NCBI RefSeq assembly: GCF_021401125.1
Contig: NZ_JACBFQ010000014.1
Span: forward strand, 62,001 to 126,000
Length of the DNA stretch: 64,000 bases
Reading direction: 5' to 3'
Source: Xanthobacter sp. NM-59
GTDB taxonomy: Bacteria; Pseudomonadota; Alphaproteobacteria; Rhizobiales; Xanthobacteraceae
Under the pieces are notes generated by a model. That model did no database searches and had not been told where the DNA came from. It worked only from the letters and a program-made list of their open reading frames with translations. Every line of letters starts with the position of its first letter. Position 1 is the first letter of the stretch. A program made the translations under genes and the position numbers. Below, piece by piece: positions 1 through 64,000 of this stretch.

Positions 1-378
1 TGGGAAGACCGCTACCGCCACGTCATCGAGCTCGGCAAGGCCCTGCCGCCCTTCCCGGAATCGGAGCGCAACGAAGCCAACAAGGTGCAGGGCTGCGCCA
101 GCCAGGTGTGGCTCATCAGCGAGCTGAAGACGACACCCAAGGGCACCGTTCTGGAGTTCCAGGGCGATTCCGACGCGCATATCGTGAAGGGGCTGGTGGC
201 GGTTCTGCTCACCCTCGTTTCCGGCCATAGCCCCCAGGAGATCCTGGAAACGGACGTTCTCGCCATTTTCCGGCAGATCGGGCTCGAGGGGCATCTCACG
301 CCCCAGCGCTCCAACGGCCTGCGCTCCATGGTGGAACGCATCCGCAACCACGCCCGCGCCGCTCTCGCCACGGCGTGA
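1..378 (+). CDS. sufE: Cysteine desulfuration protein SufE (5' end missing)
   Basis: The reading frame is open from the first base of the window, so the N terminus lies outside; 125 residues are visible. SufE takes persulfide sulfur from the cysteine desulfurase SufS on a conserved cysteine and passes it to the SufBCD scaffold for Fe-S cluster assembly in the cytosol. The visible part begins with the family's first helices (YRHVIELGKALPPFP) and has the active-site loop VQGCASQVW with its catalytic cysteine. It ends with the typical C-terminal region RSNGLRSMVERIR. Nothing downstream on this strand is clearly linked to it. Confidence 0.95.
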   Translation, partial: WEDRYRHVIELGKALPPFPESERNEANKVQGCASQVWLISELKTTPKGTVLEFQGDSDAHIVKGLVAVLLTLVSGHSPQEILETDVLAIFRQIGLEGHLTPQRSNGLRSMVERIRNHARAALATA

Positions 379-1399
379 CGCCAAGCGCTCGCCGGCCTCG
401 CGAGAGGCGGGCCGGCCCTTCGTGGGCGCGCATGGGCACGGGCGGTCAAGGCCGCCCGTGTGTTCGCCTTCGGTCCTGCACACGACCCGTCCGACGGTTT
501 TCGCGCACGGCCGCGCGGAGAGAATGCGCGAACTCAAGATGCCCGGGCATGTCCCGAATTGCTGAGACGGGAGTTGCCCAAAAGCCCCTGCGAGCGCCGG
601 GTACGCAAGTTCGCTTCAGGACGGCGCCTTAACGCAATGATCCAGAGTCCTCCCTCAATCGCACGAGGGGGAGACGCTCGAGAGCGTCTTCGAGCGAAGG
701 GGGAACCGGTTCGCGTGAAGGGCACGGGTCGAAACAAGAGCCCGGGCCGTTCGGCGTTTCCTTAGAAACTGAGATCGCGCAACCATACGCCCACCGTCGT
801 TCACGCCCCCGTTCCACCGGCAGCAATGACCGGCGGCGCATCACGGTCGTGGAAGTCGGCCCCGCCCAGCCCTAGGGGCTGCGGGCTCCTCATCGGTTCC
901 GCCCGGCCCGCTCGCGCAGCGCCCCTCAATGATGCTATCCAGGGCCACCGAAGCGCCCGGCGGGCGCCGGACGACCGCGACCGGCCACCCATTGGCCGTC
1001 GCCTTCGACGCATCATTCGAGAGGATGGCCCGTGCCCAGCCCCTTCGCCAAGCTGCTGCGCGCCAAAGGCATCCGCTCCGAAAACGGTCGTGCCAGCGCC
1101 GAAGCCAGCGCCCGCATGTCGCCTTCGCGGCCCGAGGCACGCGACCTGAAGCCCACCCCGGTGAAGCGACTGCGGACGCACGCGCCGAAGGCGTTTCATG
1201 GCAATGCGCCAGAGCATCGGGGGGACACCTTGAAACAGGGGGGCCCCTTCAGCTCCCACCCCGGCCATTCACCCAGGCGAGGCGCCCCCTGCGGCGCGCC
1301 TTCCGGTGCCCGCCCCATCGGCCCGATGGCAATGACGGCCGCAGCGCGCCCGCTTTCCGATGCCATCGGGGGTGGGGCCATGCGTGGGCCGGGCGCGCC
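379..1399. other. Long stretch without a recognisable gene
   Basis: About 1 kb between sufE and the LprI-like gene. Open frames exist on both strands but look like by-products of high GC: Arg/Pro/Ala-rich, no family signature, no convincing ribosome binding site. A frame from about 1032 that begins MPSPFAKLLRAKG is the least random, but I cannot support it. The stretch holds one degenerate intergenic repeat, listed separately. Confidence 0.5.
670..750 (+). repeat. Degenerate alphaproteobacterial intergenic repeat
   Basis: The segment contains GAGCGAAGGGGGAACCGG followed by TTCGCGTGAAGGGCACGGG and TCGAAACAAGAG. From memory it resembles a dispersed intergenic element of Bradyrhizobium, Azorhizobium and Xanthobacter genomes, with a core like GAACCGGTTCGCGTGAAG followed by a CAAAACAAGA tail. 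The copy is imperfect. Only the sequence likeness supports the call. Confidence 0.4.
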
Positions 1400-2095
1400 A
1401 TGACGCCGGGAACCGGAGAGGCGCGCGGGAAGGTGAGGCAGCAGTGGGCCATGGGGCTGGCCGCGCTGATTCTCGCCGTGAGCCCCGTGGCCGTGCTGGC
1501 GTTGCGCCCGCCGGGGCACAGCCCCGAGCCGGCCCTTGCTCCGGGAATCATCGCGGGAAATGTGCGAGCGAAGGATTCCTCGCCCCTTGAAGCGCCCGCC
1601 GAAGCCCCCCCCGCCCCGTCTGACACGACGCTTTCGGCGGAGGCGCAGCCTCTCGCGGAGGCCGGCGGGAGCGGTCCCTGCGCCCTGGACGCGGTGCCCG
1701 CCGTCGAGCGCAACCGCTGCCTCTACGATACCATCCGCACCAGCGAGCTGGCCCTGGAAGCCGAGTTGGCCAATGCGCTGCGGGTGATCGACGCGCGCAG
1801 TGATCTGGCCCCGGTGCAGCGCAACCGCTGGAAAAGCCTGCTGGACGAGGCCCAGTCGCGGTTCCTGCTCTATCGCAACTTCGACTGCCAGAGCGTCGCC
1901 CCCTTCGAGGGCAAAAGGGGCATCGGCAATTTCGAGGAGCGCGCCTTGTGCCTCATCACCGCCAATACGCGGCGCGCCGAGGCCCTGGCCGCCCGCTACG
2001 TGCTGCCGCCCGCTGAGGTGGAACGAGCCGTGCCCGACGGGCCCGCTCCGCAAGCGGGCACGTGGACCCACGCGACGCCGCAGGTCCTCGATTGA
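1400..2095 (+). CDS. LprI-like (DUF1311) exported protein
   Basis: A 231-residue protein. A single hydrophobic segment near the N terminus (GLAALILAVSPVAVLAL, about residues 19-35) suggests a signal anchor or signal peptide. A Pro/Ala-rich linker follows, then a C-terminal domain of about 120 residues. That domain shows the cysteine spacing of the DUF1311/LprI N-terminal family: CALDAV, RNRCLYDT, FDCQS and RALCLITANTRR, with the conserved QRNRWKSLLDEAQSRFLLYRNFDC stretch in between. Family members include lysozyme inhibitors, but most are uncharacterised, so no function is claimed. The ATG at 1451 is an alternative start nearer the hydrophobic segment. Confidence 0.6.
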   Translation: MTPGTGEARGKVRQQWAMGLAALILAVSPVAVLALRPPGHSPEPALAPGIIAGNVRAKDSSPLEAPAEAPPAPSDTTLSAEAQPLAEAGGSGPCALDAVPAVERNRCLYDTIRTSELALEAELANALRVIDARSDLAPVQRNRWKSLLDEAQSRFLLYRNFDCQSVAPFEGKRGIGNFEERALCLITANTRRAEALAARYVLPPAEVERAVPDGPAPQAGTWTHATPQVLD

Positions 2096-2143
2096 AACAG
2101 CGCCCCGGAGCGCCATCGCGGGCACTCCGGGCCCCAATGTCGC

Positions 2144-2767
2144 TCAGGCCGCCAAGTCCTGCTTTTCCGCCACGGTGGAATCGGCGTTCAGGCGGTAGAT
2201 GATGGGGGAGCCGGTGGCGAGCTCGCGCTTCAGGATGCTTTCCGGCGTGTGCTTCTCCAGCACCATGATGAGCGCGCGAAGGGAATTGCCGTGGGCGGTC
2301 ACCAGCGTGCGGTTGCCGCGCAGCACGCTCGGCAGGATCTCCTGCACGTAATAGGGCAGCACGCGGGCCACCGTGTCGCGCAGGCTCTCACCGCCGGGCG
2401 GGGGAACATCATAGGAGCGGCGCCAGGCATGCACCTGCTCCTCGCCCCACTTCTCGCGGGCGTCGTCCTTGTTGAGGCCCGAGAGGTCTCCATAGTCCCG
2501 CTCGTTCAGGGCCAGGTTCTTCACCGGCTCCAGGGCGCCCTGGCCCATCTCGTTCAAGATGAGCGAGCAGGTGGTCTGGGCGCGGCTGAGGGCGGAGGTG
2601 AAGGCGGCGTCGAACACCAGGCCCTGCGCCTTGAGGCTGGCGCCGGCGCGCTTGGCTTCCATCACGCCCTGCTCGGTCAGCGCCGGATCGCGCCAGCCGG
2701 TGAACAGGTTCTTGAGGTTCCACTCGCTCTGTCCGTGGCGGACGAGCACGAGGATACGGTCGGACAT
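2144..2767 (-). CDS. gpmA: 2,3-bisphosphoglycerate-dependent phosphoglycerate mutase
   Basis: A 207-residue glycolytic enzyme interconverting 3- and 2-phosphoglycerate. It starts [17 protein letters not shown], giving the catalytic histidine of the RHG motif at about residue 10, and later has [13 protein letters not shown], the acidic [12 protein letters not shown] segment and the second catalytic histidine in [12 protein letters not shown] chose the ATG at 2767 because the upstream extension (16 codons) runs into the end of dapB and has no family likeness. Alphaproteobacterial GpmA is usually of this short type. It lies 22 bases downstream of dapB on the same strand and is probably co-transcribed with it. 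Confidence 0.95.
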
Positions 2768-2789
2768 CAACAGCTCCGAAAACGCGGGT

Positions 2790-3629
2790 TCAGAAATCGG
2801 ACAGGCCGAGCACATCGGCCATGGAATAGAGCGCCGGCGCGCGCCCCTTCACCCAGCGTGCCGCCACCAGCGCGCCATGGGCGAAAATCATGCGGTCCTC
2901 GGCCTTGTGCACCAGCTCGATGCGCTCGGCCGGGCCGGCGAAGATGACGGCATGCTCGCCCACCACGGAGCCGCCGCGCAGGCTGGCAAAGCCGATGGTA
3001 CCCGGCTTGCGCGCGCCGGTCTGGCCGTCACGCCCGCGCTCGGACCATTCATCCAGGTCGCGCCCGCGCCCCTCGGCCGCCGCCTCGCCCAGCAGCAGAG
3101 CGGTGCCGGAAGGCGCATCAACCTTCTTGTTGTGGTGCATTTCCAGGATTTCGATATCGAACGTCTCATCCAGCGTGGCCGCCACGCGCCGGGTCAGCGC
3201 GGCCAGCAGGTTGACGCCGAGGCTCATATTGCCGGACTTCACCACTGCCGTGGCCTTCGCCGCCGCGGTGAGCGCCACCGTGTCCTGAGCGGAAAAGCCG
3301 GTGGTGCCGATCACCATCGCCACCCCGCGTTCCGCCGCCACGCCCGCGAGGCGCACCGAGCCAGCGGGCGAGGAGAAATCGATCACCACATCCGCGCCAT
3401 CGAGCACCTGCGGGAGGTCCGTCTCATCGCTGCGAACGGGAATGCCATTGGCTGGCAGCCCCGCCACCACGCCGGAATCGGCGCCGAGATAGGCGCTGCC
3501 GGCGTGCTCCAGCGCACCGGCCAACACCAAACCCTTCTGCTCGGAAATGGCCTTGACGAGGGTGCGGCCCATGCGGCCGCCGGCTCCGGCGATGACGATG
3601 CGCAGGTCGGACACGCGCGTGCTCCTCAA
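2790..3629 (-). CDS. dapB: 4-hydroxy-tetrahydrodipicolinate reductase
   Basis: A 279-residue NAD(P)H-dependent reductase of the diaminopimelate/lysine pathway. The N-terminal Rossmann motif is [13 protein letters not shown] (about residues 12-24). The substrate-binding and catalytic signature [15 protein letters not shown] lies near residue 165. IGTTGFS and the C-terminal [15 protein letters not shown] also match the family. The start at 3629 leaves a short MRSTR leader; a GTG five codons in ([10 protein letters not shown]) is an alternative. It is followed by gpmA and preceded by the DUF1330 gene and pyrF, all on this strand. Confidence 0.95.
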
Positions 3630-3647
3630 GAGAATGGGGGGACGGGC

Positions 3648-4289
3648 TCAGGCAGCAGGCTGCCGGCCCGCATAGCCGGAAATGATGATGAGGTCGCCTT
3701 CCGCCGCGCGCTTGCGGCGGGAGAAGGCCTGCTGGTAGGCGAAGGAGTGGTAGCAGGCCTTCGCGCTGGCGAGATCGGGAAAGGCGATCACGATGTACTG
3801 CGAGCGGCCCTTGCCCTCCACCACCACGCTGCGCCCGCTGCGCACCAGGAACCAGCCGCCGAACTCCGCCAACGCCTTCACATTGGCCGCGCGATACTGG
3901 TCATAGGCCGCCGGATCGGTGACATCCATGCGCACCATCCAATAGCCGCGGGGAAACTCGCGCGTGCTTTCGGCCGGGGCCTGGGCGCTCGGCTGCTCGC
4001 CATCATAGCCTTCCACCACGGCGAGGTCGGTGATGGCGCAGTCGCCCCGCAGCGCCGCCACCTTCCGGTATTCGGGCGAGCTGCAGGCCGCCACGGCCTC
4101 GTCATAGGAGGGCCACTCCACCAGCACGTTGCGGTGGCGCTTGATGCCCTCCATGTGCTCGAAATCGCCGCCGGCGATCAGGAACTTGGCCTTGCGCTCG
4201 GCCAGGAAGGCCACGTTGGCGTTGGCATAGGTGATGAAATCGACGGGATCGACCACGTCGACATTGATGAACCAATATCCCTTGGCCAT
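3648..4289 (-). CDS. Tandem DUF1330 domain protein
   Basis: A 213-residue cytosolic protein of two DUF1330 (dimeric alpha/beta barrel) repeats. Repeat 1 starts GYWFINVDVVDP and repeat 2 starts GYWMVRMDVTDP; each ends in a strand of the type VVEGYDG or IISGYAG. Single-domain members are about 95 residues, so this is an internal duplication. Function is unknown. I placed the start at the ATG at 4289 because GAGAGGGGG lies just upstream; an ATG 18 bases earlier lacks a ribosome binding site and abuts the pyrF stop. The short gap to pyrF suggests co-transcription with it. Confidence 0.85.
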   Translation of the reverse strand: MAKGYWFINVDVVDPVDFITYANANVAFLAERKAKFLIAGGDFEHMEGIKRHRNVLVEWPSYDEAVAACSSPEYRKVAALRGDCAITDLAVVEGYDGEQPSAQAPAESTREFPRGYWMVRMDVTDPAAYDQYRAANVKALAEFGGWFLVRSGRSVVVEGKGRSQYIVIAFPDLASAKACYHSFAYQQAFSRRKRAAEGDLIIISGYAGRQPAA

Positions 4290-4308
4290 GCTTACCCCCT
4301 CTCCCACA

Positions 4309-5040
4309 TCAGTCGCCGGCGAGCTCGGACAGGATCTGCCGCGCGGCCTCGCGCGGGTCCGGCGCGGCGATCACGGGACGCCCCACCACGATCATGTTGG
4401 CTCCGGCGGCCACGGCTTCGGCCGGGCTCGCAATTCGCTTCTGGTCTCCCACGGCGGCGCCGCGTGGGCGCACGCCAGGCGTGACCACCAGCCCGTCCGG
4501 CCCAAGCACGGTGCGCACCATGGCCGCATCCGTGGGGGCGCAGATGACGCCGGCGACACCGGCGGCGCGCGCATCCCCGGCGCGGCGGCGCACGGTTTCG
4601 GTGACGCCCGCGGCATAGCCGGCGGCGGCAAGGTCCGCATCGTCATAGGAGGTGAGGACGGTGACGCCCAGCACCTTCAGCGGCGAGCCGGCGGCGCCGC
4701 GCGCGGCGGCGGCGAGGGTCTGGGGATAGGCATGGACGGTGAGCAGGCTCACGCCCCGGGCGGCGGCGGCGGCCGTGGCGCGCTCCACCGTATTGCCGAT
4801 GTCGTGCAGCTTCAGGTCCAGGAACACCCGCTTGCCGGAGCCGATGAGGTCGGCGGCGAGGTCCAGCCCGCCGGCAATGGTGAGCTCCAGCCCGATCTTG
4901 TAGAAGGAGACGTCGTCGCCGAGCTGCCACACGAGCGCTTCAGCCGCGCTCACACTGGGGAAGTCCAGGGCGACGATGAGACGTTCGCGCGCCGCGTCGA
5001 TGCGCTGCTGGTGGTCTCCGCCCGAAAGCGCTGCGCTCAT
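4309..5040 (-). CDS. pyrF: Orotidine 5'-phosphate decarboxylase
   Basis: A 243-residue enzyme catalysing the last step of UMP synthesis. It contains LIVALDFPS near the N terminus, the catalytic DLKLHDIGNTV motif (about residues 95-105) with the Asp-Lys-Asp array, and the C-terminal phosphate-binding VTPGVRP and IVVGRPVIAAPDP. Length and motifs fit the bacterial type 1 family. It leads the minus-strand run pyrF-DUF1330-dapB-gpmA; no functional link between these genes is obvious. Confidence 0.97.
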   Translation of the reverse strand: MSAALSGGDHQQRIDAARERLIVALDFPSVSAAEALVWQLGDDVSFYKIGLELTIAGGLDLAADLIGSGKRVFLDLKLHDIGNTVERATAAAAARGVSLLTVHAYPQTLAAAARGAAGSPLKVLGVTVLTSYDDADLAAAGYAAGVTETVRRRAGDARAAGVAGVICAPTDAAMVRTVLGPDGLVVTPGVRPRGAAVGDQKRIASPAEAVAAGANMIVVGRPVIAAPDPREAARQILSELAGD

Positions 5041-5192
5041 GGCCCCTCCTCAATGGCTCCGGCGGGGCTGCGCGAGTGGACGGCTCCACCCGATCTCACC
5101 GCCGGATCGAGGAGGCGTAGCCGCCGCGACGATGGGTGGCAAGGTGCGCCGCCGGAATTCTCGACAGCAAGCGGCTCAGGGCCCCGAGGGGC

Positions 5193-5795
5193 TCAGGGCC
5201 GGTGATAGACCCACACGCGGGCCGGCGGGATGTTCATCCACACCCGCGGCGACACCTTGCCCTCGATCTTGCCAGGCAGGAGCGGCACCGGGGACACGAC
5301 CGCATAGGTGAACTGCACGAACGGCGCGCCGGGCACGGTGAGGTCGAACGCCTCATTCACCATCCGGTGGCGCTCGGCCTGGGGCATGGTGAACAGCGGC
5401 AGCGACGAAATGGTGCCCACGGCCTTGCCCGGCAGCGCATTGCCCAGGGTCTTGCGCATGGCATAGGCATCGCCGTGAATGACGGTGACACCCGGATAGC
5501 GGCGGCGCAGCAGGGCGCAGAATTCCGGATTGTACTCGATGAGGAACAGCCGCTCGGGCGCGAAGCCCCGCGCCAGCAGCGCCTTCGTGACCGGGCCGGT
5601 GCCCGGGCCAAGCTCGATGACCGGGCCGTCTTTGCTCGGATCGAGATAGCTCGCCATCATCTTGGCGAGGCCGGGGCTGGAGGGGGAGACCGCACCGGTT
5701 TTCAGCGGGTTCCGGAACCACGACTGCAGGAAGCGCACCTCGTCGTTGAGGCCCCCCTTCGGGGAAGAATTGCGCGGCTCTCGGGAATGAAACAT
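5193..5795 (-). CDS. pmtA: PmtA-type phospholipid N-methyltransferase
   Basis: A 200-residue SAM-dependent methyltransferase that looks like rhizobial PmtA, which methylates phosphatidylethanolamine towards phosphatidylcholine. It has DEVRFLQSWFRNPLKTGAV, VIELGPGTGPVTKALL (SAM motif I), LFLIEYNPEFCALL and the core SSLPLFTMP. I chose the ATG at 5795 because AGAGGTG lies 6-12 bases upstream and family members begin near this point; an upstream in-frame ATG at 5861 has no support. Sequence-related proteins are often annotated as rRNA adenine methyltransferase-like, so the substrate is inferred from similarity to PmtA. Confidence 0.75.
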   Translation of the reverse strand: MFHSREPRNSSPKGGLNDEVRFLQSWFRNPLKTGAVSPSSPGLAKMMASYLDPSKDGPVIELGPGTGPVTKALLARGFAPERLFLIEYNPEFCALLRRRYPGVTVIHGDAYAMRKTLGNALPGKAVGTISSLPLFTMPQAERHRMVNEAFDLTVPGAPFVQFTYAVVSPVPLLPGKIEGKVSPRVWMNIPPARVWVYHRP

Positions 5796-5857
5796 CAGCG
5801 GCACCTCTGGCGCCCAATCAAGGAGTGTCAGGCGATTAGACGGGATCGGGGCGATGG

Positions 5858-6484
5858 TCAAGATTCAGGGGCCGCCCGCAGCACCCCATGCAACAGGTTG
5901 TCGAGCATTCCCGCCAGCAGTTCCTCCTCCGGCGCGGAGAGGAACGCGGAGCAGGTGATCTTGAGGCTGGCAAGGCCATGGAGCAGCACCCACAGGCCGG
6001 TCGCCAGGCTCTCCGGCTGCGCCCCGGCGCGCAGGCGTCGGGCGGCGGCGAGCTCCGCAAATACGCCCGCCAGCAGGGCAAAGGCGGCCGCCCCCGTCTC
6101 GTCCTTGCCACCGAGGGCGCTGGCGGCAAAGCCCGGCTCCATGAAGATCAGGCGATAGGTTTCCGGCTCCTCTCGGGCGAACTGCACATAGGCCCGGCTC
6201 AGCGCGCGAAGGCGGGCCAGCGGGTCTGCTTCACACCCCGCCTCGGACAGGCGGGCATGAAGGGAGCGCATACCTGCCTCGCCCAGTTCGCGGGCAATGG
6301 CCTCCCGGCATTCGAAGTGCAGGTACAGGGCCGCCGGTGAATAACCCGCCTGCTGGGCGATCCGCCGCATGGTGAGCGCCGCGAATCCCTCATCGAGAAC
6401 GATGCGCCGGGCCGCCTGCAGGATGCGCTCGCGGGCATCCTCCTTCCGGCGGGCACGGGGGCTGGGGTTTTGATTTTCGTCCAT
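5858..6484 (-). CDS. TetR/AcrR family transcriptional regulator
   Basis: A 208-residue one-component repressor. The N-terminal helix-turn-helix is typical of the TetR family: RERILQAARRIVLDEGF, then MRRIAQQAGYSPAALYLHF (about residues 20-60). The C-terminal ligand-binding half resembles TetR_C/WHG-type domains (LRALSRAYVQFAREEPETYRLIF). It is divergent from the epimerase gene at 6563. A palindromic operator lies between them, so it probably represses both itself and that gene. The ligand is unknown. Confidence 0.9.
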   Translation of the reverse strand: MDENQNPSPRARRKEDARERILQAARRIVLDEGFAALTMRRIAQQAGYSPAALYLHFECREAIARELGEAGMRSLHARLSEAGCEADPLARLRALSRAYVQFAREEPETYRLIFMEPGFAASALGGKDETGAAAFALLAGVFAELAAARRLRAGAQPESLATGLWVLLHGLASLKITCSAFLSAPEEELLAGMLDNLLHGVLRAAPES

Positions 6485-6500
6485 GGGCGCAGCAAGCCTG

Positions 6501-6543
6501 TTGACGTGAACGGCGTTTAGTTTATGAACATCGTTCAGTGAAC
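6501..6543 (+). promoter_or_regulatory. TetR operator overlapping the epimerase promoter
   Basis: TGAACATCGTTCA (6525-6537) is a palindrome of five-base arms around ATC. It overlaps a second one, GTTCAGTGAAC (6533-6543). A likely promoter for the plus-strand gene, TTGACG (6501-6506) and TATGAA (6523-6528) with 16 bases between, runs into the first palindrome. A repressor bound here would block RNA polymerase. The site lies 40 bases from the TetR start codon and 20 from the epimerase start. Confidence 0.6.
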
Positions 6544-6562
6544 AGTGGTCAGGAGCGGTTCT

Positions 6563-7552
6563 ATGACCGACGCGTCCTCCATGCAAGCACACGCGCCTGC
6601 CCGCATCGGCCTCGTCGGCGGCACCGGCCCCATTGGCGCCAGCATCGGCGCGGCGTTTACAGCCACCGGCACGCCCTTCGCCGTGATCGGCCGCAGCCTC
6701 CCCTCCATCACCGACCATTTCCGTGGCGTGCCGGGGGTGGAAGCGCGGCAGTGGGACCCCGACGACCCGGCGCGCATCCGCGCTGCCGTGCGCGGACTCG
6801 AAACGCTGGTCTATATGGTGGGTGTTCCCTATGACGCGTTCCGCCTGCATCCAGACCTGATGCGCCGCACCCTGGAGGCCGCCGAGGCGGAAGGCGTGCG
6901 CCGGCTGCTTCTCATCGGCACCGCCTACCCCTTCGGGCGGCCGCGCGCAGCGCGGGTGGACGAGGGCCATCCTCGCGAGCCGCACACCTTCAAGGGGCGC
7001 ATGCGCAAGGAACAGGAAGACCTGGTGCTGGAGGCCGGCGCGCAAGGCCGCATCGCCACCGCCATCCTCCGCCTGCCCGACTTCTACGGGCCGCAGGTGG
7101 AGCGCAGCTATCTGGCCGACATCTTCGCCGCGGCGGCCGCCGGGCGCCGGGCCAAGGTCATCGGCCCCATCGACACGCCCCATGAATTCGTCTTCGTGCC
7201 CGATGTGGGGGAGGTGGTGCGCCGGCTGCTGATGCGCGAGGACGCCTTCGGCCGCGCCTTCAATCTGGGCGGCGCCGGCACCATCACCGTGCGGCAGGTG
7301 GCGGAACAGGCCTTCATGCTGGTGCGCAGCAATCCCAGGCTGTTCGTCGCCAACAGGCTCATGCTGCGCCTGGCGGGCCTGTTCGACCCGCTGATGCGCG
7401 AGCTGGTGGAGATGCATTATCTGATGACCGACCCGGTCATCTTCGACGATACCGCCCTCACCCAGCTCCTCGGGCCGCTGACGAAGACCTCCTATGCGGA
7501 GGGCATCGCCCGCTCCATGGATGCCGCCCGGCGGGCCCTGCGCCCGGCCTGA
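6563..7552 (+). CDS. NAD(P)-dependent epimerase/dehydratase family protein
   Basis: A 329-residue extended short-chain dehydrogenase. The nucleotide-binding motif IGLVGGTGPIGASI is near residues 15-28, followed by segments typical of NAD-dependent epimerases (LETLVYMVGVPY, LLLIGTAYPFG, ILRLPDFYGP and FNLGGAGTITVRQVAEQ). The usual YxxxK catalytic pair is not clear: the matching region reads HTFKGRMRKEQE, with Phe where Tyr is expected, so the chemistry is uncertain. The ATG at 6563 is preceded by AGGAG, whereas a GTG at 6545 is not. The divergent TetR gene and its operator suggest control by a small molecule. Confidence 0.75.
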   Translation: MTDASSMQAHAPARIGLVGGTGPIGASIGAAFTATGTPFAVIGRSLPSITDHFRGVPGVEARQWDPDDPARIRAAVRGLETLVYMVGVPYDAFRLHPDLMRRTLEAAEAEGVRRLLLIGTAYPFGRPRAARVDEGHPREPHTFKGRMRKEQEDLVLEAGAQGRIATAILRLPDFYGPQVERSYLADIFAAAAAGRRAKVIGPIDTPHEFVFVPDVGEVVRRLLMREDAFGRAFNLGGAGTITVRQVAEQAFMLVRSNPRLFVANRLMLRLAGLFDPLMRELVEMHYLMTDPVIFDDTALTQLLGPLTKTSYAEGIARSMDAARRALRPA

Positions 7553-7561
7553 GCGGCGCCG

Positions 7562-8737
7562 TCAGGCGCCGTCGCTGGGTGCGCCGCTGGCGCCCTGGCC
7601 GGTGGCGCCCTGGAAGAACTCCTTCACCTTGGAGAAGAAGCCCGTGGACTCGGGATGGGTCTCGCCGGAGCATTCCTTGTCGAACTCGGTGAGCAGCTCC
7701 CGCTGGCGCTTGGTGAGCTTCTGCGGGGTTTCCACCACCACCTGCACATACATGTCGCCGAAATTGCGGGTGCGCAGGACCGGCATGCCCTCGCCCGTCA
7801 GGCGGAAGCGCTTCTGCGACTGGGTGCCCTCGGGAATCTTCACCTTGGTCTTCTCACCGCCAATGGTGGGCACCTCCACCTGCCCGCCGAGGGCGGCGGT
7901 GACCATGGAGATGGGCACGCGGCAATACAGATCCGCCCCCTCGCGCTGGAAGAAGGGATGGGGCTCCAGCGACAGGAAGATATAGAGGTCGCCCGCCGGC
8001 CCGCCGCGCACGCCGGCCTCGCCCTCGCCGCCCAGGCGGATGCGGGTGCCGTCTTCCACGCCCGCGGGAATCTGCACCGAAAGGGTGCGTTCGCGCGTCA
8101 CCCGGCCGGCGCCGCCGCAGGAGCCGCACGGATCCTCGATGATGGAGCCGCGGCCCTGGCAGCTCGGGCAGGTGCGCTCCAGGGTGAAGAAGCCCTGGGC
8201 ATGGCGGATCTTGCCCGCGCCACCGCAGGTGCGGCAGGTCTTCGGGCTGGTGCCAGCCTTGGCGCCGCTGCCGTTGCAGGCCTCGCAGGTGACGGAGGTG
8301 GGAATCTTGATCTGCGCGGTCTTGCCGGAGAACGCCTCTTCAAGCGTGATCTCCATATTGTAGCGCAGGTCGGCGCCGCGCCCGCGCGACTGGCCACCAC
8401 GGCTGCCGCCACCGCCGCCGCGCCCCATGGCGCCGCCGAACAGGTCGTCGAAGATATCCGCAAAGGACGAGGCGAAATCGGAGCCGAAGCCGGGGCCCCC
8501 GCCGCCGCCATTCTCGAACGCGGCATGGCCGAAGCGGTCGTAGGCGGCGCGCTTCTGCGGATCCTTCAGGATCTCGTAGGCTTCGTTGACTTCCTTGAAG
8601 CGGATTTCCGCGTCCGCGTCATTCTGGTTGCGGTCCGGGTGCCACTTCATGGCCAGCTTGCGGTAGGAGGCCTTCAGCACCGTCTCGTCGGCGCCGCGGT
8701 CGCAGCCGAGGATCTCGTAAAAGTCGCGCTTGGCCAT
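7562..8737 (-). CDS. dnaJ: Chaperone protein DnaJ
   Basis: A 391-residue Hsp40 co-chaperone that delivers unfolded substrates to DnaK and stimulates its ATPase. It has an N-terminal J domain with the HPD tripeptide in MKWHPDRNQ, a Gly/Phe/Arg-rich linker, four zinc-binding CxxCxGxG repeats ([32 protein letters not shown]) and the C-terminal substrate-binding domain. The ATG at 8737 gives [11 protein letters not shown]; a GTG two codons upstream is also in frame. It lies downstream of dnaK on the same strand with about 280 bases between them. Confidence 0.98.
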
Positions 8738-8981
8738 GCTCACTCTTCACCCGCCGCAACCGGCCCTGGTCCGTTTTCACCCCGCTCCGCCGGCGCCGAA
8801 GCGACCGGGAGAGGAACCTTGGGCGAAGCCTCCGGCTGAATGCGCCGGATGTGCGGGGCGCTCGCAGCCGGGCGCCGGGAACAGGCGGTCACGCTATCTG
8901 TCGCCGCATCCCGGCATCCCCTGGGGGCCGGTTCCATGCAGCGGTTGAAACAACACGCTCCGCCACGGTGGGCGGAAGGAA

Positions 8982-9009
8982 GAAGCGGGGGGGGGGGGCC
9001 CGCCGCTTC
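8982..9009 (-). terminator. Hairpin with a 12-G run between dnaK and dnaJ
   Basis: GAAGCGG (8982-8988) pairs with CCGCTTC (9003-9009), just after the dnaK stop. The loop holds a run of 12 G on the plus strand (8987-8998), read as C in the dnaK transcript. There is no T run after the stem, so it may work as an mRNA end-stabiliser or partial attenuator. It would explain lower dnaJ than dnaK expression, but that is inference. Confidence 0.4.
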
Positions 9010-9013
9010 ATGA

Positions 9014-10915
<1,902 letters not shown>

Positions 10916-11054
10916 ATAGTTTCTCCTTGCCGGCAGACCGGCCGGGCCCTTTCGGCACCCGCCTGGGATAGGTCGCGGGCCCCTGCCGCAACCGATCCGC
11001 CGGCCCCCTTCACTTGAAATTGGGGTTCGTCGCGAAAACGACGATCGAGGCGGA

Positions 11055-11082
11055 TATAGGGGGGGGTGTTTGGCGCCGCAAG
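11055..11082 (-). promoter_or_regulatory. Candidate RpoH (sigma-32) promoter of dnaK
   Basis: Read on the minus strand, CTTGCG (11082-11077), 16 bases, then CCTATAT (11060-11054). This fits the alphaproteobacterial RpoH pattern of CTTG at -35 and CCTATNT at -10. It would start transcription about 130 bases before dnaK, a known heat-shock gene. A run of 8 C lies in the spacer and -10 edge. Confidence 0.5.
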
Positions 11083-11135
11083 GCGTGGTAGCAGGCGGAT
11101 GCGCCCTTTTTCACTCGCTCGCGAGGATGCCGACC

Positions 11136-11798
11136 ATGCCCCTCTCCCGCCCCGTCGGAACCTCGGGCCGGAGCGCCGATGCGCGCTCCGTCCTGGTTGT
11201 GGTGGACCTGCAGGTGGACTTCCTGCCCGGCGGCGCCCTCGCCGTGCCCGGCGGCCACGAGGTCGTGCCCCTGGCCAACCTTGCGGCGGGCTCCTTCCGC
11301 AATGTCGTCCTGACCCAGGACTGGCACCCCGCGGACCATGTCTCCTTCGCCTCCAACCACCCGGGCAAGGCGCCCTACGACACCATCGCCCTGCCCTATG
11401 GCGAGCAGGTGTTGTGGCCGGACCATTGCATTGAGGACAGCATCGGCGCGCGCTTCGCGACCCGGCTGGAGATTCCCCACGCCCAGCTCATCATCCGCAA
11501 GGGCCACCATCGCACCATCGACAGCTATTCCACCTTCTACGAAGCCGACCGCACCACCCCCACAGGCCTTACCGGCTACCTCAAGGAGAGGGGGATCGAC
11601 ACGGTCTATCTGATGGGCCTAGCCACCGACTTCTGCGTGGCGTGGTCGGCGGTGGACGCGACCCGCCACGGCTTCACCACCTATGTGGTGGAGGACGCCT
11701 GCCGCGCCATCGACGTCAACGGCTCCCTGGCGCGGGCCCTTGACCAGATGGATGCCGCCGGGGTTCGGCGGCTGCGGCTCGACGATATCGTGGCGTGA
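11136..11798 (+). CDS. pncA: Nicotinamidase / pyrazinamidase
   Basis: A 220-residue cysteine hydrolase that deamidates nicotinamide to nicotinate in NAD salvage. Catalytic residues are visible: Asp in LVVVDLQVDFLPGG, Lys in IIRKGHH and Cys in LATDFCVAWSAVDA. The metal site is in TQDWHPADHVSF. The ATG at 11136 has GAGGATG just upstream; ATGs at 11127 and 11070 are less likely. The stop codon is inside a hairpin shared with the convergent VOC gene. Confidence 0.95.
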   Translation: MPLSRPVGTSGRSADARSVLVVVDLQVDFLPGGALAVPGGHEVVPLANLAAGSFRNVVLTQDWHPADHVSFASNHPGKAPYDTIALPYGEQVLWPDHCIEDSIGARFATRLEIPHAQLIIRKGHHRTIDSYSTFYEADRTTPTGLTGYLKERGIDTVYLMGLATDFCVAWSAVDATRHGFTTYVVEDACRAIDVNGSLARALDQMDAAGVRRLRLDDIVA

Positions 11799-11814
11799 GC
11801 CCTCGCGGGCTCAC
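11795..11814. terminator. Bidirectional hairpin spanning both stop codons
   Basis: GTGAGCCC (11795-11802) and GGGCTCAC (11807-11814) form a perfect 8-bp stem with loop TCGC. The pncA stop is in the left arm and the stop of the convergent VOC gene in the right arm. It probably limits read-through in both directions. There is no T run. Confidence 0.45.
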
Positions 11815-12188
11815 ATCTCCGCCGTCATCCAGCCCATGGCCGCGCCGGTGGCGTCGGTGACGATGGCGATGCGGCCCACCCCGGGCACCTCGAACGGGGG
11901 ACGGATCACCTGCCCGCCATTCTCCTCTAGGAGCTTGAGGCGCGCCTCGAGATTGTCCACGTTGATGTAGGGGAACCAGTGGGGCGGCACCTCCGGCGGC
12001 AGGATCTCAGTCTTGTCCATCAGGCCCGCCACGGGCTCCTCGCCGAGATGGGCGACGTAATAGGGGTGAGCCCCATCGGTGGGCATTTCCGCGAACGACC
12101 AGCCAAGAGTGGCGCCGTAAAAGGCCTTGGCCTTTTCCACGTCGTCCGTCATCAGCTCGTTCCAGTAGAATTTTCCATGCTGGGCCAT
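11811..12188 (-). CDS. VOC (glyoxalase/bleomycin resistance) family protein
   Basis: A 125-residue single vicinal-oxygen-chelate domain protein of the kind that binds a metal and acts on small molecules, though this member's substrate is unknown. It begins MAQHGKFYWNELMTDD and has AKAFYGATLGWSFAEMP, PPHWFPYINVDNLEARL and the C-terminal GVGRIAIVTDATGAAMGWM, all typical of the glyoxalase-like subgroup. GGAGG lies 7-11 bases before the ATG at 12188. It is convergent with pncA. Confidence 0.85.
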   Translation of the reverse strand: MAQHGKFYWNELMTDDVEKAKAFYGATLGWSFAEMPTDGAHPYYVAHLGEEPVAGLMDKTEILPPEVPPHWFPYINVDNLEARLKLLEENGGQVIRPPFEVPGVGRIAIVTDATGAAMGWMTAEM

Positions 12189-12360
12189 GGGCGCCTCCTC
12201 CTGTTGGGCGCTCCTGTGTACACGATGACCCAGGCCCGCGCTCGCGCCCATTTCGCCGATCCGGCGGGATCCGGTGGACAGCGGGCCCGAGGCCAGCGCA
12301 CGGCGCGCCCGGGGAGCTGGGCAATGGTATGATGCGCGCGTCCGCGGACCGGAGGCCACC

Positions 12361-12984
12361 ATGACCCACGTCCTTGAGCTCGCCCCCGGCGCCCTGTGGT
12401 ATCCGGAAGCCATTGGCGCGCAGGAGCAGGTGGCCCTGCTGGCCGATATCCGCGCGGTGCTCGCGCAGGCACCCCTGTTCACGCCCACCATGCCGCGCAC
12501 CGGCAAGAGCCTCTCCGTGCGCATGAGCAATTGCGGGCCGCTGGGCTGGGTCTCCGATGCCGGCGGCTATCGCTACCAGGCCTTCCACCCCGACACCCGC
12601 GCCCCCTGGCCCCCCATGCCGGAGCGCCTGCAGGACGCCTATGCCCGCTTCGGCACACCCATGGCCCCCGCGGAGGCCTGCCTCATCAATTATTACGCCC
12701 CCGACGCGCGCATGAGCCTGCACCAGGACCGCGACGAGGCGGACCTGACTGCCCCGGTGGTTTCCATCTCCCTGGGCGACACGGCCCTGTTCCGGCTGGG
12801 CGGCGCCGAGCGGTCGGGGTCGACGCGCTCCATCCGCCTGGCCTCCGGCGACGTGTTCGTGCTCTCGGGGGCGAGCCGCCTGGCCTTTCACGGGGTGGAC
12901 CGGATCATGGGCGGGTCGTCGCGGCTGCTGGCGGAAGGCGGGCGCTTCAATCTCACCCTGCGGCGCGTCACCTGCGCCGGGTGA
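12361..12984 (+). CDS. alkB: Alpha-ketoglutarate-dependent DNA repair dioxygenase AlkB
   Basis: A 207-residue Fe(II)/2-oxoglutarate dioxygenase that removes alkyl groups (1-methyladenine, 3-methylcytosine) from DNA. Iron ligands are His121 and Asp123 (LHQDRDE) and His177 (AFHGVDR). 2-Oxoglutarate would bind Arg195 and Arg201 in RFNLTLRR. The family segments NYYAPDARMSLHQD and SISLGDTALFRLGG are present. GGAGG sits just upstream of the ATG at 12361; an in-frame ATG at 12274 is unlikely. Confidence 0.95.
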   Translation: MTHVLELAPGALWYPEAIGAQEQVALLADIRAVLAQAPLFTPTMPRTGKSLSVRMSNCGPLGWVSDAGGYRYQAFHPDTRAPWPPMPERLQDAYARFGTPMAPAEACLINYYAPDARMSLHQDRDEADLTAPVVSISLGDTALFRLGGAERSGSTRSIRLASGDVFVLSGASRLAFHGVDRIMGGSSRLLAEGGRFNLTLRRVTCAG

Positions 12985-13090
12985 TGGGGGGCGGGTGACT
13001 GGGACCGCGCATTCGTGCGAACCTGACGCGGATTTGCCGGGCCGATTCGCCTTCCGCGTGCGCCCGGCCGCCTCGATGGAGCCCCTCCCG

Positions 13091-14053
13091 ATGCTTCATG
13101 GCTTGCTGCGCCGTGGAATGAACGGGCTTGCCGCCCTTGGCCTTTCGGTCGCGACCCTGGCGCTGATGGCCGCCGCCGCCCTCGCGGGCGAAGTGGTGTT
13201 TCCGCGCGGCTCGGTCATGGGGCTGGAGCCCCCGCCCGGAATGGTGGAAAGCACCACCTTCGCCGGCTTCGAGGACGGGGCGCACAACGCCTCCATCCTG
13301 ATGGTGGACATGCCGCCCCAGGCCTATGCGCAGATCGAGGATGGCTTTTCCGATGCCGCGCTGGCCAGCAAGGGCATCACCGTGGAATCCCGCGGGCCCT
13401 TCACCATTCCCGGCGCGAAGGGCTATCTGGTCACCGGCACGCAGACCGCCGGCCCCTTCCGCGTGCGCAAGTGGATCCTCCTCGCCGGCACCGACCTCGT
13501 GACCGCTCTCGTCACCGTGCAGGTGGCGGAGACCGATGCGGCGGCCCTGCCCGACGCGGAGGTGCGCAAGGCCCTCGCCACCCTCGCCTTCCGCTCGCCG
13601 CAGGACCAGGTGGCGGCGTTGCCCTTCACCGTGACGGACCTGGCCGGGTTCCGCGTGGTGCGCACATTCGGCGGCTCCACCGTGATGCTCACCGATGGGC
13701 CGAAGAACACCATCGAGGGCGCGGAGCAGCCCTATTTCGTCGTGTCGGTCGCATCCGGCGCGCCGCGCGAGGATGAGCGCCGCCAGTTCGCGCTGCGGGC
13801 CCTCTCCACCCTCTCGGGCCTCAAGGACATGCGGCTGGAGCGCGCCGAGCCCCTGCGCATCGCCCAGCTGCCCGGCTATGAGGTGATGGCCCAGGCGGTG
13901 GACGCCAAGACCGGCGAGGCAGTGAAGATCGTGCAATGGCTGCGCTTCGGCCAGACCGGCCACATTCGCATGGTCGGCATTTCCAAGCTCGACGCCTTCC
14001 CCGAGCTCTACCCCCGCTTCCGCGCCATCCGCGACGGCATCGACGCACGCTAG
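13091..14053 (+). CDS. Exported protein of unknown function
   Basis: A 320-residue protein that starts with a signal peptide (RRGMNGLAALGLSVATLALMAAAALAGE); the mature part begins near EVVFPRGS. The mature part is mixed alpha/beta with no cysteine and no recognised catalytic motif. Two similar halves may exist: each has a segment on falling within a phrase such as FTIPGAKGYLV or LRIAQLPGYEVMAQ, suggesting a repeated domain of about 130 residues. I chose the ATG at 13091 because GGAG lies 9 bases before it; 13076 is an alternative. It is probably periplasmic. Confidence 0.7.
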   Translation: MLHGLLRRGMNGLAALGLSVATLALMAAAALAGEVVFPRGSVMGLEPPPGMVESTTFAGFEDGAHNASILMVDMPPQAYAQIEDGFSDAALASKGITVESRGPFTIPGAKGYLVTGTQTAGPFRVRKWILLAGTDLVTALVTVQVAETDAAALPDAEVRKALATLAFRSPQDQVAALPFTVTDLAGFRVVRTFGGSTVMLTDGPKNTIEGAEQPYFVVSVASGAPREDERRQFALRALSTLSGLKDMRLERAEPLRIAQLPGYEVMAQAVDAKTGEAVKIVQWLRFGQTGHIRMVGISKLDAFPELYPRFRAIRDGIDAR

Positions 14054-14348
14054 GGGCTCCCCCAGGTCATGGACGGCGGCAGCGCGGGAGCCGGCTACAT
14101 TCCCCAACGCAATACGCGACGCGCACCAACGCGGCCGCAGCTCTGCTCCAGCCTCCACGCTGGCGGCGCGGTGACGGTGCGAAACGCGCCCGCCGGATGA
14201 CCTGAAGGACAGCGCGGACGCCGATGGGTGCCATGCCCCCGGCACGACGACGCCGGCGGGATAGCGCGATGGCTGCCGCTGGGCGCAATCAAGAACCAGC
14301 CTTCCGCCGGACGCACCGTCCTCGGCGCGTCCGGTCAAACGCCAGTCG
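14054..14348. other. Intergenic stretch, nothing recognised
   Basis: Between two convergent genes. No convincing terminator with a T run and no RNA gene were seen. Confidence 0.4.
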
Positions 14349-15701
14349 TCAGGCCACCTTGATGTCGCTCAGGAAGCGCCGCACCTCCTGGTTCAGGGTA
14401 TCGAGCTGCCGCGTGAGATCGGAGGCCGCGGAGAACACGCGCGTGGCCGCCGAGTTGGACTCGGTCATGGCCTCGGTCACCCGGCCGATGCTGGAGGTCA
14501 CCTCAATGGTGCCCTGGGAGGCATCGTGGATGTTGCGGGCGATCTCCTGGGTGGCGCTCTCCTGCTGGCGCACCGCATCCGAGATGGATTCGGCCACCGA
14601 ATTGATGGTGCCGATGGTTCCCGAAATGCCCTCGATGGTGACCAGGGTGGCTTCCGTGTCCGCCTGGATGGTCTCGATCTGCGAGCGGATTTCGGAGGTG
14701 GCCTTGCTGGTCTGCTCGGCCAGCTGCTTCACCTCGTCGGCCACCACCGCGAAGCCGCGCCCGGCCGCGCCCGCATGGGCGGCCTCGATGGTGGCGTTCA
14801 GGGCCAGCAGATTGGTGCGGCCGGCAATCTCGCTGATGAGGCCGATGATGCTGCCGATGTGATCGGTGGCGTCCGCCAGGGTCTTCACCTTGCTGCTCGC
14901 CTGTCCCACATCGGCCACCGCGCGGGTCGTCACCTCCGCGGACTGGGCCACCTGCCGGCTGATCTCGCGCACCGACGCGGAGAGCTGCTCGGTCGCGGCG
15001 GCCACCGTCGCCACATTGTCCGAGGCATGCTCCGATGCCGCGGCCACCGCCTGGGACTGGGCCGAGGTCTGTTCCACGAACGCCGTCATGCCCTGGGCCG
15101 TGGTGTGCAGGTCCGCCACCGAGGACGACACCACCGACACCACCGAGCCCACCGTCTCCTCGAACGAATGGGCAAGGCGGCTGAGCGTCGCCGTGCGGTC
15201 GCGCTGGCCAGCCTGAAGATAAACCTGGATGGCGAGATCCATGTCGAGGATGGCGACGCGGATGACCGCCGTCTGCAGCTTCATCGCGTGCTCGGCCTTG
15301 CGGCGTGCGAACAGGGCGCCACTCATGTGCTCGTGGCCGAGGGACGCCACCAGATGGCTGATGAGGAAGCTGTAGCCGCCGATATACCAGTGCGGATCCA
15401 GGCCCAGCTTGTTGTGCATCTCGCCGATGCGGGTGACGGACGCCTCGTATTCCTCATCGAAGCGCGCATCCAGGATGACGGACCAGTGGTTGAGCTGCAT
15501 GCGCTTGGCGCGCTGCATCTGTTCCGGGCTGCCGAAGAAGCGGCGCGTTTCCGGCTCGGAGCCGACATGCTCATAAAATCTATCAAGCACATCGGAAAGA
15601 AGATGAAGAATATCTGCCTTTGACGATTTCAGAAGCGCCGCGGTCTCATTGTCGATGAGATTAAATTTCAGCCGGTCACGCATATTCAGATCGGACGACA
15701 T
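14349..15701 (-). CDS. Globin-coupled methyl-accepting chemoreceptor (aerotaxis type)
   Basis: A 450-residue soluble receptor. Residues about 10-165 form a protoglobin-type sensor domain. Its likely proximal haem ligand is His96 in [20 protein letters not shown], so it should bind haem and sense O2 or another gas. From about residue 185 on it is a coiled-coil signalling domain; the CheA/CheW-contacting hairpin tip reads [21 protein letters not shown], followed by [17 protein letters not shown]. There are no membrane segments and no CheR-tethering pentapeptide. An aerotaxis role is inferred from HemAT-like architecture, fitting an organism that must balance oxygen with nitrogenase and hydrogen oxidation. 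Confidence 0.88.
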
Positions 15702-16307
15702 ATTGCCTCTCGCCCTGCCCCGCCATCCGACAGGAAATAACCCTCAAAAAATAAAAACGTGATTGCTCACCGAAAAAAGGCGGCTCTCGGATCAGAACAA
15801 CACGTTCCAATGCCAACGCAATAACAAGATAGGCATTTTTACTTAGAATAACACAGGATCGTATCGTTTCAATACGACCAAAACCCGAACAGAACCCGAC
15901 CACACCTCGTTCACATCACAAATCGGAGACCTGAACCAGCGCCGAGAACCTGAAACGCCACGAGCAGCACGAAAAACGAGATGACTGCCGCGGATGGCCT
16001 CGCACCGGCCTTTCCCCTCCCCAGAGCTCTCACATTCGCGCGCATCCCGCGGTGTGAAAGAAGGACCCGATCTCTCAATACGGCCCGACCACCGCCCCCT
16101 CACAACAACCATGCGGATGCCTGAAAGCAGCGTTATTCCCGCCAATAACTATCAGACATTCTCTTGCGGCCCCGGCATTGCGGTTGGACCATGCCGCCTA
16201 ATACCGTTAGTCACCTTCCGGGTGCGTCGCAACATTTATCCAAAGGGGCGCGAGGAGCCGCATCTGCGGTCTTTTGCCTCCGGAGCGGTGCCGGGCGTTC
16301 ATTTCCG
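15702..16307. other. AT-richer leader region upstream of the chemoreceptor
   Basis: About 600 bases between the chemoreceptor start and the hypF stop. The part next to the chemoreceptor (about 15700-15900) is clearly poorer in GC than its surroundings, as is the first part of that gene, so the promoter probably lies there and this receptor may have been acquired. I see no supported gene, RNA or clear terminator. Confidence 0.45.
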
Positions 16308-18962
16308 TCATTCACGCGCGAGCTGCCGGGCCGCAGCCACCGCAGCCTGGCCCAGCGCGAGGCCGCCATCATTGGCCGGCACTGCCGCCGGCAGAAGAAC
16401 CCGCAAGCCGTGATCGGCCAGGCGTCGCGTCACGATCTCCACCAGCAGCGCGTTCTGGAACACCCCGCCGGAAAGGGCGACGGCCCGCACGCCCTTCTCC
16501 TCCGCGCGCAGCGCGGCCGCATCGGCGAAGGCGGTGCCAAGGCCAAGATGAAAGGCGCCGGCCATGGCGCCCGTGTCGCGCCCCGCGGCCCGGTCCGCCA
16601 CCAGGGCACGCCACAGGGGAGAAGGATCGAGCTCCTGGACACCGCCCGCGCCATTCTCCTGCGTTACAGCGAATGGATAGCGCTCCCCCTCCAGCCGCGC
16701 GCACGCTTCCAGGGCCATGGCGGCCTCGCCTTCATGGGTAAGGCGGGTGGGCGCCAGACCCAGCAGCGCCGCCACCGCATCGAACAGCCGACCGGCGGAG
16801 CTGGCGGGCGGCGCGTTCAGCCCCTTGTCCGCCATGGCCCGCAGCGTCGCCACCGGACGGTGCGAGAACAGCGCGCGCAGGCTCGCATCCGCGTCCACAG
16901 CCGCGCGCCCCAGGGCCCGGTCGAGATGGGCGAGCAGAACGCGCCATGGCTCGCGGTTCGCGGCATCCCCGCCCATCAGGGGAATGGGGGAGAGGTGGGC
17001 CACCCGTTCGGCCGCGACATAGTCTCCGCACAGGATCTCCGCGCCCCAGATGGTGCCATCGGCCCCGAGCCCCAGCCCGTCGAGCACAATGCCGACAACC
17101 GGACCATCACCGCGCCGCCAGCCATTTTCGGCCATGGCGGCGGCCATGTGGGCGTGGTGGTGCTGCACGATCTCCAGCGGCAGACCATCCGCCTGCGCCC
17201 GCGCGGTGCCGAAGCGGGTGGCGTGGTAGCCGGGATGGGCATCCACCGCGACCACCTGGGGCGCATGGGCGAACAGGGCGCCGTAATCCGCGATGGCCGC
17301 GTCGAACGCATCGGCCGTGCCCGGCTCGTCCAGGTCCCCCAGATGATGGGAGAGGAGCGCCTTTGCCCCATGGGTGAGGCAGATGGCGCTCTTCAGCTCG
17401 GCCCCCAGCGCCAGGATGGGCGGCGCTGGCGCGAAGTCCTCGGGCAAAGCCAGGGGCATGGGCGCAAGGCCCCGCCCCCGTCGCAGCACCCGCGCCTGCC
17501 CCGCGGCAAGGCGCATCACACTGTCATCGAGCCGCCGCGCGATGGGCCGGTCGTGCATCAGGAAGGCATCGACGATGCCGGCGAGCGCCGCGCGCGCCTC
17601 CCCGTTCCCGATCACCTGCGGCGCGCCCGAACTGTTGCCCGAGGTCATCACCAGCGGGCGGCCGACCGCCTCCAGCAGCAGGTGATGAAGGGGCGTGTAG
17701 GGCAGCATCACCCCCACATGCCGCTGTCCGGGCGCGATGCCCGCGGCAAGGCCGGCCCCCTCCCGCAGCGGCAGGAGCACGATGGGCGCACCGGGCGCGG
17801 CCAGCGCGGCGGCCTCTTCGGCGCCGATAATGCAGAGCCGCGCCGCCATGGCGCCATCGGCCATGATGGCGAGGGGCTTGGCGGGGCGCCGCTTGCGCCG
17901 GCGCAGCTCCTCCACCGCGGCGGCATTGGTGGCGTCGCAGGCAATGTGAAAGCCGCCAATGCCCTTCACCGCGACGATTCCGCCGTCACACAGGAGCGCG
18001 GCCGCCTGGGCGAGCGGATCGACCTCGGCGGAAGCCGGCCCTTTGCGCAGCACTTCCTCCCCCGCGCCGGACGGAAGACCCGTGCCGGCCCCGACCGACG
18101 CCGGGGTTGAACTTGAGTCAAAGCCTGCGGCCGGCCCGGACCGCACCGGATCAGCGGTCCTTGCCAGCCCCCCATCCAAAGCCCGAAGTGGGGGGCGGAG
18201 GGGGCCATCAGCCGCTCGCTCTTCTTCCGCAGCGCGTCCGGCCGCAAACGCCGCGATGCTGGAGCCGGCCTCTTCCATGTGCCCCGCTCCGCCCAGGACG
18301 ACCCGTGCCGCCCCCGAGGCCGAATCAGGCGCGACCACCTCGGCCCCGCCGGGTGCGGAAGGCGATCCCGGCCCCTCCCCCCTCTCCAGCCACACGCGCG
18401 GCCCGCAGGCGGGGCAGGCGATGGGCTGGGCGTGGAAGCGGCGATCGGCGGGATCGGCATATTCCGCTGCGCAGTCCGGGCACATGATGAAGCCGGCCAT
18501 GGTGGTGGCCGGGCGGTCATAGGGCAGGCCGGTGACGATGGAAAAGCGCGGCCCGCAATCGGTGCAATTGGTGAAGGCGTAGCGAAAGCGCCGGGCCTTG
18601 GGGTCCGCCAACTCGGCCCGGCAGGCCGGGCAGGTGGCCACATCCGGCACCACCCCCACCGAAACCGTGCCGGGCCCGCTGGCGATGATGCGGAAATCCA
18701 TTTCGTCCGGCCGGGGCGCGGGCGCGCGGGAGACATGATCGATCCGCGCCAGAGGCGGTGCTTCGGCCAGGAGCGCGGCGGCGAAGGCGTCGAGAACGGC
18801 AGGCGCCCCCGCGACCCGGATGACGACCCGGTCACCCAGGTTGCACACATGGCCGCAAAGCCCCATCCGCCGCGCCAGCCGATAGACGAACGGGCGGAAG
18901 CCCACCCCCTGCACGATGCCGCCAAGGGTGATCTCGATGGCGCTCTCCGGCTCGCCTGCCAT
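16308..18962 (-). CDS. hypF: Carbamoyltransferase HypF with a large internal insertion
   Basis: An 884-residue hydrogenase maturation enzyme that makes the thiocarbamate on HypE from which the active-site cyanide ligands come. It has an acylphosphatase domain (VQGVGFRPFVYRLA, residues 18-30), four CxxC zinc pairs (Cys111/114, 133/136, 161/164, 183/186), a YrdC-like domain (VAVKGIGGFHIACDATN) and a C-terminal Kae1-like domain with HHHAHMAA and VALSGGVFQNALL. Residues about 195-315 are a low-complexity Gly/Ala/Pro/Glu-rich stretch absent from typical HypF (about 750-780 residues). The gene follows hupV by two bases, so it is in the sensor operon. The frame remains open upstream, but the ATG at 18962 matches the family start. 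Confidence 0.95.
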   Translation of the reverse strand: MAGEPESAIEITLGGIVQGVGFRPFVYRLARRMGLCGHVCNLGDRVVIRVAGAPAVLDAFAAALLAEAPPLARIDHVSRAPAPRPDEMDFRIIASGPGTVSVGVVPDVATCPACRAELADPKARRFRYAFTNCTDCGPRFSIVTGLPYDRPATTMAGFIMCPDCAAEYADPADRRFHAQPIACPACGPRVWLERGEGPGSPSAPGGAEVVAPDSASGAARVVLGGAGHMEEAGSSIAAFAAGRAAEEERAADGPLRPPLRALDGGLARTADPVRSGPAAGFDSSSTPASVGAGTGLPSGAGEEVLRKGPASAEVDPLAQAAALLCDGGIVAVKGIGGFHIACDATNAAAVEELRRRKRRPAKPLAIMADGAMAARLCIIGAEEAAALAAPGAPIVLLPLREGAGLAAGIAPGQRHVGVMLPYTPLHHLLLEAVGRPLVMTSGNSSGAPQVIGNGEARAALAGIVDAFLMHDRPIARRLDDSVMRLAAGQARVLRRGRGLAPMPLALPEDFAPAPPILALGAELKSAICLTHGAKALLSHHLGDLDEPGTADAFDAAIADYGALFAHAPQVVAVDAHPGYHATRFGTARAQADGLPLEIVQHHHAHMAAAMAENGWRRGDGPVVGIVLDGLGLGADGTIWGAEILCGDYVAAERVAHLSPIPLMGGDAANREPWRVLLAHLDRALGRAAVDADASLRALFSHRPVATLRAMADKGLNAPPASSAGRLFDAVAALLGLAPTRLTHEGEAAMALEACARLEGERYPFAVTQENGAGGVQELDPSPLWRALVADRAAGRDTGAMAGAFHLGLGTAFADAAALRAEEKGVRAVALSGGVFQNALLVEIVTRRLADHGLRVLLPAAVPANDGGLALGQAAVAAARQLARE

Positions 18963-18964
18963 GG

Positions 18965-20422
18965 TCAGTGCACCGTGCACACCATGCAGGGGTCGAAGGA
19001 GCGCACGATATGCTGCACGCTCACCGGCGTTGTTTCCCCCGGGCGCACGGGCGCGCCCACCAGCGCCGCTTCCAGCGGGCCCGGCACGCCGGCGGCATCG
19101 CGGGGCGAGAAATTCCAGGTGGTGGGGGCGATGATCTGGTAGCGGGCAATGCGCCCCTTCTCCACCACCACCCAATGCCCCAAAGCCCCGCGCGCCGCCT
19201 CCGTCAGGCCAAAGGCGCGGCCACTCACGGGCAGATCGCCCTGGGCGCACCAGGGGGCGGAAGGCTCCAGCGCGCGCACCCAGTTCGTCATGGCGAGCAG
19301 CGTGCGCGCGGTCTCCAGCAGCCGACCCACCACCCGCGCCCGCACGCTCGCCCCTTCCCGTGCGGCAAGGTCCCGCGCCAAGGGGTGGGCATCCACCACC
19401 TGGCGCGCCAGGGCTCCGGTCTCGAACGGCTGGCCGGCGAGGCGCGGCGCCTTGCACCAGGTGTAGCCGGCCTCGTCGGCGGCATCGGGGAAGGTCGAGC
19501 CCTCGAAAGGCGGGTGTGGGCGCTCGCGCCCCTCCATGCGGGCGAAGCTGTGGTCCTCGGTGATGGCCTCCACGTCGAGCGCGCCCGGCCGGCCCCGCGC
19601 GAAGGTGCCGGCGGCATAGAGCCGGCGCTCATCCGCCTGCGGATAGGCGCCATAGGACAGGAAGCGGTCATAGGCCCGGCCCATGAGGTTCAGCCCCAGG
19701 TCATCGGCGATGGCGAGGAACAAGGAGAGGTCCCCGCCCCGCCCGTCCGCCCACGCCTCCAGCTCGGCGATGCTCGCCAGCGCGGCCACCTCCTCCAGCG
19801 GCCCGGCGAACAAATGCTCCTCCAGCGCCGCGCGCACGGCGGACAGGGTGGCGAGCAATCTCATCTGGTCGCGCGCATCGGCGCTGCGGCTCACCCCGCC
19901 GGGCTGAAGGGCCAAAGTGTGCGGCCAGCGGCCGGCGAGGAGGCCCATCACATGCAACAGCGTCGCCCGGGTGGCCAAAGCGCGGGCCACGCTCGCCCCC
20001 CGCGCCGCCTTGAACCGCCGCTCCACCTCCGCGAACCACGGCCGGCCCTCATAAAGGGCGCGGGCGAAATCGGGCATGAAGAAGACGTGGAAATGGGTGA
20101 GATGGTCCGCCACATTCTCGGTGGCCACCATGAGATTGGTGGCCATGCGCCCGTTGGGCGTGGGCGCGATCCCCTGCAGCCCCGCCAGCGCCAGCGCCGC
20201 CGCATGGGACTGGGACACCGAGCAGATGCCGCAGATGCGCGGGGCGATCACCAGCGCATCGCGCGGGTCGCGCCCCTCCAGGATGCGCTCGAAACCCCGG
20301 AACAGCGGCGAGGAGACATAAGCCGCGCGCACCGCGCCATCGGCCACGTCCAGGCGCACTTCCAGGTCGCCCTCCACGCGATTGAAGGGGCCGACGATGA
20401 GGCGGGTCGGATTTTCGGTCAT
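18965..20422 (-). CDS. hupV: Regulatory [NiFe] hydrogenase large subunit HupV/HoxC
   Basis: A 485-residue large subunit of the H2-sensing hydrogenase. NiFe ligands are RICGICS (Cys64, Cys67) and DPCMVCTVH (Cys479, Cys482). The protein ends exactly at that final histidine, so it lacks the C-terminal peptide that a maturation protease removes from catalytic large subunits; this marks the regulatory class. Its start overlaps the hupU stop (ATGA). With HupU it should bind H2 and pass the signal to the kinase HupT, controlling hup gene expression. Confidence 0.94.
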   Translation of the reverse strand: MTENPTRLIVGPFNRVEGDLEVRLDVADGAVRAAYVSSPLFRGFERILEGRDPRDALVIAPRICGICSVSQSHAAALALAGLQGIAPTPNGRMATNLMVATENVADHLTHFHVFFMPDFARALYEGRPWFAEVERRFKAARGASVARALATRATLLHVMGLLAGRWPHTLALQPGGVSRSADARDQMRLLATLSAVRAALEEHLFAGPLEEVAALASIAELEAWADGRGGDLSLFLAIADDLGLNLMGRAYDRFLSYGAYPQADERRLYAAGTFARGRPGALDVEAITEDHSFARMEGRERPHPPFEGSTFPDAADEAGYTWCKAPRLAGQPFETGALARQVVDAHPLARDLAAREGASVRARVVGRLLETARTLLAMTNWVRALEPSAPWCAQGDLPVSGRAFGLTEAARGALGHWVVVEKGRIARYQIIAPTTWNFSPRDAAGVPGPLEAALVGAPVRPGETTPVSVQHIVRSFDPCMVCTVH

Positions 20423-21429
20423 CTCTTCTTGATGTCCCGCACCTTTGGCGGCGTCAGCACGTGGTCGGCGGTGGCATTGCGGCGCAGGCGCTCGGGCGTC
20501 GCGGCCTTGGCGAGGGACGACAAGGCGATGAACCACGCCTTGGGCATGTCCGTGGGCAGGCCGACGGGAATGCCGCCGATCTTCGGCGTTTCCAGGAAAG
20601 CGTGGCCCGGCTCCTCGAATTCCGGCGCGGTGCAGTTGATGCAGGCATAGCCGCCGCGCGTGCAGGAGCCCTCGCCGTTCCACAAGCGGGTGTTGCAATC
20701 CGCGTGAGCCTGGGTGCCCAGGCACCCCAGATGCTCCATCATGCAGCCGAGATCGCTCATCTTCTCGGCGCTGGCCTTGTATTCGTAATATTCGTTGCGC
20801 GGGCAGCCGTGGTGCACGAGGTAATCGGCATAGAAGCGCGGCCGGCCATAGACGTCGAGATCATCCCCCTTGATGAGGCCGGCGGAGAGCAGCATCAGGG
20901 TTTCGGTGACCCAGTTGGGATGGGTCGGGCAGCCCGCCACGTTGATCACCGGCAGCCCGCCGCGCGCGGAAAAATCCGCGCCCAGCGCCCCGCCTTTCTG
21001 CCGCCCGTCATATTGCAGGCCGCAGGCATCGGTGGGATTGACCCCGGCGGCGGTGACGCCCCCATAGGCCGCGCAGGTGCCCACCGCCACCACATGGCGC
21101 GCCACCGCGGCCAGCTCGCGCACCCAGTCCAGCATGGGGCGGCCGGTGCCGGCGAGGATGTGGAAGCGCCCCGTTCCATTGGGCCCGCGCAGCAGCGCCC
21201 CTTCCACGCACAAAGCGTCGAGCACGATCTCGCCGGCCAGGATGCGCTCCAACAGCTCCACCGCCTCCGCCCCCGTCTCCTCCGACAAGGTCGGGTGCCA
21301 GAGCATGCGGATATTGGCGCTGGCGAGGGTCGCGAACAGGTCCGGCGCCTCGGCGCACAGCAGCGACATGGTGCAGCCGCCGCAGCCGCCCGATTGCAGC
21401 CAGAGCATGTTGAAGGGGGCCGCGCTCAT
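20419..21429 (-). CDS. hupU: Regulatory [NiFe] hydrogenase small subunit HupU/HoxB
   Basis: A 336-residue Fe-S subunit. Proximal cluster ligands begin with Cys16 and Cys19 (SGGCGGCTMSLL), with more cysteines in VAVGTCAAYGG and NVAGCPTHPNW. Medial and distal cluster cysteines are in HHGCPRNEYYEY, EHLGCLGTQ, ADCNTRLW and YACINCTAPEF. There is no twin-arginine signal peptide, unlike the energy-generating HupS, so it is cytosolic as expected for a sensor. It overlaps hupT at its start and hupV at its end by the ATGA arrangement. Confidence 0.94.
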   Translation of the reverse strand: MSAAPFNMLWLQSGGCGGCTMSLLCAEAPDLFATLASANIRMLWHPTLSEETGAEAVELLERILAGEIVLDALCVEGALLRGPNGTGRFHILAGTGRPMLDWVRELAAVARHVVAVGTCAAYGGVTAAGVNPTDACGLQYDGRQKGGALGADFSARGGLPVINVAGCPTHPNWVTETLMLLSAGLIKGDDLDVYGRPRFYADYLVHHGCPRNEYYEYKASAEKMSDLGCMMEHLGCLGTQAHADCNTRLWNGEGSCTRGGYACINCTAPEFEEPGHAFLETPKIGGIPVGLPTDMPKAWFIALSSLAKAATPERLRRNATADHVLTPPKVRDIKKR

Positions 21430-22826
21430 CGCAGACGGGCTCCGGAGGGCGCCGGCAAAGTGAGGGTCGCGACCGCCCCGCCGCCGGGCGCGTTCTCCAC
21501 CGTGAGGCGGCCTTCATGCTCCTCCACGATGCGATAGCAGATGGCGAAGCCCAGGCCCGTGCCCTTGCCCACCGGCTTGGTGGTGAAAAAGGGGTCGAAC
21601 GCATGCCCCACCGCCTCCGGCGACAGGCCCGGCCCGCTGTCCCGCACCTCCAGCACCAGCGCGTCGGCGGTGCGGCTGCCATGGATGTCCAGGCGGGGGG
21701 CGGGACGGCCCTCTGAAGACCCCTCCATGGCATCAATCGCGTTCTGCACGAGGTTCATCACCACCTGATGGATGTGGCCGGGATGGCCGATGGTCTCGAA
21801 ATCCGCCGGCAGGTCCACGTGGGTTTCCAGGTCCGGCATCTGGGATTTCGCCACCCAGTCCACCGCCGAGCGCACCACCGAGCCGAGATCGAACAGCTCG
21901 CGCGCGCCGCGCTGGTCGGACGAGAAGCGGCGCAGGTCCGCCACGATGTCGCGCACCCGCTCCGCCCCCTCCAGCATGCCGGCGAAGGCGGACGGAATAT
22001 CGGCCAGGGCCCGGTCCACCCGAAGCTCGGCGCGCGCAGTCACGGCGGCCGCGGCATCGCCCGCATGGACGGCGTCGAGATAGGCCATCAGCCGGTCCAC
22101 ATAGCGCTTCAGGGCGTGGGCATTGCCATAGACGAAGGAGATGGGATTGTTGAGCTCGTGCGCCACGCCGGCCACGAGTCGGCCCAGGGACGCCATCTTC
22201 TCCGCATGCACCAGCTGCTGCTGGGTGCGTTTCAAATGCTCATGAGCGCTGGCGAGGTCCGAATAGGCCTGCTTCAATTCGCCGATGGGCCGGCCCACCA
22301 GCACGATGCCCACCGCCCGCCCGCGCGGATCGAACCTCAGCGCCCCATTCACCGCCACCGGCTGCGGCCCCTCGGGGGTGGCGAGGAAGAATTCGCGATC
22401 CACGATGCGGTCCCGGCTCGCCATGGTGGCGAGCACGTCGGCGGCGCTGGTGGGCGAGGTGGCATCGATGAGCGCGGCCAAAGGCCGGCCCAGCAGCGCG
22501 TCCGCATGCTGTCCGAAGGCACGCTCGGCGGCGCGGTTCACCTGCTCCACCCGGCCCGAAAGATCGCAGGCCACCAGCACGTCCGTCATGGCGCCGAGCA
22601 GGCCGGCGATGAAGCCCTGGGCCTCCTCCAGGGCGACATTCTTGTCCTCGAGCTCCACCTGCTGGCTCACCAGCTCGGCATAGGCCTCGTCCATTTTCTG
22701 GATGACGGAGATCCAGGCCTGGTCGGCCTCGGCCGCGCCGATGTCGCCCTCCCGGCCGAACGGCGGGAGTGGGGGCGCAAGCGGCAGATCCTCCCCCGCG
22801 GGCATGGCTTCATCCTCGATCATCAT
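21426..22826 (-). CDS. hupT: Hydrogen-responsive sensor histidine kinase HupT/HoxJ
   Basis: A 466-residue soluble kinase. After a coiled coil (about residues 45-70) comes a PAS domain (about 75-180, ALLGAMTDVLVACDLSGR region). The dimerisation and phosphoacceptor domain has His223 in GVAHELNNPISF. The ATPase domain has MNLVQNAIDAMEG, VRDSGPGLS, FDPFFTTKPVGKGTGLGF. In related bacteria HupT/HoxJ interacts with HupUV and phosphorylates the response regulator HupR/HoxA, which is not in this window. Start choice is uncertain: two adjacent ATGs at 22826/22823, and another at 22805, none with a strong ribosome binding site. Confidence 0.9.
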   Translation of the reverse strand: MMIEDEAMPAGEDLPLAPPLPPFGREGDIGAAEADQAWISVIQKMDEAYAELVSQQVELEDKNVALEEAQGFIAGLLGAMTDVLVACDLSGRVEQVNRAAERAFGQHADALLGRPLAALIDATSPTSAADVLATMASRDRIVDREFFLATPEGPQPVAVNGALRFDPRGRAVGIVLVGRPIGELKQAYSDLASAHEHLKRTQQQLVHAEKMASLGRLVAGVAHELNNPISFVYGNAHALKRYVDRLMAYLDAVHAGDAAAAVTARAELRVDRALADIPSAFAGMLEGAERVRDIVADLRRFSSDQRGARELFDLGSVVRSAVDWVAKSQMPDLETHVDLPADFETIGHPGHIHQVVMNLVQNAIDAMEGSSEGRPAPRLDIHGSRTADALVLEVRDSGPGLSPEAVGHAFDPFFTTKPVGKGTGLGFAICYRIVEEHEGRLTVENAPGGGAVATLTLPAPSGARLR

Positions 22827-22934
22827 CCGGGCGAGGCCGGAGGGGCGGCCATGCTAATCCCGGGAAACATGCCGGCGCAACGCCGCCAGGAAGGGCGCTC
22901 CCCTTCCGCGCCGTCCGGCGCTATGTTCGCCCCC

Positions 22935-23918
22935 ATGAGCACGCATTCCGGCACGCATCCGAGCCCCCTTCCCGCGCACGGCCGCCCCGCCACGGCGGGG
23001 GAGCACCCGCACACCTTCATCCTGGCCGGCACCACGGTCACGGCACCGAAGCTAGCGGGTGGGCTGCACGTGGTGGCGACCCCCATCGGCAATCTGGGCG
23101 ACATCACCATCCGCGCGCTGGAAACCCTGGCGGGGGCGGATGTCATTGCCTGCGAGGATACCCGCGTGTCGCGCCGGCTGCTCGACCGCTACGGCATCCA
23201 CACGCCGCTGGTGCCCTATCACGACCATAACGGCGCCAGCGCCCGGCCCAAGCTGCTGGCGCGGCTCGCGGCCGGCGACAAGGTGGCGCTGATCTCCGAT
23301 GCCGGCACGCCGCTGGTGTCCGATCCCGGCTTCAAGCTGGTGGTGGAGGCGGCGGCCGAAGGCCACACGGTGCATCCTTTGCCCGGGGCCTCGGCTTTGC
23401 TGGCGGCGCTGGTGGCGGCGGGCCTGCCCACCGACTGCTTCCTGTTCGACGGCTTCCTGCCGCCCAAGGCCGGGCAACGCAAGAACCGCGTCACGGCGCT
23501 GGCCCAGGTGCCCGCCACCCTGGTCTTTTATGAGAGCGGCCCGCGCCTGGCCGAGAGCCTCGCCGACCTCGGCGCCGTGCTGGGCCCGCGCCGCGCGGCC
23601 GTGTGCCGGGAGCTGACCAAAGCGTTTGAGGAGGTGCGGCGCGACACCCTGCCGATGCTCGCCGCCCATTATGCGAGCGCTGATGCGCCCAAGGGCGAGA
23701 TCGTGCTGGTGGTGGGCCCGCCTCTGGAGGAAGCCGCCGGGGACGATGCGGTGGATTCCGCCCTGGCCCGCGCCCTGGACGAAGCCTCGTTGAAGGACGC
23801 GGTGGCCGCCGTCGCCTCCATGACCGGGCGCCCGAAGCGCGAGGTTTATGCCCGCGCCCTGGCCCTGGTGGAGGCCCGCCACGCCGGCGACCGCGACGAC
23901 CCTGCCGATGACGAATGA
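22935..23918 (+). CDS. rsmI: 16S rRNA (cytidine(1402)-2'-O)-methyltransferase
   Basis: A 327-residue tetrapyrrole-methylase-fold enzyme that 2'-O-methylates C1402 of 16S rRNA. Family motifs are LHVVATPIGNLGDITIRALE, ACEDTRVSRRLL, LVPYHDHN, ALISDAGTPLVSDPGFKLV, PLPGASALLAAL and FLFDGFLPPKAGQR. The N terminus carries about 30 extra residues, so the start is uncertain: 22935 or 22923. Its stop overlaps the start of the YraN-family gene, the usual gene order in this class. Confidence 0.95.
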   Translation: MSTHSGTHPSPLPAHGRPATAGEHPHTFILAGTTVTAPKLAGGLHVVATPIGNLGDITIRALETLAGADVIACEDTRVSRRLLDRYGIHTPLVPYHDHNGASARPKLLARLAAGDKVALISDAGTPLVSDPGFKLVVEAAAEGHTVHPLPGASALLAALVAAGLPTDCFLFDGFLPPKAGQRKNRVTALAQVPATLVFYESGPRLAESLADLGAVLGPRRAAVCRELTKAFEEVRRDTLPMLAAHYASADAPKGEIVLVVGPPLEEAAGDDAVDSALARALDEASLKDAVAAVASMTGRPKREVYARALALVEARHAGDRDDPADDE

Positions 23919-24300
23919 GCGCGCCGCGCCGGCCCGCACCCCCGCCCAGCGCGCCGCTTATGCGCGCGGCGTGGCGGCGGAAGGGCGCGCGGCGCGGCTC
24001 ATGGAAGCCCACGGCTTCGCCATCCTGGACCGGCGCGCCCGCACCAAGGCCGGGGAAATCGACCTGATCGCCCGCCGCGACGACCTGCTCGTCTTCTGCG
24101 AGGTGAAGCAGCGCGCCAGCCTGGAGGCTGCGGCCGAATCCCTGCTCGCCCGCCAGCAGCGGCGCATTGCCGCCGCCGCCGAGGCGTGGCTCGCCGGCCA
24201 TCCGGAGCTCTCCGGCCTGAACATGCGCTTCGACGCCATTCTCATCGCCGGCACCGCCGTGGAGCATCTGCCCGGCGCTTTCGAGGCGGAGCTCGGTTGA
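23908..24300 (+). CDS. YraN/UPF0102 family endonuclease-like protein
   Basis: A 130-residue predicted PD-(D/E)xK-fold protein. It has GVAAEGRAARLMEAHGFAIL, the conserved core RARTKAGEIDLIARRDDLLVFCEVKQR with the catalytic-type Glu, Asp and ExK, and AAAAEAWLAGHPEL. The ATG at 23908 overlaps the rsmI stop by 11 bases, suggesting translational coupling. The biological role of this family is not settled. Confidence 0.9.
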   Translation: MTNERAAPARTPAQRAAYARGVAAEGRAARLMEAHGFAILDRRARTKAGEIDLIARRDDLLVFCEVKQRASLEAAAESLLARQQRRIAAAAEAWLAGHPELSGLNMRFDAILIAGTAVEHLPGAFEAELG

Positions 24301-24399
24301 CGTGCGTGAACTGGCGGCCGGCCCACGCGCGCTATAGATAAGCTCCAGAGCCCCCGCATGGCGCAGGCCGCCGGGCGGGTTCACGGCGCGGAGATTTTC

Positions 24400-25344
24400 A
24401 TGACCCTTCAGGTCGCGGTCCAGATGGACCATATCGCCAGCATCAATGTGGCCGGCGACTCCACCTTCGCCCTGCTGCTGGAAGCCCAGCGGCGCGGCCA
24501 TTCCCTGGTCCACTACACGCCCGACCGGCTCGCCATGCGCGACGGCACGGTGTTCGCCACCGTCGAGCCCCTGAAGGTGAAGGACGAGGTGGGCGCCCAT
24601 TTCGAGCTGGGCGAGAAGCGCCGGGTGGTCCTTTCCGACTATGACGTGGTGCTGCTGCGGCAGGACCCGCCCTTCGACATGGCGTATATCTCCACCACCC
24701 ACCTCCTGGAGCGCATCCATCCCAAGACGCTGGTGGTGAACGACCCGGCCCATGTGCGCAACGCGCCGGAGAAGATCTTCGTCACCCATTTCCCGGAGCT
24801 GATGCCGCCCACGCTCATCACCCACGATCTGGAAGAGATCAAGGCCTTCCGCGCCGAGCATGGCGACGTGGTGATGAAGCCGCTGTACGGCCATGGCGGC
24901 GGCGCCGTGTTCCGGCTCACGGCGGACGATCTCAACTTCGGCTCGCTGTACGATTTCTTCGCCGTCACCTTCCGCGAGCCCTGGGTCATCCAGCGCTTCT
25001 TGCCGGCGGTGAAGCACGGCGACAAGCGCATCATCCTGGTGGATGGCGAGGCCGCCGGCGCCGTGAACCGGGTGCCGAGCGAGGGCGATCTCAGGTCCAA
25101 CATGGTGCGCGGCGGCGCCGCCAAGCCCACGGACCTCACCGACCGCGAGCTGGAAATCTGCGCCCGCATCGGGCCCTCGCTGAAGGCCATGGGGCTCCTC
25201 TTCGTGGGCATTGACGTGATCGACGGCAACCTGACGGAGATCAACGTCACCTCCCCCACGGGCCTCAGGGCGGTGAAGCGTCTGGGCGGCCCGGACATCG
25301 CCGCCCAGATCTGGGACCGGATCGAGGACAAGCGCCGCGCCTGA
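24400..25344 (+). CDS. gshB: Glutathione synthetase
   Basis: A 314-residue ATP-grasp ligase joining gamma-glutamylcysteine and glycine. It has [26 protein letters not shown], the variable loop [27 protein letters not shown], the ATP-grasp lysine [17 protein letters not shown] and the metal-binding [19 protein letters not shown]. The ATG at 24400 has GGAG upstream; the in-frame ATG at 24358 is less likely. The rsmI-yraN-gshB order is common in this class. Confidence 0.97.
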
Positions 25345-25382
25345 GCGCGCGGCGTCCCGCTCCACCACCGCGGAGGAAGCCG

Positions 25383-25835
25383 ATGATGCGTCTCACCCTG
25401 CCCGCCATGGCCCTGCTCGGCCTGCTCGCCACCCCCGCCTGGGCGCAGCCGCCGGCCGGCCAATGGCAATCCGTCGCCGACATCGCCACCCACCTCGCGG
25501 AAAACGGCTTTCGCGTACAGAAGATGGAGCGGGAGCCGGACGGCTTCGAGGCCGACCTCATCGACCGGCAGGGCAACCGGGTGGAAGCCCGCGTCAACCC
25601 TGTCACGGCCGAGCTGGTGACCACGAAATATGAGGGCCGCGCCGGCCCGGTGCACGAGCAATGGCTGACCCTGGCCCAGGTGGCCCGCCACCTGGAGGGC
25701 CAGGGCTTCACCCTGCGCAAGATCGACACCGAGGACGACCACTACGAGGTGGAGCTCACCGACCGCGCCGGCGCGCGCACCGAGGCGAAGGTGGATCCGC
25801 TCACCGGCAAGATCCTCTCCTCCAAGCCCGATTGA
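25383..25835 (+). CDS. Exported PepSY-like protein with two repeats
   Basis: A 150-residue protein with a signal peptide cleaved after TPAWA (residues 1-21). The mature part has two similar PepSY-type repeats: SVADIATHLAENGFRVQKME...RVEARVNPVTAEL and TLAQVARHLEGQGFTLRKID...RTEAKVDPLTGKI. PepSY domains often inhibit or guide proteases or bind small ligands in the periplasm; the target here is unknown. GGAGGAAG precedes the ATG. Confidence 0.85.
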   Translation: MMRLTLPAMALLGLLATPAWAQPPAGQWQSVADIATHLAENGFRVQKMEREPDGFEADLIDRQGNRVEARVNPVTAELVTTKYEGRAGPVHEQWLTLAQVARHLEGQGFTLRKIDTEDDHYEVELTDRAGARTEAKVDPLTGKILSSKPD

Positions 25836-25838
25836 GGC

Positions 25839-26621
25839 TCACGCCGCGCGGGCCACCAGGGTCAGCGTGTCGAGGGTGAAGGTGCCGTCGGGCTCGATCT
25901 CGAAATGCTTCGCCACATCCCCGCTGGCGCCCCGCTGGAGGCTGCGGATGGCGTCCACATGGGCCTGCGGCGTGCGGATGCGCGCCACCCAGGAGGAGAA
26001 TTCCAGCCGCAGCCGGTGTTCCTTCACCTCCTCCACCGCAAAGCCCGCGGCGGCCAGATGTGCCTCCCATTCGATGCGGGAGAAGTCCCGCCCGTGGGAC
26101 GGATCGCGCAGCAGCTCCAGGGCCTGGAGGAAGGTGTCGGCCACCGGCCATTCGGGCGCCACCACATCCATGAACAGCGCCCGACCGCGCGGCTTCAACA
26201 CGCGTCGCGCCTCGCCCAGCGCGGTCTGCAGGCTGCGCCAATGGTGGGCGCTGTAGCGCGAGGCCACCGCATCGAACGAGGCATCGGGAAAAGGCAGGGC
26301 CTCCGCCGCGCCCTGGGCGGTGACGATGTTGCCGATGTTGCGCCGCTTTGCCTCGGCAGCGACCGCCGCCAGCATGTCATCGGACAAGTCATAGGCCACC
26401 ACCTCGCCCACGAAGGGCGCGGCGGTGAAGCTCACATGGCCGCCACCGCAGCCCAGATCGAGCAGACGGCCCGGCCGCTCCCGCTTCAGCACCGCCGCCA
26501 GGGCTTCCAGGTCCGGCCCCTGCGCGTGCACCGCGCTTTCCACATAGGCGCCGGCCTGCGGCCCGAACTGCCGCGTCACCAGCCCTTCGATATTGGTGGC
26601 GCGCGAAGTCTCCTCGCCCAT
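25839..26621 (-). CDS. Class I SAM-dependent methyltransferase
   Basis: A 260-residue UbiE/Methyltransf_11-type enzyme. Motif I is GRLLDLGCGGGHVSF, followed by AYDLSDDMLAAVAAEA, ALPFPDASFDAVASRYSAHHW and ARRVLKPRGRALFMDVVAPE. The C-terminal part (EVKEHRLRLEFSSWVARIRTP) matches a subgroup of small-molecule methyltransferases. The substrate is unknown. It is convergent with the PepSY gene, with three bases between the stops. Confidence 0.85.
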   Translation of the reverse strand: MGEETSRATNIEGLVTRQFGPQAGAYVESAVHAQGPDLEALAAVLKRERPGRLLDLGCGGGHVSFTAAPFVGEVVAYDLSDDMLAAVAAEAKRRNIGNIVTAQGAAEALPFPDASFDAVASRYSAHHWRSLQTALGEARRVLKPRGRALFMDVVAPEWPVADTFLQALELLRDPSHGRDFSRIEWEAHLAAAGFAVEEVKEHRLRLEFSSWVARIRTPQAHVDAIRSLQRGASGDVAKHFEIEPDGTFTLDTLTLVARAA

Positions 26622-26717
26622 CGTATCCTCCTGATCTTATTGCTTCACGGCTGCTGAGGGTGGGCGCAAGCGCGTCGCGCCGCAAGCGCCTTCGCACGTC
26701 TCCGCCCGGCGCGCCCT

Positions 26718-27995
26718 TCAAGCCGCTGCACGATCCCGATCGGGGTGGTGGAAAGCCACCACCAGCAGCACCGAGGACAGGGCCAGCCCCGCCATCAGCA
26801 GGAACCCATCCGCGAACGAGCCGCGCAGGTGCAGCACCCAGCCGGTGAGCGCGGGCGCGAGGAATCCGGCCAAGGCGAACACGAAATCCATGATGCCAAT
26901 AGCGGTCGCGGCCCGGTGCGGCACGATATCCACATTCACCGCGAAATAGGCCGCGTTGGCGCCCATGGAGGCGGCCACCGCCACGGTGATGCAGGCCACC
27001 GCCACCGGCAGGCTGGGATCAAACGCCACCGGAATGACGGCCAGCGCGGCCACCAGCTGCGTGCCGGCGATAAGATAGGAGCGCGCCACCCGCAGCCGGC
27101 CGGTCACCTTCAGCAGGTGGTCCGACCAATGCCCCATGGCCCACAGCACGACTGCCGCCGCGAGCCACGGCAGCACCGTGAAGGCACCCACCGTGGTGAG
27201 GTCGAGAGCGTAGACCTGGTGCAGGTAGCTCGGCAGCCAGGTCATGAAGAAGAAGAGAAAGTAACCGAAGACGAAGAACGCCCAATAGTTCACGACCAGA
27301 GTCGGGTTCGTGAGCAGCACCCGCGCCACGCCGCCCGCCCCCACCGCGCCCTCGGCGCGCACGCCGGGCGCCTCAGGACGGCCGGAGCGGATGCGCGCAA
27401 GCTCCGCCGCGTTCACATGGCGCGACTGCTCGGGCGCATTGCGAAACAGAAGAAGCCACAGCGGCACCCAGGCGATGGAGACCAGGAACAGCACACCAAA
27501 CGTCCAGCGCCAATCCAGATGCGCCAGAAGCTGGGTGACCACGGGCCCGCCCACGGCCAGCGCGACCGGCACCGCCACCAGGGCATAGCCGAGGGCGCTC
27601 GCCTGCTCGTGCGGCGGCAGCCAGCGCCCCACCGCTCCGGTCATCGCGGGAAAATTCGGCCCCTCGGCCACCCCCAGCATGACCCGTGCCGCGTAGAGCG
27701 CGAAGAAACCGGTGGCGATACCCGTCAGGCCGATGGAGACGCTCCACACCAGGGCCGCCACCGCCAGCACGCCCCGCGCGCCCCATCGATCCACCGCGAT
27801 GCCGCCGATCAGCGTGGTCACCGCATAGCCGAGGCCGAACGCGCCGAGGATCGTACCGGCATCCAGCTTCGATAGCCCCAGCGACTGCTCCATGAGCGGA
27901 ATGGCATAGGAAATGGCGGCGCGATCGATGTAGTTCACCACCGTGATGGCGAACAGCAGGAACACCACCACGAACCGGAAACGCGTCGCCGCCAT
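26718..27995 (-). CDS. MFS transporter, anion:cation symporter (ACS) type
   Basis: A 425-residue permease with 12 predicted membrane helices. It begins MAATRFRFVVVFLLFAITVVNYIDRAAISYA, and that NYIDR phrase with GVAEGPNFPAMTGAVGRWLPPHE is typical of the hexuronate/galactonate-type ACS family. A carbohydrate acid is a possible substrate, but this is only a family-level guess. The ATG at 27995 has GGAGA upstream. A perfect 14-bp tandem repeat about 65 bases upstream of the start may be its operator. Confidence 0.85.
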   Translation of the reverse strand: MAATRFRFVVVFLLFAITVVNYIDRAAISYAIPLMEQSLGLSKLDAGTILGAFGLGYAVTTLIGGIAVDRWGARGVLAVAALVWSVSIGLTGIATGFFALYAARVMLGVAEGPNFPAMTGAVGRWLPPHEQASALGYALVAVPVALAVGGPVVTQLLAHLDWRWTFGVLFLVSIAWVPLWLLLFRNAPEQSRHVNAAELARIRSGRPEAPGVRAEGAVGAGGVARVLLTNPTLVVNYWAFFVFGYFLFFFMTWLPSYLHQVYALDLTTVGAFTVLPWLAAAVVLWAMGHWSDHLLKVTGRLRVARSYLIAGTQLVAALAVIPVAFDPSLPVAVACITVAVAASMGANAAYFAVNVDIVPHRAATAIGIMDFVFALAGFLAPALTGWVLHLRGSFADGFLLMAGLALSSVLLVVAFHHPDRDRAAA

Positions 27996-28058
27996 CAGCC
28001 TGTCTCCGCCTCTGCCCCATGCCCGGCCCGCACCAAAGCCGGCCTGCCATGAGCCCAT

Positions 28059-28086
28059 GTGAATACCACATCGTGAATACCACATC
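28059..28086 (-). repeat. Perfect 14-bp tandem repeat, candidate operator
   Basis: GTGAATACCACATC occurs twice back to back (28059-28072 and 28073-28086). Read on the minus strand each unit contains TGTGGTATTCAC, whose ends (GTG/CAC) are inverted. The pair lies upstream of the MFS gene, where a GntR- or LacI-type regulator could bind. The regulator is not in the window. Confidence 0.5.
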
Positions 28087-28249
28087 GGCCAGCCCGCGGG
28101 CACTCATCGCGCCGGCCCCCTCGGCACGCGACCACCGATGTTGCGCCCCTCAGCGCCTCCGCCCCACAACTACGTTCCCATTTCGTTCTTGCCGCAAGCT
28201 GTACCTTTGGGTAGGATTTTGCAATCCAGGGCTGAGTGGGGGATGAGCG

Positions 28250-29782
28250 GTGATCCAGCGGGTGGCGACGGTCGCATTCGAGGGCGTGGAGGCACGCCCG
28301 GTGGACGTGCAGGTGCACGTGGCCCCGGGGCTGCCCGCCTTCAGCATCGTCGGCCTGCCCGACAAGGCGGTGACCGAGGCCAAGGAGCGCGTGCGCGCGG
28401 CGCTGATCGCGTCCGGTCTCGCATTGCCCGCCCGCCGCATCACCATCAATCTCGCCCCCGCCGACCTGCCGAAGGAAGGCTCCCATTACGATCTGCCCAT
28501 TGCCCTGGGCCTGATGGCCGCCATCGGCGCCATCCCAGGGGAAGCACTGGCGGGCTTCACCGTGGTGGGCGAGCTGGCGCTGGACGGCACTCTGGCTGCG
28601 GTGGCCGGCGTTCTTCCCGCCGCCATCGGTGCCAATGCGCGCGGGCACGGGCTCATCTGCCCGCAGCCGTGCGGGGCTGAGGCCGCGTGGGCGAGCCCCG
28701 AAATGGAGATCCTGGCTCCCGCCACGCTCATCGAGCTCACCAATCACATGACAGGGCGCCAGGCCATGTCGCGTCCCGAGCCGCGCATGAAGGCCGCCGG
28801 GACGACCGGCCTCGACCTCAGGGACGTGAAGGGGCAGGAAACCGCAAAGCGCGCCTTGGAGGTGGCCGCGGCGGGCGGCCACAATCTTCTGTTCATCGGC
28901 CCGCCGGGCGCTGGCAAATCCATGCTGGCCCAGCGCCTGCCCTCCATCCTCCCTCCGCTCGCGCCGGCGGAGATGCTGTCCGTTTCCATGATCGCCTCGG
29001 TGGCGGGTGCCATCGAAGACGGAGCGCTAGTCAGCCGCCGCCCGTTCCGCGCGCCGCACCATTCCGCCAGCATGGCCGCCATGGTGGGGGGCGGCGCCAA
29101 GGCCCGGCCAGGCGAAGCCTCCCTTGCCCATAATGGCGTCTTGTTCCTCGACGAGCTCCCGGAGTTCTCCCCCCAGGTGCTGGATTCGCTGCGCCAGCCG
29201 CTGGAAACCGGTGAAGTGCTGATCGCGCGCGCCAATCACCGCGTCACCTATCCCGCGCGCTTCCAGCTCATCGCGGCCATGAACCCCTGCCGGTGCGGAC
29301 GCGCGGGAGAGCCAGGCTACACCTGCAAGCGTGGGGCGCGCTGCGCCGACGAGTACCAGGCCCGCCTATCCGGCCCCTTCCTCGACCGCATCGACATCCA
29401 TCTGGAAGTCCCTGCGGTGAGCGCGTCGGATCTGGTTCTGCCGGCGCCCACCGAGGGCTCGCTCGAGGTGGCGGCTCGCGTCGCCATGGCGCGCCAGATG
29501 CAGGCGGAGCGCTATCGCGCCCTCGGCCGCCCAGAAGTGGGCACCAATGCCGAGGCATCCGGCCCCCTGCTCGAAACGGTGGCACGTCCGGATTCCGGCG
29601 GCGCCAAGCTCCTGCGCGATGCCGCCGACGCCATGCGCCTGACTGCCCGCGGCTACCACCGCGTACTGAAAGTGGCCCGGACGCTGGCCGATCTCGACGG
29701 CGCGGACTCGGTCGGTCGCCGACACCTTGCGGAAGCCTTGGCCTATCGCGCCGCCGCCGACCGCACACGCTCCGCCGCCTGA
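28250..29782 (+). CDS. comM: YifB/ComM family Mg-chelatase-like AAA ATPase
   Basis: A 510-residue protein with an N-terminal Lon-protease-like (ChlI) domain (VPGLPAFSIVGLPDKAV-type segment and NLAPADLPKEGSHYDLPIA). The central AAA+ module has Walker A GPPGAGKS at residues 217-224 and Walker B VLFLDELPEF. The zinc-like segment MNPCRCGRAGEPGYTCKRG follows, and a C-terminal Mg_chelatase_C domain. ComM acts as a hexameric branch-migration helicase in natural transformation where studied. The start is a GTG preceded by GGGGGATGAG. Confidence 0.95.
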   Translation: MIQRVATVAFEGVEARPVDVQVHVAPGLPAFSIVGLPDKAVTEAKERVRAALIASGLALPARRITINLAPADLPKEGSHYDLPIALGLMAAIGAIPGEALAGFTVVGELALDGTLAAVAGVLPAAIGANARGHGLICPQPCGAEAAWASPEMEILAPATLIELTNHMTGRQAMSRPEPRMKAAGTTGLDLRDVKGQETAKRALEVAAAGGHNLLFIGPPGAGKSMLAQRLPSILPPLAPAEMLSVSMIASVAGAIEDGALVSRRPFRAPHHSASMAAMVGGGAKARPGEASLAHNGVLFLDELPEFSPQVLDSLRQPLETGEVLIARANHRVTYPARFQLIAAMNPCRCGRAGEPGYTCKRGARCADEYQARLSGPFLDRIDIHLEVPAVSASDLVLPAPTEGSLEVAARVAMARQMQAERYRALGRPEVGTNAEASGPLLETVARPDSGGAKLLRDAADAMRLTARGYHRVLKVARTLADLDGADSVGRRHLAEALAYRAAADRTRSAA

Positions 29783-30092
29783 GGAAGCGCTAAGCGAAAA
29801 TCAGCGGCGAGGGACTGGCGAATGGGCTCGGGGCACCTTCCGAATCGCGGCGGCGCGCGCCGGACCACGATCCGACGCAGGCAAAACCGTGCGACTGAAG
29901 CTGCGATGAAAAGCGCGGCGCTCGTGAGCTCATAGACACCGCGCCGCCCATCTCAATGCCATTGTATAGAGATGGTTACACGCCAGTCGATTACTGGCAC
30001 TGACGCGCGGTAGCTTGCCCTTTTTCACGCCGTCAACAGAAGAGTCTGGAGGCGCTGATGTTTGAGAAAGGCAGCCAGCTCATAAGAGCAAA
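29783..30092. other. Intergenic stretch, nothing recognised
   Basis: Between comM and the tRNA. No supported gene; no terminator of standard form seen. Confidence 0.4.
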
Positions 30093-30177
30093 TGGTGCCC
30101 AGGAGAGGACTCGAACCTCCACGGCCTTCACCACTGGTACCTGAAACCAGCGCGTCTACCAATTCCGCCACCTGGGC
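30093..30177 (-). tRNA. tRNA-Leu (CAG)
   Basis: The minus strand folds as a class II tRNA of 85 bases including an encoded CCA. The acceptor stem is GCCCAGG with CCTGGGC, and the D loop has GGTAGACGC. The anticodon arm is CTGGT-TTCAGGT-ACCAG, giving anticodon CAG. The variable arm is long, as in leucine tRNAs, and the T arm is GGAGGTTCGAGTCCTCT-like. It reads CTG, the commonest leucine codon in this genome's genes. Confidence 0.96.
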
Positions 30178-30303
30178 CCCTTTGGCCGTGAGGCCGTCGG
30201 GAGGCTTCTGATACGGGGCTGCCCCTCCCCTGTCAACACACCCCGATCTCATTCGGCAAAGATCTTGAGATATCCACAGGACGCATCCGAAACCGGTTTA
30301 ACG

Positions 30304-30327
30304 GGGCGGGCCATGCGCGGCCCGCCC
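30304..30327 (-). terminator. Hairpin after the enoyl-CoA hydratase gene
   Basis: GGGCGGGCC (30304-30312) pairs with GGCCCGCCC (30319-30327) around loop ATGCGC. It lies directly after the stop codon on the minus strand and is followed by CGTTAAAC, a weak T-poor tail. Confidence 0.45.
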
Positions 30328-30334
30328 GCCGGCA

Positions 30335-31105
30335 TCAGCGCTTAAAGTTCGGAGGACGCTTTTCCATGAAGGCCCGCATGCCTTCCTTCTGGTGCTCCAG
30401 CGCGAACATGGCCTGGAACACCCGACGCTCGAAGCGGATGCCCTCCGCAAGCGTGGTCTCGTAGGAGCGATTTACGCTCTCCTTCGCCTGCATGGCGACG
30501 GTCGGAGACATATCGGCAATGGTTTTCGCCACCGCCAGCGCCTCGCTCACCAGCTCCGCGGCAGGGATCACGCGGGACACCAGACCGGCCCGCTCCGCTT
30601 CGGCAGCGCCCATCAGTCTGCCCGTCAGCACCAGCTCCATGGCCTTCGACTTGCCCACGAAGCGCGTGAGCCTCTGCGTTCCGCCGGCACCCGGCATCAC
30701 GCCCAGCTTGATCTCGGGCTGGCCGAACTTGGCCGTGTCGGCCGCCAGGATGAAGTCACACATCATCGCCAGCTCGCAGCCGCCACCCAGCGCGAACCCC
30801 GCCACAGCGGCAATCACCGGCTTACGCACCCGCGACAGACGCTCCCACGACGTGATGAAATCATCGTCATAGCTCTCGGGATAGGTGAGAGCGTGCATCT
30901 CCTTGATGTCCGCCCCGGCCGCGAACGCCTTTTCCGAGCCGGTGATGACGATGCAGCCGATGTCCGCATCCGCCTCAAACGCGTCGAGCACCACGTTGAG
31001 CTCGCCGATGAGGTCGGAGTTCAGCGCGTTCAGCACTTGCGGCCGGTTGAGCCGGATGAGGCCCACGCGCTCGTGCCGCTCCACCAAGATCGTCTCGAAT
31101 GCCAT
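30335..31105 (-). CDS. Enoyl-CoA hydratase
   Basis: A 256-residue crotonase-fold enzyme hydrating trans-2-enoyl-CoA in fatty acid oxidation. It has [23 protein letters not shown] (oxyanion hole), [16 protein letters not shown] with the first catalytic-type Glu, and [20 protein letters not shown] with the second. The C terminus [16 protein letters not shown] is typical of short-chain enoyl-CoA hydratases. It stands alone. Confidence 0.93.
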
Positions 31106-31264
31106 CCCAATGTCTCCCCATTGCCGCCCGGCCAGCGGACCTTTGCGTCCCCTCTCAAGGCTGCCTAGTGCTCTAGCCCGAGTTCAACGTTTGGGGAATG
31201 GGGGCGGACAAAATAGCAGCGCATTGCCACATCTCGCAGGCGCGCGGCCCGATAAAATCTGCGC

Positions 31265-32146
31265 CTAGCGCTGGCATACTGGGCAATAGAAGGTGGATCG
31301 CCCGCCCTGGACGATCCTCCGAATGGTGCCCTTGCAGTGCAGCGTCGGACACGGCTCCCCCTCCCGGTCATAGACCCGGAAGGCGTGCTGGAAATAGCCC
31401 AGCTGCCCGTCCACCTGCCGATGGTCCCGCAGGGAGGAGCCGCCCGCCTGGATGGCTTCGCGCAACACGTCGCGAATTGCAGTCACCAGCCGCTCGGCCC
31501 GCCGCGTCGGCGCGCCCTCGCGCGTCGCCAGCGTATGCGCGCCGCGGCGCGGTGACAGGCCGGCGCGATGCAGCGCCTCGCACACATAGATGTTGCCGAG
31601 CCCCGCCACCATCTTCTGATCCAGCAGCGCGGATTTCAGGCATGTGTGGCGCCGCACGCATGCCTGCGCCAGATATTGCGCATTGAACTCGTTGCCGAGC
31701 GGTTCGGGCCCCAGGCCCTGCAGCAGGGGATGGCTCTCCAGACGATCATAGGGAACGATCAGGATGGCGCCAAAGCGGCGGGGATCATTGAAGGTCACCG
31801 TTGCGCCGCTGGCCAGGTGCAGCACCACGTGATCGTGCGGCCCGCCCTCCCCACGCGGATGATGGAAAATGCCGGGTGCCCCCTTCATCTTCGCACCATC
31901 GATGCGGATGGAGCCGGACATGCCGAGGTGCATGATCATCACCTCTCCGCCGGAGAGATCCGCCAGGAGATACTTCGCGCGCCGACCGAGAGCCACTACG
32001 CGGCGGCCCGCAAGGCGTTGAGCGAAGTTTTCGGGCAGCGGCCAGCGCAGATCGGGCCGGCGCGCCTCCGCGCTTTCGATCACGGCGCCCTGAAGGACGG
32101 GAATGAGGCCGCGGCGGACGGTTTCCACCTCGGGCAGTTCAGGCAT
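31265..32146 (-). CDS. mutM: Formamidopyrimidine-DNA glycosylase
   Basis: A 293-residue bifunctional glycosylase/AP lyase that removes 8-oxoguanine. The catalytic N-terminal Pro-Glu is in [15 protein letters not shown] conserved lysine is in GRRAKYLL, followed by HLGMSGS, the helix-two-turn-helix ([20 protein letters not shown]) and a C-terminal zinc finger with CPTLHC and FYCPVCQR. Length is slightly above the usual 270 because of an internal loop. Confidence 0.97.
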
Positions 32147-32237
32147 CTCGTTTCAGCTCGCCAGCATCAGGCCAAGGCCGGGATTCGGTCAGCAACGATG
32201 TAGAATCAGGCAGTCGGACGATTTGCGCAAGATGTAA

Positions 32238-33392
32238 TCATGCATCGGCCCCACCCTCCGGCTGGAGCGGCGTGGTGAACTCCAATTGTTCCAGGCGCAT
32301 GCCCCGTTTGGCGATTTTGTCGGCGGAGACGAGCACCCGGGCGACATCATCGCCCACCTGACCGAAATGGCGGGAGAGCTCCCCTACCCGCTCGCGCAGA
32401 CGGCCCACATCCGCCACCAGCGCGCCGACCTCGGCGCGAATGCGGTCCGCCTCGGCGCGCATACGCGCATCCTTGGCAATCGCCTGCACCAATTGCACGG
32501 CGAGCATGAGCAGCGAAGGGGAAACGAGCACGATGCGCGCCCGGTAGGCCGCCTGCACCACCCCGTCAAAATGCTCCTGGATCTCCCCATAGACCGATTC
32601 CGAGGGCACGAAGATGAGGGCCGTGTCCTGCGTTTCCCCCGGCAGAAGATAGCGTTCCGCCACATCGGTCACGTGCTTCATGAGATCCGCCTTGAGCCGG
32701 GCAGCCGCAGCCTTTCGCGCCTCCGCCGAGGGCGCCTCCCGGAAGGCAGTCACCGATTCAAGGGGAAACTTGGCATCGATGACGAGGGGCCGCGCGTCGC
32801 CCGGAAGGAAGATGACACAATCGGGCCGCCGGCCATTCGAGAGCGTATATTGGAAGGCGAACGTGTCCTTCGGCAGCCCATCACGGATGAGCGCTTCCAT
32901 CCGCGCCTGCCCAAAGGCGCCGCGCGCCTGCTTGTTGGCCAGCGTGTCCCGCAGCGAGACCACCTGCGCGGAGAGGTCGGAAAGGCTGCGCTCCGCCTTT
33001 TCCACCATCACCAGCCGCTCGGCGATGCGGGTCAGCGTCTCGTGGGTCGCGCGCGCGGACGCGGTCATGCTCTCGCCCAGCCGGTACGAGGTCGCGTCCA
33101 GCCGTTCCGAAACCGCCCGCGCCAACTCGCTCTGGCGCTGGGAGAGCACCTCCGCCAGGCTCTGCACCCGCCCCGCCGTCTCGTGCTGGATGCGCGCGAG
33201 GTCGCGCATGCGGCGGTCGAACTCCTGCCCCCGCAGGGCCTCCTCGGCCGCGAGTGCGGCGCGCGCCGCCCCCGAGCGCCACAGCCCCACCACCACCGCC
33301 GCCAGCAGCGCCAGCCCCACCGCCAGCGCGGCAGCCAGGGCCTCTCCCATCAGGACCGGATGGCCGGCAAGGGTGAACAGCACGTCGGACAT
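32238..33392 (-). CDS. rmuC: DNA recombination protein RmuC homologue
   Basis: A 384-residue protein. It has an N-terminal membrane helix (ALAVGLALLAAVVVGLW), then a long coiled coil (about residues 40-150). The nuclease-like RmuC domain has LPKDTFAFQYTLSNGRRPDCVIFLPG, VIDAKFPLE (PD-(D/E)xK type), ALIFVPSESVYGEI and SPSLLMLAVQLVQAI. RmuC is linked to limiting inversion at short inverted repeats, but its mechanism is not well known. The gene is divergent from def. Confidence 0.93.
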   Translation of the reverse strand: MSDVLFTLAGHPVLMGEALAAALAVGLALLAAVVVGLWRSGAARAALAAEEALRGQEFDRRMRDLARIQHETAGRVQSLAEVLSQRQSELARAVSERLDATSYRLGESMTASARATHETLTRIAERLVMVEKAERSLSDLSAQVVSLRDTLANKQARGAFGQARMEALIRDGLPKDTFAFQYTLSNGRRPDCVIFLPGDARPLVIDAKFPLESVTAFREAPSAEARKAAAARLKADLMKHVTDVAERYLLPGETQDTALIFVPSESVYGEIQEHFDGVVQAAYRARIVLVSPSLLMLAVQLVQAIAKDARMRAEADRIRAEVGALVADVGRLRERVGELSRHFGQVGDDVARVLVSADKIAKRGMRLEQLEFTTPLQPEGGADA

Positions 33393-33473
33393 GCGCCTGC
33401 ATAGCCCGATTCGCGCGCGGAACAAAGACGGAACATCTTGACCGCGGGCGCGGCTTCGCTTATTTCCCTTCCA

Positions 33474-33992
33474 ATGACCACGCGACCGATCCTCATCATT
33501 CCCGACCACAAGCTGCGGACCACCTCGGAGGCCGTCGGCAAGATCGATTCCGAGATCAGGAAGCTGGTCGAGGATATGTTCGAGACCATGTATGACGCGC
33601 CGGGCATTGGCCTGGCGGCCATTCAGGTTGGCGTGCAGAAGCGGGTCATCACCATCGACGTCGCGCGCGAGGGCGAGGACAAGAAGCCCGTGGCGCTCAT
33701 CAATCCTGAGATCATCGCGGAATCGGAGGAAACCTCCGTCTACAGCGAAGGCTGCCTCTCCATCCCGGATTATTACGAGGAGGTGGAGCGGCCGGCGCGG
33801 GTGGCGGTGCGGTTCCAGGACATTGACGGCGCGGTGCGGGAGGTGGAGGCGGACGGCCTGTTCGCCACCTGTGTCCAGCACGAGATCGACCACCTCAACG
33901 GCGTGCTCTTCATCGACCACATCTCGAAGCTGAAGCGGGACCGAGTGATGAAGAAGTTCACGAAAGCCTCGCGGCGCGTTGCCGTAAGCTGA
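33474..33992 (+). CDS. def: Peptide deformylase
   Basis: A 172-residue metalloenzyme removing the N-formyl group from nascent proteins. The three family motifs are present: [10 protein letters not shown] (with Gln51), EGCLSIP (metal ligand Cys94) and QHEIDHLNG (His136, Glu137, His140). The ATG at 33474 gives [14 protein letters not shown], the usual start. It is followed by fmt 27 bases on, the standard pairing of formylation and deformylation. Confidence 0.98.
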
Positions 33993-34019
33993 CGCATCGA
34001 CCTCTCTCGGACCGTTTTC

Positions 34020-34943
34020 ATGCGCATCGTCTTCATGGGCACGCCGGATTTTGCAGTGCCCACTCTCACCGAGATCGTCGGTCGCGGCCACGAGGTGGTG
34101 GCCGTCTATACGCGCGCGCCCGCTCCGGCCGGCCGCCGGGGCCTCGACCTGACCCCGTCTCCGGTGCACCGGGTGGCCGACCAGTTTGGCCTCCCCGTGC
34201 TCACCCCCAAATCGCTGCGCTCGGACGAAGCGGCAGAGACCTTCCGCAGCCATCAGGCGGACGTGGCGGTGGTGGTGGCCTATGGCATGATCCTGCCGCC
34301 CGCAATCCTTGAGGCGCCGCGTCTTGGCTGCCTCAATCTTCACGGCTCGCTGCTGCCACGCTGGCGGGGCGCCGCGCCCATCCAGCGCGCCATTATGTCC
34401 GGCGACAAGGAAACCGGCGTCGCCGTGATGCAGATGGAAGCGGGGCTGGATACCGGCCCCGTTGGCCTGGTCGAGCGTCTGCCCATCGGCCCGGACACCA
34501 CCGCCGGCGAGCTGCACGACCGCATGATGCTGGTCGGCGCCGACCTCATGGCGCGCGCACTGTCGGCATTGGAACGGGGCGGACTTGCCTTCACGCCCCA
34601 GCCCGAAGCCGGCGTGACCTATGCGTCCAAAATCGAGAAGGGCGAGACGCGAATCGACTGGTCCCGCCCGGCCCAGGAGGTGCACGACCACATTCGCGGC
34701 CTGTCGCCCTTCCCCGGTGCGTGGTTTCCGCTCGGCACGCCCGAGACGCGGGTGAAGGTGCTGCGGTCCACCTTGGCGGAAGGCAACGGCCTGCCCGGCG
34801 AGGCCCTCGACGATCGGCTCGCCATCGCCTGCGGCAGCGGCGCGGTGCGGCTGCAGGAGCTGCAAAAGGCCGGCAAGCAGCCCATGGCCGCCGACACTTT
34901 TCTACGCGGGAACGCCCTGCCGCCGGGGAGCCGGCTCAACTAG
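34020..34943 (+). CDS. fmt: Methionyl-tRNA formyltransferase
   Basis: A 307-residue enzyme formylating initiator Met-tRNA. It has [16 protein letters not shown], the catalytic region [20 protein letters not shown] (Asn, His, and later Asp in the GLDTGPV segment), and the C-terminal OB-like domain with FPGAWFPL. Its TAG stop is at 34941-34943. Together with the reverse-strand stop of the small broken gene it forms the palindrome CTAG. truA lies downstream, the usual def-fmt-truA order. Confidence 0.98.
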
Positions 34944-35169
34944 AAATTAAATTCCGCTTTGAGGATCTGGAATAGCTCGGCTGCACTCGTTTTGTTGAGC
35001 TGAATCGACTGACTGATTTCCCCGGGTTTTCTCGGGTTCCGCGGCCGCAAGTGTCGATCTGAAGGATTGGGCCATCCGGAGACTGAAAGCTAATAACCTG
35101 GGCATCCACTTCGTCGTGCACGCTGCACCGGCTTCTGTCATGCCTGACAAAATTAGCGATGAGAGCCAT
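34940..35169 (-). pseudogene. Small conserved protein broken by a one-base frameshift
   Basis: Read on the minus strand the gene begins [20 protein letters not shown] and continues through ILQIDTCGRGTRENPGK. It then falls out of frame; in the next frame it resumes as ISQSIQLNKTSAAELFQILK and ends AEFNF with TAG at 34942-34940. One extra A near 35017-35020 (AAA to AAAA in the sense strand) would restore a 76-residue protein. I recognise the pattern LQIDT(Y)G...GK.SQSIQL..xxA..L as a small, uncharacterised family, sometimes mislabelled as methionyl-tRNA formyltransferase. The stretch is poorer in GC than its neighbours. Confidence 0.75.
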
Positions 35170-35201
35170 GTTTGCGAGTCTTCCTAACAACGTGGTGGGA
35201 C

Positions 35202-35939
35202 GTGCCGCGCTATAAGCTGACCATCGAATATGACGGCACGCAGTTCGCCGGCTGGCAGGTGCAGTCCGCGCTCCCTACCGTGCAGGGCGTTCTGATGGAA
35301 GCCTTCCATCGGTTCTGTGGGCAGGAGGTGCAGGTTTCCGGCGCCGGCCGCACGGATGCGGGCGTGCACGCCACCGGCCAGGTCGCCCATGTGGATCTCG
35401 CCCGCGAGTGGCGCACCGACACGGTGCGTGACGCCATGACCGCGCAGCTCCGGCCTCATCCCGTAGCGGTGCTCCATGCGGAGCGGGTGCCTGAGACGTT
35501 CGACGCGCGGTTTTCGGCCACTCGGCGGCACTACCTTTATCGCATCGTCAACCGGCGCCCGGATCTCGCGCTCGATCGAGACCGAGCCTGGCGCATTCCG
35601 CAAAAGCTGGACGCCAGGGCCATGCACGAAGCGGCGCAGCGCCTGTTGGGCAAGCACGATTTCACCACGTTCCGTGCCGCCGAGTGTCAGGCAGCCTCCC
35701 CAGTGAAGACGCTCGACCAGCTGGATGTCAGCCGTTCCGGGGACGAGATTCGGGTCGTCACCTCCGCGCGCTCCTTCCTTCACCATCAGGTGCGCTCAAT
35801 GGTGGGCTCGCTGATGCGAGTCGGCGAAGGCCGCTGGAGCGCTGACGATCTTGAATCAGCTCTACACGCCGCCGACCGCACCCGCTGCGGCCCCATGGCC
35901 CCCGCCTGCGGGCTCTATCTCGCGGCGGTGAGCTATTGA
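35202..35939 (+). CDS. truA: tRNA pseudouridine(38-40) synthase
   Basis: A 245-residue enzyme that modifies the anticodon arm of tRNAs. It begins with a GTG ([21 protein letters not shown]) preceded by GGTGGGA. The catalytic Asp52 is in [15 protein letters not shown], with [10 protein letters not shown] and [14 protein letters not shown] following. An upstream in-frame TTG at 35172 is unlikely. It follows def-fmt but is separated from fmt by the reverse-strand broken gene. Confidence 0.97.
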
Positions 35940-36360
35940 GCTGTGTCGTGGCAAGCCCGCCACAGATCGAGAGCATGATGGCGCCCGTAGCCACCTTCGC
36001 CACATTGCCGACCGAAAGGCCCGATACCGCAAATGTGAACGTCGTCCGGCATAAACCGGTCACGACGGTTTCAGGGGCGCGCGGGGGCGACGCGCGCATG
36101 AGCGAAGCCTCGGCCGGCCGGCGCGGCAGCTCCGCCCCACCTGGCAGCGATGGGAGCGGGGAAGGACGGGGATGGCCACAGGCCTTCACTTTCCCCCCGC
36201 CGCGATCCTGCTAAAAGGGGGCTCTTCGGGCGAGGTGGGGACCCGTTCGCGGGAAGAATACGCGTCAATGCAATGGTCTGAAGCATTTTGGCGGTTCATC
36301 GGGCCGCTGGAATGGTCTAGAAGAGCGGCGCCATCCGGCGCGGGACGGAACCTGAACGTG
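35940..36360. other. Leader region upstream of bamD, nothing recognised
   Basis: About 420 bases. Frames that extend bamD upstream (to 36172) or run on the minus strand have no family likeness. Promoters for bamD probably lie here, but none can be pinned down. Confidence 0.4.
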
Positions 36361-37227
36361 ATGACTTTCCTCCACGAAGCGCGGCGCTTGCGCGCGATCG
36401 TCAAGGGCAAGGGCCGGGCTCTCAGCCTTGCCGTGCTGCTGGTGGGCGGCTCCCTGCTCTCCGCTTGCGCCAGCGACAAGGACGATGTGATCCCCCCCGA
36501 CGAGCCGGCCGAGAAGATCTACAATGAAGGCCTGACGCTCCTGCGCAAACAGGAGCCGGAGAAGGCCGCCAAGCGCTTCGAGGACGTGGACCGCACCCAC
36601 CCCTATTCGGAGTGGGCGCGCAAGTCGCTCATCATGAGCACCTATGCCTATTTCGAGGCAGGCAAGTACGACGAGGCGATCGCCTCCGGAAAGCGCTACG
36701 TGTCGCTTTATCCGGGCTCGCAGGACGCGGCGTACGCCCAGTACCTGGTGGCCTCGTCGCTCTACGAGAACATCCCCGACATCACCCGCGATCAGCGCAA
36801 GACCCGCCAGGCCCTCGACGCGCTGGAGGAGGTGGTTCGGAAGTACCCGAACACCGAGTACGCGGCCACGGCGAAGAAGAAGATCGAGGTCGCCCGCGAC
36901 CAGCTGGCCGGCAAGGAGATGCTGATCGGCCGCTACTACCTGGAGCAGCGCAACTATACGGGCGCCATCAACCGCTTCAAGGTTGTGGTTACGCAATACC
37001 AGCGGACGCGACAGGTGGAAGAGGCTCTGTTCCGCCTCACCGAGGCCTATATGGCGCTCGGCGTGGTGAACGAGGCGCAGACCGCCGCCGCCGTTCTGGG
37101 CTATAATTTTCCTGACAGCCAGTGGTATAAGGACGCCTACAAGCTCGTGAAATCCAGCGGCGTCGAGCCGCAGGAGAACAAGGCGTCCTGGATCAGCCAG
37201 GCGTTCAAGAAGATGGGACTCGGCTGA
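36361..37227 (+). CDS. bamD: Outer membrane assembly lipoprotein BamD
   Basis: A 288-residue outer-membrane lipoprotein of the BAM complex that inserts beta-barrel proteins. The signal peptide ends in a lipobox, GSLLSAC, about residue 38. Tetratricopeptide-type repeats follow: KIYNEGLTLLRKQEPEKAAKRFEDVDRTHPYSEWARKS and later GRYYLEQRNYTGAINRFKVVV. The start at 36361 gives a normal lipoprotein leader; the frame is open far upstream. recN begins six bases after its stop, the common alphaproteobacterial order. Confidence 0.95.
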   Translation: MTFLHEARRLRAIVKGKGRALSLAVLLVGGSLLSACASDKDDVIPPDEPAEKIYNEGLTLLRKQEPEKAAKRFEDVDRTHPYSEWARKSLIMSTYAYFEAGKYDEAIASGKRYVSLYPGSQDAAYAQYLVASSLYENIPDITRDQRKTRQALDALEEVVRKYPNTEYAATAKKKIEVARDQLAGKEMLIGRYYLEQRNYTGAINRFKVVVTQYQRTRQVEEALFRLTEAYMALGVVNEAQTAAAVLGYNFPDSQWYKDAYKLVKSSGVEPQENKASWISQAFKKMGLG

Positions 37228-37233
37228 TCACCC

Positions 37234-38931
37234 ATGCTGGCATCGCTCTCGATCCGGGACATCGTCCTCATCGAGAAACTCGATCTCACCCTGTCGGAGG
37301 GCCTCACCGTCCTCACCGGTGAGACGGGAGCGGGTAAATCCATTCTTCTTGATTCGGTCTCCCTCGCCCTCGGCGGGCGGGGAGACGGAACGCTGGTGCG
37401 CCACGGCCAGCCCAACGGCCAGGTGACGCTGGCTTTCGACCTCACGCCCGACCATCCCGCCCACGCGATTCTCACGGCAGCCGACCTGCCGGACGAGGAC
37501 CAGCTCATCATCCGCCGCACCCAGATGGCGGACGGGCGCACCCGCGCCGCCGTGAATGACGCACCGGTGAGCGTGCAGACCCTGCGCCAAATCGGCGCGA
37601 GCCTGGTGGAACTGCACGGCCAGCACGCGGACCGCGCCCTGGTGGATCCCGCCACACACCGCGCGCTGCTTGACGCATATGGCGGCCTTTCGACCGAGGC
37701 CGCCGCTCTCAGCGGGCTGTGGCGGGCCTGGCGTGAGGCGCGCGAGGCCGCGCGGGAAGAGCGCGCGCGCCTGGAAGCGGCGGAAAAGGAAGCGGATTAT
37801 ATTCGCCACGCCGTCGAGGAGCTCACGGAGCTGGGCGCCGAAGCCGGCGAGGAAACCGCGCTGTCCGAGCGGCGCAGCAACATGATGCGCTCCGAAAAAA
37901 TCGCCGCCGACCTCTCCGAGGCGCTGGACGCGGTGGCGGGCGGCTCCTCCCCCATCCCCTCTTTGTCGGCCGCGGTACGGCGGCTGGAGCGCCGCGCGGG
38001 TGAATCGCAGGATGTCATTCGCCCCGCCGTCGAGGCCATCGACCAGGCCCTGGACGCACTGGAGCAGGCGCGCGGGCATCTTGAAACCGCCCTTGCCGAT
38101 GCGGACTTCGAGCCGCGCGAGCTGGAGCGCATCGAGGAACGCTTGTTCGCCCTGCGCGCTGCCGCCCGCAAATTCGCGGTCACGCCCGATGCCCTCCCCG
38201 AGGTGACGCGCCGCTTTTCGACCCAGCTTGAGGACCTCGACCAGTCGGAGGCCCGCCTTGCGCGGCTCGATGCCGCCGCCATCGAGGCTGAACGAAGCTA
38301 TCGCAGCGGGGCGGAGCACCTGTCGCAGGCGCGGGCCGCGGCAGCGCGGGCGCTGGATGAAGCGGTGGGCGCCGAACTTCCGCCGCTCAAGCTGGAGCGG
38401 GCGGAGTTCCTCACCAAGGTGACCAGCGACCCCGGCAATGCGGGACCGGAAGGCCAGGATGCGGTGGAATTCTGGGTGCGCACCAATCCGGGTAGCCGGC
38501 CGGGCCCCATGATGAAGGTGGCGTCCGGCGGTGAGCTCGCCCGCTTCCTGCTGGCGCTGAAAGTGGTGCTGGCCGATCGCGGATCGGCGCCGACGCTCAT
38601 TTTCGATGAGATCGACACCGGGGTTGGCGGGGCCGTTGCCGATGCCATCGGCCAGCGGCTGGCGCGGCTGTCCCAAAAGGTTCAGGTGCTGTGCGTCACG
38701 CACGCACCCCAGGTGGCCGCCCGCGCGCACAATCACCTCCTCATCGCCAAGGATGCGGTCCCGGCGGAGCCAGATGCCCCCGTCGCGCCGGGAGAGGCGC
38801 CGGTCACCACCCGCGTCGCGGCCCTCACACCGAAACTGCGGCGCGAGGAGATCGCCCGCATGCTCGCCGGCGCCACCGTCACCAACGAAGCCCGCGCCGC
38901 CGCCGACCGGCTTCTGAAGGCCGCGCGCTGA
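37234..38931 (+). CDS. recN: DNA repair protein RecN
   Basis: A 565-residue SMC-like ATPase for double-strand-break repair. The N-terminal Walker A is LTGETGAGKSILLDS (about residues 28-42). A coiled-coil middle follows, with KVASGGELARFLLALKVVL (ABC signature), LIFDEIDTGVGGAVADAIG (Walker B) and VLCVTHAPQVAARAHNH (H loop). Length is normal. It directly follows bamD. Confidence 0.97.
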   Translation: MLASLSIRDIVLIEKLDLTLSEGLTVLTGETGAGKSILLDSVSLALGGRGDGTLVRHGQPNGQVTLAFDLTPDHPAHAILTAADLPDEDQLIIRRTQMADGRTRAAVNDAPVSVQTLRQIGASLVELHGQHADRALVDPATHRALLDAYGGLSTEAAALSGLWRAWREAREAAREERARLEAAEKEADYIRHAVEELTELGAEAGEETALSERRSNMMRSEKIAADLSEALDAVAGGSSPIPSLSAAVRRLERRAGESQDVIRPAVEAIDQALDALEQARGHLETALADADFEPRELERIEERLFALRAAARKFAVTPDALPEVTRRFSTQLEDLDQSEARLARLDAAAIEAERSYRSGAEHLSQARAAAARALDEAVGAELPPLKLERAEFLTKVTSDPGNAGPEGQDAVEFWVRTNPGSRPGPMMKVASGGELARFLLALKVVLADRGSAPTLIFDEIDTGVGGAVADAIGQRLARLSQKVQVLCVTHAPQVAARAHNHLLIAKDAVPAEPDAPVAPGEAPVTTRVAALTPKLRREEIARMLAGATVTNEARAAADRLLKAAR

Positions 38932-39806
38932 ACCTTCCAGGCCCGCCGAAGATCGACAGGGCATTCGTTTCCGCGGAAGGGGCTTGGCTGCTCGAGGAAC
39001 CCCCTTCTCAAGCACGCGCGTTCCGGCGAGCGATCCCGGATGCCGCCGGCCGCCCCCGAGAGGCAGCCACAGCGTTTTCGAGTGGCGTGGGAACCAGTAA
39101 GCGCGAATCCAGCTGGTCACACACAAAAGCTGACCGTTTCAGGCTTTCCCGAACACCCAGACGGGTCGCAACGACAGCCGTGGTCACGCGGCTCCGGCAC
39201 CCGCTGAGGCGACCCCTGGGGCCTGTGAGCCAACGCCCGCTGGCTCCAAAGCGGCACCGGAGGGGGCTTAGGCGGGCGTGACGCGCTCGAGCTGTTCCGG
39301 CGTGTTGGCAGCCCATCCGGTGCTCAAGCGAGATGGTTGGGGGAGACGACCGGCTGCGGGCCTTCAGGGACTGGCCGGCATCAAGACCGGCAGGGGGCCC
39401 AGGGGACAGGCGCCGGCCGCCGCCCGTGGAAGGGCGTCTCCGGGCCCGACGGCCTCCGCCCCGCGATTCGGAGCCCCGGCCTGGATACGACAGCGCCTGG
39501 GCATCCCCTGCGAGCGGCCGCGCCGCGCGGGGGGATGCCCCAGCCCTCGGCTCGACAGAAGGCAGCGATTGCGGCCGCGAGGCCTGCGTCAGGCCGAGAC
39601 TGGTCAGCGCCGGTCGCCGGGACCGGCAAGGCGCCTTCAGGCGAGAGCCACAGGTTCCCGCCCGCATCCCGTGGCCCGCCGTTGCCGAGAGCGGTCGAGC
39701 GCAAGGCCATCATAACCAGCGTCGGCAATGAACGCCGGAGCGCCAGGACCCGCATCTGGAAGCCCACCCAGCCGGGGGCAGACACCTGCCCGTTGCCATG
39801 GCCGGC
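38932..39806. other. Long gene-poor stretch after recN
   Basis: Nearly 900 bases with no supported gene. In many relatives ligA follows recN; here it does not. Open frames on both strands are Arg/Pro/Gly-rich and match nothing I know. One minus-strand frame (about 39381-39785) contains ALRSTALGNGGPRDAGGN, which could be a decayed coding remnant; I cannot support it. The stretch may be the scar of a deletion or rearrangement. Confidence 0.45.
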
Positions 39807-40229
39807 TCAGTCCAGATGCGGCTTGCTCTGGCGCAGGCTCTTGATGTTACCGCGGCGCTCCTTGGCGGCCAGACGCCGTTCCTTGGAGCCAAGGGTCGGC
39901 CGGGTTGGGCGGCGCGGGGGCGCGACGACCGTGGCCGAGCGGATCAGCTCCACCAGTCGCTCGATGGCATCTTCCCGATTGCGCTCCTGCGTGCGGAAGC
40001 GCTGGGCCTGGATGACGATGACCCCATCCTGCGTCAGCCGCCGGCCGGCGAGACGCGCCAGCCGTTCCTTCACGCCGTGGGGAAGATCTGGCGAGCGCGC
40101 CATATGGAAGCGCAGCTGCACCGCGCTCGACACCTTGTTCACATTCTGCCCGCCGGGCCCGGAGGCCCTGATGTAGGCGAACTCGATGTCGTCCTCGGAG
40201 ATGGCGAGGCGCTGGGTAATCTCGATCAT
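39807..40229 (-). CDS. arfB: Alternative ribosome-rescue factor ArfB
   Basis: A 140-residue peptidyl-tRNA hydrolase with release-factor fold. The catalytic GGQ is at residues 26-28 in RASGPGGQNVNKVSSAV. The C-terminal basic tail (LGSKERRLAAKERRGNIKSLR) is the part that enters the empty mRNA channel of stalled ribosomes. The ATG at 40229 (MIEITQRLAI) fits the family. Confidence 0.95.
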   Translation of the reverse strand: MIEITQRLAISEDDIEFAYIRASGPGGQNVNKVSSAVQLRFHMARSPDLPHGVKERLARLAGRRLTQDGVIVIQAQRFRTQERNREDAIERLVELIRSATVVAPPRRPTRPTLGSKERRLAAKERRGNIKSLRQSKPHLD

Positions 40230-40340
40230 GGCGGGTCCGCAGGGTGACCGCCCCCTATAGCGCCGATGCCGCGCAAGAGCCACGCCCCGGCGCCGCGCGA
40301 GGGCGCGGGACCCAGGCCCCGGCTCGCGCGCCAGCGGCGG

Positions 40341-41453
40341 TCAGATGGCGTGGCGGTTCGCCGTGGGGCCGAAATGTTCCACATAGCGCGGGCTGAGCAC
40401 CGACACCGGCAGGATGATCAGCACGTCGGTGGTTCCAAACTGCTGGTCCACCACCGCCCCATCGCCCACGAAGCCACCCAGGCGCAGATAACCCTTCACC
40501 AGGGGCGGCAGGCTCTGCAGCGCCGCCTTGGGAGAGATGTCCGCCTTGGCCATGCGGTTCATCTCCACCCGGCGACCGGGCAGCGCGCGGGCGCGCCATT
40601 CCTCCGGCGCCAGTGCGTTGTGGTGCAGGAAGGAGAGCGGCAGGGCCATGGCGTCCGGGTCAGTGCCCTCAAGGCTGGCACAGCCGAACATCACGTCAAT
40701 CTTGTTGCGCAGAATGTAGGTCCACACCCCGTGCCACAGCAGCTCCACCGTGCGCTTGTTGCGGTAGGGCTTCAGCACGCAGGAGCGGCCGAGCTCCAGG
40801 AAGCGCAGATTCGGGTGCGCGGCGATGATGGGCGCCACGTCGAACTCGCCCTGGGTGTAAAAGCCGCCGTGACGCACCGCGACGTCCTGCTTCAGCACCC
40901 GGTACGTGCCCACCACTTTCGGCTTGCGTCGGCCCAGCACCATCTTACCGGCGTCATAATCCAACACCAGCAGGTGGTCGCAGATGGCGTCAAAGCTGTC
41001 CATGTCGCGGCGGGCAAGGCGCGTGGCGGCATCCGGCAGCGCGGACATTTCCTCGTAGAACACCTTGTAGCGCAGGCGCTGGGCGCGGCGCACGTCGCGC
41101 GCCGTGCGCGCCAGGCGCACCTCAAGGGAGCCGAGCCGGCCGAGAACCAGCGTTTCGTCCCCGGGCACAGCCTCGCGGTGGCGGATTCCCGAATAGGCCC
41201 GCAAGTCGGCCACAAGCTTCTGCGGCGCGGGCATGGGGGGCCGCCCGGCGGGCGCCGCCTTGGCCTTGTCGAAGAAGAACGCGAAGGGCGCATCGCCGCC
41301 CGGCAGCGTCGTCCGCTTGCCCGCAGTGTCGGTGGCCTTGAAGCCCGGCCAGCGCGCAAATCCCTCTCGCGCCACCTCCTTGGCAGCGTCGAGGCCTCGC
41401 CCCACCATGGCCGGCAGATTGAAGCCGGCTTGCGTCTCACCGATGCGCTTCAT
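40341..41453 (-). CDS. OlsB-like GNAT acyltransferase
   Basis: A 370-residue protein. The first 85 or so residues are a poorly conserved extension. The rest matches the hemolysin/OlsB group, which includes the acyl-ACP-dependent ornithine N-acyltransferase of ornithine-lipid synthesis. It has LEVRLARTARDVRRAQRLRYKVFYEEM, DHLLVLD, VVGTYRVLKQDVA, LELGRSCVLKPYRNKRTVELLWHGV and FGCASLEGTDPDA. An OlsA-type second acyltransferase is not adjacent, so ornithine-lipid synthesis is inferred from similarity alone. Confidence 0.75.
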   Translation of the reverse strand: MKRIGETQAGFNLPAMVGRGLDAAKEVAREGFARWPGFKATDTAGKRTTLPGGDAPFAFFFDKAKAAPAGRPPMPAPQKLVADLRAYSGIRHREAVPGDETLVLGRLGSLEVRLARTARDVRRAQRLRYKVFYEEMSALPDAATRLARRDMDSFDAICDHLLVLDYDAGKMVLGRRKPKVVGTYRVLKQDVAVRHGGFYTQGEFDVAPIIAAHPNLRFLELGRSCVLKPYRNKRTVELLWHGVWTYILRNKIDVMFGCASLEGTDPDAMALPLSFLHHNALAPEEWRARALPGRRVEMNRMAKADISPKAALQSLPPLVKGYLRLGGFVGDGAVVDQQFGTTDVLIILPVSVLSPRYVEHFGPTANRHAI

Positions 41454-41785
41454 GCGCCGACCCTCCCCGAGCCGCCGCAGGCGACGAAACCGTCATCTCG
41501 CGGGCCGCCCACCCTTTTATGACGCCACCGCGCGGCGCTCCGGGCAGGCCGGACGACCGAAGCGATGTTCGGAGCATGTCGCAACACGCATCCGAACGTG
41601 ACTGTCACATTCACCATAGATTTCGGACGCGCGTGTGACAATGGTTTGCCCGTATTGACACGGCCTTAAGGCTGCCACGCGATTGTGGGCACGCCCCCGT
41701 TGTGACGACGGTGCGGTATCTGGCTTTATCTCGCCGCGGCGCGCAGACCGGAAAGGCCGGTGGCACCGCGCATTGGGGGATCATC
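41454..41785. other. Divergent promoter region
   Basis: Between the OlsB-like gene and the exported protein gene. It contains the 11-base palindrome GTGACTGTCAC (41598-41608) and a GTGTGACAATGG segment at about 41633-41644. These may be regulator sites, but no regulator gene is adjacent. Confidence 0.35.
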
Positions 41786-42382
41786 ATGAAGTCTCGTCTC
41801 GTGGCGGCAGCCCTGTCCGCTCTCGTGGTGCTGGGGGCGGGCAGCGCCGCCCTGGCCCAGCCGCAGCCCACCTCCAGCGAAATGGTGACCATTGCGGGGG
41901 TCGGCACGGTGCCCGTGCTCGTGTTCCAGGCGCGCTTCGTCTCCGCTGATCCGGCCACCCGCCGCATGGTGCTGGAGCTGCCCACGGGCAAGCGCTGGGC
42001 CGTCACCGCCCCCCTGATCCTCGGCGATCTCGAAGCCTACCGGAACAGCGAGCGCCTGCTCATCCGCGTGGTTCCCGGCGTCGTCACCGCCCTCGGAAAG
42101 GCGCGCCAGGGCACGCCCGGCGAAGTTCTCAGCGATGTGGCCATCAATGACGGCCTGCCCGGCTGGCCCGAGGGCTTCGGCATCCGCGCCGTCACGCTCA
42201 CCACCATCTTCGTGGATGTGAACAAGCAGGCCGGCACCGTCACCTTCGAGGGCCCGGACGGCGGCGTGCGTACCCTGCGCGCCGTGGATCCCAAGGTGCT
42301 GGCGGACCTGCAGCAGGTGCAGCCCGGCGACCTGGCCCAGATCAGCTATCTGGAAGGCATCAGCATCAACGCCGGCCAGTGA
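41786..42382 (+). CDS. Exported protein of unknown function
   Basis: A 198-residue protein with a clear signal peptide (KSRLVAAALSALVVLGAGSAALAQ, residues 2-25). The mature part is beta-rich, with phrases such as VSADPATRRMVLELPTGKRWAV and TVTFEGPDGGVRTLRAVDPKVLADLQQVQPGD that suggest OB-like or barwin-like strands; no cysteines or catalytic motif. GGGGGA precedes the ATG at 41786. Probably periplasmic. Confidence 0.7.
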   Translation: MKSRLVAAALSALVVLGAGSAALAQPQPTSSEMVTIAGVGTVPVLVFQARFVSADPATRRMVLELPTGKRWAVTAPLILGDLEAYRNSERLLIRVVPGVVTALGKARQGTPGEVLSDVAINDGLPGWPEGFGIRAVTLTTIFVDVNKQAGTVTFEGPDGGVRTLRAVDPKVLADLQQVQPGDLAQISYLEGISINAGQ

Positions 42383-42620
42383 TCCGCCCCCTCTCGCGAG
42401 GGCACGAACACCGGAACCCGGAGGGACGGCCCGCGCGCGCCCTCCGGGGTCTGCGGGCGGCGGAGAGCCCGGCGCGCACGCGATGGATGGCGACGCCTTC
42501 AAACGAAGCGGATACCCGTCGCACGAATGAAGCATTTGATATCAAGGCCTGAAGCATCCAGCGGCTCGGTGAAACCAAAGATGCTCCGGAGAAATCCGGC
42601 GGCGGCAGACGCCCGGCGCT

Positions 42621-43418
42621 TCAGCCTGCGCGCGTCTCCGCCCTGGGCGCCGCCACCGGCACGGACGGGGTGACGATGCGCACGCCCGAGGCCCGGCAGC
42701 GGGCGGCGAATTCGGGTGGCGGCGGGCCATCGGACACGATGGCATCAACGGCGGCGAGCTGGCACACGGTGACCGGCGCCTCGCGGCCAAACTTGGTGCG
42801 ATCAGCGATCACCCAGGCTTCCTGGGCCTGCTGCATGGCCGCGCGGGCAAACTCCGCCTCGAACAGGTGGAAGTCGCCAAGCTCGCCGGCGAGGGTGATG
42901 CCGCCCACGGAAATGAAGGCGTAGCGCACCTGGAACTGGCGGATGAACTCGATGGTGGACGGCCCCATGGCCGAGCCATCCTCTCCCCCCAGCTCCCCGC
43001 CCGACATGAACACCCGGTTGCCGTTCTTGGAGGCGAGCCGGTGGGCGATCTGCACCGAATGGGTGACCACCGTGAGCCGCGAATGGGCCGAAAGCGCATC
43101 CGCCACGTAAGCGGAGGTGGTGCCATTGTCGAGGATGAGGCTGTCGCCGTCCTGCACCTGGTCGCGCACGATGGCGGCAACCGCCCACTTGGCCTCGTTG
43201 TTCACATGCATGCGGCGCTGGAAGGGCGGCTCCTCGGCCACCTCCGGAATCATGATGCCGCCGTGAAAGCGCAGCAGCGTGCCATCCTCGATCAGGGGCT
43301 GGATGTTGCGACGGATGGTTTCCGTGGAAACCGAAAGCCGCGAGGCGAGCTCGGTGATGGAATAGCTGCCCTTGGACCGCACCACCTGGAGAATTTCGTT
43401 CTGACGCTTGAGAGACAT
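42621..43418 (-). CDS. DeoR/GlpR family transcriptional regulator
   Basis: A 265-residue repressor. The N-terminal winged helix is typical: RQNEILQVVRSKGSYSITELASRLSVSTETIRRNIQPLIEDG. The sugar-phosphate isomerase-like sensor domain follows (DNGTTSAYVADALSAHSRLTVVTHSVQIAHRLA, FISVGGITLAGELGDFH). Effectors in this family are usually phosphorylated sugars. It is divergent from a cupin gene, which may be its target, with about 375 bases between. Confidence 0.88.
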   Translation of the reverse strand: MSLKRQNEILQVVRSKGSYSITELASRLSVSTETIRRNIQPLIEDGTLLRFHGGIMIPEVAEEPPFQRRMHVNNEAKWAVAAIVRDQVQDGDSLILDNGTTSAYVADALSAHSRLTVVTHSVQIAHRLASKNGNRVFMSGGELGGEDGSAMGPSTIEFIRQFQVRYAFISVGGITLAGELGDFHLFEAEFARAAMQQAQEAWVIADRTKFGREAPVTVCQLAAVDAIVSDGPPPPEFAARCRASGVRIVTPSVPVAAPRAETRAG

Positions 43419-43793
43419 GGGTCAACCACAGTTTCCGGTGCCGCAGCGGAAGACACGCGGCCGGATATGGAGATGAATGCCACAAAACATCGCCGTTGTC
43501 AGGAGATCGGGCAGGATGTGCGTGCCCTTGCCGGCAGATGGCCCCGCCCTCCCCCGCCGCATACGGTGCCCAAACACCGTGGCGTACCGGCCTCGTCCCT
43601 TCTGCGCGCCCTTCGCCTTCCGGACGCAGGCGCATAAAGCCACGCAAACGCACGAATTGCCAAATTCAATGTGTACTTTACCGCTGGTTATTTGCATTCG
43701 CCACCGGGCTGTGCTTGCCTCGAGCAGCCCTCGCGCCCCATTTGCGGGATCCGGCGGCCGGCCGCGGGAGAGCGGGGAGCACGGGACGGAAAG
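43419..43793. other. Divergent control region between DeoR and cupin genes
   Basis: The sub-segment 43640-43695 is richer in A and T than the rest and includes the inverted repeat GAATT-GCCA-AATTC (43654-43667). It is a candidate operator for the DeoR protein. No gene is supported. Confidence 0.35.
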
Positions 43794-44156
43794 ATGGCAC
43801 CGATCAAGCTGGCGCGCGCGCCGCTCACGGGCGAAGGGGCTCCCAAGGTCCGCTGGTTCACGCCGCCGCCAACGGAGGGATGGACCGAGCCCGTCATCAT
43901 GGAATGGGAACTTCGCGGCGAGGCCTGGAGCGACGCCCATGTGCATGATGAATACGCCTATGTGCTGGAAGGCCTGCTTTTTGTGACCTGCGACGGAGAG
44001 ACCGTGGAGGCCACCGCCGGCGACATGGTGAAGGTGCCGGCCGGCTCCATCGGCCGCTATTGCGCCCCCGATTACGCCCGGCTTCTGGGCATCTACGCAC
44101 CCAACCCCACCGGCGCGCCGACCACCCACATGGCCTATGAGCGGCTCGACGGCTGA
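43794..44156 (+). CDS. Cupin domain protein
   Basis: A 120-residue single-cupin protein. Motif 1 is WSDAHVHDEYAYVLEGLLFVTCDG, with the metal-binding His-x-His and Glu; motif 2 is GDMVKVPAGSIGRYCAPD. A small-molecule-binding or isomerase-type role is possible; no substrate can be named. The ATG at 43794 has GGACGGAAAG upstream. It is divergent from the DeoR regulator. Confidence 0.82.
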   Translation: MAPIKLARAPLTGEGAPKVRWFTPPPTEGWTEPVIMEWELRGEAWSDAHVHDEYAYVLEGLLFVTCDGETVEATAGDMVKVPAGSIGRYCAPDYARLLGIYAPNPTGAPTTHMAYERLDG

Positions 44157-44265
44157 GCACCGGGACGCTTCAGCATCGGGCGGACGCGGGGGCTAATCAG
44201 CGCGATGAGCTCCGGCTCACAGGCGGCGACGCGGCACCGCCCGTGAGCCGGTTCATCACGGCACC

Positions 44266-44811
44266 TCAGTGGCCGGAATGCTCTTGACCTGAATGGCCCT
44301 GGCTGGCGGGGGCATGGCCCGCGGCGCCGGCGCCCAGGCTCTCCACCTTGAACTGAACCGGCACGGTCCCCGCCTTCTCAAAGGTCAGCGTGCCGTCCAC
44401 GGTCTCGCCCTCCTTCAGGGGCTGCTTCAGCTGCATGAACATGATGTGGTAGGAGCCCGGCTTCAGGGTCACGGTGCCGCCAGCGGGAATGGCGAGGCCA
44501 TCGGGCAGCGGGCGCATGGTCATCACGCCATTGGTCACCGCCATTTCGTGGATCTCCACCTTGCCCGCGAAGGGCGCCGTGGCGGACACCAGCCGATCCT
44601 CCGTCGCTCCGGTGTTCTTCAGCACCAGATAGCCGCCGCCCACAGTGGCGCCGCCGGGCGTCGCGCGCGCCCACGGATGCTCGATCTCGATCGCGCCCAC
44701 CTTATAGTCGTGGGCCAGCGACGGCGCGACGGTGGCAGCCAGCGAGGCGGTGAGAACACCGAGCGAGAGCGCGGCGGCGGAGAAGGCGGACTTCAGGGAA
44801 AGATTCGACAT
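44266..44811 (-). CDS. Periplasmic copper chaperone PCu(A)C
   Basis: A 181-residue protein with a signal peptide ending near SLAHD (residue 34). Copper ligands follow the family spacing: His88 and Met90 (EIHEMAV), Met99 and the pair His122/Met124 (YHIMFMQL). A His-rich tail ([16 protein letters not shown]) may bind more metal. Family members pass Cu(I) to cytochrome c oxidase assembly. It lies in a copper cluster with DUF2946-type proteins and a copper-type TonB receptor. Confidence 0.93.
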
Positions 44812-44935
44812 GACGATCTCCTTGGCCCCCTGCCGTGAAGGGGGCGTGGGAAAGAACCGGCGGGCGGGCCACGGCGAGAGCCGCGCGGCCACTGACGGCG
44901 CCGGTCGGATCAATGGAAAAGGCGTGGGTCCGGGA

Positions 44936-45334
44936 TCAGGCGGCCGGCGGCGGCGGCGCCCGCGCCAGATGGGCGCTCCGGCGCCCCTGGGGTGGGGAAA
45001 GCTGCAGCTCAGTCCCAAGGCGCGCAAGGCGCACGAACGCGAGAAGAGGCGCCGCAAGGCCGCCGCCCGGCGGCGTCGGCGCCAGGGTGTTGAGAAAACC
45101 GCAGCCGAGCTGGCAGCACACCGGCAGGTGGCTGCCACCGGGCGCATGCTCGGGCGCAGCGCCCCCGCTCGGGGTGCACAGCACGGTGCGGAAGCTGCCC
45201 GCGCGCTCCGGACCGACCGCCAGCGCGAGCACCGCCGAGGCCAGCACCAGCTGACCCACCAGCCCATAGGCGACGGCCAGGGCGATCACGCCCCGCCATG
45301 CGGCCCATCCGGCTGCCGGCCCCCTGCTGCCCAC
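44936..45334 (-). CDS. DUF2946-type protein
   Basis: A 132-residue protein with an N-terminal hydrophobic segment ([26 protein letters not shown]). The DUF2946-like metal-binding pattern follows: [21 protein letters not shown]. Proteins of this group occur beside copper-receptor genes, and a copper role is inferred from that context. The start is a GTG at 45334 with AAGGGAG upstream. It is on the same strand as the PCu(A)C gene and 124 bases upstream of it. Confidence 0.7.
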
Positions 45335-45540
45335 GGCGTCTCCCTTTCAACCCATGCTCCGGTCGTCCCGCGGCGAGGCGAAACGGCCAGATGAAGTTCT
45401 TGCGCGTGAGCACAGCCAAACGCGCCGCTTCCGTCAAGCGCCCGATCACGCCTCCGACGCAACGCCGCACCCCGGAACGGGATCGTTGGCCTTTCCTTTT
45501 CGTCAGCCGCCGTGTTAGCCAGCAAAGCGGGGATGGGAGA

Positions 45541-45918
45541 ATGATCGGGCGGCGCAAGGGATTCAGCACGATGGGACTGGTGGTGGCCTGGACGGCCGCC
45601 TATGCCCTCGTGTTCCAGATCATGCTGATGAGCGCCCTGGGCGCCAGCCTGGTGGGCGGCACCGCGCTCGCCACGCCCTTGTGCGTCGGCAGCCAGGCCA
45701 CCGCTGGCGACACCGGCGGCGAACCGCAGAAAGCTGCGACCCATTGCCCGCTCTGCCTGTCGCGGGTGGACGCAGCGGTGCTGCCGCCCCCCGTGCCGAC
45801 GCCGGAAATCGACCGCGTCGCCATCGAGGTGCATTATCGGGTCATCGTGCGCGACGGGCTGCGCACGGCGCAGCAGCGCCAGCCCCACCAACCCCGCGCG
45901 CCACCAGCTTTCGCCTGA
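45541..45918 (+). CDS. DUF2946-type protein
   Basis: A 125-residue protein resembling the divergent one at 44936-45334. It has a hydrophobic N-terminal segment (GLVVAWTAAYALVFQIMLMSALGASLVGG), then ATPLCVGSQ and ATHCPLCLSRVDAAVLPPP, the CxxC arrangement of DUF2946. GGGAG precedes the ATG at 45541. The TonB receptor gene begins 172 bases downstream on the same strand. Confidence 0.72.
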   Translation: MIGRRKGFSTMGLVVAWTAAYALVFQIMLMSALGASLVGGTALATPLCVGSQATAGDTGGEPQKAATHCPLCLSRVDAAVLPPPVPTPEIDRVAIEVHYRVIVRDGLRTAQQRQPHQPRAPPAFA

Positions 45919-46067
45919 TCTCGCGCCCGCCGCAGCGGGCTCCTTCGTCTCATCATTCAAGACCTGACGTGCGCGCCCCTGGGTCGCCGCGCGGACTGGC
46001 GTGTCGTTCGAGCAGACCCGGTCGCGCTCGAATGCGCCGGTGCGCGCGCCCCGTGGCTGACGCCACG

Positions 46068-46079
46068 CGAAAGCTTTCG
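46068..46079. promoter_or_regulatory. 12-bp palindrome just before the copper receptor gene
   Basis: CGAAAGCTTTCG is a perfect palindrome ending 11 bases before the ATG at 46091, over the probable leader. It could bind a regulator or fold in mRNA to hide the ribosome binding site. No copper-sensing regulator is in view. Confidence 0.3.
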
Positions 46080-46090
46080 TGGAAACACCC

Positions 46091-48307
46091 ATGCAACACG
46101 CAACCCCGCGCCTCCGGCGCGCCCTGCGCCTGTCGAGCGCCCTGCTCTGCCCGGCCCTTGCCGTCTTCGGCCCCACCATCCTGCCCGCCTCGGCCCAGGA
46201 CAGTGGCGTTTCCCAGCTGCCCACCGTGGTGGTGCGCCCGCCCGCCGAGACGGCGAGCGGTGGCGAAAGCGCGCCGCTGCCCGGAGACGGCGCCACCATC
46301 AGCGGCGCGGAAGCGGCCGCCGCCACCCTCTTCACCAGTGATTCGGGATCGCTGATCGACGCCATCCCCGGCGGCGCCTCATGGGGCGCGGGCGGCGTCT
46401 CCAGCCTGCCGGCGGTGAACGGCATGGGCGCGGACCGGGTGCAGGTGGCCATCAACGGCATGATCTTCAGCCCGGCCTGCCCGAACGAGATGAACCCGCC
46501 CATGTCGTTCGTGAATCCGGCCATGGTGTCGACCGCCAAGGTCTATTACGGCACCGCGCCGGTGAGCGTGGGCGGCGACTTCACCGGCGCCAAGGTGGAT
46601 GTCAGCGTTGCCCCGGCCCGCTTCACACCGGGCGATCAGCTGCAGGTGTCAGGCTCGGTCTCCGGCTTCTACCGTTCCAACGGCAATTCCTATGGGGTGG
46701 ACGCCAACGCCACCGTGTCCAACGCCGACACCAGCGTGACCTATACGGGCGGTTGGGCGCGCGCCAGCGACTACACGTCCGGCAACGGCACCACCATCAA
46801 GTCCACCATGTACGAGACGCAGAACCACGCGCTCTCCATCTCGAAGAAGCTGCAGGACAACATCTTCACCCTCCAGGTGGGCGGCCAGTTCATCCCCACC
46901 GAAGGCTTCGTGAACCAGTATATGGACCTGGTGGAGAACAAGAGCATCTTCGTGAACGGGCGCTATGAGGGCCTGTTCGACTGGGGCAAGCTGGAAGCCA
47001 CCACCTTCTTCAACCGCATTCGCCACACCATGGGCTTCATCGAGCCGGACAAGGACGGCGACATGCCCATGGACACCCGCTCCACGGACATCGGCTATAC
47101 GGTGAAGGCGACGATGGGCCTTTCCCCGGACACGCTCATGCGCATCGGCAACGAGGTCTTCTACAACAACCTGGACGACTGGTGGCCGCCGGTGGCGGGC
47201 TCCATGATGATGAGCCCGGACACCTTCTGGAACATCAATAACGGCCAGCGCCTGCGGGTCGGCACCTATGCCGAGTGGGAGAAGGAGCTGGCGGAGAAGT
47301 GGACCGCCAGCTTCGGCCTGCGCAATGACATCGTCTGGATGAATACCGGCGACGTGCAGGGCTACAATACGATGATGTACGGCGCCCAGGCCGACGCCTT
47401 CAACGCCGAGAGCCACGCCCGCACCGACATCAATTTCGACGCCACCGCGCTCCTGCGCTACGAGCCAAACTCCACCGGCCTCTATGAGCTGGGCCTGGCG
47501 CGCAAGACCCGCTCGCCCAATCTCTACGAGCGCTATGCGTGGTCCTCCAACGCCATGGCCATGAAGATGATCGGCTGGTATGGCGACGGCAACGGCTATG
47601 TGGGCAATCTGGATCTGGAGCCCGAAGCCGCCCACACCGTGAGCTTCACTGCCAATTGGCACGACGGGGCGCAGAAGGTGTGGCAGCTGCGCGTGTCGCC
47701 CTATTACAGCTATGTGGTGGATTATATCGACGCCGACCGCTGCTCGCTCGCGGGCTGCCTGAAGAGCCTGCCGAGCAATCTCTATGCGACCGACAAGTTC
47801 GTCTTCCTGCAATTCGCCAACCACGATGCGTGGCTCTATGGCGTCAATATCGACGGCAAGCTGGCGCTGTGGGATAGCGACACGTTCGGCCAGGCGGCGT
47901 TCCGCGGCAACCTGAACTTCGTGCAGGGCCAGCGCACCGACGGCGTGAACCTCTACCACATGATGCCGCTCAACGGCACGGTGGCGCTGGACAATACGCT
48001 GGGCGCCTGGACCACCAGCCTGGAACTGCAGATGGTGTCCGCCAAGGTGCTGGTGAGCCAGGTGCGCAACGAGCTGGAAACCAGCGCCTATGCACTCCTC
48101 AACTTCCGCACATCCTATGAATGGCAGATGGTGCGCGTCGATTTCGGCGTCGAGAACATCCTCGATACGGAATATGACCTGCCGCTCGGCGGCGCCAACC
48201 TGGTGAACTACCGGGTGCCGTCCATGATGGGCACCTCCCCCGCCTGGGGCTACGCGGTGGCCGGCCCCGGCCGTTCCATCAACACCCGGCTCACCGTGAA
48301 GTTCTGA
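46091..48307 (+). CDS. TonB-dependent copper receptor (OprC/NosA-like)
   Basis: A 738-residue outer-membrane barrel. The signal peptide ends at PASAQ (residue 36). A TonB box-like LPTVVVRPP is followed by the plug domain and 22-strand barrel, ending in the terminal aromatic RLTVKF. The copper-type marker is a CxxxM motif in SPACPNEMNPPMSF (Cys130, Met134), which matches the ligand region of OprC. Many methionines are present. The ATG at 46091 has GGAAA upstream; a GTG at 46079 is in frame. It should import copper, feeding the PCu(A)C route. Confidence 0.9.
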   Translation: MQHATPRLRRALRLSSALLCPALAVFGPTILPASAQDSGVSQLPTVVVRPPAETASGGESAPLPGDGATISGAEAAAATLFTSDSGSLIDAIPGGASWGAGGVSSLPAVNGMGADRVQVAINGMIFSPACPNEMNPPMSFVNPAMVSTAKVYYGTAPVSVGGDFTGAKVDVSVAPARFTPGDQLQVSGSVSGFYRSNGNSYGVDANATVSNADTSVTYTGGWARASDYTSGNGTTIKSTMYETQNHALSISKKLQDNIFTLQVGGQFIPTEGFVNQYMDLVENKSIFVNGRYEGLFDWGKLEATTFFNRIRHTMGFIEPDKDGDMPMDTRSTDIGYTVKATMGLSPDTLMRIGNEVFYNNLDDWWPPVAGSMMMSPDTFWNINNGQRLRVGTYAEWEKELAEKWTASFGLRNDIVWMNTGDVQGYNTMMYGAQADAFNAESHARTDINFDATALLRYEPNSTGLYELGLARKTRSPNLYERYAWSSNAMAMKMIGWYGDGNGYVGNLDLEPEAAHTVSFTANWHDGAQKVWQLRVSPYYSYVVDYIDADRCSLAGCLKSLPSNLYATDKFVFLQFANHDAWLYGVNIDGKLALWDSDTFGQAAFRGNLNFVQGQRTDGVNLYHMMPLNGTVALDNTLGAWTTSLELQMVSAKVLVSQVRNELETSAYALLNFRTSYEWQMVRVDFGVENILDTEYDLPLGGANLVNYRVPSMMGTSPAWGYAVAGPGRSINTRLTVKF

Positions 48308-48347
48308 GCCACACCCGGCCGAGGCCATCGGCCTCCAGCTCAACGAA

Positions 48348-48373
48348 AACGGGCGGCCCCTGGGCCGCCCGTT
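48348..48373. terminator. Strong bidirectional terminator hairpin
   Basis: AACGGGCGGCCC (48348-48359) and GGGCCGCCCGTT (48362-48373) form a perfect 12-bp stem with a two-base loop. It sits between convergent genes. On the minus strand the stem is followed by TTCGTTG, so it is somewhat better for the transporter transcript. Confidence 0.7.
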
Positions 48374-48400
48374 CCCCGTCATGATCCTGGAAGGCGCCCC

Positions 48401-49765
48401 TCAGGCGTGGATATCCATATCCCGCGTCTCCTTGCCGAGCAGCAAGGCGATGAGGGTGAGCACCGCCATGGCGGTGAGGTAGACGCCCACCCAAAACGGG
48501 CTGCCCGCCCCATAGGCCCACAGCGCCACCGCGATGAACGGCGCCACCGCCGCGCCCAGGATGGAGGAGACATTGTAGGCGATGCCCGAGCCCGTGTAGC
48601 GCACATTGGCCGGGAACAACTCCGGCAGCAGCGCGCCCATGGGGCCGAAGGTGAGGCCCATGAGCGAGAAGCCGATGATGAGCCACGCCATCACCCCCGC
48701 GAAGCCACCCGCCAGCATGGGCACCCAGGTGAGGCCGAACACGGCGATGGCGAGCGTGATCCCGATCAGCGTGCGCCGGCGGCCCCAGCGGTCGGCCCAG
48801 GGGCCGGACACCAGGGTGAACAGGCCGAAGAACACGACGCCCACGATCATCATCAGCACGAAGGTGCGGTAGTCATAGCCCAGGCCCGGCAGCGCGGCGG
48901 AGGTGGCGGCGCGGCCATAGCTCAGTGAGAAGGTGGTCATCAGATAGAAGAGCACATAGGTGGCGAGCATGTAGAAGGTGCCCAGGATCAGCTCGCGCCA
49001 ATAGGTCTTCACCGCCGCCACCAGCGGCACATCATGCACGCGCCCTTCCTTTACCGTGTTGGAAAAGGCCCGGCTTTCCACCAGATTGAGGCGCACCCAC
49101 AGCCCCACCGCCACCATGACGACGGAGAACAGGAACGGGATGCGCCAGCCCCAGTCGAGGAACTCCGCCGACGGGCGCGAGGGGTCGGAGGACGGCATCA
49201 CCGCGGCAATGATGAGGAAGAGGCCATTGGCGATGATGAAGCCGATGGGCGCGCCGAGCTGCGGGAAGGTGCCGTAAAGGGCGCGCTTGCCCTCCGGCGC
49301 GTTCTCGGTGGCCACCAGGGCCGCCCCGCTCCACTCGCCGCCAAGCGCGAAGCCCTGGGCAAGACGCAGGATCACCAGCAGCGCCGGCGCCAACCACCCC
49401 ACCATGGGAAAAGTGGGCAGGAAGCCGATGAGAAACGTGGCGATGCCCATGGTGAGCAGCGCCCCCACCAGGGTAATCTTGCGCCCGCGCTTGTCGCCCA
49501 GATGACCGAAGAACACCGCGCCCAACGGCCGCGCCACCATGGCCGCGCCGAACACCGCGAACGAGGCCAGCAGCGCCACCGTGTCATTACCCAGCGGGAA
49601 GAACAGGTGGGGAAACACCAGCACCGCCGCGGTGGCATAGACGTAGAAATCGTAGAATTCGATGGTGGTCCCCACCAGGCTCGCCAGAATGACCCGGTGG
49701 CGGGGATTGACGAGGGCCGGGGCGCCCTCGTCCGGAAGGGGGGCTGCTGATGCTGTGGATGACAT
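48401..49765 (-). CDS. MFS transporter, metabolite:H+ symporter (MHS) family
   Basis: A 454-residue permease with 12 predicted membrane helices. The first helix has SLVGTTIEFYDFYVYATAAVLVFPHLFF, typical of the MHS family that includes ShiA and ProP. FGHLGDKRGRKITLVGALL (loop 2-3 motif), LRLAQGFALGGEWSGAALVATE and VSGPWADRWGRRRTLI also match. A carboxylate substrate is likely at family level, but it cannot be named. I used the ATG at 49765; an in-frame TTG is five codons upstream. Confidence 0.88.
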   Translation of the reverse strand: MSSTASAAPLPDEGAPALVNPRHRVILASLVGTTIEFYDFYVYATAAVLVFPHLFFPLGNDTVALLASFAVFGAAMVARPLGAVFFGHLGDKRGRKITLVGALLTMGIATFLIGFLPTFPMVGWLAPALLVILRLAQGFALGGEWSGAALVATENAPEGKRALYGTFPQLGAPIGFIIANGLFLIIAAVMPSSDPSRPSAEFLDWGWRIPFLFSVVMVAVGLWVRLNLVESRAFSNTVKEGRVHDVPLVAAVKTYWRELILGTFYMLATYVLFYLMTTFSLSYGRAATSAALPGLGYDYRTFVLMMIVGVVFFGLFTLVSGPWADRWGRRRTLIGITLAIAVFGLTWVPMLAGGFAGVMAWLIIGFSLMGLTFGPMGALLPELFPANVRYTGSGIAYNVSSILGAAVAPFIAVALWAYGAGSPFWVGVYLTAMAVLTLIALLLGKETRDMDIHA

Positions 49766-49780
49766 GTCTTTGTGTTCCAA

Positions 49781-50117
49781 AACGTCTTCTGCCGCGTCCA
49801 GAGGGCGCAGGCCCCGCCGGGCGTCGACCGTGGCAGAAGCTTCGGTAATTTTCGATCGCGCGGAGGGTGCCTTTGGCGCGCTCGCGCGTTAGGTAACCGG
49901 TGCGGCCTGATAGATTATTGCGCGACATTTGGCCAGCCGTCGCAACGCCCTGCACGGCCGCCCTGCATCCACCGCATGGCCGGCGGCACGATCCATGATA
50001 CTGCCGCCCGCCCAGCGCGGCATTCCCCTGCGCCAGCGGCTGCCCGTGGGCACGGAAATGCTCTAGGGTCTGCGCCAACCCACCATCCAGCCCCGATCCT
50101 CGCCCCGCGGAGCCCCC
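49781..50117. other. Divergent region, nothing recognised
   Basis: About 340 bases between the MHS transporter and the aldo/keto reductase. No supported gene or clear operator. Confidence 0.4.
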
Positions 50118-51167
50118 ATGATCGCGTATCGTCCCCTTGGAGACAGCGGCCTCGCCGTATCGTCCATCTGCCTTGGAACCATGACTTTCGGCCAGCAGAA
50201 CACGGAGGCCGAGGGGCACGCCCAGCTCGATCTCGCGCTCGATGCCGGCATCAACTTCATCGATACGGCGGAGATGTATTCCATTCCGCCCCGGGCGGAG
50301 ACGCAGGGGTCCACCGAGCGCATCATCGGCACCTGGCTGAAGGCGCGCGGCAATCGGGACAAGGTGATCCTCGCCACCAAGGTGGCCGGGCGCTCCACCC
50401 AGACCTGGCTGCGGGCCGACGGCTCCAATCCGCGCCTCGACGCGCGCAACATCAACGAGGCCATCGACGCGTCGCTGCGCCGGCTGCAGACCGATTATGT
50501 GGACCTCTACCAGCTCCACTGGCCGGACCGCGCGGTGCCCCTGTTCGGCAGCCCCACCGCCACGCGCTCGGAGAACGACGCGCCGGAAGTCCCCATCGAG
50601 GAAACGCTGGCGGCGCTGGCCGATCTGGTGAAGGCCGGCAAGGTGCGCCACATCGGCCTGTCGAACGAAACCGCCTGGGGCCTCCACCGCTTCCTGATGG
50701 CGGCGCAAAAGGGCATCGGCCCGCGGGTGGTGTCGGTGCAGAACGCTTACAACCTCCTCAACCGCACCTATGAGGAGGGGCTGGCCGAATTCGCCACGCG
50801 CGAACAGGTGGGCCTGCTGGCTTATTCGCCGCTGGCGCAGGGCTATCTCACCGGCAAATATCTCAATGGCGCCCGCCCCGCCGGCGCCCGGACCACCCTG
50901 TTCAATCGCGGCCAGCGCTATGAGAAGCCGGGCACGGAAGAGGCCATCAAGGCCTATCTCGCCCTGGCGGCGGAGCTGGGCCTGTCGCCCGTTCAGCTGG
51001 CCCAGGCCTGGGTGACCAGCCGGCCGTTCGTGACCTCCAACATCATCGGTGCCACCTCTGTCGCCCAGCTTCAGGAGACGCTGGCCACGGCGACGCTCGC
51101 CATCACGCCGGAGATCGAGGCGAAGGTGAACGCCGTGTTCCAGCTCCACGGCAACCCGGCCCCCTGA
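50118..51167 (+). CDS. tas: Aldo/keto reductase, Tas-like
   Basis: A 349-residue NADP-dependent reductase closely resembling E. coli Tas along its whole length: LGTMTFGQQNTEAEGHAQLDLALDAGINFIDTAEMY (with catalytic Asp and Tyr), ATKVAG (Lys), DLYQLHWPDR (His), LAYSPLAQGYLTGKYLNGARPAGARTTLF and the C-terminal NPAP. The physiological substrate is not known. It stands alone. Confidence 0.92.
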   Translation: MIAYRPLGDSGLAVSSICLGTMTFGQQNTEAEGHAQLDLALDAGINFIDTAEMYSIPPRAETQGSTERIIGTWLKARGNRDKVILATKVAGRSTQTWLRADGSNPRLDARNINEAIDASLRRLQTDYVDLYQLHWPDRAVPLFGSPTATRSENDAPEVPIEETLAALADLVKAGKVRHIGLSNETAWGLHRFLMAAQKGIGPRVVSVQNAYNLLNRTYEEGLAEFATREQVGLLAYSPLAQGYLTGKYLNGARPAGARTTLFNRGQRYEKPGTEEAIKAYLALAAELGLSPVQLAQAWVTSRPFVTSNIIGATSVAQLQETLATATLAITPEIEAKVNAVFQLHGNPAP

Positions 51168-51477
51168 GGCCGGGATGGGCTCCGCGCAGGCGGGCCGGGA
51201 TGGTGGCAAGGGCGTGGGGCGCAGCTCACGCCCCGGTCCCCGGCCGACTGCTCACGGGGCCGGGGGGGAGCCATGAAATCGCACTGAACGCTTCGACGGT
51301 CCGGCCAGTGACGGTCATCGACCGGCAGGCGCGCCTTGAGGCTGCTCGGGCTAAGCCAGGTCCATGCCTCGGGCTCCCCCGCCCTTTCGCACGCTCCTGA
51401 GACGCTCCCTGGGACACCCCCTTGGCGCGCGTCTTCCTTGGCACGCGTCTTCGGCCCGATACGCGCGGGCGTCCGCA
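51168..51477. other. Intergenic stretch, nothing recognised
   Basis: Between the aldo/keto reductase and cysA, which converge. No supported gene. Confidence 0.4.
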
Positions 51478-52527
51478 TCAGGCGGTCGCGGAAAAAACCC
51501 GGTAGCGGTGGGGCAGCAGGCCCACCTGGGCGCCGACGGCAATCTCCCGATCGGTGGGCACCGCGGCTTCCACCACCGTGGTGCCGGCATCGGAAGCGAT
51601 CTCCACATCCACACGCCGGTTTGGGCCGAAGCTGCGCAGGGCCAGGACCCGGCCGGCGAACGGCGCGCCCTCGGGCGGCGCCAGCTCCACCTCGTGGGGG
51701 CGCGCCAGGATCTGCGCCGGGCCATCGCCCACCCCCTGGGCATCGAGCCCCAGCCGCTGCCCCTTGAGATAGAGCGCCCCGCCGCGGACTTCCCCCGGCA
51801 GGCGCACGGTTTCGCCGATGAAATCGTGCACGAAGGCGGTCGCCGGATTGCGATAGACATCCTCCGGGGCGCCCACCTGCTCGATATGACCCCGGCCCAT
51901 CACCACAATGCGGTCGGAGACCTCCAGCGCCTCCTCCTGGTCGTGGGTGACGAGCACGGAGGTGACGGGCATTTCCTCATGCAGATGCCGCAGCCAGCGC
52001 CGCAGCTCCTTGCGCACCTTCGCATCGAGCGCGCCGAAGGGCTCGTCCAGCAGCAGCACGCGCGGCGAGATGGCGAGCGCCCGCGCCAGCGCCACGCGCT
52101 GCCGCTGGCCGCCCGAGAGCTGGGCCGGATAGCGATCCGCCAGCCAATCGATCTGCACCAGGGACAAAAGCTCGTTCACCCGCTCGCGGATGGCTGCCTC
52201 GGGCAGCTTGGCCGGGCCGCGCCGGACACGCAGGCCGAACGCGACATTCTCGAACACCGAGAGATGGCGGAACAGGGCGTAATGCTGGAACACGAAGCCC
52301 ACATTGCGCTCGCGCACCGAGCGGGAGAGCGCGTCCTCCCCATCGAAATGCACCTCGCCGGAATCCGGCCAGTCAAGGCCCGCAATGATGCGCAGCAGGG
52401 TGGTCTTGCCCGAGCCCGAGGGGCCCAGCAGCGCCACCAGCTCGCCGCTATTGATGTGCAGCGACACATTGTCGAGGGCGGTGAAGGACTTGAAGCGCTT
52501 GGTGACGCCGACGATGTCGATGCTCAT
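51478..52527 (-). CDS. cysA: Sulfate/thiosulfate ABC transporter ATP-binding protein
   Basis: A 349-residue ATPase. Walker A is [17 protein letters not shown] (about residues 35-50), the Q loop [14 protein letters not shown], the signature [16 protein letters not shown], Walker [13 protein letters not shown] and the H loop [16 protein letters not shown]-like C-terminal domain follows. The start at 52527 overlaps the stop of a 24-codon ORF that seems to be all that remains of cysW. It should couple ATP hydrolysis to sulfate uptake together with CysT and the binding protein. Confidence 0.95.
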
Positions 52528-52598
52528 GGGCGGGTTCCTGAAAAGCGGGCTTTGCGGCGGCGCGACAGCGCGCGGAAGAACGAGAAAGGCGGGCTCAT
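52524..52598 (-). pseudogene. Probable remnant of cysW (24 codons)
   Basis: In a normal cysTWA operon the second permease lies between cysT and cysA. Here there is only [21 protein letters not shown] plus three residues and a stop. Its ATG overlaps the cysT stop (ATGA) and its TGA overlaps the cysA ATG, exactly the coupling expected of cysW. I infer an internal deletion that removed the membrane part. Whether the peptide is made or useful is unknown. Confidence 0.55.
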
Positions 52599-53449
52599 GA
52601 TGCCCTCCCGCGCCGCTCGCTCCAGCGCTGCAGGCCATTGATGGCGGCCAGCAGCACGAACGAGGCCAGGAGCATCACCACCGCGATGGCGGTCGCGTCC
52701 GCATAGCGGAACTCCTCCAGCCGGATCACGATGAGCAGCGGAGCAATCTCCGACACGCCCGGCAGATTGCCGGCAATGAAAATGACGGAGCCATATTCCC
52801 CCACCCCGCGCGCAAAGGCCAGGGCGAAGCCGGTGACCAGCGAGGGCCCGATGGCCGGCAGCACCACGCGGCGAATGGTCTGCCAGCGCGACGCGCCGAG
52901 GCTGGCGGAGGCCTCCTCCAGCTCCTGGTCGAGATCGGTGAGCACGGGCTGTACCGTGCGCACCACGAACGGCAGGCCGATGAACACCAGCGCCACCAGA
53001 ATGCCGAGCGGGGTGAACGCCACCTGGATGCCGAGCGGCGCCAGCAGCGAACCCACCCAGCCATTCTCCGCATAGATGGCTGTCAGCGCGATGCCCGCCA
53101 CGGCCGTGGGCAGGGCGAAGGGGATATCCACCAGCGCATCCACCACCCGGCGGAAAGGAAAATCATAGCGCACCAGCACCCACACCACCACGAGCCCGAG
53201 CACCGCATTCACCACCGCCGCCGCCAGAGAGAGGCCGAACGACACCTGAAGCGCATGCACCGTGCGCTCGGCGGTGACGATGGACAGGAAGCGCGAGAAG
53301 GTGAGCTCCGACGTCTTGATGAACAGCCCCGCCATGGGCAGGAGCACGATCAGGCTCAACCACGTCAAAGTCAGCCCGAGCGTGAGCCCGAAGCCGGGTA
53401 TGACGCTCCGGGGCCGACGGCGTGCGAAAGGAAACGCAAGGTTCGACAT
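52595..53449 (-). CDS. cysT: Sulfate ABC transporter permease CysT
   Basis: A 284-residue inner-membrane permease with six predicted helices. It has [50 protein letters not shown] and the coupling helix [51 protein letters not shown]. Family length is normal. CysT normally pairs with CysW, which is missing here except for a 24-codon ORF, so either CysT forms a homodimer or the partner is encoded elsewhere. Confidence 0.95.
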
Positions 53450-53575
53450 GACGGACAGTTCACCGCTCTCCGGCGCTGACGGGGGAAACGAGGGCGCCGC
53501 AGGGCATTCCTAACACCCCGCGGCCCCGGTCCGCACCCTGTCGCGTGGTCGCTGATGACGGGAAGATGCCCAATG

Positions 53576-54604
53576 CTACCGTCCGGTGATCTGATCGAAC
53601 ACGCCGCCATCGGAGAAGTGCGTCTTCTGGGCTTTCTGCCAGCCGCCGAACACCTCATCCACGGTGAACAGCTCCACCGGCGCGAACTTGTCCTTGTACT
53701 TGGCGGCGACCTCGGCATTGCGCGGGCGATAATAATGGCGCGCGGCCAGCTCCTGCCCCTCGGGGGTGTAGAGGAACTTCAGATAGTCCTCGGCCACGGT
53801 GCGCGTGCCCTTCTTGTCGACCACCTTGTCGACCACCGCCACCGGCGGTTCCGCCAGGATGGACACGGAGGGGGTGACGATATCGAACTTGTCGGGGCCG
53901 AGCTCGTTCACCGAGAGATAGGCCTCGTTTTCCCACGCGATCAGCACGTCGCCGATGCCCCGCTCCACGAAGGTGACGGTGGCGCCGCGCGCGCCGGTGT
54001 CCAGCACCGGGGCATTCTTGTAGAGCGCCTGAACGAAGGCCTTCGCCTTCTCCTCATCCCCGCCGAACTTCTTGAGCGCATAGCCCCAGGCGGCCAGATA
54101 GTTCCAGCGCGCGCCGCCCGACGTGCGCGGATTGGGCGTCACCACCTTGATGCCGGGCTTGGTGATGTCGTCCCAATCCTTGATGCCTTTGGGATTGCCC
54201 TTGCGCACCAGGAACACGATGGTCGACGTGTAGGGAGAGGAATTGTCGGGCAGGCGCTTCTGCCAATCCTTGTCCAGCAGCCCGCGCGCCGCGATGGCGT
54301 CGATGTCATAGGCGAGCGCCAGCGTCACCACATCCGCTTCCAGCCCGTCAATGACAGAGCGGGCCTGCTTGCCGGAACCGCCATGGGACTGGCGAAGGGT
54401 CAGCCGCTCCCCGGGGTGCGCCTTCTCCCACTGGGCGCCGAACGCCTTGTTCACGTCCGCATAAAGCTCACGCGTGGGGTCGTACGACACGTTCAGAAGG
54501 GTGGTTTCCGCCGCGATCGCCCCCTTGCAGCCAACACCGCCCGCCGCCACAGCCAGGACAAGAGCCGCCATCCAGGCGCGGATGGACGAGGGACGTGCGC
54601 TCAT
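53576..54604 (-). CDS. sbp: Sulfate-binding periplasmic protein
   Basis: A 342-residue solute receptor. The signal peptide ([23 protein letters not shown]) precedes the mature part, which starts [22 protein letters not shown], and has [36 protein letters not shown] and the anion-binding [18 protein letters not shown] lies before the ATG at 54604. A lipobox is not convincing. It is the first gene of the sulfate operon, upstream of cysT by 126 bases. Confidence 0.95.
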
Positions 54605-55197
54605 GGGACCTCCAGAGGAAACAGGCGAATGCGCCGAACGCTTTATGAGAGCGACGATCGCACCCTCTGGCGGCACCGTCAACATAAATCAATAAATATG
54701 ATGGTATTAATGGATTTTGTGGGCGGCGCGCCGATATTCCCGTGCCCGCACGGGTTTTCACCGAGATGCGCCCATCCTTGCCGATCTTGGATCCATCAGC
54801 AGCTGCAGGCCCGCCACCGCCCTCAGCGGAGAGCTGCCGGCACGCGGCTGAGGGCTCCCACATGCGCCGGGGTCAATGCTGACGGGACGGCGGCCGCTGC
54901 GGCGGGGACGGAGCAATTTGCCCCATGGGAGAGCCCGAGCGCACCGACGCCGGACGCGTCCGCCAGCCCGGGGGACAAGCCGCAGGTTACCGCGTTGCAG
55001 AGCCTCGGGAGGCGGCGCGACCGCGGACGACTGGGCGTGACAAGGGGTCAGGCATGGCACGCCTTCGGTCGGCGCGCCCCTCACCGCCTGCGCTCCAAGA
55101 CTGGAGACGCAGGACCGCGCCCGCGCGGACACTGGCGGCTTTTTCGGCTTGCAGAATAAGTGTTCAGCTTGCGCCAGGCGCGCCGACGCGGTGAGAG
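54605..55197. other. Leader of the sulfate operon and gene-poor stretch
   Basis: An AT-rich tract at about 54681-54720 (AACATAAATCAATAAATATG and TATTAATGGATTTT) stands out strongly in this GC-rich DNA. It lies 80-115 bases upstream of the sulfate-binding protein and probably holds its promoter and a CysB-type site. The rest, up to the nif hairpin, has no supported gene. Confidence 0.45.
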
Positions 55198-55226
55198 GCG
55201 CCGCGAACGCTAATCGCTCGCGGCGC
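55198..55226 (-). terminator. Hairpin directly after nifQ
   Basis: GCGCCGCGAACG (55198-55209) pairs with CGCTCGCGGCGC (55215-55226) with one mismatch and a five-base loop. It begins at the base after the nifQ stop codon. It probably marks the end of the nif operon, though no T run follows. Confidence 0.5.
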
Positions 55227-55880
55227 TTATTCCGCCGCCGCGGGGAATTCCGTCACCGGGGGCTCGGAGGATGGCCTGCCGTTTCGCGCCCACGCCAGGC
55301 GGGACTCACCATCTTCCGCCCCAAAACACACGTGAAAGTCATCGCACTCCGCGCACACCGGCGCCGTGCACAAGGTGAAGCCTTCCGAACCGCAGACCAT
55401 GCGATAGAGAAACTTCTTCCACTTCATGTCGTTGCGGTTCTTTTGCGCCAGCGGAGCGAAGTGGCGCTTCATCAGCTCGGAGAGCTCGCCGCGATTGCGC
55501 AGCCCCAGATCCTGCCACAAATGGTGGGGCGACTTGCAGCGCCGGGCAATCATTGCCCCCAGCAGCTGCTCAAGAGCATCGCCACTCGTGCAATACATGC
55601 CCAGAATATCGCGGATGGACTGCTCTTCCTTGTCCACGTCGGGAGCGGATGCCGCGCACCACTTTTCAGCCTCCGCCCCCAGGTGCGGAAAGGCAAGGCC
55701 GAGCAGCCGGCGCAGCGCGCCCCCTGAGAGCCCGACGCCCTGCAGCGGGCCCTGTCCGGATGCGCCCCCCTCCACCACGGCAAGGGAGAGGATCGCGGCG
55801 ACGACATGCCGGTCGAAAGCGTCGCAATCGACGGGACCGGGCGTTGCGAGGAGCTGGTCGTAGACCTCTTCTGCTGTCAT
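55227..55880 (-). CDS. nifQ: Nitrogenase molybdenum donor NifQ
   Basis: A 217-residue protein that donates a Mo-Fe-S precursor to the FeMo-cofactor pathway. The family motif CX4CX2CX5C is at Cys171, Cys176, Cys179 and Cys185 (LCTAPVCAECDDFHVCF). Upstream, CKSPHHLWQDLGLRNRGELSELMKRHF is also conserved. The ATG at 55880 has GGAG upstream. It is the last gene of the nif operon, 16 bases downstream of the ferredoxin gene. Confidence 0.95.
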   Translation of the reverse strand: MTAEEVYDQLLATPGPVDCDAFDRHVVAAILSLAVVEGGASGQGPLQGVGLSGGALRRLLGLAFPHLGAEAEKWCAASAPDVDKEEQSIRDILGMYCTSGDALEQLLGAMIARRCKSPHHLWQDLGLRNRGELSELMKRHFAPLAQKNRNDMKWKKFLYRMVCGSEGFTLCTAPVCAECDDFHVCFGAEDGESRLAWARNGRPSSEPPVTEFPAAAE

Positions 55881-55896
55881 CGCCGCTGCTCCTTGA

Positions 55897-56190
55897 TCAG
55901 GCCGCCTTGTCCATCCCGTGGATCTGGCAGTTGGCGGGACACACTCGGGCGCAGGCACCGCAGCCGATGCAGGCCCCCGAATCGTTCATCACCATCACCT
56001 TCTTCTCGACGTCATCATCCTCGTCATCATCGAGGCTGACCACTTCGCCGTCCTCGTTGATACCTTTGAGTGTCATCACATCCCGGCCGCAGACCTTGTA
56101 GCAGCGCCCGCAGCCGATGCACTTCCCGGCATCGATGTCGAGCAGGTAGTCTGGCTGCCAAGCTCGACCATCTCGGGTTTCGTTAGACAT
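55897..56190 (-). CDS. fdxB: nif-specific ferredoxin III (FdxB), 2[4Fe-4S]
   Basis: A 97-residue ferredoxin. Cluster ligands are Cys24/27/30/34 (CIGCGRCYKVC) and Cys74/77/80/84 (CIGCGACARVC), with Cys88 nearby. The linker contains an acidic run (SLDDDEDDDVEK). The protein probably supplies electrons to cofactor assembly or nitrogenase reduction. It sits between the DUF683 gene and nifQ, its usual place in alphaproteobacterial nif clusters. Confidence 0.95.
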   Translation of the reverse strand: MSNETRDGRAWQPDYLLDIDAGKCIGCGRCYKVCGRDVMTLKGINEDGEVVSLDDDEDDDVEKKVMVMNDSGACIGCGACARVCPANCQIHGMDKAA

Positions 56191-56250
56191 GGGAAAGACC
56201 TTCCAGGTTCGGGCGGCCCGCCCCGGGCCGCCAGGATCAACCGGCGCGCG

Positions 56251-56451
56251 TCACGCCGCTTCGAGGGCCTTGAGCTCCGCCCGCTTCTTTTCCAGGTCGG
56301 CAAAGGCATCATGGGCCTTCTTCGCCACTACGGGGATCTGCTCCCAGTTCACCGGCAGTTCCTCGGAGAGGTCATGAAGGTCCATCTTGGCCTGGGTGGC
56401 CTTGGCCGACAGCTTCTTGAGTTCCGCCTTCAGGGCATCTATATCGCTCAT
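56251..56451 (-). CDS. NifX-associated small protein (DUF683, CCE_0567 family)
   Basis: A 66-residue helical hairpin protein (MSDIDALKAELKKLSAKATQ, VAKKAHDAFADLEKKRAELK). The family is found only in nif clusters next to DUF269 and nifX; its role is unknown. The gene starts seven bases after the DUF269 stop. Confidence 0.93.
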   Translation of the reverse strand: MSDIDALKAELKKLSAKATQAKMDLHDLSEELPVNWEQIPVVAKKAHDAFADLEKKRAELKALEAA

Positions 56452-56458
56452 GGTCGCC

Positions 56459-56932
56459 TCAGTAGTTGGCCACTTCCGGGAACTTCTTGATCATCTCGAC
56501 GCCGGAGGTGACATACTTCATGCCCTCTTCCCCGAGCTTGCCGAGATTGTCGAAGCCGAAACGGTGTATGTCGCGCAGCTGCTTGTTCACCACGATCAGC
56601 CGGCCGCCGATAAGCACCATGCGGCCGAAGCCTTCGTGGCTCATCTTCAGCATGGGGCTGATCATCACGCGGGTCTCGCGCTCGATGAGCAGGCACACGG
56701 CGTTGAAGAACAGCTCCAGCCGCCAGATGGTCTCCGGATCGGGATCTCCGATGATCGGCAGCGCGCGGCGCGCTTCCTTGTCGATGATGTAGGGCTCGAT
56801 TAGGTCGAGATCCTTCTTGCCTTCCCAGGCGCCGTGGGTGTCCTGGGCGCGCCAGACCTTGATGAGCTCCTTGACGAAGGGCGACTCTTCCGCGGGAACC
56901 GTTGCGACGGCGGCTTCAGCTGCTTCGGCCAT
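56459..56932 (-). CDS. NifX-associated protein (DUF269)
   Basis: A 157-residue protein: [82 protein letters not shown]. It matches DUF269, found next to nifX in diazotrophs and thought to help FeMo-co trafficking; no enzyme activity is known. The ATG at 56932 has GAGAGG upstream. Confidence 0.93.
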
Positions 56933-57043
56933 GGGGGCGTCCTCTCGAGCATTTTCGGGCGGCCGCAATTGCGCCGCGTGAAGGAAAAGCATCAAGCCGC
57001 GATGCCGCGGGCTTGACGCGAACGACCGGGGGCGAAAGACGCC

Positions 57044-57439
57044 TCAATCCTCGAAATCGAAGCTGCGTTCCTTGCCCTTGTTCAGGGCCTTGCGCAGCCA
57101 CGGCGGGGGAGCGCCCTTCAGAACTTCCGAAAGCTTGTCGATCAGATCGGAGATCTCTTCCGGCTGGTTCACCTTCATGGGGTGGATATTGTTCGCCACC
57201 ACACGCGCCGCGCCCGAGCCGCCGATGGCGGCCACGTAGAGAATCGCACAATCCTTGATGGCCTCGATCTTCGGGGCCAGCTTGTCCTCGTTGCCGTCTT
57301 CCTTCAGGTCGCCGTCGAACTCGACGGATTCGATGAAGTGGTGCTCTTCCGGGTTCACCTCATAGATGGCGATGTGCTTCGCCCAACCGAAATGAGCATC
57401 GACGCGCTTCATGTCCTGCGTAGCAAATGCGACTTTCAT
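57044..57439 (-). CDS. nifX: FeMo-cofactor carrier NifX
   Basis: A 131-residue single-domain protein that binds NifB-co or the VK cluster and moves it towards NifEN. It begins MKVAFATQDMKRVDAHFGWA, typical of NifX/NifY/NafY domains, with AILYVAAIGGSGAARVVANNIHPMKV near the middle. The gene lies 24 bases downstream of nifN. Confidence 0.95.
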   Translation of the reverse strand: MKVAFATQDMKRVDAHFGWAKHIAIYEVNPEEHHFIESVEFDGDLKEDGNEDKLAPKIEAIKDCAILYVAAIGGSGAARVVANNIHPMKVNQPEEISDLIDKLSEVLKGAPPPWLRKALNKGKERSFDFED

Positions 57440-57463
57440 GGTGCTTTCGCCTCGACATTCTTC

Positions 57464-58867
57464 TTAGTGATGGGTCGCTGCAGAAGTCGTGCCAGTTTCG
57501 TGGCCATGGCCGTCCGCATTCCACGGGTCGCGCCAGGTTTCCGGGGTCGGCTCGTGGTTCTCCTCGTGATCCTTGATGACGAGGTTCGCGAGATTGAAGA
57601 TGAGGTCCCGCGTGCCGCGATAGCCCACCGAGAGCTGGTGGCCCGCGCCAAGCCGGTCGAACATGGGCATGCCGATGCGGTGGAACGGAATCTTCAGCCG
57701 TTCCGCGCCCTGGCGGCCATGGGAATGGGTCATCAGCAGGTCGCAGCCCCGCTCCTTGGCCAGGGTCTCCAGATCTTCCAGATCGCCAATCAGCACTTCC
57801 TCGGTGGGCAGCTTTTCGAACACCGGGGACTGCGTCGTCGTCACGGCCGCGACAATGTGGGTGCCCATCTCGTGCAGCATGGAGCCGATGTCGAACAAAA
57901 GGTCCGGCTCGGCACCGATGGCGAGCTTGCGCCCGCCGAGGTGGAAGTGGGCATCCAGCATCGCGTCCACGAGCTGGCCCCGCTGCCGGCGATACTTGCG
58001 CGGCACCGGCTTTCCCGACACCTCGCTGAGGAACATGATGAATTGGTCATTGGGCGCAAGCCCGCACAGGCGCTCGAAGACCCGCCCCCTGGAGCCGGTC
58101 TTCTTCTCCATGGCATCCACCGCCCGGCGCATCTGCGCGCCGATGCCGATGGTCCAGGCCGCCTCACCCATGGTCGCGATTTCCTCAACGCCGATGCCGC
58201 CGATGGTGGTCGGCGTGAAATCGTCGGGAATGTGACCATCCAGAGAGCCCGCCAGATCCGGCAGGAAGGACGGGGCCAGCCCGAAATCCTCAATGATGGT
58301 GCGCAGCTCGTCCAGGTCGCCCGGCGTCATGTGGCAGCCGGGCAGCACATTGATGCGCTTCGTGTCCTTGGCGGCCCCGGGCTCCGGCGTCTTCACCAGG
58401 GACTCGACCATCTTGGCGACGGTCTTCTCCCAGCCGTCCTGGAACGCATCCTTAAAGTCGGGCGTCGAGACATAGACGAGCGGGAAGTCCGCGAGCTGCG
58501 GATACTTGGCGCGGATGAGCTTGATATAGCCATCCACGTCGTCGCCCTTGGTCTCCGTGACACCGGTGGAGCAGATTCCGATGATCTCGGGATTGGTGCG
58601 ATTGTAGATGTTGAGAATCGCCTGCTCGACATTCTCAAGGCCGCCCAGCACCGTGGCCACCTCGCTCATGGCGGTGGTCTGCAGCGGAATGGCTTCCTTG
58701 AAGTGGCGCACGAACAGCACCAGGCCGAACGAGGTGCACCCCTGGGAGCCGTGCAGCAACGGCATGCAGCCGCGCAGCCCCATGAACGCCAAGGCGCCGC
58801 CGATGGGCTGGCTCATCTTGAGCGGATTGACCGTGCAGGCCTTCTTGGAGGGAACGAGCTTCGCCAT
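57464..58867 (-). CDS. nifN: FeMo-cofactor scaffold subunit NifN
   Basis: A 467-residue partner of NifE in the scaffold that completes the FeMo-cofactor with Mo and homocitrate. NifK-like features are present: VNPLKMSQPIGGALAFMGLRGCMPLLHGSQGCTSFGL and ICSTGVTETKGDDVDGYI. The C-terminal tail is His-rich (NADGHGHETGTTSAATHH), slightly unusual. It follows nifE by ten bases. Confidence 0.96.
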   Translation of the reverse strand: MAKLVPSKKACTVNPLKMSQPIGGALAFMGLRGCMPLLHGSQGCTSFGLVLFVRHFKEAIPLQTTAMSEVATVLGGLENVEQAILNIYNRTNPEIIGICSTGVTETKGDDVDGYIKLIRAKYPQLADFPLVYVSTPDFKDAFQDGWEKTVAKMVESLVKTPEPGAAKDTKRINVLPGCHMTPGDLDELRTIIEDFGLAPSFLPDLAGSLDGHIPDDFTPTTIGGIGVEEIATMGEAAWTIGIGAQMRRAVDAMEKKTGSRGRVFERLCGLAPNDQFIMFLSEVSGKPVPRKYRRQRGQLVDAMLDAHFHLGGRKLAIGAEPDLLFDIGSMLHEMGTHIVAAVTTTQSPVFEKLPTEEVLIGDLEDLETLAKERGCDLLMTHSHGRQGAERLKIPFHRIGMPMFDRLGAGHQLSVGYRGTRDLIFNLANLVIKDHEENHEPTPETWRDPWNADGHGHETGTTSAATHH

Positions 58868-58877
58868 CTTGCCGCCC

Positions 58878-60785
58878 TCACTCCGCCGCCACCAGCGCGT
58901 CGGGCGCCGAGCCGCCGTTCACGCTGGACAGGATATCGCCCACCCGCTCCGCGCAGCTGCCGCAGCCACCGGAAGCCTTGGTCTGCGTCTTCACCTGCTC
59001 GACCGTCGTCAGGCCCTGCGCGCGAATGACATCCTCAATGGTGCCCACATCCACGCTCATGCAGTTGCAGACCTTCTTCGCCCGGCGCGCGGCCTCGGCG
59101 GCCACCGGATCAATGATCACCTCCGCCGCGGCCGCCGCGGCCACGCCCATGTTCTCGAAGATCTCTTCGATGCGGACCGAGCAGGCCCCGCAGCCCCCCG
59201 AGGCATTGGTGTGCTGACGCACGCCCTCCACTGACGTGAGACTGTGCGCCGTGATGGCATCCTCGATGGTGCCCAGATCCACACTCTTGCAATTGCAGAT
59301 CTTCTTGGCGCGCCGCGCCGCTTCGGCGGCCACGGGATCAGCAGCGAGGGCGGCGGCTTCCGCCTCCATCTGCGCGATGGCCTTGGCCTGCCAGGAATCC
59401 TCGGGATTATCCCACGGGGCGGGCTTACGCACCTGCTCCCAGATGGGATTGTAGAGCGCCTTGTCGATCTCCTCGACCAGCTTCACCATGCCCACATAGC
59501 CCATATAGGCGTGGTGGCGCTCCTGGTTGATGTCGAGCCAGGGCATGTTGGCCTTGAGCGCGATGAACTGCGAGCGGCCGCCCGAGAGCATGATGTCCGC
59601 TTTCGCGTCCTTCAGCATCTTGTACATTTCGCGGGGCTTCATGTCGTCGATCATGTGGGCGTCCTGCCCCATGAGCTCCTTGATGCGCTCCTTGTCTTCC
59701 TTGGTGGACTTCTTCACGGAAGTACCGACCAGTTCAAGGCCCGCCTCCTGGAGAGCCGCGACGACCGACCAGGACTTCACACCGCCGGTAATCAGCAGCA
59801 CCTTCTTGCCCTTGAAGCGAGGCTTATACTTGGCGATGGCTTCCCAGGCCTTCTTCTCCTCGCGAGCGATGAGCGCCTCGGTGCGGTCCATCAGCTCCGG
59901 ATCGGCGCCCTTCTCGATCAGCATCCGCGCGATTTCGCGCAGGGAGTCCGAGGAATCCTCGATGCCGTAGAAAGAGCCCTCGAAGAAGGGAATGTCGTAG
60001 CGCTCCTCCATCTTGCGGGCCACGTTGATCATGGCCTTGGAGCACACCATCATCGCCGCCTTGGCGCGATGCGAGGAGGCAACGTCCTTATACTTCGCGT
60101 CACCTGAGATGCAGGCCAGGACGCGGATGCCGAGTTCGTCCAGCAGCGGCTTCACCTGCCACAGCTCACCCGACAGATTGTATTCGCCGATGATGTTGAT
60201 GTCGTACGGCGTGGTGTATTCCGGCTCTTCGGTACCGATGACATGGTCGAGGATGGCTTCGCCGGCAAGCTTGTTGCCGAGATTCTTCGGGCCCACGAAG
60301 CCGGGCGAGTTCACCGGGATCACGGGCTTGCCGAACTTCTCCTTCGCCGCCTTGCAGACCGCGTCAATGTCGTCGCCGATCATGGCGGGCACGCATGTCT
60401 GGTAGACGAAGATCGCCGGCGGATCGTACTTCTCAATGATTTCCTTGATGGACTTGAACAGGCGCTTCTCGCCGCCGAACACCACGTCGGTTTCGTTGAT
60501 GTCGGTGGTGAAGCCCGTGCGCCAGATGTTCGAGCCCGAGGACTTCGCGCCGCGATTGTCCCAGGAATTACCCTCGCAGGCGATGGGGCCGTGCACGAGG
60601 TGAGCGACGTCCGTGAAGGGCTGGAGCGCAATCTTTGCGCCGTCGAAGGCGCATCCGCCGGCGGCACCGCCGGGTTGCAGCTGCTTGGTGCAGCCCTTTT
60701 TCTTTTCGGCTTCAGACTTGTTCTGGTTCTTCGCGCATCCCGGTTCGTTGAAGACGGCCTGAATCGTGTTCGACAGCGAGCTCAT
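58878..60785 (-). CDS. nifE: NifE fused to two tandem BFD-like [2Fe-2S] domains
   Basis: A 635-residue scaffold subunit. The first 470 or so residues are normal NifE: KGCTKQLQPGGAAGGCAFDGA, HGPIACEGNSWDNRGAKSSG, FVYQTCVPAMIGDDIDAVC, and the C-terminal WEQVRKPAPWDNP. Azotobacter NifE is about 475 residues. The extra C-terminal part has two copies of a 76-residue unit, each with a CxC-x32-CxxC pattern: Cys497/499/532/535 and Cys573/575/608/611. This is the signature of bacterioferritin-associated ferredoxin (BFD) domains, as in the middle of NifU. GGAGAG precedes the ATG. The domains might deliver electrons or clusters to NifEN; that is inference. Confidence 0.95.
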   Translation of the reverse strand: MSSLSNTIQAVFNEPGCAKNQNKSEAEKKKGCTKQLQPGGAAGGCAFDGAKIALQPFTDVAHLVHGPIACEGNSWDNRGAKSSGSNIWRTGFTTDINETDVVFGGEKRLFKSIKEIIEKYDPPAIFVYQTCVPAMIGDDIDAVCKAAKEKFGKPVIPVNSPGFVGPKNLGNKLAGEAILDHVIGTEEPEYTTPYDINIIGEYNLSGELWQVKPLLDELGIRVLACISGDAKYKDVASSHRAKAAMMVCSKAMINVARKMEERYDIPFFEGSFYGIEDSSDSLREIARMLIEKGADPELMDRTEALIAREEKKAWEAIAKYKPRFKGKKVLLITGGVKSWSVVAALQEAGLELVGTSVKKSTKEDKERIKELMGQDAHMIDDMKPREMYKMLKDAKADIMLSGGRSQFIALKANMPWLDINQERHHAYMGYVGMVKLVEEIDKALYNPIWEQVRKPAPWDNPEDSWQAKAIAQMEAEAAALAADPVAAEAARRAKKICNCKSVDLGTIEDAITAHSLTSVEGVRQHTNASGGCGACSVRIEEIFENMGVAAAAAAEVIIDPVAAEAARRAKKVCNCMSVDVGTIEDVIRAQGLTTVEQVKTQTKASGGCGSCAERVGDILSSVNGGSAPDALVAAE

Positions 60786-60898
60786 GGATCTCTCCTTCAA
60801 CGTCGGGGCTGTGTCAGATCGCGGAAAATTTCGGATGGTCTCCCTGTCGGGTCGGCCCGGGTGGGGCTCCCGGATCGGCTCGCGGTCACGCAACGAAG

Positions 60899-60923
60899 CC
60901 CGGGCGGGAAAGTCCCGCCCGGG
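60899..60923 (-). terminator. Hairpin between nifK and nifE
   Basis: CCCGGGCGGGA (60899-60909) and TCCCGCCCGGG (60913-60923) form a perfect 11-bp stem just after the nifK stop. No T run follows on the minus strand. It may protect the nifDK end of the mRNA and lower expression of nifEN relative to nifDK. Confidence 0.5.
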
Positions 60924-60932
60924 TCGAAGACA

Positions 60933-62492
60933 TCAACGAATGATGTCGAAGGAGTAGTCGGTCTTGGCCGGAACGATGGTGTTCTGGTCGATGGTGTCGA
61001 AGATCTTGTCCAGGATGGTGATGAGCACGTTCATGCCACCCTGATAACCCCACACCGGACGGCGGTGATGGTGGTGACGGTCGAAGATCGGGAAGCCGAT
61101 GCGGATCAGCGGGGTGCCCGTGTCGCGCTCCAGATACTTGCCGTAGGTGTTGCCGATCAGGAAGTCCACCGGCTCCGTGAAGAGCAGGGACCGCATGTGC
61201 CACAGGTCCTTGTTGGGATAGGCCTTGCAGTTGCCGCCGAAGGGCGAGCTGTCGAACAGCTCCTGCATCTTGGCCGCCCACTTCGGGCCACCGTTGGTGG
61301 ACAGCACGGTGGTGGGCTCGGCGCCGAGCTCCAGCAGGAAGGCGGCCAGGCCGTAGCACAGGTCGGGATCGCCGTAGATGGCGAACTTCTTGCCGTGGAT
61401 GTGGGCGGACGAGTCGGCGATGGCGTCAACCAGGCGGCCGCGCTCGCGGGCGAGTTCCTCAGGGATCTCCTTGCCGGTGATGCGGGAGACTTCCATCAGG
61501 AACTTGTCGGTGCCAGCGACGCCGACCGGGTGGTTGAACGCAACCACTTCGTGACCATGACCCTTGATGAAGGGCAGGGTCTTCTCGGTGCAGTATTCCT
61601 GCATGGAGATGGTGGCCTTCGCGTGGATGGCGTTGGCCGCCTCTTCCAGCGTGGTGCCGCCGTCATACATGCGGAACTCGCCGTCGGTGGGGGTGTCCCA
61701 CACGTCGGAATTGTCACCGAGAATGGTGTACTCGACGCCCATCAGGTTGAAGATGCGCTTGATCTCGCGGATGTTGCCGACGGTGTAGCCGTCGAAGCCG
61801 CCGAGGAAGTTGATCTTCTCGTTGGGCTCGCGCACCAGCTTGTCAGTGGTGCCGGCCTTGCCGTCCCAGAAGTGCTCGAGCACGCCCTTCATGGCATTGT
61901 CGTAGCCGGTGATGTGGCTGCCGACGAAGGCCGGGGTGTGGGCGAAGGGAACGTCATACTCGGCCGGAACCGAGCCTTTTTCCTTCGCGGTCTTGATGAA
62001 CGCGTTCAGGTCGTCGCCGATGACTTCCGCCATGCAGGTGGTGGAGACGGCGATCATCTTCGGCTTGTACATGTTGTAGGTGTTGGCGAGGCCGTCAATC
62101 ATGTTGTTGAGGCCGCCGAACACCGCCGCGTCTTCCGTCATGGACGAGGACACGCAGGAGGTGGGCTCCTTGAAGTGGCGCGAGAAGTGCGAGCGATAGT
62201 ACGCCACGCAGCCCTGCGAGCCGTGCACGAACGGGATCGTGCTCTCAAAGCCGACCGCGACGAACACCGCGCCGAGCGGCTGGCAGGCCTTGGCCGGGTT
62301 CACGGTCAGGGCTTCGCGGGCAAAGTTCTTTTCCTGATACTCAGGGGTCTTGGCCCACTCGCGGATCCGCTCCACTTCCGCGGGATCGCGGGGGTTCTCG
62401 AACATCCGCTTCTTGTTGGCCAGCATCTGCTGGTACTCGGGACCACGGAAAAGCTCGAAGTGATCGAGCACGTTATCTGCATTTTGTGGCAT
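60933..62492 (-). CDS. nifK: Nitrogenase MoFe protein beta subunit NifK
   Basis: A 519-residue subunit. P-cluster cysteines are Cys70 ([10 protein letters not shown]), Cys95 ([11 protein letters not shown]) and Cys153 ([12 protein letters not shown]), the same numbers as in Azotobacter. The residue at 99 is Tyr (AYYRS) and that at 188 is Ala (HTPAFVGSH), where Azotobacter has Phe and Ser; see the findings. [20 protein letters not shown] is normal for the family. It lies downstream of nifD, with a hairpin between them. Confidence 0.98.
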
Positions 62493-62540
62493 AGCGAACC
62501 CCTTATGGTGGGTCTTGAACTCGACGTGCCTCTCCCGTTG

Positions 62541-62562
62541 CCCCTCCCGCGTGCGGGAGGGG
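62541..62562 (-). other. Hairpin between nifD and nifK
   Basis: CCCCTCCCGC (62541-62550) and GCGGGAGGGG (62553-62562) form a perfect 10-bp stem with a two-base loop in the 110-base gap. It is probably an mRNA stability or processing element, since nifD and nifK products are needed in equal amounts and transcription must pass it. Confidence 0.5.
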
Positions 62563-62602
62563 CTGGGACAAGCTGGCGCTAGCTGGTGCTAACCGCGCTC
62601 GA

Positions 62603-64000
62603 TCACTCGGCGGCGAGCATGGTCGGCTTGGACGGAGACTTCTTCCACGGGGTGTTGGTCATCTTCCACACCGGAGAGTTGATCGCCATGTCCATGTCGC
62701 GGGCGAAGATGGCGAAGCCGTCATAGCCGTGGTACGGGCCCGAATAGTCCCAGGAGTGCATCTGGCGGAAGGGCACGCCCATCTTCTGGAAGACGTACTT
62801 TTCCTTGATGCCGGAACCGACCAGATCGGGCTGGATCTTCTCGACGAACTTCTCGAACTCGTAGCCGGTCACGTCGTCATAGATGATCGTGCCATCCTTG
62901 ACGTAGTGCTGGGCGGTGCGCTGATAGTCGTCGTTGTGGGCGAATTCGTAGCCGGTGCCGACCACTTCCATGCCCAGGTCCTCATAGGCGCCGATGACGT
63001 GACGGGGACGCAGGCCGCCCACGTACAGCATCACGGTCTTGCCTTCGAGGCGCGGACGATACTTCGCGATGACCGCGTCCATCAGCGGCTGGTACTTGGC
63101 GATGACGCGCTCAGCACCTTCCTTGATCTTGTCGTCGAAGTAGCTGGCGATCTTGCGCAGCGACTCGGCGATCTTGGACGGGCCGAAGAAGTTGTACTCG
63201 CACCACGGAATACCGAACTTCTCTTCCATGTGCCGCGAGATGTAGTTCATCGAGCGGTAGCAGTGGAGAACGTTCAGCTTCGCCTTGGGGGTGTTCTCCA
63301 GCTCGGCGAGCGAGCCGTCACCCGACCACTGGGCGATCACGCGCAGGCCCATCTCCTCGAGGAGGATACGGGAAGACCAAGCGTCACCACCGATGTTGTA
63401 GTCGCCGATGATGGCGACGTCATAGGGGGTGGACTCGAAGGGGGCGACCCGATTCGGATCCTGCTTGTCGAAGATCCAGTCACGGATGGCGTCGTTGGCG
63501 ATGTGGTGACCCAGGGACTGGGACACGCCACGGAAGCCTTCGCAACGCACCGGGACGATGGTCTTGCCGTCGTATTCCTTGGACTTCACCTTCGACACGG
63601 CTTCGATGTCGTCGCCAATGAGGCCGATCGGGCACTCGGACTGGACGGTGATGCCGTTATTGAGGGGGAAGAGCTCCTGGATTTCGTCCATGATCTTCGC
63701 GAGCTTCTTGTCGCCGCCGAAGACGATGTCCTTTTCCTGGAAGTCGGAGGTGAACTGCATCGTCACGAAGGTGTCGATGCCGGTCGTGCCGATATAGTAG
63801 TTACGGCGCGCCGCCCAGGAATACTGGCCGCAGCCAACCGGGCCGTGGGAGATGTGGATCATGTCCTTGATGGGACCCCACACCACACCCTTGGAACCGG
63901 CATACGCGCAGCCACGGATGGTCATCACGCCCGGAATGGACTTGATGTTGGACTTCACGCCGCAGTCGGACTTACCGGCTTCGTGCACGTTCAGGTGCTT
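62603..64000 (-). CDS. nifD: Nitrogenase MoFe protein alpha subunit NifD (5' end missing)
   Basis: The last 465 residues of NifD; the frame is open to the window edge, so roughly the first 30 residues lie outside. FeMo-cofactor and P-cluster residues are in [41 protein letters not shown] (with a conserved Gln and Cys), [18 protein letters not shown] (with the conserved His) and [16 protein letters not shown] (homologue of the homocitrate-region His). nifH is expected just outside the window. Confidence 0.98.

Follow-up and report, generated by a model that had tools for sequence, protein, structure and literature searches.

What does the NifE protein of Xanthobacter sp. NM-59 carry behind its core, how did this tail arise, and what could it do for NifEN? 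The gene lies in the window, i.e. the whole stretch of 64,000 nucleotides that was analysed, where the minus-strand order is nifD, nifK, nifE, nifN, a nifX-type gene, a DUF269 gene, a 4Fe-4S dicluster ferredoxin gene, and nifQ:

62603..64000, minus strand, nifD (Pfam Oxidored_nitro and gene position; the frame continues beyond the window end)
60933..62492, minus strand, nifK (TIGR01286, 839.4 bits, cut-off 427.3)
58878..60785, minus strand, nifE, 635 amino acids from the ATG at 60785 plus the stop codon (NCBIfam TIGR01283)
59421..60785, minus strand, NifE core, residues 1–455 (Pfam Oxidored_nitro at 45–444)
59340..59420, minus strand, Ala/Glu-rich linker, residues 456–482, mostly helical in the predicted model
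59112..59339, minus strand, unit 1, residues 483–558: repeat linker and BFD domain 1 (BFD at about 59151–59300; Cys 497, 499, 532 and 535)
58881..59111, minus strand, unit 2, residues 559–635: repeat linker, BFD domain 2 and C terminus (BFD at about 58926–59072; Cys 573, 575, 608 and 611)
57464..58867, minus strand, nifN (TIGR01285, 589.7 bits, cut-off 326.8), beginning 10 bases past the nifE stop
57044..57439, minus strand, nifX-type gene (Nitro_FeMo-Co)
56459..56995, minus strand, DUF269 gene (domain match)
55897..56190, minus strand, 4Fe-4S dicluster ferredoxin gene (domain match)
55227..55958, minus strand, nifQ (Pfam NifQ)

The 635-residue protein scored 669.9 bits against TIGR01283, the NifE model (cut-off 505.1), and its neighbours are those expected of nifE, with nifK upstream and nifN downstream. 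In the alignment, the ATG at 60785 gave a start like the MSS.S.T start seen in relatives; a longer frame is possible from the TTG at 60893. The closest named NifE relative was that of Xanthobacter agilis (94%), and six further genomes of the same genus followed at 88–89%. A C-terminal ...AAE ending recurs in many NifE proteins, with or without a BFD tail and also after degeneration of the BFD motif, as well as in the NifD of the window (62603–63988).

The first-pass annotation had described a NifE frame whose tail holds two BFD-like units. Its reading frame, coordinates and eight tail cysteines all proved correct in our ORF and motif check, and Pfam confirmed the domain assignment. The tail contains two complete Fer2_BFD domains, each with a CxC-x32-CxxC motif. 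Over the whole protein, Fer2_BFD matched in two stretches (105.4 bits, cut-off 26, E 1.9e-30); taken unit by unit, PF04324 yielded 61.1 and 60.7 bits against the same gathering cut-off of 26, and the CxC...CxxC cysteines that mark this family are present. When the tail was shuffled 20000 times, no shuffled version contained two such CxC-x32-CxxC motifs. The NifU model TIGR02000 (scaffold, BFD, Nfu) stayed below its cut-off on NifE (78.1 vs 273.3 bits), and its best stretch covered model positions 132–187 only; the Bfd model NF007803 was also below its cut-off (20.8 vs 75 bits). From the domain family we infer that each BFD unit binds one redox-active [2Fe-2S] cluster, with CxC-x32-CxxC as the site.

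The predicted fold of the tail matches that of Bfd, as the Fer2_BFD assignment would require. The AF2 model was built from 37 aligned sequences, with a mean pLDDT of 79.7 and a pTM of 0.43. Foldseek placed it on the Bfd structures 6e6r and 4e6k with probability 1.00, TM by target of 0.86 and 0.83 and an rmsd of 1.3, at weak E values of 0.24 and 0.42; over the Bfd crystal structures as a whole, the probability was 0.99–1.00 and the TM by target 0.80–0.86 (weak E, 0.24–0.61). A sequence search of solved structures also returned Bfd as the best match for the tail (E 0.3), and solved NifE chains aligned only up to about residue 476. This likeness raises the option that the tail is a Bfd-like iron-mobilising module, which would obtain iron from bacterioferritin in the vicinity of the cofactor scaffold. 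We regard this as highly improbable. The fold is shared, but Bfd is a stand-alone protein, and against Bfd-size proteins the tail had a mean score of 21.4 bits and about 26% identity, as compared with 49.1 bits and 38% against NifU. The NifE domains also fell outside the Bfd branch in a BFD tree, and the genome encodes a separate 98-residue BFD protein, which no NCBIfam model matched at E 1e-10.

The two units begin with DPVAAEAARRAKK at residues 483 and 559, a spacing of 76 residues, which bears out the shared linker repeat claimed earlier. The description of the units as near-copies holds for the 13-residue repeat linker, which is identical between them, but not for the rest: 41 of 65 residues agree, and nucleotide identity is 70%, with 52% at third positions. 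A related DPxxAE..RR stretch stands ahead of the single BFD in most aligned relatives. Together with the identical linkers, it suggests that the duplication probably took in the linker along with the domain, and we consider a linker-plus-domain duplication the likely origin of the pair. Over linker plus domain, unit 1 had 77% identity with the one BFD that a Methylocystis NifE carries, compared with 65% with unit 2.

Both units carry signs of constraint. In an alignment of 10 Xanthobacter rows, two of them duplicates of others, every row retained all eight tail cysteines, and the pN/pS values over these rows were 0.08 for the core, 0.20 for the linker, 0.16 for unit 1, 0.43 for unit 2, and 0.80 for the stretch between. 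Unit 2 is thus under constraint at the sequence level, though this is weaker than in unit 1. Its faster evolution would suit a mainly passive duplicate, serving as spacer or dosage while unit 1 alone does the work, as would the fact that 47 of the 60 BFD-bearing NifE proteins in our tree set make do with one unit. Such a passive role seems to us somewhat unlikely. The value for unit 2 is still lower than that of the spacer, and all four of its cysteines are intact in every tandem gene of these two samples, 13 from the genus and six from the Beijerinckia family.

The pair is typical of the sampled genus and present in one further family; it is not order-wide. NifE was found in 13 of 14 genomes of the genus sample, and all 13 had the tandem BFD. 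In the source family sample, 40 of 149 genomes had a NifE match, of which seven were tandem, 15 single (two of them with a CC variant), and 18 without BFD. In the sample of the Beijerinckia mobilis family (NifE in 27 of 149 genomes), the best copy was tandem in six, single in 13, and without BFD in eight. The NifE match extended beyond residue 540 in two of 15 NifE-bearing genomes of the class sample and in five of 46 of the phylum sample. Eighty named loci, biased to close relatives, comprised six tandem, 37 single, 26 CxC..CC, five motif-less and six tail-less forms. Four plasmid records matched the tail, and one of them is annotated as nifE (Bradyrhizobium BWA-3-5). A recent copy within the species was considered and rejected, as the pair stands in every NifE-bearing genus genome and its units are only 65% alike. 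The first-pass annotation had called the pair unusual, and lineage-typical rather than novel if most NifE proteins of the order carried it; the pair turned out to be typical at genus level and not at that of the order, given the six of 27 in the Beijerinckia family.

A single BFD on NifE is, by contrast, a published feature, and exactly one was present on 47 of the 108 proteins in our NifE core tree set (BFD on 60, none on 48). A 2011 paper, in its accessible text, reports a BFD on NifE of A. amazonense, Bradyrhizobium, Xanthobacter and Azorhizobium (PMC3169532). The single-BFD proteins of A. amazonense, Bradyrhizobium and Azorhizobium represent the same fusion, with one unit instead of the two found here, and in the relatives compared here a similar linker leads up to the first CxC at about residue 497, as in our protein. 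Xanthobacter is named there as a BFD carrier, and that portion of the text makes no mention of two copies. We found no description of two BFD domains in NifE in the open-licence literature, a scope that leaves aside the supplementary domain figure of the same paper. The single-form fusion is already known, and the doubled form is new as far as this literature goes. Second, divergent NifE-like genes of 50–52% identity and without BFD tail were seen in one genome of the genus Xanthobacter (L206:1465–3060; G918 C2:108744–110102), where the L206 gene exceeded the NifE cut-off with 621.7 bits, and in three Beijerinckia family genomes (L234, L235, and L236).

The proposed count of BFD copies per clade was taken on the NifE core tree. 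This 108-row tree was calculated with a quick method. It drew on 42 of the 80 named loci and on 38 of 49 NifE-bearing genomes newly identified in the class and phylum samples; 10 of these 38 (G538, G547, G550, G564, G589, G593, G600, G616, G630, and G707) have no row in the tree. Also outside it are G500 (= L186), G544, G553, G556, G567, G583, G603, G609, G620, G721 and G833, as well as the family genomes G074 and G096; some organisms are present twice, and the row pairs L008/L066, L012/L037, L077/L080 and L164/L190 are identical. All 60 BFD-bearing proteins fell into one 70-row clade (SH-aLRT 95), which also holds 10 BFD-less rows. The core tree, on which this reading is based, points to a probable single gain of the BFD by the common ancestor of one clade of proteobacterial NifE. 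The tandem genes occupied two separate places, Xanthobacter and Beijerinckiaceae. Behind these may stand two duplications, or one followed by later losses or exchange, and the unit trees do not differentiate between these histories. AU tests did not reject a clade of the Xanthobacter units E1 and E2 (p = 0.085 and 0.157 in two unit trees), of the Beijerinckiaceae units E1 and E2 (p = 0.094), of E2 from both groups (p = 0.105), or of Xanthobacter E1 with all single units (p = 0.198). Of the internal duplication claimed earlier, the copying of linker plus domain thus stands as likely; a duplication private to the genus was neither shown nor rejected.

Two candidates were compared as the source of the domain. 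In a 119-row, 54-column BFD tree, from which 17 of 136 rows (CC-type NifE units) were dropped and four CC-type rows kept, the NifE and NifU domains shared one branch (82/100) apart from the others; the unit tree contains no CC-type rows. A clade of the NifE domains with the first BFD of NirB was not rejected (AU p = 0.103). The best-scoring profile for the NifE domains (n = 76) was NifU in 42 cases, the first BFD of NirB in 26, and a NasA-labelled one in eight, where the own-genome NirB is the one NirB identified by model (TIGR02374) and all remaining labels of NirB, NasA or Bfd are presumed or judged from length. On average, the NifE domains were 37.8% identical to NifU and 39.4% identical to the first BFD of NirB. 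We slightly favour the NifU central domain as the source, with the first BFD of NirB as the alternative. The NifU domain is likewise a nif-linked CxC...CxxC BFD, but it lies between the scaffold and the Nfu domain, unlike the NifE tail. NirB resembles NifE in having two BFDs in tandem; however, the second of these has diverged, with a mean of 11.2 bits and 24% identity against the NifE domains.

The kinship with NifU allows a further account, in which the redox task of the NifU central domain passed to the BFD of NifE, leaving NifU free to be reduced to its Nfu part. The shared branch in the BFD tree is in keeping with it. The source genome had no NifU over the cut-off in the profile search; it encodes a 115-residue Nfu-type protein directly ahead of nifS, with nifB nearby (L196:5433–5780, 5806–7014, and 8591–10153), and this short protein matches the NifU model at 215–290 only, while NifS and NifB at this locus are over their cut-offs. 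Short NifU is also reported for A. amazonense in the accessible text of PMC3169532, so the same pairing of short NifU and BFD-bearing NifE occurs there. Across the 108 genomes, 51 of the 60 with a BFD-bearing NifE lacked full NifU, and 23 of the 48 with a BFD-less NifE had it; in these counts G089 was scored as full NifU with a split match, the larger part of which (199.3 bits) is under the cut-off, and some missing NifU among the named loci may be gaps, as the completeness of those genomes is not given. The association has exceptions on both sides, since nine of the 108 genomes have both BFD-bearing NifE and full NifU and 25 have neither, Niveispirillum L104 and L105 being of the latter kind. 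In ten searched genomes outside the tree, NifU stayed below the cut-off and the NifE match reached no further than residue 469, which makes them look like further cases of neither; an independent-pairs test gave p = 1, with too few informative pairs for significance. Overall, we consider such a replacement unlikely.

In the reading we prefer, FeMo-cofactor maturation on NifEN would be served by the tail as a tethered one-electron relay with two [2Fe-2S] clusters; we rate the chances of this reading as about even. Electrons from a ferredoxin or reductase would pass through the tail to a reductive maturation step on NifEN. The target could be the insertion of Mo and homocitrate with NifH, or re-reduction of the NifEN clusters. 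Xanthobacter and some members of the Beijerinckia family would have gained their second cluster when linker plus domain was duplicated, once or twice. The product of the 4Fe-4S dicluster ferredoxin gene in the same gene run is a possible electron partner. In the own-genome NirB (L003:199–2685; TIGR02374 over its cut-off), two BFDs separate the reductase part from the nitrite reductase part, and this layout offers a precedent for a tandem BFD relay. In the accessible parts of the cited work, the NifU cluster is said to be a possible supplier of electrons (PMC8593673), and in vitro maturation on NifEN was carried out with NifH, MgATP and dithionite (PMC9571451). By analogy with these systems, electron supply to NifEN by the tail, one of the two roles first suggested, is plausible, and Fe-S supply is the less favoured rival. 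Against the relay stand the 48 of 108 NifE proteins without BFD and the fact that a reductase for this maturation, NifH, is already known (PMC9571451). The tail is likely an aid rather than a necessity, because many NifE are tail-less and many Bradyrhizobium sites are altered. If the tail does carry electrons, NifEN has an electron entry besides NifH, which could help explain why many such bacteria lack full NifU and would bear on the choice of NifEN variants for transfer to other hosts.

The altered sites are confined to one genus among the 80 named loci. The 26 CxC..CC tails (L057, L059, L061–L065, L067, L075, L081, L083–L095, L097, L102, and L103) are all from Bradyrhizobium and keep four cysteines with changed spacing in place of CxC..CxxC. 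The five loci that have lost the motif (L106, L108–L110, and L112) are also Bradyrhizobium. These tails suggest that the usual cluster site is not needed in those bacteria, and they form a natural comparison set. Many of the strains with CC-type or motif-less tails are nodule symbionts, and among the Bradyrhizobium with the motif, several live freely or are photosynthetic; the tandem-tail fixers have a free-living aerobic lifestyle. A combined scenario would join these points: the redox domain of NifU moved to NifE, NifU then lost its scaffold and BFD, the domain was doubled in free-living aerobic fixers into a two-cluster relay beside NifH, and the site changed or disappeared in Bradyrhizobium living in nodules, where it was no longer needed. 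We judge this chain of events, taken as a whole, to be decidedly unlikely. CxC..CC tails were also seen in two genomes of the family sample (L022 and L023).
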